Assembly: GCF_903970205.1 (NCBI RefSeq) | Contig: NZ_CAJCHS010000134.1 | Coordinates: forward strand, 1 to 35,897 | Origin: Nevskia soli | GTDB lineage: Bacteria > Acidobacteriota > Terriglobia > Bryobacterales > Bryobacteraceae | Length of the DNA: 35,897 nucleotides | Reading direction: 5' to 3' | Shown: piece by piece, positions 1-35,897 of the stretch | How the letters are laid out: each line of letters starts with the position of its first letter | Position numbering within the stretch: the stretch's first letter is position 1 | Notes under the pieces: model-generated | What the model was told of the DNA's origin: nothing | The model's database searches: none | Seen by the model: the letters and a program-made list of their open reading frames with translations, nothing else | Position numbers and translations under genes: made by a program

Positions 1-1
1 G

Positions 2-571
2 GTCACCGAGATCATGTTCTTCGGCGGCCTGTTCATGACCTACATCGCGTACCGCGGCGCTTATCCGGACGCGTTTGCGGCCGCCAGCCAGAAGCTCAAC
101 ACGACGGAAGGGTTCATTAACACCCTGGTGCTGATTTGCAGTTCGTTGACGATGGCGATGGCCGTCCGCTGCGCGGCGCAGGGGAAGAAGAAGGCGGTTG
201 TCTGGCTGCTGTTTGCCACGATGTTATTCGGTCTCGCGTTCCTGGGAATCAAAGCCGACGAGTACACGTACAAGTTCCAGCACCATGAAGTTCCCGGAGC
301 GAATTTCGCACCCGAAGATTTGAACGCGAACGTGGATCACGCCTCGCTGTACTTCGCTCTCTACTTCGGCATGACCGGCTTACACGCATTCCACATGATC
401 GTGGGAATTGGCATCCTCTGCTTCATCCTGCGCGGCGCCATGAAGGGAATCTACACGCCGGCGTGGCATACTCCGGTCGAGTTATTCGGACTTTACTGGC
501 ACTTCGTGGATATTGTCTGGATTTTCCTGTTCCCACTGCTTTATCTGATTGACGTTCATAAGGGGAAGTAA
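2..571 (+). CDS. coxC: cytochrome c oxidase subunit III, 5'-truncated by the window edge
   Basis: Membrane subunit III of a haem-copper cytochrome c oxidase, part of the aerobic respiratory chain in the inner membrane. The reading frame is open from base 2, and the first residues (VTEIMFFGGLF) match the conserved start of the second half of COX3, so the true start lies outside the window. Several hydrophobic segments are visible, with the family motifs FYFGMTGLHAFHMIVG-like (here LYFGMTGLHAFHMIVG) near residue 125 and YWHFVDIVWIFLFPLLY at the C-terminus. The stop TAA is followed one base later by the ATG of the subunit IV gene, so the two are co-transcribed. It is functionally unrelated to the flagellar genes to the right. 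Confidence 0.93.
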   Translation, partial: VTEIMFFGGLFMTYIAYRGAYPDAFAAASQKLNTTEGFINTLVLICSSLTMAMAVRCAAQGKKKAVVWLLFATMLFGLAFLGIKADEYTYKFQHHEVPGANFAPEDLNANVDHASLYFALYFGMTGLHAFHMIVGIGILCFILRGAMKGIYTPAWHTPVELFGLYWHFVDIVWIFLFPLLYLIDVHKGK

Positions 572-572
572 T

Positions 573-920
573 ATGGCCGACCATCCGGAACACTCCGCTC
601 ATACGCCGCACATCGTCCCTGTCTGGATTTACGTCACGGTCTGGCTCGCGCTGGTGATCGGCACCGTAGCCACGTGGGCGATCGCCTATGTCGACCTGGG
701 GAGCTTCAATATCGTAGTCGCTCTCCTGATTGCATGTACCAAGGCATCGCTCGTGATCCTGTTCTTCATGCACGTTTTCTACAGCACCAAGCTGGTCAAG
801 ACGATCGTGATCGGGGGCCTGGGGACGCTGATGATCCTCTTCTTCTTTACGCTCCTTGACTTAGTCGCGCGCGGCACGTTGTACGGATCGCGCCCGTGGA
901 TCGGCGTTCCCGGCCGCTAA
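573..920 (+). CDS. cytochrome c oxidase subunit IV (caa3-type small subunit)
   Basis: Small membrane subunit of 115 residues, typical of the subunit IV that follows coxC in bacterial caa3/aa3 oxidase operons. Three hydrophobic helices are visible (about residues 15-37, 45-66 and 72-95), including the family-like stretch ALLIACTKASLVILFFMHV, where Lys and Met-His sit inside the membrane helix. The ATG at 573 is chosen because an AGGGGA ribosome site lies 6 bases upstream. An earlier in-frame ATG at 549 would lie inside coxC without a better ribosome site. The histidine-rich N-terminus (HPEHSAHTPH) is common in this family. Confidence 0.9.
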   Translation: MADHPEHSAHTPHIVPVWIYVTVWLALVIGTVATWAIAYVDLGSFNIVVALLIACTKASLVILFFMHVFYSTKLVKTIVIGGLGTLMILFFFTLLDLVARGTLYGSRPWIGVPGR

Positions 921-935
921 GGCCACGGAGCGGTG

Positions 936-975
936 CTGATTTCCGAGCGGACCGCCCGAACGAATCAGTGTTTTG
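936..975. terminator. possible bidirectional terminator between converging cox and transglycosylase genes
   Basis: CTGATT at 936-941 pairs with AATCAG at 963-968, with a GC-rich CGG/CCG pairing inside the loop, and TGTTTT follows. It lies where two convergent genes meet and overlaps the stop codon of the left-pointing gene. The stem is short and the U-tract is poor, so this is a weak call. Confidence 0.25.
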
Positions 976-1621
976 CAGGCTGGAGCGAATTCAAAATCGA
1001 ATCGACGTAGTTCAACGTCTCGGGAAATGGGGGAACTCCGTCGTAATCGTCGACTCTGCCCGGCCCCGCGTTGTAAGCGCCCAACGTTTTATTCAGATCG
1101 CCGGAGTAGCGGGCGAATAGTTGTCGTAGGTATTTCGCGCCGCCCAGGACATTCTGCTCAGCATCGAGCGGATCGATTACCCCGAGCTGCATCGCGGTCT
1201 CGGGCATCAACTGCATCAATCCCAGCGCGCCTTTATCGGACACGGCGCAGGGCAAGAATGCCGATTCCCGCCGCATCACGGAGAACACCAGCTCAGGACT
1301 AATCTGATTCGCAGCGGCGGCTTTGGAGGCCAGCCCCTGCGCCGCAATCGCCGACATCGGATCGCAGGCCGGCCCAGTTGATGCCGATGCCGGCTGAAGT
1401 TCAGGATCGAGAACGAAGAATGCCGCCGGGGTTGCCTCGCGTGCGGCTATTTTCCGGCTCGCGCGGATCGCGTTCATCTGAGTCGAGATGGACTTCGTCA
1501 TGGCATCCATCGTCTGTTGCCGCTGCCGGTCCGCCGCGCTCCTTTGCGCATCGACACTGCTCGACTGCGCGTTCACCAACTGCGTGGCAAAAAGTGCGCA
1601 CACAAAGAACAGCTTGAACAA
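965..1621 (-). CDS. secreted lytic transglycosylase (SLT, family 1-like)
   Basis: Periplasmic murein hydrolase of 218 residues that cleaves glycan strands. With the TTG start at 1621 it begins with a good signal peptide (FKLFFVCALFATQLVNA, cut before QSSS). A long linker follows, then a soluble-lytic-transglycosylase domain at about residues 88-215. Visible motifs are the catalytic Glu119 in RRESAF, GLMQLMPETA and AYNAGPGRV. A longer frame reaches 2119, but its extra 166 residues run antisense through fliS and put the signal peptide in mid-protein, so it was rejected. The adjacent FlgJ lacks its usual muramidase domain, so this enzyme may open the wall for the rod. That role is inference from context. 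Confidence 0.85.
   Translation of the reverse strand: MFKLFFVCALFATQLVNAQSSSVDAQRSAADRQRQQTMDAMTKSISTQMNAIRASRKIAAREATPAAFFVLDPELQPASASTGPACDPMSAIAAQGLASKAAAANQISPELVFSVMRRESAFLPCAVSDKGALGLMQLMPETAMQLGVIDPLDAEQNVLGGAKYLRQLFARYSGDLNKTLGAYNAGPGRVDDYDGVPPFPETLNYVDSILNSLQPAKH
1585..1600 (+). promoter_or_regulatory. weak sigma-54-like -24/-12 site ahead of fliS
   Basis: TGGCA at 1585-1589 and GCGCA at 1596-1600 place GG (1586-1587) and GC (1598-1599) exactly 10 bases apart, the sigma-54 spacing. The expected start near 1611 would give fliS a leader of about 47 bases. The usual T before the GC is a C, and the site lies inside the signal-peptide region of the opposite-strand gene. It is listed because three stronger sites of this type exist elsewhere in the locus. 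Confidence 0.25.
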
Positions 1622-1657
1622 CTCTCGAATTCCGCAACCGCGTGTCGATGAGTTTTT

Positions 1658-2137
1658 GTGTTCAAACGCCTGAGTCCTTACCTGGAACAACAGATTCTTT
1701 CGGCCAGCCCGTTGGAGCTGGTGGCGCTGTCTTATCAACATGCCATCGACGCGGTGCGCGAAGCCAGGGAAAGACTGGCCGCGAAGGACAACCGAGGGCG
1801 CGTGCGCGCCATAGCGCGGGCGCAGGCCATTATCGTCGAGCTTCACCGCGCGTTGAATTTCGACGCCGGGGACGGCACGCTTGCTAAAGAGCTGTCGCGC
1901 CTCTACCACTACCTGATGCAGCGCTTGCTGGAAGCGAGCCGGCAATTGAACGACGCCCCACTTGCCGAAGTGTTCACCCTGCTCTGCACGCTGGGCGAAG
2001 CGTGGGAGCAGACTGCGCGGGAGAACGTCGCTATCGCCACTCCGAGCCCCGCCGCGATCAGCGCTTCGAACAGCCCGTCGTTTGCCTGGGAATCGGTCGA
2101 TCTGGAACCAGCCTCGCATTGCTCGGTCAGCTTCTAA
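1658..2137 (+). CDS. fliS: flagellar export chaperone FliS
   Basis: Cytoplasmic chaperone that binds the C-terminal helix of flagellin, prevents premature polymerisation and hands it to the export gate. The 159-residue product opens with MFKRLSPYLEQQILSASP and LELVALSYQHAIDAV, matching the FliS N-terminal region (tyrosine followed by ASPxELVxxLYxxA). A helical four-helix-bundle pattern continues to about residue 125, then a Ser/Pro-rich tail of about 30 residues extends beyond the usual 125-130 length. The start is GTG, because an in-frame TGA at 1649 excludes anything earlier. It is divergent from the transglycosylase gene (36 bases apart) and overlaps the 3' end of flgJ by 4 bases tail to tail. 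No flagellin gene is in the window. Confidence 0.88.
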   Translation: MFKRLSPYLEQQILSASPLELVALSYQHAIDAVREARERLAAKDNRGRVRAIARAQAIIVELHRALNFDAGDGTLAKELSRLYHYLMQRLLEASRQLNDAPLAEVFTLLCTLGEAWEQTARENVAIATPSPAAISASNSPSFAWESVDLEPASHCSVSF

Positions 2138-2439
2138 TCGGCGGGCGGCTTCGCAGCCGCACTGGCCCGGTTCAGCCCCGCTTCAACCAGGCGCGCTAAA
2201 CCCAATCCGCCTTGTTTGCCTAACGCCTGCGCAAACTCCTGCTCGGCCATTTCGACGGCCGTACCGCCGGGAGCATCGTCTCCTGTGCCCAGCCACGAAC
2301 CCCCCGTCTCGCGTTCGGTCTTCAGCATCTGAGCGATGAGGAAAGACTCGAACTGCTGCGCGGCTTCGTGGACGCGTTTCGGATCATCGGCCTTTGCCGT
2401 CATGCCGGTATGGATTGCGATCGGCCCGTTGACTTCCAT
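2134..2439 (-). CDS. flgJ: FlgJ-type rod-binding protein, N-terminal domain only
   Basis: Rod-scaffold or rod-cap protein of 101 residues. It matches the FlgJ N-terminal domain: AAQQFESFLIAQMLKTERE, then GGTAVEMAEQEFAQALGKQGGLGLARLV. The C-terminal glucosaminidase domain found in enteric FlgJ (about 310 residues) is absent, as in many other phyla where the two functions are separate genes. Its ATG directly abuts the flgI stop, and a near-perfect GGAGGTGAT ribosome site lies 5 bases upstream, inside the end of flgI. It is the last gene of the flgF-to-flgJ operon. The nearby secreted transglycosylase is the obvious candidate for the missing enzymatic half. Confidence 0.9.
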   Translation of the reverse strand: MEVNGPIAIHTGMTAKADDPKRVHEAAQQFESFLIAQMLKTERETGGSWLGTGDDAPGGTAVEMAEQEFAQALGKQGGLGLARLVEAGLNRASAAAKPPAD

Positions 2440-3540
2440 CTAAATCACCTCCAGCTCGGCGTTCAATGCACCCGCTGCTTTCAGGCTCTGCAGGATCGCG
2501 ATAATATCGCGCGCCGTCGAACCGATCGCCGTCAGAGAACGAACCAGTTCCTCAACCGTTGCGCCCTCCTTGAGAGTCACGTTTTTGACCTTGTCTTCTT
2601 TGATGGCAACGTTTGTCTGCGGCACCACTTCCGTCTCCCCGACCGTCCCTGGACTGGGCTGCGACACCGCTATGGAGGTTTGAATTTCGACCGACAGATT
2701 GCCATGCAGAATGGCCACTGGAGCGATATGAACGTCTTTGCCGAGGATGATTGTCCCCGTGCGCTCGTTCACGACAATCTTGGCCTCGCGGTCGACGTCG
2801 ATGGTCAACGCCTCGATTTCTCCCACGAACTCGGTCGTGCGATCGCGGAAGGATGCGGGTACATTCACCGAGATCAGCGACGAATTCACCGCATGAGCCG
2901 TAAGCGGCGTTTCCGCGGCGAAATGTTTATTGATCACGGCGGCCACGCGGGCCGCAGTCTCGAAATCGTCATCCTTCAGTTGTAAGTTGACGGTGGAACG
3001 AATCGCGATGGACGGCGCACCGCGTTCGATGATCGCGCCGCTGGGCACACGCCCGACTGTGGGGTGATTGATGACCTGCGTCGCGCCCGCGCGTCCCGCG
3101 GTGAATCCGCCCGTAAGCACCGGACCCTGGGCCAGCGCGTATACCTCGCCATTTGCCGCGCGAAGACTGGTCAGAATCAGAAGGCCGCCGCGCAAATCGC
3201 GAGCGTCACCCATCGCGGCTACGGTAATGTCCATCTTGGCGCCAGGCTGCGCGTACGGGGGCAACACCGCGGTCACCAGCACCGCCGCCGTATTCTTCAC
3301 TGTAATGGCGGATGCCGCCACCGACACGCCCATCCGTTCGAGCAGGTTGGTCAGGGTCTGAACCGAGAACACCGTTTGCTGGCGATCGCCCGTCCCCGCG
3401 AGTCCGACCACCAACCCGTATCCAAGCAGTTGGTTATCGCGAACGCCTTCAATCGTGACTAATTCCTTTAGACGCGACGCCGGAGATGCGACCTGCGCGA
3501 CGAGCACGGCAATGGCGATGATTTTGAAAAAGCGCTGCAT
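2440..3540 (-). CDS. flgI: flagellar P-ring protein FlgI
   Basis: Structural protein of the periplasmic P ring, which acts with the L ring as a bushing for the rod through peptidoglycan and outer membrane. The 366-residue product starts with a Sec signal peptide (FFKIIAIAVLVAQVASPAS), then the hallmark RLKELVTIEGVRDNQLLGYG and LVVGLAGTGD. The C-terminus GATVEELVRSLTAIGSTARD with ILQSLKAAGALNAELEVI is also typical. The length equals the usual family size (360-370). flgH ends 2 bases upstream and flgJ follows with no gap. Its export partner FlgA is encoded two genes upstream. Confidence 0.97.
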   Translation of the reverse strand: MQRFFKIIAIAVLVAQVASPASRLKELVTIEGVRDNQLLGYGLVVGLAGTGDRQQTVFSVQTLTNLLERMGVSVAASAITVKNTAAVLVTAVLPPYAQPGAKMDITVAAMGDARDLRGGLLILTSLRAANGEVYALAQGPVLTGGFTAGRAGATQVINHPTVGRVPSGAIIERGAPSIAIRSTVNLQLKDDDFETAARVAAVINKHFAAETPLTAHAVNSSLISVNVPASFRDRTTEFVGEIEALTIDVDREAKIVVNERTGTIILGKDVHIAPVAILHGNLSVEIQTSIAVSQPSPGTVGETEVVPQTNVAIKEDKVKNVTLKEGATVEELVRSLTAIGSTARDIIAILQSLKAAGALNAELEVI

Positions 3541-3542
3541 AC

Positions 3543-4277
3543 TTAAAACGGGAGAATCCCAAGCAGCAGGCGGTAGAGGATGTTCGGCCGGCGCGTCGCA
3601 TCCGCCACGACACCCTTGCCGTTCACCTGGATTTCAAGATCCGCGATGCTCACCGACGCAATTGAATTTGCAGCGCTCAGGTCTTCCGGACGCACCACAC
3701 CGCGCACCGTGATCGTCTGATGTTCCGTATTGATGTTGATGACGCGCGTTCCTTCGAGCACCAGATAGCCGTTGGGCAAAACGTGGGTGACGCGCGCGGT
3801 GAGCGATGTGGTGAGAGTCGTTGTACGGGAAGTCGTGCCCTCGCCATCCAGCGTCTGCGTGCCGCCGAGGTTGGCCAGATTTGCCAGAGGACCGGTTGCC
3901 TTCATAACGCCCGCAAGGGCCGTGATCCCATTCACCGCGCTGGACGTACGAGCAGTCTTGGTTTGGCCGGTGCTCACAGCCGATGCCGATTCGGCCACCA
4001 GAATAGTCACGACGTCATCCACTTGTGCCGCGCGGATGTCACGCGTGAGATCGCCCAACCGGCTGGCCGGAGACCAAAGCGATCCTGGGAAAGCCGGATT
4101 TGGCGCCGTGGTCGAATAGCGGCTCATGGCCTCTTTCACATAGTTATCGAGCGCCGACGGCGGAGCAGGGGGAGGTATTTTCTTCGGCTTCTTGTCGGAA
4201 GCGGTGAGCGAAGCGCCGAAAGTCAGCAGGCAAGCCACGCAAACGGCCGGCAGGCGCTGCATTTGATGTCTAGTCAT
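3543..4277 (-). CDS. flgH: flagellar L-ring protein FlgH, apparently without a lipobox
   Basis: Outer-membrane L-ring subunit of 244 residues. Family motifs are SLWSPASRLGDLTRDIRAAQVDDVVTILV-type sequence around residues 65-95 (seen here as VDDVVTILVAESASA), a central TQTLDGEGTTSRTTTLTTSL stretch, and the C-terminal VRPEDLSAANSIASVSIADL with a hydrophobic last strand. A hydrophobic leader occupies residues 9-25. Unlike enteric FlgH there is no cysteine at a signal-peptidase II position: the only leader cysteines (13 and 16) lie in its middle. The protein may therefore not be lipidated. The start overlaps flgA by 8 bases, and an internal ATG at 4262 is an alternative start. Confidence 0.95.
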   Translation of the reverse strand: MTRHQMQRLPAVCVACLLTFGASLTASDKKPKKIPPPAPPSALDNYVKEAMSRYSTTAPNPAFPGSLWSPASRLGDLTRDIRAAQVDDVVTILVAESASAVSTGQTKTARTSSAVNGITALAGVMKATGPLANLANLGGTQTLDGEGTTSRTTTLTTSLTARVTHVLPNGYLVLEGTRVININTEHQTITVRGVVRPEDLSAANSIASVSIADLEIQVNGKGVVADATRRPNILYRLLLGILPF

Positions 4278-5202
4278 TTCTCGCCCTCCGGCTCATGCCT
4301 CGCGGGGTCACCAGAACCGTGCTCTCCCCGGTGACGCATGCCGAAAAAAGCTTCCCGCTGGATGCGTTCCGAATCATCACCATCTCGCCGATGCGGCCGC
4401 CGGTTTCGGCTTTGGCATCGAACTCCAGGCGAGTGGCTCCTTCACGCACTTCTACGGTGACTCCCGAACCGGGTTCAACCGGCAACGGTGTCTTCAGGTC
4501 GATGAGCGCCACAGCCGACCCTTCAGCAATGCGCCGTTTCGCGACTTTTCCGATTACCTGATCCATCGTGATTTCGGGAGCATTCCAATCATTCACGAGG
4601 TCGCGCGTTTCCGTCTGGAAGTGGGCCGGAGTGGTATGCGTGCCGGGGTCAATGGTTTCCTTTGCGACCAGGACCTCTCGTTTCACGGTGATGCGCGCCC
4701 GCACCCAGACAGGCGCGTGACGATGCCCGTCGAAAACGACGTAACCGTGAAGCAGCATCGGTTCTTTGGAATTTCTGCTTGCCACCGAAGGACTGGGCAC
4801 CACGATCTGGCCCTCGGGAACCGCCGTCCGGCCCCACTCGGCGATCTCAATAACCGCACTGTCCGGGGCCCACGCGCGAATGGCCGGCAGCAGGTCTTCA
4901 ACCTTTAACACGCGCGAACGGCGCTCAAAGCAAACGGGCTGAAACGGCGCTTCCCTCGGGACATCCAGGTCGACTCCCGCGCCCTTGGCGATACGCAAAA
5001 GTTCCGCCGGAAAGAAAGTTCGCCGCGAGCCCGGCTCCGGTGAGAAGCCGATCTCTACCGCGGGATCACCCGCGCCGAAACGAGAGGCGAAGCGAGAATC
5101 GGCGCGCGCAAGATCCCGCATCGTAATGCGCGGCCCATCCACCGGAGTACATGTATGCAGACCGGTATGCAAACCGGCGGCTGCCATGATAGCGAGCCAC
5201 AT
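4270..5202 (-). CDS. flgA: flagellar basal body P-ring formation protein FlgA
   Basis: Periplasmic chaperone that assists assembly of FlgI into the P ring. The 310-residue product has a very short hydrophobic N-terminus (WLAIMAAAGL), a long variable region, and a C-terminal SAF-type domain (about residues 180-300) beginning VKREVLVAKETIDPG. It contains MDQVIGKVAKRRIAEGSAV and ends with the typical VTGESTVLVTPR region. The ATG overlaps the flgG stop by one base (TAATG), which implies translational coupling. The gene order flgG-flgA-flgH-flgI-flgJ is common outside enterics. The signal peptide is weak, so the true start could differ by a few codons. Confidence 0.92.
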   Translation of the reverse strand: MWLAIMAAAGLHTGLHTCTPVDGPRITMRDLARADSRFASRFGAGDPAVEIGFSPEPGSRRTFFPAELLRIAKGAGVDLDVPREAPFQPVCFERRSRVLKVEDLLPAIRAWAPDSAVIEIAEWGRTAVPEGQIVVPSPSVASRNSKEPMLLHGYVVFDGHRHAPVWVRARITVKREVLVAKETIDPGTHTTPAHFQTETRDLVNDWNAPEITMDQVIGKVAKRRIAEGSAVALIDLKTPLPVEPGSGVTVEVREGATRLEFDAKAETGGRIGEMVMIRNASSGKLFSACVTGESTVLVTPRGMSRRARND

Positions 5203-5993
5203 TAGCTCTTCAGGTTGTTGACCTGCTGGTACATCTCATCGCAGGCCTTCACGACTTTCGCGTTCGCCTCGTAGCCGCGCTGCGCCACGATCAGGTTGAT
5301 GAATTCCTGCACCACGCTTACATTCGACTGTTCCGTATAGCCCTGGAGCAACGTGCCCTGTCCTTCCGACCCGCCCGGATTGCCGAGTTGCGCTTGACCG
5401 GACGCATCCGTCGGTTGCAGCAGATTTTGACCGACGCTGTTGAGCCCCGCCGGGTTTTGAAAAACGGCGAGTTGAATCTGACCGGCGCTTTGCGAGGCCG
5501 TCTGCCCGGAGGTCGTATAAGTGACGGTCCCGTCGGACGCGATCTGGACGCTGGTGGCGGTCGCCGGAATCGTGATCTGCGGCTCGATCGGATTGCCATC
5601 GCTGGTGACGACGTTCCCATCCTTATCTAAATTAAAGTTCCCCGCGCGCGTATAAGCGAGTTCGCCGTTCGGCATGCGGATCTGGAAAAATCCGTTACCC
5701 TGAATCGCGAGATCGTAGGGGTTATCCGTCTCGACCAGGTTGCCTTCCGTGAACGTGACATCGTTCGAAGCCGCCCGGGTGCCTAAGCCGATCTGCAGCC
5801 CGGTTGGAAAGTTCGTCTGCGTGCTTGCCGATGACCCCGGCGCAGTCACGTTCTGATACATCAGGTCTTGAAACGCCGCGCGCCTGGCCTTAAAACCGTT
5901 GGTGCTGGCGTTGGCGAGGTTGTTGGCGATGTTGTCGACGTTGGTTTGTTGCGCGTTCATGCCGCTGGCGGCGCTGAAAAGTGCTCGCATCAT
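5202..5993 (-). CDS. flgG: flagellar distal rod protein FlgG
   Basis: Distal rod subunit, 263 residues (FlgG is usually about 260). The N-terminal rod/hook motif is visible as ALFSAASGMNAQQTNVDNIA followed by NNLANASTNGFKARRAAFQD. The middle holds the FlgE/F/G domain (ETDNPYDLAIQGNGFFQI, then GELAYTRAGNFNLDKDG). The C-terminus EQSNVSVVQEFINLIVAQRG with YEANAKVVKACDEM is diagnostic of FlgG. The start could be either of two consecutive ATGs. It follows flgF by 33 bases with no obvious separate promoter. Secretion uses the flagellar export gate, so no Sec signal is expected or seen. Confidence 0.97.
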   Translation of the reverse strand: MMRALFSAASGMNAQQTNVDNIANNLANASTNGFKARRAAFQDLMYQNVTAPGSSASTQTNFPTGLQIGLGTRAASNDVTFTEGNLVETDNPYDLAIQGNGFFQIRMPNGELAYTRAGNFNLDKDGNVVTSDGNPIEPQITIPATATSVQIASDGTVTYTTSGQTASQSAGQIQLAVFQNPAGLNSVGQNLLQPTDASGQAQLGNPGGSEGQGTLLQGYTEQSNVSVVQEFINLIVAQRGYEANAKVVKACDEMYQQVNNLKS

Positions 5994-6026
5994 ATTGTTT
6001 TCTCCACGTTAGGGAATCTGTGATTG

Positions 6027-6776
6027 CTATTGCGTGACCCGCGCGACTTCCTCGACCGCGGACTTATTCATATCCGCTCCGATTGAAATTGCTTTCTGCA
6101 GCGTTTCGAACTGCCGCATCACGCTGATCAAGCGTCCGGCCGCATCCGCCGAACCGACGTTGCTTTCTTCCAAATTTCCCTGGCGAACGGTCGCGCTCGC
6201 CGTTTGGGTTACCGCTTGCGGATCGCTATTGAAGAAGTAATTGAGCCCGCGCTTATCGAGCGCGCTCCGGTCCGCGAAATCGACCACCGATAACTGTCCG
6301 ATGGTCTGGTCGTCCTGGTGAACGGTTCCATCCTCATCGATCACGAGCGGCGCTTTCGACTGACTCTGAATCGGGTTGCCGTCGACGGTTCGAACCGGAT
6401 AGCCATCGGCAGTCGTAAGCACTCCGGAGGAACTTAACTTCAGATTTCCGCTCCGCGTATAAAGAAGACCGGACGGCCCGTTTACCGCCAGAAATCCGGA
6501 ACCATCAAGGCCGATATCGAGCGTGTTTCCGGTCAGCCGCATATTGCCTTGTGTAAAGTCCGTCCAACGCTTCTCAACCACGGGTTGGCGGTCCGCCTCG
6601 GGACTCACGCCCTCGGCCGCGGCTTGGTCGGCTTCCGCGGCCACATAGGCGCTATAGAATTCACGATCGCTCTTATAGCCGCCGGTCGTCGCATTTGCAA
6701 GATTGTTGGCGAGCATGTCGAGCGACTCCATGCGCGCTCGCATGCCGCTCGCGGCCGATATGAGAAGTGGGTCCAT
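6027..6776 (-). CDS. flgF: flagellar proximal rod protein FlgF
   Basis: Proximal rod subunit of 249 residues and the first gene of the left-pointing rod/ring operon. It has the N-terminal motif ISAASGMRARMESLDMLANN followed by LANATTGGYKSDREFY. The central part contains TGNTLDIGLDGSGFLAVNGP and LLYTRSGNLKLSSSG. The C-terminus GNLEESNVGSADAAGRLISV followed by MRQFETLQKAISI distinguishes it from the neighbouring FlgG. A GAGGAA ribosome site lies 4 bases upstream of ATG. The two candidate promoters upstream are listed separately. Confidence 0.93.
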   Translation of the reverse strand: MDPLLISAASGMRARMESLDMLANNLANATTGGYKSDREFYSAYVAAEADQAAAEGVSPEADRQPVVEKRWTDFTQGNMRLTGNTLDIGLDGSGFLAVNGPSGLLYTRSGNLKLSSSGVLTTADGYPVRTVDGNPIQSQSKAPLVIDEDGTVHQDDQTIGQLSVVDFADRSALDKRGLNYFFNSDPQAVTQTASATVRQGNLEESNVGSADAAGRLISVMRQFETLQKAISIGADMNKSAVEEVARVTQ

Positions 6777-6791
6777 TCTTTTCCTCTAGAA

Positions 6792-6811
6792 CAAAGCATG
6801 TCGGAAACCAA
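6792..6811 (-). promoter_or_regulatory. sigma-54-type -24/-12 promoter candidate for the flgF operon
   Basis: On the minus strand the sequence reads TTGG (6811-6808), ten bases, then GCTT (6797-6794). It has the invariant GG and GC at exact sigma-54 spacing and the preferred T before each. Transcription would start near 6784, only about 8 bases before the ATG, placing the ribosome site at the very 5' end of the message. Sites of the same TGG-N9-TGC form precede fliK and flgB, and a sigma-54 activator gene lies in the locus. The short leader is the main doubt. Confidence 0.5.
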
Positions 6812-6819
6812 TGCGAGTA

Positions 6820-6846
6820 ATATCGGTTAAATCATTCAAAACTAAA
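6820..6846 (-). promoter_or_regulatory. sigma-28-type promoter candidate for the flgF operon
   Basis: On the minus strand TTTAGTTT (6846-6839) is followed after 11 bases by ACCGATAT (6827-6820). Compared with TAAAGTTT-N11-GCCGATAA, this is 6 of 8 matches in each half with exact spacing. The start point near 6813 would give a normal leader of about 36 bases including the GAGGAA ribosome site. It lies upstream of the sigma-54-type candidate, so the operon may have tandem promoters. Confidence 0.45.
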
Positions 6847-6862
6847 ACAGGAACGCCGATGA
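6836..6862 (+). promoter_or_regulatory. weak sigma-28-type promoter candidate toward fliK
   Basis: TCAA at 6836-6839, 15 bases, then GCCGATGA at 6855-6862. The -10 half matches the sigma-28 consensus at 7 of 8 positions, while the -35 half is poor outside the AA. The predicted leader to fliK is about 135-170 bases. It overlaps the oppositely oriented candidate, so the divergent operons would share this segment. Confidence 0.3.
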
Positions 6863-6974
6863 GCGACACAGAAGGGTGTGCATGACGCGCCCAATACTTA
6901 CCGCAACGATCCCGATCGCCAATAATTTGGCGCGGCGCTCCGGCGGAATCGTTGATCTTTCAGCAGTTTGCAAA

Positions 6975-6992
6975 ATGGTGCATGATCTGCAT
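6975..6992 (+). promoter_or_regulatory. sigma-54-type -24/-12 promoter candidate for the fliK operon
   Basis: TGG at 6976-6978 and TGCA at 6988-6991 place GG and GC exactly 10 bases apart, with a T before both and an A after the GC, as in the sigma-54 consensus. Transcription would begin near 7002. That makes the GTG at 7004 almost leaderless and favours the GTG at 7043, which has its own GGAAG ribosome site. The site is paired back to back with the flgF promoter region. Confidence 0.5.
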
Positions 6993-7042
6993 TACATTGC
7001 GCAGTGATCACGCTGGCGCCCCACCTACCGGAAGTCGAAACT

Positions 7043-8251
7043 GTGCGCGCAATCCCGCAAACACGCGCTCCACAGCGCGCGGGAGAGTCGGCTAACAAGT
7101 CAGTACCCGCCAGAGGCTCTGAAGCTAAGACCGAATCCACGCGGCAAGACACCCGAGAAGATACCCAAACTTCAGACACAAACACCGGTAAGTCGTCGAC
7201 GTCAGTTGCAGTTCCGCCCAAACAGCCGTTAACCCGCGCTACAACGCCGAACACTTCCGACGACAACCAGAGCGAATCGAGTGATCAACAGCCGTTTCAT
7301 GCCGCCTGGAACCACGCACTCTCGCAAGACGATATGATTGGCGTCGCGTCCCACTTATCCGGATCGCAGCAAGCTGTACAAGCGCTGAGGCTATCGAAAA
7401 GCCGCATCAATCCGGACGCGATCGCCGTGGTGCTTCCGCAGAATCCACCGGAGACTACGCCGATCAATCTCACCGTTCCCGCTCCGGCCGTGCCAACCGC
7501 CGCTCCAAGCCGAAGCGGAAGCAGCAATCCCGCGGCGTCGCCGTCAATCGAAAATCCAAACAACTCCGATGTCGAAGCGCCCGCTCCTTCAACCGATCCG
7601 CTAGCCTTCACCGCCCGCATGCGCAACTCTGAGGAACCGGCTTTCGAGGTTCCGACGGGAAAGAGTCAGATCGCCTCAATCGAATCCCAGGCAGTTGTAG
7701 TATCCGCGGAGCCGGCGGGTGATCCCAGCGCCGTCAAGCAGATCGGCCAGGCGTACCAGCAAGCCGGCGGTAGCACCGAACTCGCTCCCGCGCCCGGGCC
7801 GGCTCGTAGCGCCCCGGTACAACCGATCGAGACTCCACCCCTGGCGCCGGCGGCCTTAGCCCCCGTGAAGGATCTCGCGCTGCACCTTGGCGGCCCGCAG
7901 AATATCGAAGTCCGGGTCTCCGAAACCTCCGGCGAAATCCGCGTCGACGTGCGCACAGCAGATCCGAACCTGGCACAGGATCTTAGGGGCGGTCTTCACG
8001 AACTCGTGTCTAAGTTAGATTCCAAAGGTTTCACGACCGCTGTATCGGCGCCGTCCGAAAACACGATAACCGCCGCGCGTAGCGGCGATGCGTCACTTTC
8101 GCAAGACGATTCTTCCGGCAGCCAACACAGTGGCGCTCAGCAGGACGAGCAGCAGAAACAGCAGCAATCTCGGAATCAGGAGGCTTGGTCAAAGCGAAAT
8201 CAAGACTCGTGGTTCCGCACTTTATCGACTAATTTCCAGGAGTCCCAATAA
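7043..8251 (+). CDS. fliK: flagellar hook-length control protein FliK-like
   Basis: Exported ruler protein that sets hook length and triggers the substrate switch at FlhB. The N-terminal 270 residues are low in complexity, rich in Ser, Pro, Thr and Gln, and unconserved, as is usual for the ruler part. A compact C-terminal domain (about residues 275-350) contains APVKDLALHLGGPQNIEVRV, GEIRVDVRTADPNLAQDLRG and LHELVSKLDSKGF, matching the FliK hook-control domain. A Gln-rich tail follows. The GTG at 7043 is preferred (GGAAG 8 bases upstream, downstream of the sigma-54-type site). The GTG at 7004 would add 13 residues but has no ribosome site. The stop overlaps the flgD start (TAATG). Position next to flgD and flgE supports the call. 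Confidence 0.82.
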   Translation: MRAIPQTRAPQRAGESANKSVPARGSEAKTESTRQDTREDTQTSDTNTGKSSTSVAVPPKQPLTRATTPNTSDDNQSESSDQQPFHAAWNHALSQDDMIGVASHLSGSQQAVQALRLSKSRINPDAIAVVLPQNPPETTPINLTVPAPAVPTAAPSRSGSSNPAASPSIENPNNSDVEAPAPSTDPLAFTARMRNSEEPAFEVPTGKSQIASIESQAVVVSAEPAGDPSAVKQIGQAYQQAGGSTELAPAPGPARSAPVQPIETPPLAPAALAPVKDLALHLGGPQNIEVRVSETSGEIRVDVRTADPNLAQDLRGGLHELVSKLDSKGFTTAVSAPSENTITAARSGDASLSQDDSSGSQHSGAQQDEQQKQQQSRNQEAWSKRNQDSWFRTLSTNFQESQ

Positions 8252-8634
8252 TGCACCTCAATGCTATCAGTCTGTTCAGCACCACACCGGCTCCCGCGGT
8301 GACCACGCCAAGTACCGTCTCCACCGGCAGCACAACTTCGACGAGCACTTCGACTTCGGCCAACCCGGCCGATAGCCTTACTAATGAAGATACATTCCTG
8401 AAGCTGCTGGTTGCGCAGATTCAGAATCAGGACCCGACAAGTCCCACCGATCCCGTCCAATTCGTTGGTCAGTTGACCCAGTACAGCGAACTCGAGCAGC
8501 TAATGCAGATCAACAGCGGCATTCAGTCGATTGACGGTAGCAGCACGGCGGCATCGTCAAGTAGCGGTACGCCGTCCCCCACAACGGGAGTAACGACCGG
8601 TACTCCAACCACGCAGCCGCAATCCAACACTTAA
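8251..8634 (+). CDS. flgD: FlgD hook-capping protein, minimal N-terminal form
   Basis: Hook scaffold or cap protein needed for FlgE polymerisation. Residues 40-95 hold the conserved FlgD core: NEDTFLKLLVAQIQNQDPTS, PTDPVQFVGQLTQYSELEQL and MQINSGI. The flanks are Ser/Thr-rich linkers. At 127 residues the protein stops after a low-complexity tail, where family members of about 220-240 residues continue with a Tudor/Ig-like C-terminal half. The frame closes with a normal TAA, and flgE follows after 8 bases with its own AAGGAG ribosome site, so no frameshift is evident. The short form therefore appears genuine. Confidence 0.9.
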   Translation: MHLNAISLFSTTPAPAVTTPSTVSTGSTTSTSTSTSANPADSLTNEDTFLKLLVAQIQNQDPTSPTDPVQFVGQLTQYSELEQLMQINSGIQSIDGSSTAASSSSGTPSPTTGVTTGTPTTQPQSNT

Positions 8635-8642
8635 GGAGAAAT

Positions 8643-9914
8643 ATGTCTACTGCATTTTCAATCGCTCTGTCCGCACTTTCCGCGAATACCACGGCAGTCA
8701 ACGTCATCGCCAATAACCTGGCGAACCTGGATACGACCGGATTCAAAGAGTCCGAAGTATCCTTTCAGGAACTCGTCAACCAGGCACTCGGAACGGAACA
8801 AACGGCGCCCGGTTTCGGAGTGTCGCCCGCAACCGTCACTCAGGTCTTTAGCCAAGGCGCGATCACCAGCTCGACCGGGCCTTACGACGCGGCTATCTCG
8901 GGGAACGGTTTCTTTGTTGTGAATAATCCCGCCACAGGCCAGCAGCTCTACACTCGCGACGGCAACTTTCAGGTAACTGCAACCGGCGAGTTAGTTACCT
9001 CTTCCGGTCAGACAGTTCAAGGTTGGGCGTCGACCGGCGGCACACTGAATACTTCCGGACCCATCGGAAACATCGTCCTGCCGACCGGCGCCATACAAAG
9101 CCCCGTGGCCACTCAGAACTTTGCGGTTCCGATCAGTTTGAACGCTTCCGATGCGGTAAGCACAACAAGTCCAAACTTCTCCGTTCCCATGCAGGTTTAT
9201 GATTCGCTCGGGCAGCAGCAAGACCTGACGATCAACTTCCAGAAGACCGGGCCGGGCGCGTGGACCTACACCGTCACTGCGCCGAACTCGAGCTTGGCGA
9301 GCCCCTCTTCGCCGTCCGGAACAACCACCGTGGCTACCGGATCGCTGGCCTTCGACACGAGCGGCAATTTGATGACTCCCGCAGCTTCAGCCGGTGCGAT
9401 CCCGATCACGGTCAGCGGATTGGCCGATGGCGCGGCAAACATGAGCTTCAACTGGAATCTATACGATCCGACAACGTCCGCGCCCAGCCTCACGCAGTAC
9501 GCTGGTCAACTGGATTCGGCGGGAAACGCGGTTCAGGACGGGTCCTCGGCCAGCGGGATCACCAGCATCACGATGGGCGCCGGCGGACAAATCAACGCGC
9601 AGTATTCTAACGGGCAGAACGTGGTTGTCGCTCAACTTGCGCTGGCGGCGATTCAGAACCCCAGTTCGCTCGCCACCGCCGGCAACAATAACTTCCAGGC
9701 CAGCGCGCAGACCAGTACGCCCAGCGTCGGCCTCCCCAACACCGCGGGCCGTGGAAATGTACAGGGCGGAGCGTTGGAGTCATCTACCGTCGATATCGCG
9801 ACCGAGTTCACGAACTTAATCGTGTTCCAGCGATCCTACGAGGCGAGCGCGAAAGTCGTCACTACGGCGGATACGCTCTCCGAAGACACCATTGAACTTA
9901 TCCCCGCCTCATGA
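8643..9914 (+). CDS. flgE: flagellar hook protein FlgE
   Basis: Subunit of the hook (universal joint), 423 residues. The N-terminus FSIALSALSANTTAVNVIAN, then NLANLDTTGFKESEVSFQEL, is the axial-protein signature. It is followed by PYDAAISGNGFFVVNNP and LYTRDGNFQV. Residues 190-310 contain the hook-specific domain (VPMQVYDSLGQQQDLTINFQ). The C-terminus holds GRGNVQGGALESSTVDIATE and FTNLIVFQRSYEASAKVV. An AAGGAG ribosome site lies 5 bases upstream of the ATG. The stop overlaps the next gene by 4 bases (ATGA). Confidence 0.97.
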   Translation: MSTAFSIALSALSANTTAVNVIANNLANLDTTGFKESEVSFQELVNQALGTEQTAPGFGVSPATVTQVFSQGAITSSTGPYDAAISGNGFFVVNNPATGQQLYTRDGNFQVTATGELVTSSGQTVQGWASTGGTLNTSGPIGNIVLPTGAIQSPVATQNFAVPISLNASDAVSTTSPNFSVPMQVYDSLGQQQDLTINFQKTGPGAWTYTVTAPNSSLASPSSPSGTTTVATGSLAFDTSGNLMTPAASAGAIPITVSGLADGAANMSFNWNLYDPTTSAPSLTQYAGQLDSAGNAVQDGSSASGITSITMGAGGQINAQYSNGQNVVVAQLALAAIQNPSSLATAGNNNFQASAQTSTPSVGLPNTAGRGNVQGGALESSTVDIATEFTNLIVFQRSYEASAKVVTTADTLSEDTIELIPAS

Positions 9915-10159
9915 CGCCTCTTGAAGAAATCGGGACGCTTACCGATGTTCGCGTGGACGTATCTGTGGAATTGGATCGGCGACTTATGTCGATCCGCCAG
10001 ATACTCGCGATGCGCATCGGTAGCGTTATTGAGATGCCGCGATCCGCGGGTGAGAATATCGACGTTTACGTCAGCGATACCCTCATTGGATTTGGGGAGA
10101 TTGTCATCATTGAAAACTCACTAGGATTCCGAATCACGGACTTCCGTACTGAGGAATAA
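9911..10159 (+). CDS. fliN: flagellar motor switch protein FliN, short form (SpoA domain only)
   Basis: C-ring protein of 82 residues that binds export cargo complexes and contributes to switching. It is essentially one SpoA/FliN domain: VRVDVSVELDRRLMSIRQIL, then GSVIEMPRSAGENIDVYVSD and IGFGEIVIIENSLGFRITD. The usual N-terminal extension of FliN (total 100-140 residues) is missing. It overlaps flgE by 4 bases and is followed by fliO. A second, much longer FliN-domain protein is encoded at 17174-18070, so this locus carries two members of the family plus FliM. Confidence 0.92.
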   Translation: MTPLEEIGTLTDVRVDVSVELDRRLMSIRQILAMRIGSVIEMPRSAGENIDVYVSDTLIGFGEIVIIENSLGFRITDFRTEE

Positions 10160-10162
10160 CTC

Positions 10163-10441
10163 TTGGATAGCATGCAGCAGTTGATGATAGCCGCCGCGGT
10201 CCTGGCCGGATTAGGCGGCTCGATTTGGTTGCTGCAGCGCCGCGGTCTGGCTAGCTTCGGCGGTTTTGCTAAGTTCGGCGGTTTCGCCGTTCGGCGTCCG
10301 GAGCGCAAACTTCAGGTAATTGAAAAGCTGCAGCTTACTCCGCAGCACTCCCTTTGTCTGGTCCGGATGGAAGGGCGAACCTTGCTGATCAGTACCGCGC
10401 CGTCAAGCTGCCGTCTGCTTGAACTGGAGGACACGGTTTAA
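10163..10441 (+). CDS. fliO: flagellar export gate assembly protein FliO
   Basis: Small membrane protein of 92 residues that helps assemble the FliP/Q/R export gate. It has one N-terminal transmembrane helix (about residues 6-24), a basic Gly/Phe-rich linker, and the FliO cytoplasmic motif ERKLQVIEKLQLTPQHSLCL with VRMEGRTLLISTAPSSCRLL. The TTG start is chosen because GAGGAA lies 6 bases upstream. The ATG three codons later is too far from it. It ends one base into the fliP start (TAATG). Position directly before fliP supports the identification. Confidence 0.88.
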   Translation: MDSMQQLMIAAAVLAGLGGSIWLLQRRGLASFGGFAKFGGFAVRRPERKLQVIEKLQLTPQHSLCLVRMEGRTLLISTAPSSCRLLELEDTV

Positions 10442-11124
10442 TGCCTTTCCTCTTTGCCGCCGCGGCTGCAGGTCCCAGCATGAATGGAAAGCTCCTGAGC
10501 GAGCCGATGCAGATCATCATTCTGCTGACGCTGCTCACCCTGCTACCCGCCATCCTGATGTCGATTACACCGTTCCTGCGGATCACGATTGTCCTGCATT
10601 TTCTGCGTCAGGCTTTGGGAACCCAGAGTACCCCGTCCAATCAGGTGCTGATTGGGCTTAGTCTCTTCTTGACCGTCGTTCTGATGCAGCCCGTAGCTTC
10701 GGAGATTTACGACAAAGCCTGGACTCCCGTCGAAAAAGGCCAGATGACGATGGAACAGGGTATGACCGAGGGGTCGAAGCCGTTACGCGCCTTTCTGGTC
10801 CGCTTTGTTCGGGAGAAGGACGTGAAGCTTTTCCTCGACATCGCCCATGCACCAACTCCGCGCTCTCCGAATGACCTGGACATGAAAGTACTCATGCCGG
10901 CTTATATTCTAAGTGAGTTAAAAGCTTCCTTTCAAATCGGGGCTGTCCTATATCTGCCGTTTCTGATCATCGATGTAGTGGTTGCCTCCGTCACGCTTTC
11001 GATCGGCATGGTTCAGTTACCGCCGGCTATGATATCCGCGCCATTCAAACTACTTCTATTTGTTCTAATCGACGGCTGGAATTTGATTGTCGGGTCGCTG
11101 ATGAAAAGTCTGGTTAGTCCGTAG
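10441..11124 (+). CDS. fliP: flagellar type III export gate protein FliP
   Basis: Core of the export pore in the MS-ring, 227 residues. It shows the family signatures PFLRITIVLHFLRQALGTQS, SNQVLIGLSLFLTVVLMQP and YILSELKASFQIGAVLYLPF followed by LIIDVVVASVTLSIGMVQLP. At least four transmembrane segments are visible. The cleavable signal peptide seen in enteric FliP is replaced by a short alanine-rich N-terminus (FLFAAAAAG). It is coupled to fliO by a one-base overlap and followed by fliQ after 13 bases. Confidence 0.97.
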   Translation: MPFLFAAAAAGPSMNGKLLSEPMQIIILLTLLTLLPAILMSITPFLRITIVLHFLRQALGTQSTPSNQVLIGLSLFLTVVLMQPVASEIYDKAWTPVEKGQMTMEQGMTEGSKPLRAFLVRFVREKDVKLFLDIAHAPTPRSPNDLDMKVLMPAYILSELKASFQIGAVLYLPFLIIDVVVASVTLSIGMVQLPPAMISAPFKLLLFVLIDGWNLIVGSLMKSLVSP

Positions 11125-11137
11125 CGCAAGTAAGCTC

Positions 11138-11407
11138 ATGAGTCCCGGCTCCGTCGTCCAAATTGTTCGCGAGATGTTCATGACCGCGCTCTGGGTAAGT
11201 GCGCCGCTACTGCTCATCGGCTTCACGGCCGCGATCGTCATGAGCTTGATTCAGATTGTCACTTCAATCCAGGACTCGGCGTTCAGCGCGATTCCCCGGT
11301 TGATCGTATTCCTGGGCGCCCTGCTCCTCCTGATGCCATGGATGCTCAGCCGGATGATGACTTACGCGATTGGAATCTTCGGTGATCTCGGGCGCTATGC
11401 CCGTTAG
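11138..11407 (+). CDS. fliQ: flagellar type III export gate protein FliQ
   Basis: Export-gate subunit of 89 residues with two transmembrane helices (about residues 15-40 and 50-75). Conserved text includes LLIGFTAAIVMSLIQIVTSI followed by QDSAFSAIPRLIVFLGALLL, typical of FliQ (where TQIQEQTLSFIPK-like sequence is usual). The 3' end overlaps the fliR start by 11 bases, as expected in a compact fliOPQR cassette. Confidence 0.95.
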   Translation: MSPGSVVQIVREMFMTALWVSAPLLLIGFTAAIVMSLIQIVTSIQDSAFSAIPRLIVFLGALLLLMPWMLSRMMTYAIGIFGDLGRYAR

Positions 11408-12182
11408 CTCACTTATCACCGAAGGGACGCTCTACGCATTCTTATTGGTGCTCGCGCGCGTGGGGGGCGCCTTTGTGCTGGTCCCTTTGCCCGGCATTCA
11501 GGCCGGCACCGAGATCGCACGGATCGTCGGCGCGATCGCCATAACGATCACGCTCATGCCGTTATGGCCGCACTTCGACGCGATGCCGGCCAGTGTGGTC
11601 ACGCTGCTGGTCGCCGTTCTCGGAGAAGCTGTTTTCGGGCTTTCGATCGGACTTGCGGTAGCGCTGTTGAATGAAATGCTGCGCATGGGCGGCCAGATTC
11701 TTTCGCAACAAGCCGGTTTCGGGTTCGCCTCCAGCATCGACCCGATGACCGCGGCCGACGCGGGTTTGCTGGTCGTAATCGCTCAACTCGTCGGTAGTTT
11801 ACTCTTTCTGGCGCTGGGCTTACATCGCGAGGTGATCCGCATATTCGCTTTGAGCCTGACCGCGCAGCCGCCCGGTTCCTTTCACGCTGATCCACACCTG
11901 GCCGAAGCTTTCTTCCGCTTTGCCTCCGACATCTTCTCGATCGGTCTAAGGCTATCGCTTCCCGCGATCGCCCTGCTCGGGTTGGTCGATCTGTCGCTTG
12001 CCCTGCTGGGCCGCATCAACGCGCAGCTACAACTGATCCATCTCTCATTTCCGTTGAAGATGCTTACAGCCATGCTGCTGATCGCCCTCCTGGCCGGAAT
12101 GTATCCGCGCGTCATGAGCTCTGAATCCGGCATGATGCTGCAAATCGCGAACCACGCGGCCACTTACAAAAATGGCCGGTGA
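11397..12182 (+). CDS. fliR: flagellar type III export gate protein FliR
   Basis: Multi-pass export-gate protein of 261 residues that completes the FliPQR pore. Seen are an N-terminal helix with LARVGGAFVLVPLPGIQAGT, then GEAVFGLSIGLAVALLNEML, and the hallmark GGQILSQQAGFGFASSIDP. Six or more hydrophobic segments are present. The ATG at 11397 (MPVSSL) is preferred to one at 11370, because the latter would add nine residues buried in fliQ and is not needed for the family N-terminus. It overlaps flhB by 11 bases. Confidence 0.95.
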   Translation: MPVSSLITEGTLYAFLLVLARVGGAFVLVPLPGIQAGTEIARIVGAIAITITLMPLWPHFDAMPASVVTLLVAVLGEAVFGLSIGLAVALLNEMLRMGGQILSQQAGFGFASSIDPMTAADAGLLVVIAQLVGSLLFLALGLHREVIRIFALSLTAQPPGSFHADPHLAEAFFRFASDIFSIGLRLSLPAIALLGLVDLSLALLGRINAQLQLIHLSFPLKMLTAMLLIALLAGMYPRVMSSESGMMLQIANHAATYKNGR

Positions 12183-13248
12183 CAAGAGCCAAAAGACAGA
12201 AAAAGCTACTCCCCACCAGCTAAAAAAGGCGCGGGAAGAGGGCCGCTTTCCGTCGGCGAAAGATTTCGTCGCGGCCATGCAGTTCACAGCGTTCGTCTTC
12301 TGGATCGATAACTACGGTTCGGACTGGATTGAGCAATTACGTATCGCGTTTCGAATCGTGATCACAGGTGCGTTTCACCGCGACATAACGGCAGCCGCGC
12401 TGCTACCTATGCTCCTCGAGGTAACCAGCCGCTGTTTCCGCCCTCTAGGTTCACTGGCAGCCGTACTGCTAGGTATTACTTTCGCCTTCCAATTGCTTGT
12501 TACCGGTTTCGGCCTCAGTCTAAAGAACCTCAAGCCTAGTTTTCAGCGGCTGAATCCGGCGAATAAGTGGAAACAGATCAAGCGTCAGAATCTGCCCTCT
12601 TTTGTTCAGGCGCTCTTTCTCTTGCCGGTCTTCGGCTATACGGTCTACGCCATCGTGAGCGGCCATCTCAACGAATACTTCAGCCTGCCGGCCCAAAACC
12701 TTTCAGTCGCGATCCACGTCATGACCGGGTCGTTTATGAATCTGTTCTGGAAGGCATCGGGCGCTTTCATCGTATTCGGTCTGGTGAATCTTCTGCGGCA
12801 ACGCCGCGAGTTCTCAGGCGATATGAAGATGAGTAAGCAGGACATCAAGGACGAATCGAAACAGAACGACGGCAATCCGCAGATCAAGTCTCGTGTACGC
12901 CGCCTGCAGCGCGATCTTCGCCGCCGCAACATGATGAAGGATGTCCCGAAAGCTACGGCCGTTATCGTCAATCCAACGCACTACGCCGTCGCCATTCGTT
13001 ACAAGATGTCCTCCATGGCCGCGCCTACCGTCCTGGCCAAAGGTAAAAATTATCTGGCCCTTCGCATCCGCCAGCTTGCCAATGACCATCAGATCCCGAT
13101 TATCGAGAATGCACCGCTCGCCCAGGCACTGTATAAATCGGCGGACGTCGGTCAGGAAATACCTTCGCACCTTTTCAAGGCTGTCGCCGAAGTTCTCGCT
13201 TACATATACCGCTTGATGAAAGGACGGCTTCCGGGCCAGGACGATTAG
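12172..13248 (+). CDS. flhB: flagellar export switch protein FlhB
   Basis: Membrane protein of 358 residues that controls the hook-to-filament switch in export specificity together with FliK. The N-terminus DKSQKTEKATPHQLKKARE, followed by EGRFPSAKDF, is classic FlhB. Four transmembrane segments follow, then the cytoplasmic domain beginning KQDIKDESKQNDGNPQIKSR. The autocleavage motif NPTH is intact, with the Asn at residue 267. The C-terminus contains NAPLAQALYKSADVGQEIP. It overlaps fliR by 11 bases. A large palindrome separates it from flhA. Confidence 0.97.
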   Translation: MAGDKSQKTEKATPHQLKKAREEGRFPSAKDFVAAMQFTAFVFWIDNYGSDWIEQLRIAFRIVITGAFHRDITAAALLPMLLEVTSRCFRPLGSLAAVLLGITFAFQLLVTGFGLSLKNLKPSFQRLNPANKWKQIKRQNLPSFVQALFLLPVFGYTVYAIVSGHLNEYFSLPAQNLSVAIHVMTGSFMNLFWKASGAFIVFGLVNLLRQRREFSGDMKMSKQDIKDESKQNDGNPQIKSRVRRLQRDLRRRNMMKDVPKATAVIVNPTHYAVAIRYKMSSMAAPTVLAKGKNYLALRIRQLANDHQIPIIENAPLAQALYKSADVGQEIPSHLFKAVAEVLAYIYRLMKGRLPGQDD

Positions 13249-13254
13249 TAGCGC

Positions 13255-13345
13255 GTGGTAGTAACCGCTCCCTTACGGTCGCGGCTCAGTAGACTCGGTA
13301 CGGTACGTTACTGAGCCGCGACGGCTACGGAGCGGTTACTACCAC
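13255..13345. repeat. long interrupted palindrome (REP-like pair) between flhB and flhA
   Basis: The outer arms 13255-13271 and 13329-13345 are 17 bases and perfectly complementary. After a 6-base mismatched bulge, the inner arms 13278-13291 and 13309-13322 give another 14 perfect pairs around a 17-base loop. The two halves are diverged inverted copies of one unit containing ACTGAGCCGCGAC and GGAGCGGTTACTACCAC. A related partial copy sits at 35650-35675. The element fills the only sizeable gap in a very tight operon. It could act as an mRNA-stabilising hairpin, as an attenuator, or simply as a dispersed repeat insertion. Confidence 0.9.
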
Positions 13346-13367
13346 GGTCTATTAGTTCCAACTTAGT

Positions 13368-15452
13368 ATGTCAACAGCCAAAGCTATCGCCGCTCCGTCC
13401 GTTCCGCGCCTGCCGTTTTCGCTCAAGGGTCTCAGTGACGTCGCGGTTCCGATTGCCGTTCTGCTGATCGTAGTCGCGCTCATTTCGCCTCTTCCGTCCT
13501 TCCTCCTCGACCTGTTGATCGTCACCGACATTATGATGTCGGTTATCGTCATGATGGTCGCGATGTATATCACGCGTCCGGTGGAGTTCAGCGTATTCCC
13601 AACCACCCTGCTCCTATTAACACTCTTCCGGCTAGCCCTTAATATATCCTCCTCGCGTCTCATTCTGCTCAATGGCAACACGGGAACAGCCGCGGCCGGC
13701 GATGTTATCCAGGCATTCGGGAACTTCGTTGTCGGCGGGAACTACATCATCGGCACCGTAATCTTCCTGGTGTTAATCGCCATTCAATACGTAGTCATCA
13801 ACCACGGCGCCGTTCGCATTTCCGAAGTCACCGCCCGTTTCACGTTGGATGCGATGCCCGGTAAGCAAATGTCGATCGACTCCGATCTGAACTCCGGTTT
13901 AATCGACGAAAACGAAGCGCGCCGCCGGCGCAAGAGCCTATCGGCGGAAGCTGAATTTTATGGCGCCATGGACGGGGCCTCGCGATTCACCCAACGCGAT
14001 GCCATCGCGAGCATCCTGATCACCGGCATCAACATCGTCGCCGGGTTGCTGATCGGCGTATTTCAGCACGGCGCTGATCTGATGCGCGCCATCCAGACCT
14101 ACACCGTTCTCACCATCGGCGATGGATTAGTTACCGTAATCCCCGCCCTCATGATCTCTATTTCCGGAGGTCTGATTATCACGCGCGCGAGCTCGGAAGC
14201 GCGGCTCGGACCCGAAATTCAAAAGCAGATATTCAGCGCGCCGCAGCCGTTGTTTCTATCCAGCGGTGTCCTGATTCTTCTCGCCGCCTTTCCCGGTTTG
14301 CCGAAGATTCCCTTTCTCGTTCTTGGAGTCGGGTTGGGAACCATCGCGTGGCGCATGCGCGAAAAGGACGCCGCAACCGAAAAAGACAAAGCTCCGGAAG
14401 GGGTTAAAGAAGCCGCGGCGGCGAAAGACAGTGTGGAAGAACTTCTCAAAATCGAGCCTTTGGCAGTCGGCGTCGGGATCGGTCTGGTCAACTTCGTCGA
14501 AGGCGGCGCAAACTCGCCGCTGTTACGGCGGATTTCGGCGATCCGTAAGCAACTGGCAAAGGACCTCGGTTACGTACTGCCGCCGGTTCGCGTCACCGAT
14601 AACCTGGCGCTGAAAGCGCGCGAATATTCGATCTCGCTAAAAGGATCGGAAATCGGCCGCTACGAAATGCCGGCGGGCTGCGAACTGGCCATTCCGGTGG
14701 GCGGCACGCAGAAAGCCATCGAAGGCCAAAAGACACTGGAGCCGGCGTTCCGCATGCCCGCGGTGTGGGTCCCCAGCAGCCGCGCGGAACAGGCCCGCTC
14801 GCAAGGCTACACCGTTGTCGATCCGGTGAGCGTACTCGGAACGCACTTGGCGGAGACCATCCGCCGGCACGCCTATGAGCTGTTCTCGCGTCAGGAAGCC
14901 AAGAAACTGATGGACCGCGTCGCCGTCGATAACCCGCGCGTGGTGGAAGACCTGGTTCCGAAGCTGCTGCCGCTGGCCGGCGTACAGCGAGTTTTGCAAA
15001 ACCTGCTGCGCGAGCGCGTCTCGATTCGGGACGCTGTCTCCATACTCGAAGCCCTCGGCGAAGCAGCCGGAACGACGCGCAATCCGGTATTGCTTACCGA
15101 ATATGTCCGGCAAACGGTCCGGCGTCAGCTTGCCGCGCCGTACCTCAACACCAACGGCGATCTCCCGGCCTGGTTCCTCGATCCTTCGCTGGAGCACCTC
15201 GTAGAGGCCGCGGTGGAGCATGGCGAAACCAACAGTCACATTAACCTGGCTCCGCAAGCCGTTCGTGATCTCGTGGCACGCGTCACGCGCGCCGTCGGCA
15301 ATCCCGAAGTCCCGACCGCCGTGATCTCAAGTTCGGGATCGCGCTACTTCTTGCGGCAGCTCGTGGAACTGTCGGTCTGGAACCTCTTTTTCCTTTCCCA
15401 CAATGAGATTCCTCCCGGCGTGCGGGTACAGTCTCTGGGAGTGATCGGCTAG
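13368..15452 (+). CDS. flhA: flagellar export gate protein FlhA
   Basis: Largest export-gate component, 694 residues, the docking platform for chaperone-cargo complexes and the proton-driven part of the exporter. The N-terminal half has about eight transmembrane segments with the FHIPEP-family signature RLALNISSSRLILLNG and the cytoplasmic loop AMPGKQMSIDSDLNSGLID. The C-terminal half (from about residue 345) is the soluble cargo-binding domain, including AVDNPRVVEDLVPKLLPLAG, VQRVLQNLLRERVSIRDAVS and ILEALGEAA. The length is normal. flhF follows after 2 bases. No clear ribosome site is visible at the ATG, which lies just after the palindrome. Confidence 0.97.
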   Translation: MSTAKAIAAPSVPRLPFSLKGLSDVAVPIAVLLIVVALISPLPSFLLDLLIVTDIMMSVIVMMVAMYITRPVEFSVFPTTLLLLTLFRLALNISSSRLILLNGNTGTAAAGDVIQAFGNFVVGGNYIIGTVIFLVLIAIQYVVINHGAVRISEVTARFTLDAMPGKQMSIDSDLNSGLIDENEARRRRKSLSAEAEFYGAMDGASRFTQRDAIASILITGINIVAGLLIGVFQHGADLMRAIQTYTVLTIGDGLVTVIPALMISISGGLIITRASSEARLGPEIQKQIFSAPQPLFLSSGVLILLAAFPGLPKIPFLVLGVGLGTIAWRMREKDAATEKDKAPEGVKEAAAAKDSVEELLKIEPLAVGVGIGLVNFVEGGANSPLLRRISAIRKQLAKDLGYVLPPVRVTDNLALKAREYSISLKGSEIGRYEMPAGCELAIPVGGTQKAIEGQKTLEPAFRMPAVWVPSSRAEQARSQGYTVVDPVSVLGTHLAETIRRHAYELFSRQEAKKLMDRVAVDNPRVVEDLVPKLLPLAGVQRVLQNLLRERVSIRDAVSILEALGEAAGTTRNPVLLTEYVRQTVRRQLAAPYLNTNGDLPAWFLDPSLEHLVEAAVEHGETNSHINLAPQAVRDLVARVTRAVGNPEVPTAVISSSGSRYFLRQLVELSVWNLFFLSHNEIPPGVRVQSLGVIG

Positions 15453-15454
15453 CC

Positions 15455-16417
15455 ATGGAAGTTAGATCGTACTATGCGTCTACGTTGGAAGCGGCGATGG
15501 CTTTGGCTCGTCGTGAACTCGGACCCGAAGCGCTGCTGATTCAGTCGCAGCGCACGGCGCCGGAATGGATACACCTCGGCAAATACGAGGCTGTGTTTGC
15601 GGGCGAAGTCCTTGCCCAACCCGCGAAACCGGCGGCTGCTCCTTCGTTTCCCATTCCCAAACCGGCAAACCCCAAAGCGACCCCGGTCGATCTGGTGGGC
15701 CGTTCCGACTTTCGCGATCGACTGCGAGCATCCAGCCCCTCGCGTCGCGCGCCAACTCCCGAACCCGTTCCATCGATCTCCTGCGATCCCGGATTAGGCC
15801 GCAAGGGATTCGCGACCACGGTCGCGCTGGTTGGTCCGGCCGGCGCCGGAAAAACCACCACCGCGATGAAAATTGCGCTGCGGCGCGGCCTTCTCGAATC
15901 GCGCACGGTCCGTCTGATTGCCTTCGATCCCTATCGCATCGGAGCGACGCGGCAGATGCAGCATTTCGCCGATCTGTTCAACCTCTCTTTTACCGACTGC
16001 GAGTTGATCGCCCAGCTCCAAACCGCGCTGGCCGGCGGCGAAGCTGCCCTGACCCTGATTGATACTCCCGGTTTCTCGTCGAATCAAGCTGACGAACGCG
16101 AGCAGCTCGCGGCCTGCTTGCGCCTCTTTCCTGAAGTCGAATCCCAACTGGTCCTTCGTCTGGACCGCAAACCCGCGGATAACCTCGTGGCTGTCGAGCA
16201 GTTCTCGTCATTCGCGGCCAGCCGCTTGATACTGACTGCCCTCGACGAAACCTTGGAACTCGCCGACGTTCCGGCGCTCGTCGCACGCGCCAATAAGCCC
16301 GTTTCGTTTTTAGGAACAGGTCAGCGCTTGCTCGAAGATATCGAATCGGCGAATCCGCAGCGTATGAATGAAGTGGTGCTGCATGGGTGGCCTAAGGCTG
16401 CCTCGGCGGCCGCATGA
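15455..16417 (+). CDS. flhF: flagellar biosynthesis GTPase FlhF
   Basis: SRP-family GTPase that sets the site and number of (usually polar) flagella. The 320-residue product starts with the FlhF-type region MEVRSYYASTLEAAMALARR followed by ELGPEALLIQSQR. A short Pro-rich linker precedes the NG domain. The P-loop is GPAGAGKTTT (residues 127-136), with FDPYRIGATRQMQHFADLF and DTPGF as further G motifs. The usual TKLDE guanine motif is altered to TALDE, losing the lysine. At 320 residues it is on the short side. It is coupled to the sigma factor gene by an ATGA overlap. Its regular partner gene flhG is not in this window. Confidence 0.9.
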   Translation: MEVRSYYASTLEAAMALARRELGPEALLIQSQRTAPEWIHLGKYEAVFAGEVLAQPAKPAAAPSFPIPKPANPKATPVDLVGRSDFRDRLRASSPSRRAPTPEPVPSISCDPGLGRKGFATTVALVGPAGAGKTTTAMKIALRRGLLESRTVRLIAFDPYRIGATRQMQHFADLFNLSFTDCELIAQLQTALAGGEAALTLIDTPGFSSNQADEREQLAACLRLFPEVESQLVLRLDRKPADNLVAVEQFSSFAASRLILTALDETLELADVPALVARANKPVSFLGTGQRLLEDIESANPQRMNEVVLHGWPKAASAAA

Positions 16418-17172
16418 CCACCATGTACGCCTGCCCGACCGAGACGGAGCCGAAGGAACGCCGCGACGCGCTCATCCTCGAACACCTCCCGCAAGTGCGG
16501 CTTATCGCCCGCCGGATTCATGAGCGCCTTCCCGACCGCGTGAGCATGGACGATCTGATTTCCAGCGGGGTCGTCGGTCTGATTGCCGCTATCGACAATT
16601 TCGATCCGTCGCTCAACGTCAAGTTGAAGACTTACGCCGAGTATCGAATTCGCGGCGCGATTATCGACACGCTTCGGGACCTGGATTGGGCGCCCCGCCA
16701 GCGGCGCAAGATGAGCCGCCAAATCGAGCAAGCCATCGCCGGCTTGGAACAGCGCCTCAGCCGGACGCCCACTGAAGAAGAGATCGCGGCCGAGCTCTCG
16801 ATCTCGCTCGATGAGTATCATCGCTGGCTCGTTGATACGGAAGGACTGCAGATCGCCGACCTGGAAGTCGCCGGTGAGTCGGATGACTCGGGCTTCAGCG
16901 TTCTGCGTTATGTAGCCAGTCCGGAAAGCGATTCGCCCGAACGCCTGCTGGAGCGGTCTGAGCTGGAGCGGCTGGTCGCATCGGCGATCGAGCGCATTCC
17001 GAGCCAGGAGCGCACCATTCTAAGCCTCTACTATCACGAAGAGCTCAACCTGCGGGAAATCGCGGAAATCCTGGGTTTGCACCTCTCGCGCATTTCGCAG
17101 CTGAAGACCCAGGCCATACTCCGCTTGCGCGCCACGCTCGAGCCCCGGTGGCCGGGAAGGAAAGAACTCTAG
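16414..17172 (+). CDS. fliA: RNA polymerase sigma-28 factor FliA (paralogue 1)
   Basis: Flagellar sigma factor of 252 residues that directs late flagellar gene transcription. Region 2 reads LPQVRLIARRIHERLPDRVS, MDDLISSGVVGLIAAIDNFD and KTYAEYRIRGAIIDTLRDLD, which is diagnostic of the FliA/SigD group. Region 3 (LSRTPTEEEIAAELSISLDE) and region 4 (ERIPSQERTILSLYYHEELN followed by LREIAEILGLHLSRISQLK) are complete. The start overlaps flhF (ATGA), and fliN2 begins 2 bases after the stop. A second sigma factor of the same group is encoded at 20075-20857. Confidence 0.95.
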   Translation: MTTMYACPTETEPKERRDALILEHLPQVRLIARRIHERLPDRVSMDDLISSGVVGLIAAIDNFDPSLNVKLKTYAEYRIRGAIIDTLRDLDWAPRQRRKMSRQIEQAIAGLEQRLSRTPTEEEIAAELSISLDEYHRWLVDTEGLQIADLEVAGESDDSGFSVLRYVASPESDSPERLLERSELERLVASAIERIPSQERTILSLYYHEELNLREIAEILGLHLSRISQLKTQAILRLRATLEPRWPGRKEL

Positions 17173-17173
17173 A

Positions 17174-18070
17174 ATGGAACTCACGGCTAAAGCTCTTCAA
17201 ATGCGCGAATGGCTCCTGGCGGAGTGGCTGGAGAAACTCTGCCTGATTCTCGAGTCGATGGCGGATGAACGTCCTTCCGTCCAGCGCCTGGACACGGACG
17301 AGGGCGGCGCCGGTCCGAATTCCGACTGCACCGTATGGATGCAGACGTTCTCCGGTTTGTCTGAGGCGCCTATCTGGATCGCGGTCCACCCTTCCTTCGC
17401 GATTGCGTGCGGGCGGCGAACTTTGCAGGCCGCGGGTGTCGAGTCCGCCGACGAGACCGAGGCGGTTAACACCTTCTCGGAGATCCTGAGCCAGTCTTTA
17501 TCCGCGCTCGGGCAAGCGATCAGCGCTCATCTGCTAGCCGAGGCCAATGCCGTCGATGGCGGCCCGGTCGACGCAGCTCCGCCGGATGTTCAGTGGATTG
17601 GCGCGCAGGCAAGTTTCAAGGACGAGCGCCTGGAACCATTCTGGATGGCCGCCGCGCCTGCGCTGCTCGAGAAACTTGGCGCGGGCGCTGCGTCCTCTCC
17701 GGCGGACGAAGCGAAAATCCCCGCTCCAATTGCGGCGGAACTGGTAGACGGCGCACCCCCGGAAACCGCCAACTCCAAGACTTTCGATTTGCTCCTGGAT
17801 GTTGCCCTACCGGTTTGCATCTCATTCGGACGCACGTTTTTGCCGATTAAAGACGTTCTCAAGCTGACCACCGGTTCAATCGTTGAACTCGACCGGACGG
17901 TTTCGGAGCCGGTCGATGTAATCGTGAACAATTGCGTAATCGCGCGCGGCGAAGTCGTCGTGGTGGAAGGCAACTATGGCGTTCGCATCAACCAGATCGC
18001 GACCCGTTTTGACCGGCTGAAAACCGGCAGCGCGACCACGGAAGCGCAGAACGCTCTGGTGCAGCGATGA
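17174..18070 (+). CDS. long FliN/FliY-like C-ring protein (paralogue 2)
   Basis: 298 residues. The C-terminal part (about residues 200-280) is a clear SpoA/FliN domain: TFDLLLDVALPVCISFGRTF, DVLKLTTGSIVELDRTVSEP and VIARGEVVVVEGNYGVRINQ. The N-terminal 180 residues are not obviously conserved. The pattern VNTFSEILSQSLSALGQAIS resembles the helix of CheC/CheX/FliY-type domains but lacks a clear E-x2-N active-site pair, so any phosphatase role is uncertain. It may be the main FliN, with the 82-residue protein at 9911 as a partner, or a FliY-like form. It lies directly after fliA and overlaps the next small gene by 4 bases. Confidence 0.82.
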   Translation: MELTAKALQMREWLLAEWLEKLCLILESMADERPSVQRLDTDEGGAGPNSDCTVWMQTFSGLSEAPIWIAVHPSFAIACGRRTLQAAGVESADETEAVNTFSEILSQSLSALGQAISAHLLAEANAVDGGPVDAAPPDVQWIGAQASFKDERLEPFWMAAAPALLEKLGAGAASSPADEAKIPAPIAAELVDGAPPETANSKTFDLLLDVALPVCISFGRTFLPIKDVLKLTTGSIVELDRTVSEPVDVIVNNCVIARGEVVVVEGNYGVRINQIATRFDRLKTGSATTEAQNALVQR

Positions 18071-18381
18071 TCCGCGAGATTTGCTTTTTCGCCGTGACCA
18101 TGCTTTGCGTGGGCCTCTACGTCGCGTGGCGCGAGCGGCGCGTTCGCAGGTCATTGCAGCGCACAATCGCGGCCAATGTCGGCGCGGGAAATCCTGGCGC
18201 GGGAAACCCTGGCGCGGGAAATCCTGCCCCGGGAAACCCTGGCGCGGAAAATCCTGAGCCGCAGCAAGCCATCGAGTTCGGCGCGGTGATGCAGCTTGCG
18301 GTGGGCGCGGGACCCCAGCGCAGTCTCAAGGATCAGAGACTACTCGCTCAAGTGAATCAACTGCTCACTTTACGCGGATAG
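18067..18381 (+). CDS. small membrane-anchored protein with GAGNP repeats, unknown function
   Basis: 104 residues, not recognised. It has one N-terminal transmembrane helix (ICFFAVTMLCVGLYVAW), a basic stretch (RERRVRRSLQRT), then five pentapeptide repeats of the GAGNP type encoded by 15-bp DNA repeats. A C-terminal helix follows (QRSLKDQRLLAQVNQLLTLR). It is coupled to the fliN2 gene by an ATGA overlap, so it belongs to the flagellar operon as its last member. The 3' end overlaps the convergent regulator gene by 12 bases. The single helix plus basic cytoplasmic tail recalls FliO or FliL in shape only, and no sequence link is claimed. Confidence 0.7.
   Translation: MIREICFFAVTMLCVGLYVAWRERRVRRSLQRTIAANVGAGNPGAGNPGAGNPAPGNPGAENPEPQQAIEFGAVMQLAVGAGPQRSLKDQRLLAQVNQLLTLRG
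18181..18255 (+). repeat. five 15-bp tandem repeats coding GAGNP units
   Basis: Units begin at 18181, 18196, 18211, 18226 and 18241, with consensus GGCGCGGGAAAtCCT. The differences are few and partly silent (ATC/ACC alternate). The 15-bp length preserves the reading frame, so copy-number change would alter only the linker length of the small membrane protein. Confidence 0.92.
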
Positions 18382-19833
18382 CAGTTTCTGACCGATATCG
18401 AGCACGCGTACTCTAGCCGAGAGCGTTGTGCGCTTCATCCGCAGAATATCCGCCGCCGCTTTCTTATTTCCGCCCGTGCGCTTCAAAGCCTTGGACAACA
18501 GATCGCGCTCCAAAGCGTTCATCGTCTCAGCGAAATCGAGCCCGTGTTCCGGAAGTTCCACCGGCGACCCTGAAGACTGGACACCGAGCCCGATCGAAGG
18601 GGAGGGTCCGTAGACGTCGGCAAGCATCCGAAAATCGCCCTCATCCAGAACAGCTCGGGTTCCGCTAAGGATCACTGCCGCGTATACCACATTTTCAAGC
18701 TGTCTCACGTTGCCGGGCCAGGCGTACGCCTCGAGCATCTCCCAGGCCGGCGGACTCAGCCGCTTCGCTTCCAGCCGCTCTTCTTCACACACCTTTTTCA
18801 GAAAGTGTTGCGTCAGCGCCTCAAGATCGGAAATTCGCGAGCGCAAAGGCGGCAATTCCAGCGGAACGACGTTCAAACGGTAATAAAGGTCCGCCCGAAA
18901 CTCACCGCACGCTGCCTTCATCCGCAAATCGCAATTGGTAGCGGCAAGCACGCGCGCGTTCATCTTCAGGGTTTCCGAACTGCCTAGCCGCTGGAACTCG
19001 CGCTCCTGCAGCACCCGCAGCAGCTTGGCCTGAAGTTCCAGGGAGAGATCGCCGATTTCATCCAGAAACAGCGTACCGCCCTCAGCCTGTTCGATCCGCC
19101 CGACCCGGGCCTGAGAGGCGCCCGTGAACGCACCGCGCGTGTGGCCGAAGAGCTCAGCTTCCATCAATGACCCCGGTACGGCGCTGCAATTCAAAGCCAC
19201 GAAGGGCGCGTCCGCTCGCGGTCCGGCATTATGAATCGCACGGGCGGCGATCTCTTTGCCCGTTCCCGTTTCACCGGTAATCAGAACCGTGCACCGGCGC
19301 GGTCCGACCAAACGAATCACTTCGGCCACCTTCTGAATGCCGCGGCTTTGTCCGACCATTGTTCGCCGCCATTCGGGAACCGTGGTCTGCTCCGGCCGCG
19401 ATTCGCGACGGTTCGCCGGCGTCTTCCGGTCTTTCAGCGCCTTTAATAGGCGCGCTTTGATAACCTCAGATCCCTCATCTTCATCCAGGAACTGCGCGCC
19501 CCACGTTTTCCACGCAACGCTTTCATCGTTCTCCATTGCGCTCGATCGGATGAACACGGAACACGTTCTCGCTGTCGTTCGAACCAGTTCTGGAAACCCG
19601 GCATCCGCTTGCGTTTCGCCTTCAAATACGACGAGATCTTCGGGGCGAAATGGAAACTGAGGAGCCATTCCGATCGTAACCGTCACCAGCTTCATCCGAT
19701 GTTCCAACAGAACCGCGGCCAGCCGGCGGGGAAGCTCACGCGCGGAATCCGCGGCTGCGATCCAAACCACGCGACCGTCAATCTCTCCGGCCCCTGCGTC
19801 TTTTTCGTTTGAAATGCACGACACTTTAAGCAT
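18370..19833 (-). CDS. sigma-54-dependent activator with degenerate receiver-like N-terminus (FleQ/FlrC-like)
   Basis: Transcription activator of 487 residues. The AAA+ domain (about 155-390) has Walker A GETGTGKE (187-194), the sigma-54 contact loop GAFTGA (234-239), Walker B GGTLFLDE (252-259) and the late motif WPGNVRQLENVV. A C-terminal Fis-type helix-turn-helix is present (ALKRTGGNKKAAADILRMKR). Residues 20-135 look like a receiver fold without its active site. The strand end expected to carry the phospho-Asp reads LVVFEG (Glu71), and the conserved Lys position reads FLDED. It is therefore probably not phosphorylated, as in FleQ-type master regulators. It is convergent with the fliK operon and divergent from the second sigma factor. 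It is the likely user of the sigma-54-type sites before flgF, fliK and flgB. Confidence 0.92.
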   Translation of the reverse strand: MLKVSCISNEKDAGAGEIDGRVVWIAAADSARELPRRLAAVLLEHRMKLVTVTIGMAPQFPFRPEDLVVFEGETQADAGFPELVRTTARTCSVFIRSSAMENDESVAWKTWGAQFLDEDEGSEVIKARLLKALKDRKTPANRRESRPEQTTVPEWRRTMVGQSRGIQKVAEVIRLVGPRRCTVLITGETGTGKEIAARAIHNAGPRADAPFVALNCSAVPGSLMEAELFGHTRGAFTGASQARVGRIEQAEGGTLFLDEIGDLSLELQAKLLRVLQEREFQRLGSSETLKMNARVLAATNCDLRMKAACGEFRADLYYRLNVVPLELPPLRSRISDLEALTQHFLKKVCEEERLEAKRLSPPAWEMLEAYAWPGNVRQLENVVYAAVILSGTRAVLDEGDFRMLADVYGPSPSIGLGVQSSGSPVELPEHGLDFAETMNALERDLLSKALKRTGGNKKAAADILRMKRTTLSARVRVLDIGQKLLSA

Positions 19834-19862
19834 TATCTTTCAAGAAAGTTGCCGGACAGGTA

Positions 19863-19889
19863 TAAATTCTCCCTTTGATTGACCGATGT
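19863..19889 (+). promoter_or_regulatory. sigma-28-type promoter candidate upstream of the second sigma factor
   Basis: TAAA at 19863-19866, exactly 15 bases, then ACCGATGT at 19882-19889 (5 of 8 matches to GCCGATAA, with core CCGAT intact). Transcription would start near 19896 and leave a leader of about 180 bases before the ATG at 20075. I see no convincing gene in that leader. It would put the sigma factor under sigma-28 control, either autoregulated or driven by paralogue 1. Confidence 0.5.
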
Positions 19890-20074
19890 TGGTTTATGTC
19901 AGACGCGCGACACGTCGATATTCTTTTGGAGCCGGGGCACCGAGAATATTGGATTCAAAGCTTCCACCCGCGCCTGTTGATCGTAATTTCCAGGGGACGC
20001 CTCTGCCGGCATGCGAATCGTTTCGCTTGCTTTTGAGAAGATTGGAGTCCCGTTGCGACATCCGTTGTTCATAG

Positions 20075-20857
20075 ATGCGCATCGCCACACCGGTTACTGC
20101 CCTAGATCAAGGCAATGCGCCGGAAAAACAAACCCCCGATCAACCGAACTCCGATATCGATCTTCTCGCGTTCCTGCCGCTTGTAAAGTCGATTGCGATC
20201 GGCATTCATTCACGTATTCCTTCGTACGCCAGCGTCGATCTCAATGACTTAATTCAGGCCGGTCTGCTGGGTTTGGTTCACGCCGGAAAGTCATACCGTC
20301 AAAGCCGCAATGTGCCTTTCGCCGTTTTCGCCCGCTTTCGGATTCGTGGCGAGATCATTGATACGCTCCGTCAAAGCGACGTTGCGTCACGCGGCCTCCG
20401 GCGGCTCGACAAACAAATGAAGGCAACCGAGGCAACGTTGCAAGCGCAGTTGAACCGCGAACCTACCGATAGTGAAGTGGCCGAGCGCATGGCCGCCCTG
20501 AACCCGTCCCAGCGCCCTGCAGGCCGGACCGAATTCCTGCGCCTTCCCCCGGTCACGCTGACGTCCTTCGATCAGGAATCTGCGGAGATAGCGGCGCAGG
20601 AGGGCCACGAGCCCACCCCCGATTCGTTTCACTCCGCGGAAGAAGCGCGGCGGATCCTCGACCAGGCGATTGCTCAGCTGCCCGCGCGCTCGCGCGAGCT
20701 CATCCGGCTGTACTATCACGGCGAGTTGACCATGCGCGAGATCGGAGCTTTTTTCCAGGTGAATGAGAGCCGCGTCTCTCAAATTCATCGCCGGGCTCTT
20801 GAACGTCTGGGCCGGTCGCTTAAGGCCGTTGGAATCGAATCCGCGCGAGAAATCTAA
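20075..20857 (+). CDS. second sigma-28 (FliA-like) sigma factor (paralogue 2)
   Basis: 260 residues of the FliA/SigD group. Region 2 reads LPLVKSIAIGIHSRIPSYAS, DLNDLIQAGLLGLVHAGKSY and ARFRIRGEIIDTLRQSD. Region 3 has LNREPTDSEVAERMAAL. Region 4 reads QLPARSRELIRLYYHGELTM followed by REIGAFFQVNESRVSQIHRR. It is clearly diverged from paralogue 1, especially at the region 2.4 equivalent (RQSDVASRGLRRLDKQ against RDLDWAPRQRRKMSRQ), so promoter preference may differ. No ribosome site is evident before the ATG. Its position just before flgM makes it a likely FlgM target. Confidence 0.9.
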   Translation: MRIATPVTALDQGNAPEKQTPDQPNSDIDLLAFLPLVKSIAIGIHSRIPSYASVDLNDLIQAGLLGLVHAGKSYRQSRNVPFAVFARFRIRGEIIDTLRQSDVASRGLRRLDKQMKATEATLQAQLNREPTDSEVAERMAALNPSQRPAGRTEFLRLPPVTLTSFDQESAEIAAQEGHEPTPDSFHSAEEARRILDQAIAQLPARSRELIRLYYHGELTMREIGAFFQVNESRVSQIHRRALERLGRSLKAVGIESAREI

Positions 20858-20865
20858 GCGCAGGC

Positions 20866-20892
20866 TAAAGAATACGGAAAACAGGCCGATAC
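20866..20892 (+). promoter_or_regulatory. sigma-28 promoter of the flgM-flgN-flgK-flgL unit
   Basis: TAAA at 20866-20869, exactly 15 bases, then GCCGATAC at 20885-20892. It matches the sigma-28 consensus TAAA-N15-GCCGATAA in all but the last position. The start point near 20899 gives flgM a leader of about 30 bases that contains GGAGG. flgM and hook-junction genes are classic sigma-28 targets, so sequence and context agree. Confidence 0.82.
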
Positions 20893-20928
20893 TTCTGTTA
20901 AGCGTGGGAGGAAACCCGCAGCCCGACC

Positions 20929-21222
20929 ATGACCATTACAGACCTTGTAAGCCTCGGCGTCAACCCGACGGCACCCTCGACCGGCATCGGTTCCGCCGGA
21001 AGTTCGCAGCGTTCCACGCAACCAGCCACGTCATCGGACAACGTAAGTCTTTCGGGACTGGCGCAGCTGCTGCAGACCGGCTCGTCCGATCGAGCCGCGC
21101 GCCTCGCCTCGCTTTCCGCCGCGGTTCGTTCCGGGACCTATAGCGTCTCCCCGGAAGCGCTGAGCCGATCCGTCGTCAGTGAAACGATCTCCGCGACTCA
21201 ACCCTACGCGAGTCAACAGTAA
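20929..21222 (+). CDS. flgM: anti-sigma-28 factor FlgM
   Basis: Small exported inhibitor of sigma-28, 97 residues. The N-terminal half is disordered (Thr, Ser, Gly and Pro). The conserved C-terminal part SDRAARLASLSAAVRSGTYS followed by VSPEALSRSVVSETI matches the FlgM sigma-binding region (variants of xRVxxLRxAIxxGTYxVxxxxIAxxLI). Release of the protein through the completed hook would activate late genes. It follows the second sigma factor by 71 bases and a strong sigma-28 promoter, and is joined to the next gene by a TAATG overlap. Confidence 0.88.
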   Translation: MTITDLVSLGVNPTAPSTGIGSAGSSQRSTQPATSSDNVSLSGLAQLLQTGSSDRAARLASLSAAVRSGTYSVSPEALSRSVVSETISATQPYASQQ

Positions 21223-21533
21223 TGGCGGACCATGCCGGGACTCTGATTCAACTCGATCTTGTTCGCAAGCTGCTAATTAACCCGACGACATCCTCGATGC
21301 AGGAGTGTCAGCGTTTGTTGGGGATCGTCATCAGTGCCGTTTCGAAGCGGCCGGGCGATGCGCCATCTCGGGCTGAGATCCGTAACGCACTGCGGCCGAT
21401 ACAGTTTCTCTTAAACAGCGCGAGTGCTTTCTGGGCCGGCCGGCAACTGTCTACGCTACCACCGCAGACCTACACGCCGGAAGGCCGTTTGTTGCCGGCG
21501 CCGTCGTCCGGTTCCGTTTCGGTCGAGGTCTGA
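21222..21533 (+). CDS. putative FlgN-like export chaperone
   Basis: 103 residues with a helical pattern in the first 80 (LIQLDLVRKLLINPTTSSMQ, ECQRLLGIVISAVSKRPGD, LRPIQFLLNSASAFWAGRQL) and a Pro/Ser tail. Sequence similarity alone is weak. The call rests on size, helical content and position between flgM and flgK, where FlgN, the chaperone for FlgK and FlgL, is normally encoded. The start overlaps the flgM stop by one base, and flgK begins 4 bases after its stop. Confidence 0.6.
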   Translation: MADHAGTLIQLDLVRKLLINPTTSSMQECQRLLGIVISAVSKRPGDAPSRAEIRNALRPIQFLLNSASAFWAGRQLSTLPPQTYTPEGRLLPAPSSGSVSVEV

Positions 21534-21537
21534 GGCG

Positions 21538-22974
21538 ATGGCTAGTCTCTTTGGCGCGCTCGACGCCTCCGCAAATACGCTGAACGCCTACACCCAGGCT
21601 TTGAACGTGGTTCAGAACGACGTTGGGAATGCATCCACGCAAGGTTATGCCGCCCAGAGCGCTATTTTCACCCCGTTGCCCTTTGACAATTTCGCCGGCC
21701 AGGGAGGCGGGGTTACTTACTCCGGATCGCAATCGCTCCGGAATGAACCCTCCGAACGAAATCTCCAGGCGCAGAACTCGGAACTCGGATCGGCCAACGC
21801 GCTCGTCACTTCACTGTCGAATCTGCAGACATCTTTCGACGTGACGGGCTCCACCGGTCTTTCGGCAGCGCTGCCGGCTTTCTTTACCAGCTTCGCCGCG
21901 CTCAGCCAAAATCCGTCGGACGAAGTGGCGCGGCAACAAGTAATATCAGCGTCGCAGGACGTCGCTTCGGCGTTCCAATCCACCGCGCAAGCCGTCTCCG
22001 ACGCCTCGAATTCAGCCACGCAGCAGATTCAATCCACCGTTTCGGACATCAACAACCTGGCATCCCAGATTTCCCAGCTGAATCAGCAGCAGATGAACAG
22101 CCCCTCACCGGATCCCAACACGGACGCCTCGATCCACGCCGATCTCCAGAACCTCTCCTTGCTGACGAACATGACCTACTCCGTCGCGCCAAATGGTTCG
22201 GTGAATGTCCTCATCGGAGGCCAAACGCCGCTCGTGTCAGGCGCAACGGCTTATGCGATATCCGCCGGTTCGGCGCCCGTAAGCGCGACCGCCCCGCAAC
22301 CCGGGGGCGTGCCGTCGGAGATCATTCAGGACAGCAACGGCACTGACATCACCAGCCAGATCACGGGCGGCAGCCTGGCCGGCACACTTCAATTTCGGAA
22401 CCAGACAGTGCCTGGCCTAATCGGGGATACGCAGCAGACCGGTAGTTTGAACCAACTCGCGCAAGGCTTCGCCGACCGTGTGAATACGCTACTCACCGGC
22501 GGACAGATTTCGTCGGGTCCGCCGGCGGTCGCGGGTCAGGCTCTGTTCCAGTACTCTAGCCAGAACCCCGGCACGATCGCTCAGACGCTGAGCGTGACGG
22601 GAATTACGGGCGATCAGATTGCAACGATTGATCCGGGACCTCCATCGACCGCCAACGGGATCGCCGAACAGATATCGAACCTCAGCACATCGAGTGCTCC
22701 CTCGGACCAGATCAACGGCCTCACCTTCCCCGGCGACTATGGCCAGATCGCCGCCGGCGTTGGACAGCAGTTATCGAACGCAACGACCACGCAAACCCAG
22801 CAATCGCAAGCCGTCGCGCAGGCGCAGAACATGTTGAGTCAGGTTTCCGGCGTTTCGCTCGATACGGAAGCGGTGCAGCTCACCGATTTTCAGAATGCCT
22901 ACGAAGCGACCTCCAAGATGGTGACCATTCTCAACGACCTGACCGAGACGACCATTAATTTGATACCCAGCTAA
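21538..22974 (+). CDS. flgK: flagellar hook-associated protein 1 FlgK
   Basis: Hook-filament junction protein of 478 residues. The N-terminus MASLFGALDASANTLNAYTQ, then ALNVVQNDVGNASTQGYAAQ, is a diverged form of the axial-protein motif. Residues 95-220 match the FlgK coiled region (LPAFFTSFAALSQNPSDEVA, TVSDINNLASQISQLNQQ). The C-terminus SGVSLDTEAVQLTDFQNAYE followed by ATSKMVTILNDLTETTINLI is diagnostic. An upstream in-frame ATG at 21424 lies inside the FlgN-like gene and gives an Arg-rich extension, so the ATG at 21538, with GAGG just upstream, is used. Confidence 0.95.
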   Translation: MASLFGALDASANTLNAYTQALNVVQNDVGNASTQGYAAQSAIFTPLPFDNFAGQGGGVTYSGSQSLRNEPSERNLQAQNSELGSANALVTSLSNLQTSFDVTGSTGLSAALPAFFTSFAALSQNPSDEVARQQVISASQDVASAFQSTAQAVSDASNSATQQIQSTVSDINNLASQISQLNQQQMNSPSPDPNTDASIHADLQNLSLLTNMTYSVAPNGSVNVLIGGQTPLVSGATAYAISAGSAPVSATAPQPGGVPSEIIQDSNGTDITSQITGGSLAGTLQFRNQTVPGLIGDTQQTGSLNQLAQGFADRVNTLLTGGQISSGPPAVAGQALFQYSSQNPGTIAQTLSVTGITGDQIATIDPGPPSTANGIAEQISNLSTSSAPSDQINGLTFPGDYGQIAAGVGQQLSNATTTQTQQSQAVAQAQNMLSQVSGVSLDTEAVQLTDFQNAYEATSKMVTILNDLTETTINLIPS

Positions 22975-22977
22975 TTT

Positions 22978-23898
22978 ATGAGTTCCTTCTTCAACCCGAG
23001 CGCCCAGATTTTTCTGGCCAATCTTTCGGTCATCGAGACTAAGAACCAGACGGTGCAGGAACAGCTTTCGTCGGGCTATCAGATCAATCAAGCCTCGGAC
23101 GCGCCGGACGAAATCAGCGACTTCCTTCAGTTGCAAGCCGGTGCGGCGCGCAACGCGCAGATCACGAGCAATCTGACTTCCGTGCAGACCAACGCGCAAT
23201 CCGCGGATCAGGCGCTAACCAACGCGCAAGACTTGATCAACCAAGCGCTCTCGCTCGGTTCCCAAGGCGCAAGCTCAAACGTGACCGCGACCACTCGCCA
23301 GCAACTTGGAGCGCAGGTCCAGAGCATTTTTCAGCAGATTGTTTCGATCAGCCGGACCTCGGTTGCGGGCACTTACATCTTTAGCGGCGACGCGAGCCAG
23401 TCCCCGGCCTATCAACTCGATCCGTCCAGCGCCAACGGAGTAGACCAGTTGTCAACGGCCGGAAACACGATCCAAGCCGAAGATTCGAACGGCGCCGAGT
23501 TCCCCACCGGGCTGACCGCGCAACAGATCTTCGACGCTCGCAATTCGGACGGAAGCTACGCTTCCACGAACGTCTTTGCCTCGCTTACGAATCTGGCAAA
23601 TGCGCTAAACACCAACAACACGGCTGGAATCACGAGCGCGATCAACTCGGTACAACAGTCGTCCACGTTCGTGGCCACGCAGCAGTCGTTCTACGGGACG
23701 GTCGAAAACCGGGTCACTCAGGCTCTAACCCTGGCGTCGGATCTAAGCGTGTCTCTAACCACTCAGATATCGAACATCCGCGACACGAATACGGCCGAGG
23801 CCGCCACCCAGCTCACGGCGGGCGCCACGGAACTGAACGCGGCACTGGCCGCACAGTCAAAAGCGCCGACCACCTCCCTGTTCAACTTCCTCGGATAG
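22978..23898 (+). CDS. flgL: flagellar hook-associated protein 3 FlgL
   Basis: Second junction protein, 306 residues, of the flagellin fold. The N-terminal helix KNQTVQEQLSSGYQINQASD matches the flagellin/FlgL family. The motif SRTSVAGTYIFSGDASQSPA (with the FlgL-typical YIFSG) and the C-terminal helix NRVTQALTLASDLSVSLTTQ followed by ISNIRDTNTAEAATQLTAGA support FlgL rather than flagellin. It directly follows flgK (3 bases after the stop). A flagellin identity is less likely given the position and the YIFSGD motif. Confidence 0.92.
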   Translation: MSSFFNPSAQIFLANLSVIETKNQTVQEQLSSGYQINQASDAPDEISDFLQLQAGAARNAQITSNLTSVQTNAQSADQALTNAQDLINQALSLGSQGASSNVTATTRQQLGAQVQSIFQQIVSISRTSVAGTYIFSGDASQSPAYQLDPSSANGVDQLSTAGNTIQAEDSNGAEFPTGLTAQQIFDARNSDGSYASTNVFASLTNLANALNTNNTAGITSAINSVQQSSTFVATQQSFYGTVENRVTQALTLASDLSVSLTTQISNIRDTNTAEAATQLTAGATELNAALAAQSKAPTTSLFNFLG

Positions 23899-23935
23899 AG
23901 AATTCCGCGCCGCCGGTACTACTCGTTGCTAGAGC

Positions 23936-24940
23936 ATGGCCAACCGCCAGTTAACCCAGCAGGAAATCGACGCGGTCTTTCAGAATCTGCAGAATCGCAA
24001 TGCCGACGCTGAACAGAGCGGCAAAGCGATTCCGTTCGATTTCCGCCGCCCCGACCGCATCGCCAAATCGCAGCTCCGCTCGATACACCTGCTCCACGAC
24101 AACTTCGTGCGCAATCTAGTGTCGAGCCTGTCGGCCTATCTTCGTTCCTATCTCATAGTCAATCTGGTAAGCGTCGAGCAGCTTTCCTACGCCGAGTTTC
24201 TGGAATGCCTGCCATCGCCGACCTGCATCGTCTCACTCGGCCTGAAGCCATATGACGGCAACGCCGTTCTGGAACTGAACTCCGCTCTGATCTTTCCGAT
24301 CATCGAGATGTTGCTCGGCGGCAACGGCAAAAATTCGCTCCCCCTGCAGCGCGAGATCACCGAGATCGAACAAAACCTCCTGGAAGGCCTGTTTCGTATC
24401 ATTCTGCGCGATCTCAAGGAGGCCTGGAAAGGAGTCACCGCGATCGATTTCTCGATCGAGTCGCAGGAAACCGAGCCTCAGTTCCTCCAGATTCTCGCGC
24501 CCAGCGAGGCGGTAGTCGCGATCGCGATTGAGATTCGAATCGGTGAGAGCGTTGGCATGATGAACATCGCCATGCCTTCCATCATCATCAAGATGATGCG
24601 CCAGAAGTTCGATCAGCAATGGTCGGTGCGAAAGACGGAGTCTACGGTTGCGGAGCAGCGGCGAATCCTGGAGTTGATCCGGCCGGCAACCGTGGCCCTC
24701 GACGCCCGTCTGGAAGGCCCTACTCTCCTGATGGGCGACCTGCTTCGTCTGGAGGACGGAGATACGCTCGCCTTCGATTATCCTGTGGGTCGCGACATCG
24801 TTTGCAACGTGAATGGAAAGGCAAAGCTTACCGGGCGGATCGGATCGAAAGAACGCAAGCTGGCATTCGAAGTGGGAGACGTCATTCGACCGCCCGCTCC
24901 TGTTGCCTTGGAAACCGGCGCCCCGCCGCACCCGGCCTAG
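23936..24940 (+). CDS. fliM: flagellar motor switch protein FliM
   Basis: C-ring protein of 334 residues. The N-terminal CheY-binding peptide is present (LTQQEIDAVFQNLQ, against the usual LSQxEIDALL), which implies chemotactic switching although no che gene is in the window. The CheC-like middle domain (residues 45-225) contains LHDNFVRNLVSSLSAYLRSY and LLGGNG. The C-terminal SpoA domain covers about residues 240-320 (ATVALDARLEGPTLLMGDLL, EDGDTLAFDYPVGRDIVCNV). It lies 37 bases after flgL. The following gap to flbD holds a left-pointing small ORF. Confidence 0.96.
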   Translation: MANRQLTQQEIDAVFQNLQNRNADAEQSGKAIPFDFRRPDRIAKSQLRSIHLLHDNFVRNLVSSLSAYLRSYLIVNLVSVEQLSYAEFLECLPSPTCIVSLGLKPYDGNAVLELNSALIFPIIEMLLGGNGKNSLPLQREITEIEQNLLEGLFRIILRDLKEAWKGVTAIDFSIESQETEPQFLQILAPSEAVVAIAIEIRIGESVGMMNIAMPSIIIKMMRQKFDQQWSVRKTESTVAEQRRILELIRPATVALDARLEGPTLLMGDLLRLEDGDTLAFDYPVGRDIVCNVNGKAKLTGRIGSKERKLAFEVGDVIRPPAPVALETGAPPHPA

Positions 24941-24946
24941 CGTCCT

Positions 24947-25120
24947 CTATTGAATAGATTTCCTGCTCCATTTACCGCGTCTGGTCACATGCGCAAGCAA
25001 TTCGAGGCAAACTTCAAATTCAAGATCGCTATGTGCGCCCCCGCTATCCATCCCGAGCTGTTCGTGAACACCCGCCAGAAGATCCTGCTGTTCTTCGATG
25101 AGCGTAGCGTATCGGTCCAT
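24947..25120 (-). CDS. unannotated 57-residue small protein between fliM and flbD
   Basis: Not recognised. The minus-strand frame starts with ATG at 25120 and ends with TAG at 24947. It begins MDRYATLIEEQQDLLAGVHE, contains an acidic middle (SDLEFEVCLELLAH) and ends basic (VTRRGKWSRKSIQ). An AAGGAG ribosome site lies 9 bases before the ATG, and an exact sigma-28 -10 element (GCCGATAA) lies just upstream of it. The stop is 6 bases from the fliM stop, as expected for packed convergent genes. No membrane segment or signal peptide is visible. The composition suggests two amphipathic helices, perhaps a small regulator or chaperone, but the function is unknown. The competing plus-strand frame here has no ribosome site. 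Confidence 0.6.
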   Translation of the reverse strand: MDRYATLIEEQQDLLAGVHEQLGMDSGGAHSDLEFEVCLELLAHVTRRGKWSRKSIQ

Positions 25121-25139
25121 GTATTGAATCTCCTTTTTC

Positions 25140-25166
25140 TTATCGGCGCGCCTAAGCGAGATTCGA
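25140..25166 (-). promoter_or_regulatory. sigma-28-type promoter candidate for the 57-residue ORF
   Basis: The minus strand carries GCCGATAA (25147-25140), an 8 of 8 match to the sigma-28 -10 consensus. The -35 position, 15 bases upstream (25166-25163), reads TCGA and matches TAAA poorly. The predicted start is about 12 bases before the ATG, with the ribosome site at the 5' end, similar to the flbD promoter that faces away from it. Confidence 0.5.
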
Positions 25167-25194
25167 ATCCCGACCCTAAATTTTCTGCGCGGCC

Positions 25195-25222
25195 TAAAGT
25201 TACTCGTCCATTCCGGCGATTT
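25195..25222 (+). promoter_or_regulatory. sigma-28-type promoter of flbD-motA-motB
   Basis: TAAAGTTA (25195-25202; 7 of 8 to TAAAGTTT) is followed after 12 bases by GGCGATTT (25215-25222; 5 of 8 to GCCGATAA). The spacer is one base longer than the enteric optimum. Stator genes are standard sigma-28 targets. The start point near 25229 leaves a leader of about 11 bases containing AAGGGA. Confidence 0.62.
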
Positions 25223-25239
25223 CAGAGCAAGGGATCGCG

Positions 25240-25434
25240 ATGATCGCGGTGACCCGGCTTAATTGTTCGGCGATCCTGCTGAACAGCGACCTGATCGAAA
25301 CGGTAGAAACGACTCCAGACACAGTGATTTGCTTAACAAACGGGCAGAAAATCGTGGTCCTGGAACACGTGGACGAGATCCTTGAACGCATTCGTCGGTT
25401 CCGCCAATCCATCCACGAGCACCGGAGTATCTGA
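25240..25434 (+). CDS. flbD: flagellar FlbD/SwrD-like small protein
   Basis: 64 residues, full length for the family. It matches the FlbD (SwrD) pattern: MIAVTRLNCSAILLNSDLIE, then TVETTPDTVICLTNGQKIVV, with the typical invariant LN-DLIE, TPDTVI and G-K-VV elements (the usual RLNG is RLNC here). In Bacillus the family protein supports swarming by raising stator power. Location directly before motA is the usual one. An AAGGGA ribosome site precedes the ATG by 5 bases, and the stop overlaps the motA start by one base (TGATG). Confidence 0.9.
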   Translation: MIAVTRLNCSAILLNSDLIETVETTPDTVICLTNGQKIVVLEHVDEILERIRRFRQSIHEHRSI

Positions 25435-26306
25435 TGCCGGAAAAATCTCCTGAAAAATCTCCTAAGGTTAAGCGCAGCCTGGATCTCAACACGGCGCTCG
25501 GTCTGGTGCTCGCGGTCGGATGTATCCTCTCCGGTTTGCTCCTGGAGAACGGAAAGCTCGCGGATATCGCTCAGTTTGCCGCCGGGCTGGTCGTGTTCGG
25601 CGGGACCATCGGCGCGGTGATGATCACCACGCCTTTGCCGCAAGTCGTCAGTGCCCTGCGCGCGCTGAACGGTGTTCTTTTCGCCGAGGTTCAGCCGGTC
25701 AGCGAAACTTTGGAAAAGATACTCGCCATGGCTCATCGCGCCCGCCGTTTTGGAATTGCGGTCCTGCAAGACGATGCAGACGCAATCGACGACGGCTTCC
25801 TGAAGAAAGCGGTGGGCCTGGTAGCGGATGGAACTGACCTCCGTGAGTTGCGCGCCATCCTGGAGCTCGAAATCGAAGCCGAAGCCGGCCGGGTCGAAAG
25901 CACGGCGCGCGTCTGGGAGACCGCCGCCGGATACGCGCCCACCGTCGGCATCATAGGAGCGGTTCTTGGACTCATCCAGGTGATGAAGCACCTGGAGCAC
26001 CTGGACGAAGTAGGGCGCGGGATCGCAGTTGCTTTCGTGGCCACTCTATACGGGGTATTCAGTGCGAACATTCTTTTCTTGCCTGTCGCCGGTAAGTTGA
26101 AGGCCGTCGGTGAGGGAGCCGAGAATCTGCGTCGGATGATGTTGGAGGGCGCGGTCGCTATCGCCGACGGAACCAACCCAACGCTCATCCGGATCAAACT
26201 GGAATCTTTTCTTCCAAAGTCGTCCCAGAAAGCTGCCGCCGGGAAGCCGGAAACCGGAAACACTGAGACCGCACCCAAGGACATGCGATCCAAAGTCGCG
26301 GCTTAG
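25434..26306 (+). CDS. motA: flagellar motor stator protein MotA
   Basis: Proton-channel stator subunit, 290 residues. Four transmembrane segments are seen at about residues 20-38, 47-65, 162-185 and 195-215. The core motif ETAAGYAPTVGIIGAVLGLI contains the conserved proline of the channel, followed by GRGIAVAFVATLYGVFSANI. A charged cytoplasmic loop lies between helices 2 and 3. The N-terminus carries a small duplication (EKSPEKSPK) and the C-terminus a Lys/Glu-rich tail. It belongs to the MotA/MotC family, and its partner motB begins 1 base after the stop. Confidence 0.95.
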   Translation: MPEKSPEKSPKVKRSLDLNTALGLVLAVGCILSGLLLENGKLADIAQFAAGLVVFGGTIGAVMITTPLPQVVSALRALNGVLFAEVQPVSETLEKILAMAHRARRFGIAVLQDDADAIDDGFLKKAVGLVADGTDLRELRAILELEIEAEAGRVESTARVWETAAGYAPTVGIIGAVLGLIQVMKHLEHLDEVGRGIAVAFVATLYGVFSANILFLPVAGKLKAVGEGAENLRRMMLEGAVAIADGTNPTLIRIKLESFLPKSSQKAAAGKPETGNTETAPKDMRSKVAA

Positions 26307-26307
26307 A

Positions 26308-27030
26308 ATGACTCGCCGAAAAACCTCAAGCGGGCCGAACCACGAACGCTGGCTCGTCTCGTACGCCGACTTCATAACGCTCCTGTTCGCTTTCTTTGTC
26401 GTCCTCTTCGCTTCGTCTCAAGATCGCAAAAAAGTCCGGCAGGTGTCCGAGTCGGTTCAAGCCGCCTTCCAGGGAAAGGCCGCGCCGCACGCCAACTCGC
26501 AGTCCACTCCGGCGGGTTCGCCCCAGCCGGTAAGCTCACCCAAGCCGGTAAGCCTGGACCCCCCGCTGCAAAAGCTGTTACGCGATCTCGATAGCGAAAT
26601 CCGCAGCGGCAAAATGCAGGTTCGCATGGGTGACCGAGGCCTTACCATTTCACTCAGCCAGTCAGCATTCTTTCCGTCGGGAACGGACACACTCGACCCT
26701 TCCGCCTACCCGATTCTCCGTAAGGTAGCCGCCGCGATTCGCGGACTCCCGAACGCGATCCGCTTCGAGGGACATACCGATTCGATTCCCATCCGTACCC
26801 CGCGCTTTCGAAGTAACTGGGACTTATCCGCCGCCCGCGCAATCGCCGTAATGGAGCGTATGGACGAGGAAGAAGAGATTCCGCGGGAGCGCATCGCCGT
26901 TTCCGGTTACGCGGACACCGCTCCGGTCGAGTCCAACGACAGCGAGGATGGGCGTGCCCGGAACCGCCGCGTGGATATTGTGCTTCTGAATGCGGCAGCC
27001 GCGGCCCGCGAACCGGCCGGTAATCGCTAA
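26308..27030 (+). CDS. motB: flagellar motor stator protein MotB (MotD-like)
   Basis: Stator subunit anchored to peptidoglycan, 240 residues. The single transmembrane helix WLVSYADFITLLFAFFVVLF contains the proton-binding Asp21. The WLVSYADFITLLFAFF wording is closer to the MotD group than to enteric MotB. A Pro/Ser linker follows. The OmpA-like domain lies at residues 110-232 (QSAFFPSGTDTLDPSAYPIL, RFEGHTDSIPI, ISGYADTAPV-like AVSGYADTAPV and RARNRRVDIV). It is the last gene of the flbD-mot unit. 84 bases separate it from the next gene. Confidence 0.95.
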   Translation: MTRRKTSSGPNHERWLVSYADFITLLFAFFVVLFASSQDRKKVRQVSESVQAAFQGKAAPHANSQSTPAGSPQPVSSPKPVSLDPPLQKLLRDLDSEIRSGKMQVRMGDRGLTISLSQSAFFPSGTDTLDPSAYPILRKVAAAIRGLPNAIRFEGHTDSIPIRTPRFRSNWDLSAARAIAVMERMDEEEEIPRERIAVSGYADTAPVESNDSEDGRARNRRVDIVLLNAAAAAREPAGNR

Positions 27031-27114
27031 CCGCGTTGGCTTCTTTGGTTTCGATTCGCTACCTCTCCCCCTAAAGTCCGCTGAACAAAGCGAAAGTCGT
27101 TCATACGGCTATTT

Positions 27115-28974
27115 ATGAAGGGCTTGCCGAACCCCGTACTTTCAGCTTCTGTAAAGAACCGGTGGAAACCAGCCGATGCGTATGGAGGAGAGGTTGTTCG
27201 ATTGGAACTGGACGCGGTTAACGAGCGCGGGAACGCTGAGGCCGGCCTGGCCTCCGTTTTGGGAACATTGGTTTCCACGTTCAGCCGGGCGCCCGTCATG
27301 CACGGCAAGAGGATGCGCGATTTGCTGAACCTCAGCCCGGAGGGCTTTCTGGTCGCAACCGTGTCGGCACTGCATCACTCGGCCGACCCGCAAGGTTATC
27401 GTTACCTTGTAAAGCTACTCGCAACTCGCGGTCTCCTAATTCCGCTCCTGGGTGATACGACGCTTCCGCTCAGTTTCGCTCTGAACCTCGCACGCACGGT
27501 AAAAATAGAACCTCAGCTTCACTTCCGTCTCACCCGAACGTTAGCCGACAGCGTGCTTGAATCGCGCGATCTGCCTGAAGACACGGCATGCCGCCTTCTT
27601 GAAATTCTCTGCGCGATCACTGAGTTCGCCGGACTCCAACTCTTCCTCCGGCAGATACTCTCCCATCCGAGCGCTCGTATCCGCTCGAAAGCCGGACTTC
27701 TCATTAGCCGCGGTCCCGCTGGCGCACGCGCCGTGGAGAAACTGCTCCTCGACGAGAATGAACGCGTCCGGGCAAACGCGACCGAGGCGCTATGGGACTG
27801 TGAACCGGAGCATTCACTGCCGTTGTTCTTGCGCGTTTTAAACGATCCACACCATCGCGTGGTGGGAAACGCGATTGTTGGGCTCTACCGCTGCGGAGAT
27901 CTTCGCGCCTTTAATGCGATTCTTCAGCTCATCAGTCATCCGGATCCAATGTTTCGTGCAGCCGGTGTCTGGGCCATGGGCCGCACCAAAGACCCTCGAT
28001 ACTTGACTCAACTCGCCCGCATGCTTGCCGAGTCATCCGGTCCGGGAAGAAGAGGCCTGTTTAATGCCGTGAACTCCATCAAGAAGGCCGCGGTCACCCG
28101 CGCTTCCAACCCGCCGCTCAAGGTGACTGTGCTCCGGACAGATGCGAACGACGAGCGGAAAATCACGATTTATCTGGTAATCGAGGGCCCGAATATTTCT
28201 GAACCGCCGCGCGTTCAACCAACCGGGATGGCGCTCTTCGCCGACGGCTCTCCGGTCACCATCGTCGAGTGCATTGAGAAGAGCTCAAACTCGGCCACCC
28301 TCGGTATCGTGCTGCCTGGTCGTATGGACGGCAATGAACGATTCGATCAGTGTGTGGAGGAAGCCGTCTCCGCCTGTCTGAAGAATAAATCTAAAAGAGA
28401 GCCTTGGAGTATCGCCTACTACGCGCCTGCGCCCACGGGCGCGACCCGGCTTCCCGGGGCCGAACCCGCTTCTACACCGGCGCCGAAGAGCCTCGCAGCC
28501 GGATCTCCGTACACCATTAGCAGTGATTCGTTGCGCCGGACCCTGAACAGCCGGACCTCGGAAAACAGTCCACTGCCCGTTTGGTTTGACGCGGCGTCAG
28601 CTGCAATAAGCGGCGTAATCCCCGCCCGCGACTCCCGGCACCTGATCACCTTCGTTCGATTGAGTGCCGAAATCGATTCAGAATCCATCGAGCGTCTGCA
28701 GATGCTCGCCCTGGATAAGCACGTTGCTGTCCACGCACTCTGTCTCGAGACCGACCGGCGAATCTCGCACCTATGCCACACCACCGGAGGCCAGTGCCGC
28801 GTCATCCAATCCGTTGAAGATATTGAGCCCCAGTTGCTGCTCGTTTACGCGTCCATCAAGAGTTGTTTCGCAGTCACCTTCTTGAAATCCGGCGTCGCCG
28901 ACCCGATGCCGAAAACCATCGGGATTCAGGTCTTCAACGATACCCAATTCGGTCAGACCGAGTGGCACCCTTAA
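27115..28974 (+). CDS. HEAT-repeat and vWA-like protein of unknown function inside the flagellar locus
   Basis: 619 residues, not a known flagellar gene. The N-terminal half is helical, with at least four HEAT-type repeats at a 31-residue period starting near residues 183, 214, 244 and 275 (HPSARIRSKAGLLI, DENERVRANATEALWD, DPHHRVVGNAIVGLYR, HPDPMFRAAGVWAMGR). From about residue 335 a vWA-like fold is suggested by ATLGIVLPGRMDG, RHLITFVRLSAEID and a late TGGQC. The metal-binding DxSxS motif is absent. No signal peptide or membrane helix is seen, so a cytoplasmic scaffold role is plausible but inferred. It is flanked by motB and flgB in the same direction. No ribosome site is visible. A weak sigma-28-like site lies at 27072 (TAAAGTCC, then GCGAAAGT). 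Confidence 0.85.
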   Translation: MKGLPNPVLSASVKNRWKPADAYGGEVVRLELDAVNERGNAEAGLASVLGTLVSTFSRAPVMHGKRMRDLLNLSPEGFLVATVSALHHSADPQGYRYLVKLLATRGLLIPLLGDTTLPLSFALNLARTVKIEPQLHFRLTRTLADSVLESRDLPEDTACRLLEILCAITEFAGLQLFLRQILSHPSARIRSKAGLLISRGPAGARAVEKLLLDENERVRANATEALWDCEPEHSLPLFLRVLNDPHHRVVGNAIVGLYRCGDLRAFNAILQLISHPDPMFRAAGVWAMGRTKDPRYLTQLARMLAESSGPGRRGLFNAVNSIKKAAVTRASNPPLKVTVLRTDANDERKITIYLVIEGPNISEPPRVQPTGMALFADGSPVTIVECIEKSSNSATLGIVLPGRMDGNERFDQCVEEAVSACLKNKSKREPWSIAYYAPAPTGATRLPGAEPASTPAPKSLAAGSPYTISSDSLRRTLNSRTSENSPLPVWFDAASAAISGVIPARDSRHLITFVRLSAEIDSESIERLQMLALDKHVAVHALCLETDRRISHLCHTTGGQCRVIQSVEDIEPQLLLVYASIKSCFAVTFLKSGVADPMPKTIGIQVFNDTQFGQTEWHP

Positions 28975-28985
28975 TCCGGCGCCAA

Positions 28986-29017
28986 ACGGGATGCACAGAC
29001 GCTTCTCGACATCCCGT
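28986..29017 (+). terminator. 8-bp stem-loop after the HEAT/vWA gene
   Basis: ACGGGATG (28986-28993) and CATCCCGT (29010-29017) are perfectly complementary around a 16-base loop, starting 12 bases after the stop codon. No T-run follows, so it may be a transcript-end stabiliser or part of an imperfect terminator. It separates this gene from the flgB unit. Confidence 0.35.
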
Positions 29018-29105
29018 CCGAAGAGCTCAAGCGGCAATGTTTTGCCGCGGTTACCATTTCTTGCCTTTCGTAAGTCCGCAACTCGTTGCAAACAAACCCA
29101 CAGAC

Positions 29106-29123
29106 TTGGCTGCCGGCGTGCCT
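29106..29123 (+). promoter_or_regulatory. sigma-54-type -24/-12 promoter candidate for the flgB operon
   Basis: TTGGC (29106-29110) and TGCC (29119-29122) place GG and GC exactly 10 bases apart, with a T before each, the same TGG-N9-TGC form as at flgF and fliK. The predicted start near 29133 is only 2 bases before the proposed GTG of flgB. The message would therefore be nearly leaderless or use the ATG at 29171. Confidence 0.45.
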
Positions 29124-29134
29124 TGAGAGTACTC

Positions 29135-29470
29135 GTGCTGGACGGACTCTCCAATCAGATTGAACACTATATGGATCTGCTGAGCGCTCGCCAGCGATTG
29201 GTCGCGTCCAACATTGCCAACGCCGCCACCCCGGGATATAAGACACAGGATATCGATTTTCGTCAGGAATTCGAGAATGAGCTTCCCAACTCCACACCCG
29301 TTTCCGAAGACGTGATCGGACTGAAAACCAAGAACGACGGCAACAACGTCAGCATTGACCGCGAGTCCCGGATGCTCTCCGAAACGGCCTTGCGATTCAG
29401 CCTCGCCTCGCAAATGCTGCGCAGCGAAATCCGCACGCTCAAGAGCGCCATCAACGAAGGGAAATCCTGA
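29135..29470 (+). CDS. flgB: flagellar proximal rod protein FlgB
   Basis: Rod subunit of 111 residues, first gene of the basal-body operon. The signature LLSARQRLVASNIANAATPG followed by YKTQDIDFRQEFE matches FlgB. The C-terminus LRFSLASQMLRSEIRTLKSA is also typical. The open frame extends back to 28991, but that extension is Arg/Cys-rich and unlike the family. The GTG at 29135 (MLDGLSNQIEHYMDLL) gives the right spacing before NIANA and has a weak GAGA upstream. TTG at 29123 and ATG at 29171 are alternatives. It is coupled to flgC by TGATG. Confidence 0.9.
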   Translation: MLDGLSNQIEHYMDLLSARQRLVASNIANAATPGYKTQDIDFRQEFENELPNSTPVSEDVIGLKTKNDGNNVSIDRESRMLSETALRFSLASQMLRSEIRTLKSAINEGKS

Positions 29471-29901
29471 TGGGTCTTTTTTCCGCCATTTCAGTGAGCG
29501 CGTCGGGAATGGACGCGCAGCGCACTCGCGCCGAGCTCATCACGGAGAACCTGGCCAACGCCGAAACGACACGTACGCCGGAAGGCGGTCCGTACCGCCG
29601 CAAAGATGCCGTGTTCTCGGCCGATGACGTGGGCGAGCCCTTTTCCGGAGCTTTTCAGAGTTCATTGCAGGCGACCGGAGTCACCGTGTCCGAAATCGTA
29701 ACCGATACGCGCGACCCCGAGCGCCGGTTTATGCCGGGCCACCCCGATGCCGACGCGGATGGTTATGTCGGCTTTCCCCGCGTGAATCCCGCGGAAGACA
29801 TGGTTGACCTGATTGATGCATCGCGATCGTATCAGGCCAACGTCGCTGCCATTTCCGCCGTGAAGGACATGATTCAACGCTCCATTGACCTCTTCAAATA
29901 G
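29470..29901 (+). CDS. flgC: flagellar proximal rod protein FlgC
   Basis: Rod subunit of 143 residues. The N-terminus FSAISVSASGMDAQRTRAEL followed by ITENLANAETTRTPEGGPYR fits FlgC. The C-terminus GYVGFPRVNPAEDMVDLIDA, then SRSYQANVAAISAVKDMIQR, is diagnostic. The start overlaps the flgB stop by one base. fliE follows after 19 bases, preserving the common flgB-flgC-fliE order. Confidence 0.97.
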   Translation: MGLFSAISVSASGMDAQRTRAELITENLANAETTRTPEGGPYRRKDAVFSADDVGEPFSGAFQSSLQATGVTVSEIVTDTRDPERRFMPGHPDADADGYVGFPRVNPAEDMVDLIDASRSYQANVAAISAVKDMIQRSIDLFK

Positions 29902-29920
29902 GCAATAAACCGAGCCCACC

Positions 29921-30208
29921 ATGATTCTCCCCATCAGCGCACCTTCCGTCAGCTCCATTCCCGCTATAACGCCGAGCGAAAGCAAGCCCGGTGTCTTTCA
30001 GGATCTGCTGAACGCATCCATCAACAAAGTCGAATCGGATAGCGCGCAGGCCACCCATGCCGTGCAGCAGTTCCTCTCCGGCGAAACCAACGATGTGCAT
30101 AAGGTCGCGATCGCCGGACAGCGCGCCGAACTGTCGTCCGAACTCTTCCTGCAGGTGAGAAACAAGATCATCTCCGCGTACCAGGAAGTAATGAAGCTGC
30201 AGATGTAA
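29921..30208 (+). CDS. fliE: MS-ring/rod adaptor FliE
   Basis: Small exported protein of 95 residues that joins the MS ring to the rod. The C-terminal helices ATHAVQQFLSGETNDVHKVA, GQRAELSSELFLQVRNKIIS and AYQEVMKLQM match FliE closely. The N-terminal 25 residues are a Pro/Ser linker. The ribosome site is weak. It sits between flgC and fliF as usual. Confidence 0.95.
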   Translation: MILPISAPSVSSIPAITPSESKPGVFQDLLNASINKVESDSAQATHAVQQFLSGETNDVHKVAIAGQRAELSSELFLQVRNKIISAYQEVMKLQM

Positions 30209-30241
30209 TGCGCTTCTTGCTGCGTTAAACACGCTCCCGCA

Positions 30242-31915
30242 ATGGATCAGCTCCGCAAGCTTCTCTCGACTCTCGATTTCCGTCAGCGCATCAGCATCGG
30301 CGTTGCGGCTATCACTGTCTTCGCGAGCATCTTCGGATTGAGCCACTGGCGCAAAGAAAGCGACTTCAAGCCGCTCTACACGTCGCTCGCGCCCGAAGAC
30401 GCCGCTCTCGTTATCCAGAAGTTGAAAGAAGCCGGTTCCGATTACCGGGTCTCGGAAAGCGGCACGAGCGTACTCGCCCCATCCGCCCGCGTCCCCGAGT
30501 TACGTCTGGAACTTGCGGCCGCCGGAGTTCCGCGCACGGGCCGCATCGGATATGAGCTTTTCGACAAAACGAACCTGGGCGCCACCGAATTTGCCGAGCA
30601 CCTGAATTATCACCGCGCGCTGGAAGGCGAACTGGAGAGGTCCATCGGTTCGTTGTCGGCGGTTGACCAGGCGCGCGTGCATCTGACTTTTCCGCGCGAG
30701 TCTGTATTTCTCGATTCCAGAGAGCCTGCCAAGGCGAGTGTCCTTCTCAAGCTTCGACCCGGCGCCCAGCTATCCGCGCAAAACATAGCCGCTGTCACGA
30801 ATCTGGTCGGCAGCGCCGTGGAGGGGCTCGCTCCGGAAGCGGTCACCGTCATGGATATGCGCGGCAATCTACTGAATCGCCCGCATCATGATCTCAACGG
30901 CGACGCGCCTTCCGAAGCCACGCTCGAATATCGCCAGAAAGTCGAGAACGATCTCCTCGCCAAAATCAACGCAACCCTGGAACCCCTCCTGGGGACGGAC
31001 CGCTTCCGCGCCGGCATCTCCGTCGATTGCGACTTCACCAGTGGAGAGCAAAGCGAGGAAACGCTCGATCCCAATAAGTCCGTCATGCTCGCATCCCAGA
31101 AGACGGAAGAACAAACGGGAGGCTCGCTCGCGTCCGGCCAGCCCGGTACCGCTTCTACGCTTCCGCGCCCTACCTCGCGTCCCGGGTCCAGCGGATCTGG
31201 ACTTTCGCGGCGAACCGAAAATATTCAGTTCGAGTCGAGCCGGGTCGTGCGGCACGTCAAGCTGGCGCAGGGAACCATTAAGCGCATGTCGATCTCCATC
31301 CTGGTCGCGCATGAGGTCCACATGGAGGGCACGGGGAAGAAAGCCAGGCGCGTCGTCACTCCCCCGCCGCCGGAAACGTTGAAGGCCATTCACGAACTGG
31401 TCGCCGCGGTCACCGGCTTTTCAACCGAGCGCGGCGACCAACTCGTCATCGAGTCCCTTCCGTTTGATGCGAGCCGCGACATCGATCCCGGAATGGGCGC
31501 GCCCGCCCCGGCCCCCGTCGATACGCGCGTTCCGTCGTCTCTCCGGCCGTTTTTCCCCAGTTTCGACTTGCTGCTCACGGTAGCCGCCGCGCTCGCCGGT
31601 CTTCTCGTTCTGGCGATCGGGATCTCGTTCCTGTTGCTCAAGAGTAAAACCAAAAAGAAGGCTGCCCTCTCCAAGACTCTGACCGCGGAAGAGCTGCGGT
31701 CTCAGATAGAAGCCGAGTTTGCCAACAAAAAAGCGCTTCAGGACGCGCACCAAATTCAGCAAGAGCACGAAATGCTCAACACCATGAATGTCCAGGTGAA
31801 CACGACAAAAAAGGCTGAAGTCCTGGTGCGGCACCTTCGCGAAAACATCGCGAAAGACTCGCAAGCCACCAGCAACGTACTCCGGTCCTGGTTGAACAAC
31901 ACGGAAAGCCATTAG
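30242..31915 (+). CDS. fliF: flagellar MS-ring protein FliF
   Basis: Inner-membrane base of the flagellum, 557 residues. Two transmembrane segments are seen: residues 18-35 (ISIGVAAITVFASIFGLSHW) and about residues 440-465 (LLTVAAALAGLLVLAIGISF). Between them lie the ring-building motifs FKPLYTSLAPEDAALVIQKL, TNLGATEFAEHLNYHRALEG, ELERSIGSLSAVDQARVHLT and FPRESVF. The C-terminal cytoplasmic tail that binds FliG is present (about residues 470-557), but its distal end is only moderately conserved. fliG starts 10 bases after the stop. Confidence 0.97.
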   Translation: MDQLRKLLSTLDFRQRISIGVAAITVFASIFGLSHWRKESDFKPLYTSLAPEDAALVIQKLKEAGSDYRVSESGTSVLAPSARVPELRLELAAAGVPRTGRIGYELFDKTNLGATEFAEHLNYHRALEGELERSIGSLSAVDQARVHLTFPRESVFLDSREPAKASVLLKLRPGAQLSAQNIAAVTNLVGSAVEGLAPEAVTVMDMRGNLLNRPHHDLNGDAPSEATLEYRQKVENDLLAKINATLEPLLGTDRFRAGISVDCDFTSGEQSEETLDPNKSVMLASQKTEEQTGGSLASGQPGTASTLPRPTSRPGSSGSGLSRRTENIQFESSRVVRHVKLAQGTIKRMSISILVAHEVHMEGTGKKARRVVTPPPPETLKAIHELVAAVTGFSTERGDQLVIESLPFDASRDIDPGMGAPAPAPVDTRVPSSLRPFFPSFDLLLTVAAALAGLLVLAIGISFLLLKSKTKKKAALSKTLTAEELRSQIEAEFANKKALQDAHQIQQEHEMLNTMNVQVNTTKKAEVLVRHLRENIAKDSQATSNVLRSWLNNTESH

Positions 31916-31925
31916 CCAATCGTCT

Positions 31926-32957
31926 ATGATCACCAACACCAGTCCCGCTCCGGTCATCTTCAGCGGCGTACGAAAAGCCGCGATGCTGATGGTCATTCTG
32001 GGCGAGAAGACCAGCGCTGAGCTCGCCCGGTGCTTCTCCGAAGACGAACTTCAACTCGTCAGCCGGGAAATCGCGCGCGTGTCGCAGATCAGCTCCGAAG
32101 AAGCGGATGCGGTCCTCGATGAATTTCAGCAAATGATGATGGCGCGGGACTACGTGATGAAAGGCGGCCTCGATTACGCCAAGAAGATGCTCATCACCGC
32201 CTTCGGTCCCGACCACGCCAAGAAGCTGGTCGATCGCATTATAAAAGCGTTGGGCCATGATATCGCTAACTTTGACGTCCTGCACAAAGCCGATCCCCAA
32301 CAACTGGCGAAATTCATCCATAGCGAGCACCCCCAGACGATCGCGCTTATTTTGTCCCATCTCAGCGCTTCGCAGGCGGCCGCACTGCTGTTTTCGCTCC
32401 CCGGCGAACTGCGCGCCGATGTCGCCTTGCGCATGGCCAACCTGGATCAGATCTCGCCGGACGTCATCAATAAGATCGCCGGGATCCTCGGTCAGAAGCT
32501 CCAGGCGCTCGGTGAGTTCAGCCGTGAATCCTATGGCGGCGTGAGAGCTGTCTCCGAGATGTTTAATCGTCTCGATTCCACCACGAGTAAAGAGATCCTC
32601 GACTCCATTGAAGAAACGGACCCCGACCTGGTGGAAACCATTCGCCACATGATGTTTGTCTTCGACGATCTCCTGTTGGTCGATATCAACGGCATGAAAG
32701 AGATCACTTCGCGCATCGACCGCAAAATTCTTACCGTCGCGCTCAAGGGCACCAGCGATCAACTGAGGGATCACTTCCTTTCCACGCTTTCCGCGCGCGC
32801 CAGCGAGATGCTTCGCGAGGATATGGAAGCCCTGGGCCCTGTGAAAATCAGGGAGGTGGAGGCCGCGCAGCAGCAGATCATCTCTCTCTTGCGCCAGCTG
32901 GAAGCTGATGGCGTGATCAACATGAAGGGTTCGGTAGGCGAACAGTATGTTGTCTAA
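31926..32957 (+). CDS. fliG: flagellar motor switch protein FliG
   Basis: Rotor protein that generates torque with MotA, 343 residues. Three armadillo-type domains are visible. The N-terminal one has SGVRKAAMLMVILGEKTSAE and LARCFSEDELQLVSREIARV. The middle one has HSEHPQTIALILSHLSASQA with AALLFSLPGELRADVALRMA. The C-terminal torque domain has MMFVFDDLLLVDINGMKEIT, followed by the charged DQLRDHFLSTLSARASEMLR and EDMEALGPVKIREVEAAQQQ. The length is normal. It overlaps fliH by 11 bases. Confidence 0.98.
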   Translation: MITNTSPAPVIFSGVRKAAMLMVILGEKTSAELARCFSEDELQLVSREIARVSQISSEEADAVLDEFQQMMMARDYVMKGGLDYAKKMLITAFGPDHAKKLVDRIIKALGHDIANFDVLHKADPQQLAKFIHSEHPQTIALILSHLSASQAAALLFSLPGELRADVALRMANLDQISPDVINKIAGILGQKLQALGEFSRESYGGVRAVSEMFNRLDSTTSKEILDSIEETDPDLVETIRHMMFVFDDLLLVDINGMKEITSRIDRKILTVALKGTSDQLRDHFLSTLSARASEMLREDMEALGPVKIREVEAAQQQIISLLRQLEADGVINMKGSVGEQYVV

Positions 32958-33636
32958 AGTGCTCCCGCGCGAGGGCGCGGAGGGAACCCGGTCGTTCGTC
33001 TATCATCCGGTCGGGCCGGTGGTCGGGGGGAGTGCCCCCAACTCTTCTCGAAGCGGCCAGCACGCCGCTCCGCAGAACGCGTCCGCGGAACAGGAACTCA
33101 ACGCTCTCCGCCTCAAAATTGCCGAGATGGAACGTGTTCATCCGGCGCAGCTCGCCGAAGCCAAACTATCCGGCGCGCGCGAAGCCGAAGCGGCTGCCCG
33201 CTTGAAAGCGGAAGGCGCGATCAAGCCGGTTCTCGAGAATCTGGCTGCGGCCATACAGACCCTGCTCACCGCGCGTGCGCGAGGCCGGAAAGAACTCGAA
33301 GCGGAAGCCGTTCAACTTTCGCTCGCCATCGCGCGCCGTGTGTTGCGCCGCGAGCTGACGGTCGACACCGGCGCGCTGGAAGCTCTCATCGCCGGCGCTT
33401 ATGACCGCGTCTCCCGCCAGGAAATCATCCGGGTCGTTGTCGATCCCGCCCTCGCCGCGCCCGTAAAAGAGACGCTCGCCAAGCTTTCCACGCGCCAGAT
33501 CGAAGTGTTTGTCGACCCCGCGCGGGAACGCGGCACGCTGGTGTTCGAAACCGTTCGCGGCACGCTGGACGCATCCGTAGATTCGCAATTCCGGGAGATT
33601 GAGCTTGGCCTTGCCGACCGTCTTAAATCACGCTGA
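32947..33636 (+). CDS. fliH: flagellar assembly protein FliH
   Basis: Negative regulator and peripheral stalk of the export ATPase FliI, 229 residues. The N-terminal 45 residues are variable. A long helix follows (AEQELNALRLKIAEMERVHP, LAEAKLSGAREAEAAARLKA), then the FliH/V-ATPase-E-like domain (LELEAEAVQLSLAIARRVLR-type sequence, here AVQLSLAIARRVLRRELTVD, and EVFVDPARERGTLVFETVRG with LDASVDSQFREIELGL). It overlaps fliG at its start and fliI at its end. Order fliG-fliH-fliI-fliJ is standard. Confidence 0.93.
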   Translation: MLSKVLPREGAEGTRSFVYHPVGPVVGGSAPNSSRSGQHAAPQNASAEQELNALRLKIAEMERVHPAQLAEAKLSGAREAEAAARLKAEGAIKPVLENLAAAIQTLLTARARGRKELEAEAVQLSLAIARRVLRRELTVDTGALEALIAGAYDRVSRQEIIRVVVDPALAAPVKETLAKLSTRQIEVFVDPARERGTLVFETVRGTLDASVDSQFREIELGLADRLKSR

Positions 33637-34954
33637 GCCCCGCGCCTCCCTCGCCCCGTTTCGCGATTTCGTCAACAGCTTCGACCCCGTCGTCTCCTGC
33701 GGGACCGTGACCGAACTGATCGGCTTGCTGATCGAATCCAGTGGACCCTCAGCGGCGATCGGCGACTTCTGCACCATCCATACCCAGGGCGGCCGCGTCA
33801 TCCGCGCGCAAGTCGTTGGATTCCGCAACGGCAACGTGCTCTCCATGCCGCTCGAGGAAGCCGACGGGCTGAGTCTCGGCGACGCCGTTATTGCGCGCCC
33901 CGGCGCAGCCACCGTCCCGGTCGGCCCCGGCCTGCTCGGACGAGTCATCGACGGCTTCGGTGTTCCGATGGATGGCCCGCCCATAGAAGCTGCTGAATTC
34001 TGCCCGCTGTACCGCCCTCCGGAAGGTCCGCTGCAGCGCGCTCACATTGAGCAGCCGCTCGTCACGGGAATCCGCGCCATCGATGGATTGCTGCCGTGCG
34101 GCAAGGGTCAGCGCATCGGGATTTTCGGCGGCAGCGGTGTCGGCAAGAGCACTCTCATCGGAGCCATGGCGCGCCAAAGCGAAGCCGACGTCAGCGTCAT
34201 CGCGCTCATCGGCGAACGCAACCGCGAGGTGCGCGGGTTTATCGAGCACGAACTCGGGGCCGAGGGCATGAAGAAGTCGGTCGTGGTCGTCGCCACTTCA
34301 GACCGTCCCGCCGCTCTCCGCGTTCGCGCCTGCTTCGTCGCCCTCGCCATCGCCGAGTACTTCCGTGACCAAGGCAAGAACGTGCTGCTCGTGATGGATT
34401 CCGTGACGCGCTTAGCCATGGCGCAGCGTGAGATCGGCCTCGCCGCCGGTGAGCCGCCCAGTCAGAAAGGCTACACCCCGTCCGTGTTCCAGTTGCTGCC
34501 CAAAGTCTGCGAGCGCGCCGGCAATTTCAACAAGGGTTCCATTACCGGATTCTTCACCGTCCTGGTTGAAGGCGACGATTTCAATGAGCCCATTTGCGAC
34601 GCGGTACGCGCGATTCTCGACGGCCACATCATTCTCTCGCGCGAACTCGGCGCCGCGGGTCACTTTCCCGCCATCCAGATTCTCGATTCCGTCAGCCGGT
34701 TGCAATCCAAACTCGCGACACCGGCACAGAAGGAGCACTCGCGCAAGATTCGCGAGGCCTTAGCCGCGTACCGTCAGGCTCAAGATCTGATCCAGCTCGG
34801 CGCGTACGCCTCCGGTTCGAACCCGCGCCTGGACGCCAGCATTCGCGCCCGTGAGGACATGATGCGCTTCCTCCGTCAGGATTCGAATGAGCCTTCGAAC
34901 CTGGCGCACACTCTGGACGCGCTCGGCAAAGTAGCCGCCACCCTGCCCGCGTGA
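33605..34954 (+). CDS. fliI: flagellum-specific ATPase FliI
   Basis: Export ATPase related to F1-beta, 449 residues with this start. The Walker A loop GGSGVGKST lies near residue 175, followed by DVSVIALIGERNREVRGFIE and a Walker B-type strand NVLLVMDSVTRLAMAQREIG, then PPSQKGYTPSVFQLLPKVCE. These are FliI/YscN signatures. The frame opens at TTG 33599, but TTG at 33605 is favoured because GGAG lies 7 bases before it. Either way it overlaps the end of fliH by over 30 bases. It overlaps fliJ by 4 bases (GTGA). Confidence 0.96.
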   Translation: MALPTVLNHAEPRASLAPFRDFVNSFDPVVSCGTVTELIGLLIESSGPSAAIGDFCTIHTQGGRVIRAQVVGFRNGNVLSMPLEEADGLSLGDAVIARPGAATVPVGPGLLGRVIDGFGVPMDGPPIEAAEFCPLYRPPEGPLQRAHIEQPLVTGIRAIDGLLPCGKGQRIGIFGGSGVGKSTLIGAMARQSEADVSVIALIGERNREVRGFIEHELGAEGMKKSVVVVATSDRPAALRVRACFVALAIAEYFRDQGKNVLLVMDSVTRLAMAQREIGLAAGEPPSQKGYTPSVFQLLPKVCERAGNFNKGSITGFFTVLVEGDDFNEPICDAVRAILDGHIILSRELGAAGHFPAIQILDSVSRLQSKLATPAQKEHSRKIREALAAYRQAQDLIQLGAYASGSNPRLDASIRAREDMMRFLRQDSNEPSNLAHTLDALGKVAATLPA

Positions 34955-35409
34955 AAAAGTTTTCGTTCAGTCTCGACCGGGTGCTGGCGTGGCGGCGATC
35001 CGAACGCGAGCTCGTCCAGGCCGGCCTGGGAAAGCTGATCGCCGAGCGCGAAGCTCTCGCGCGCCGCGCCGATTCGATCCGCGGCGAGCGTGCCGCATAT
35101 GAGCGCTCCCTCGCCAACGCCTTGCATTTCGATGGCGGGTCTGTACCGACCCTTCCGAACTGGCACACCCGCGTCGATCGCTCGTTAACCGAACTCGCCG
35201 CGCAGCTTGATCAGACGCGCGTGCGCATGGAGCAGCAAATGGAGCGCTTACGCGAAGCCGAACTCAAGGTGAAGCTGCTCGAAAAATTGCGCGACCGGCG
35301 CTTGGACGACTGGAAGACCGCGCTCAATCTGGAAGAAGAAAACCAGGCGGCGGAAGCGTATCTCGCGCGCTTCGCTAGACTGAAAAGAGCACCGGACGCG
35401 GGCGCGTAG
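34951..35409 (+). CDS. fliJ: flagellar export chaperone-escort protein FliJ
   Basis: Coiled-coil stalk protein of the export ATPase, 152 residues. The N-terminus MKKFSFSLDRVLAWRRSERE fits FliJ (FxFxLxxVLxxRxxxE). The rest is almost entirely charged coiled coil (LIAEREALARRADSIRGERA, RMEQQMERLREAELKVKLLE, KLRDRRLDDWKTALNLEEEN). The start is GTG inside the fliI stop. Unusually, the last codons and the stop TAG (35407-35409) are formed by the first ten bases of the tRNA-Arg gene. It is the last gene of the flgB operon. Confidence 0.92.
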   Translation: MKKFSFSLDRVLAWRRSERELVQAGLGKLIAEREALARRADSIRGERAAYERSLANALHFDGGSVPTLPNWHTRVDRSLTELAAQLDQTRVRMEQQMERLREAELKVKLLEKLRDRRLDDWKTALNLEEENQAAEAYLARFARLKRAPDAGA

Positions 35410-35476
35410 CTCATCTGGATAGAGCATCGGCCTTCTAAGCCGAGGGTAGCAGGTTCGAGTCCTGCCGCGCCTACCA
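35400..35476 (+). tRNA. tRNA-Arg (anticodon UCU), CCA encoded
   Basis: All arms fold. The acceptor GGGCGCG pairs with CGCGCCT (first pair G-U). The D stem is GCTC/GAGC. The anticodon stem is TCGGC/GCCGA around CTTCTAA, giving anticodon TCT. The variable loop is GGGTA. The T stem is GCAGG/CCTGC around TTCGAGT. The discriminator A is followed by an encoded CCA at 35474-35476. The 5' end overlaps the last 10 bases of fliJ. Confidence 0.95.
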
Positions 35477-35531
35477 ACCGTAACGTTCGTTAACCCTGCG
35501 CCCATCCCCGCGACGTCGAATCCGAATCCGC

Positions 35532-35654
35532 AACCGAATCGGTAACTAAACCGAACCGATAACTAAACCGAACCGGGATAACTAAACCGAACCGGGATAA
35601 CTAAACCGAACCGGTAAACAAACCGAACCGGCAAACTAAACCAAATCGGTAACT
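35532..35654 (+). repeat. seven-copy tandem array of a 16-19 bp unit downstream of tRNA-Arg
   Basis: Units start at 35532, 35548, 35565, 35584, 35603, 35620 and 35638, with consensus AAACCGAACCGGgaTAACT. The two central units are identical 19-mers and the outer ones are shorter and more diverged. Unit length varies by the bases between CCG and TAACT. There are no spacers, so it is not CRISPR. The array runs directly into the GAGCCGCGAC repeat at 35655. Confidence 0.92.
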
Positions 35655-35684
35655 GAGCCGCGACAGTAATGGAGCTGGTGCTCC
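35650..35684 (+). repeat. partial copy of the flhB-flhA palindrome unit, with a short hairpin
   Basis: ACTGAGCCGCGAC at 35652-35664 is identical to 13310-13322, and GGAGC follows at nearly the same distance in both. The copy diverges after that and ends in a GGAGC-TGGT-GCTCC hairpin (35671-35684). This indicates a dispersed repeat family in the genome. Confidence 0.7.
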
Positions 35685-35785
35685 GGAAAAGAACCTTCAA
35701 ATGCTCTTACCCCAGGTGACCCACCACTCCGCCCGCACTCCTCCTCGATTCGACGGACGAACCACGCGGCACGAAGTCTATGGGA

Positions 35786-35897
35786 TTAGCCAAGCCAGGC
35801 ATTCACCTCGACGGTGCTTGTCAGAATCTCGCGGCTAAGTAGGCCATCGCGCTCCTCGACCGGCAAACTCTCAAGGTAACGCCGGCCGGATGGTATA
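35786..35897 (-). CDS. 3' end of a left-pointing gene, cut by the window edge, unknown product
   Basis: The minus strand is open from the window edge for 36 codons and ends in TAA at 35786. The residues (RRYLESLPVEERDGLLSREI, then LTSTVEVNAWLG) look like real protein, with a helical, charged pattern, and the other minus frames are broken. No family is recognised. It would end about 130 bases before the tandem array, with no other gene between. Confidence 0.45.
   Translation of the reverse strand, partial: IPSGRRYLESLPVEERDGLLSREILTSTVEVNAWLG

Follow-up and report, generated by a model that had tools for sequence, protein, structure and literature searches.

What does a protein made of HEAT repeats and a vWA-like domain do in the middle of a flagellar locus? 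The window, which is the whole stretch of DNA analysed (35,897 nucleotides), is one entire contig of a 455-contig, 71%-complete MAG. On its forward strand, a frame at 27115-28974 stays open for 619 codons, with motB on one side and flgB on the other. The first-pass annotation had read its product as HEAT-type repeats followed by a vWA-like domain that lacks the DxSxS metal site, and both parts of that reading are borne out below. The features that we refer to are as follows.

26308..27030, + strand: motB, the upstream neighbour, also directly upstream in the related genome G001
27115..28974, + strand: HEAT-vWA protein ORF, 619 aa from ATG 27115 as listed
27184..27193, + strand: putative Shine-Dalgarno-like sequence GGAGGAGAGG, 8 nt ahead of TTG 27202
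27232..28104, + strand: alpha-solenoid of HEAT-type helix pairs, residues ~40-330 (HEAT_2 match, AlphaFold, PDB alphaRep/HEAT chains)
28120..28965, + strand: degenerate acidobacterial-VWFA-like region (beta subdomain and vWA fold), residues ~336-617 (hhalign, fold)
28315..28329, + strand: MIDAS DxSxS position, here PGRMD, residues 401-405 (alignment to canonical DVSRS)
29135..29470, + strand: flgB, the downstream neighbour (TIGR01396, 2.7e-20), ORF listed from 28991

The protein is probably shorter than listed. ATG 27115 has no Shine-Dalgarno sequence before it, whereas TTG 27202 is preceded by GGAGGAGAGG. Homologues align only from about residue 36-47 onward, and the first ~39 residues of the listed ORF are predicted to be disordered (pLDDT below 50 for residues 8-39 in the AlphaFold model). 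Thus, TTG 27202 is probably the start, which would give a protein of about 590 aa. The start of flgB, placed with the help of the FlgB protein of genome G027, is probably GTG 29135, leaving a gap of about 160 bp after the HEAT-vWA gene. The GC content of the gene (0.584; GC3 0.655) is similar to that of its neighbours, with GC3 a little lower. No recognisable signal peptide was seen on inspection by eye, which supports a cytoplasmic-looking adaptor architecture, in line with the cytoplasmic location proposed earlier. A search upstream of the gene found no sigma-28 promoter, the best site in the window preceding flgM; no sigma-70-like site lies within 26900-29300, and matches to the sigma-54 pattern do not exceed chance level. 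Our literature search returned no paper describing this protein.

The N-terminal half is an alpha-solenoid. It matches the Pfam model HEAT_2 (PF13646) at 72.9 bits (E 2.7e-20), above the gathering score of 27.7 bits. An AlphaFold model computed with 17 homologues in the input (pLDDT 83.8, pTM 0.76) shows helices at residues 26-330, then a beta subdomain and then an alternating alpha/beta domain, so that the check suggested earlier for the two halves returned a solenoid followed by a confident vWA fold. Helix pairs with a period of about 31 residues run across residues 187-306, with more helices N-terminal to them. In Foldseek searches, alphaRep chains match the solenoid half; no full-length match was seen in the list, which consists mainly of repeats and vWA domains. 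NCBIfam matches to fumarate reductase, adenylosuccinate lyase and NblB were driven by the repeats and were discarded.

We then investigated the C-terminal half. Single-sequence searches gave no match to a vWA model. In the predicted model, residues 387-586 superpose on the vWA domain of 4fx5 (Z 18.9, rmsd 2.7, 168 residues), as well as on those of TFIIH p44, Rpn10 and BatB. The MIDAS position reads P401-G-R403-M-D405 in the target and DVSRS in a canonical copy from the same genome, and the DxSxS motif is found at this position in none of 17 family members. A profile-profile comparison of this half with 28 acidobact_VWFA (TIGR03436) stretches gathered from the window's own genome gave a probability of 98.6% (hhalign, E 1.4e-15, 230 columns), while the HEAT half, used as a control, gave 0.3%. 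The TIGR03436 model itself has no match to the target at E<10, so that its curated score of 81.25 bits is not reached, and it matches 2 of the 17 family members (best 4.5e-4). Judged from these profiles, the C-terminal half is remotely related to TIGR03436 and to no flagellar protein. The window genome contains 25 matches to TIGR03436 (e.g. L191-L215), some of them in tandem (contigs C78 and C388).

The locus around the gene had been called a complete flagellar locus. Its neighbours motB and flgB stand, but the set is not complete: flagellin and fliD of this genome lie on another contig (C23), and one FliW query gave no match, a result that in a 71%-complete MAG does not establish absence. Because flgB follows the HEAT-vWA gene, flagellin and fliD are on C23 and FliW was not found, an arrangement linked to fliW has probably been rearranged here. 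The locus holds two FliA/WhiG-type sigma factor genes (16414-17172 and 20075-20857). A near-perfect sigma-28 site (20866-20892; TAAA-N15-GCCGATAC, one mismatch) lies just before flgM, and the window has 31 sigma-28-like matches, against a maximum of 29 among 100 shuffles. Besides FliM, there are two FliN-type (FliMN_C) proteins (9911-10159 and 17174-18070), the second of which, of 298 aa and with an extended N-terminal region, lies beside the first sigma factor. Between fliM and motA is an ORF of 97 aa with no Pfam match (24950-25243).

Is the link to flagellar genes peculiar to this contig? Among the matches listed, we found nine flagella-linked loci, two in the window's genus (g1) and seven in different species of a second genus (g41); these are non-independent samples, and further flagella-linked members may exist beyond those listed. 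The neighbours of motB and the 80 loci named in the family search had at first suggested that the linkage is confined to g1. This was overturned by a comparison of FliF positions with family matches, which brought the g41 loci to light. The linkage to flagellar operons is therefore real, being kept in both g1 genomes and recurring in g41. In g1, the gene directly follows motB in both genomes. The order in G001 (bog_233) is fliM-motA-motB-HEATvWA-fliW-flagellin, with the stop codon TAA overlapping the ATG of fliW in the junction TAATG. In the seven g41 species, it is flgK-flgL-fliM-HEATvWA-fliW-flagellin-fliD-flgB-flgC-fliE-fliF-fliG, as far as the contigs extend. Here the gene overlaps or closely trails fliM, and most junctions are overlaps of start and stop codons (ATGA, GTGA or TTGA). 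Profile comparison places the g41 proteins in the family along their entire length (E 1.9e-64), with values of 1.7e-53 for the HEAT half and 4e-18 for the C-terminal half, and the adjoining FliW was identified by Pfam. Most g41 genomes (G104-G121) have FliF and a full flagellar operon, yet give no MotB match at E <= 1e-30; thus, they may have unusual or diverged stator genes.

The original proposal had raised the question whether homologues always lie beside motB or flgB, and no such fixed place emerged from this survey: upstream of the gene, g41 has fliM, and downstream of it, 8 of 9 loci have fliW, with the window as the exception. Adjacency to motB and flgB is thus the feature that generalises least. 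In eight other g41 species, fliM and fliW are adjacent with no insert, so the gene is dispensable. On a FliM-FlgL-FlgK tree including the g1 rows, its presence and absence require at least five state changes. Gene content upstream of fliW and of flgB differs among genera; motB is directly followed by fliW in three more relatives and by unrelated genes (e.g. rnc or an alcohol dehydrogenase gene) in eight others. The two g1 copies share about 35% identity with the reading frame kept. In the family tree, the window gene and the motB-linked copy of G001 are sisters (98/80), a second, non-flagellar copy of G001 branches beside this pair (100/100), and the g41 copies fall into one clade with a long stem. 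That all flagella-linked copies make up a single clade is neither rejected nor established (p-AU 0.27).

The family extends well beyond flagellar operons. An exact-pattern scan of genome contigs with the single protein found no relative, but a search with the alignment did. Of the 237 genomes in the window's family, 167 have homologues at E <= 1e-20, many of the genomes compared being fragmented MAGs. The named records are Bryobacterales, Bryobacteraceae or Solibacter-like MAGs. There are two size classes, full-length HEAT-vWA (~570-620 aa) and HEAT-only (~300-370 aa). The family is multi-copy, with most loci away from flagellar genes. Among the 80 named loci, flagellar genes accompany only the motB-linked copy of G001, and further sets of 40 and 59 loci (partly overlapping) added no full-length member in a flagellar locus; in G138, one HEAT-only gene is separated by 1.7 kb from flgL/flgK, which are on the other strand. 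Other contexts include CpsB and an M17 aminopeptidase gene, which adjoins family genes in nine loci and, in one clade, faces them. At L149, L160, L163, L171 and others, a HEAT-vWA or HEAT gene precedes a large M1-peptidase-like gene by about 13 bp. A peptidase-adaptor link is possible for these M1 and M17 neighbours. Tandem pairs of HEAT or HEAT-vWA genes occur at L115, L117, L136, L139 and L140.

Co-occurrence with flagella carries little weight, because FliF is found in 217 of the 237 genomes. Three genomes without a FliF match, each at least 96% complete (G107, G171 and G259), carry homologues, though their missing FliF may be due to fragmentation. Many flagellated relatives, including the two-contig genome G009 with FliF and MotB, contain no homologue.

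This last observation bears on the role suggested for the protein by the first-pass annotation, that of a scaffold for C-ring, stator or export assembly or of a sensor of motor state; under this reading, the gene upstream, fliM (g41) or motB (g1), would point to the partner. The positions behind fliM and motB would fit such a role, but the upstream neighbour is not the same between the genera, relatives with complete motors lack the gene, and fliM and fliW are both present in the eight insert-free g41 species. Since flagellated relatives do without it, the protein is not a general component of these assemblies, and we regard the scaffold or sensor role as improbable. Nor does it belong to the structure of the motor, since sister species have the same operon minus this gene; to judge from this, it seems to be an optional addition to the flagellum and not one of its core components. 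A part in a defence or conflict system, already disfavoured, is very unlikely. HEAT/ARM repeats do occur in such proteins, and PADLOC gave weak matches (HEAT-ARM_XIII, 3e-9; OloA, 3.5e-5), but these cover only the repeats and are explained by them, and no defence partner genes lie in the window or the other flagella-linked loci.

A serious rival is that the gene is a passenger, a copy of a general (e.g. proteostasis-related) Bryobacterales adaptor that has settled in a tolerant flagellar junction without any role in the flagellum. We give this reading about a third of the probability, because the family has many copies, mostly away from flagellar genes (e.g. beside M17 or M1-like peptidase genes), and because what lies upstream of fliW and flgB differs from genus to genus; the patchy presence on the FliM-FlgL-FlgK tree also agrees with it. 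Against it speak the shared position next to fliW in two genera, where codons overlap, and the retention of the gene over deep divergence within each genus.

We favour, at a probability of roughly 0.5, a lineage-specific accessory cytoplasmic adaptor in the flagellar operon that is made together with the FliW module. The fliW-adjacent synteny in two genera, the reading frame kept between the diverged g1 copies, the two folds and the loss of the MIDAS in all members argue for it; the insert-free g41 junctions, the minimum of five changes, the mostly non-flagellar family and the window without fliW argue against it. The HEAT solenoid and the metal-less vWA domain would provide two protein-binding surfaces. 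FliW is a flagellin/CsrA regulator, and since in two genera a member of the family adjoins and usually overlaps the start of fliW, the protein is probably co-translated with FliW and with the CsrA-flagellin module. The adaptor would most likely bridge two proteins and so tune a cytoplasmic step near flagellin supply or FliW/FliM assembly, any specific partner being a guess. We are doubtful of the stronger proposal that this fusion of a HEAT solenoid with a metal-less copy of the VWFA domain, itself expanded in the phylum, is a new Bryobacterales factor accessory to the FliW-CsrA-flagellin circuit (or to FliM/C-ring supply), encoded by a cassette repeatedly gained and lost between fliM or motB and fliW.

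A flagellar operon is commonly regarded as an unvarying list of parts. In the present case, some soil Acidobacteriota would carry an optional adaptor that in most carriers appears translationally coupled to a flagellin regulator, while many flagellated relatives do not have the gene. The presence/absence pairs at one junction make its function testable by comparing sister species. The acidobacterial VWFA expansion also seems to feed metal-less, apparently cytoplasmic adaptors.

Several known systems resemble this protein in part. It shares with HEAT_2/alphaRep-type solenoids (PF13646) the repeat motif, the period of ~31 residues and the likeness to PDB alphaRep chains, but it adds the C-terminal vWA-like domain and its N-terminal helices have diverged. 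With the FliW-CsrA-flagellin module it shares the adjacency to fliW in eight flagella-linked loci; it is a neighbour rather than a member of that module, and fliW was not found for the window. About 250 C-terminal residues align end to end with acidobact_VWFA (TIGR03436), the beta subdomain and the TGG...Y motif included. In contrast to that family, the target lacks DxSxS, falls below the curated cut-off and is fused behind a HEAT solenoid, and it does not have the signal-peptide-like stretch with which the canonical copy L192 starts. TFIIH p44/Ssl1, p34 and Rpn10 are metal-less vWA subunits of intracellular complexes. They have the same fold over residues 387-586 (Z 16-19), but no sequence relation beyond the fold, and their partners are different; by analogy, the target may resemble them in acting as an adaptor.
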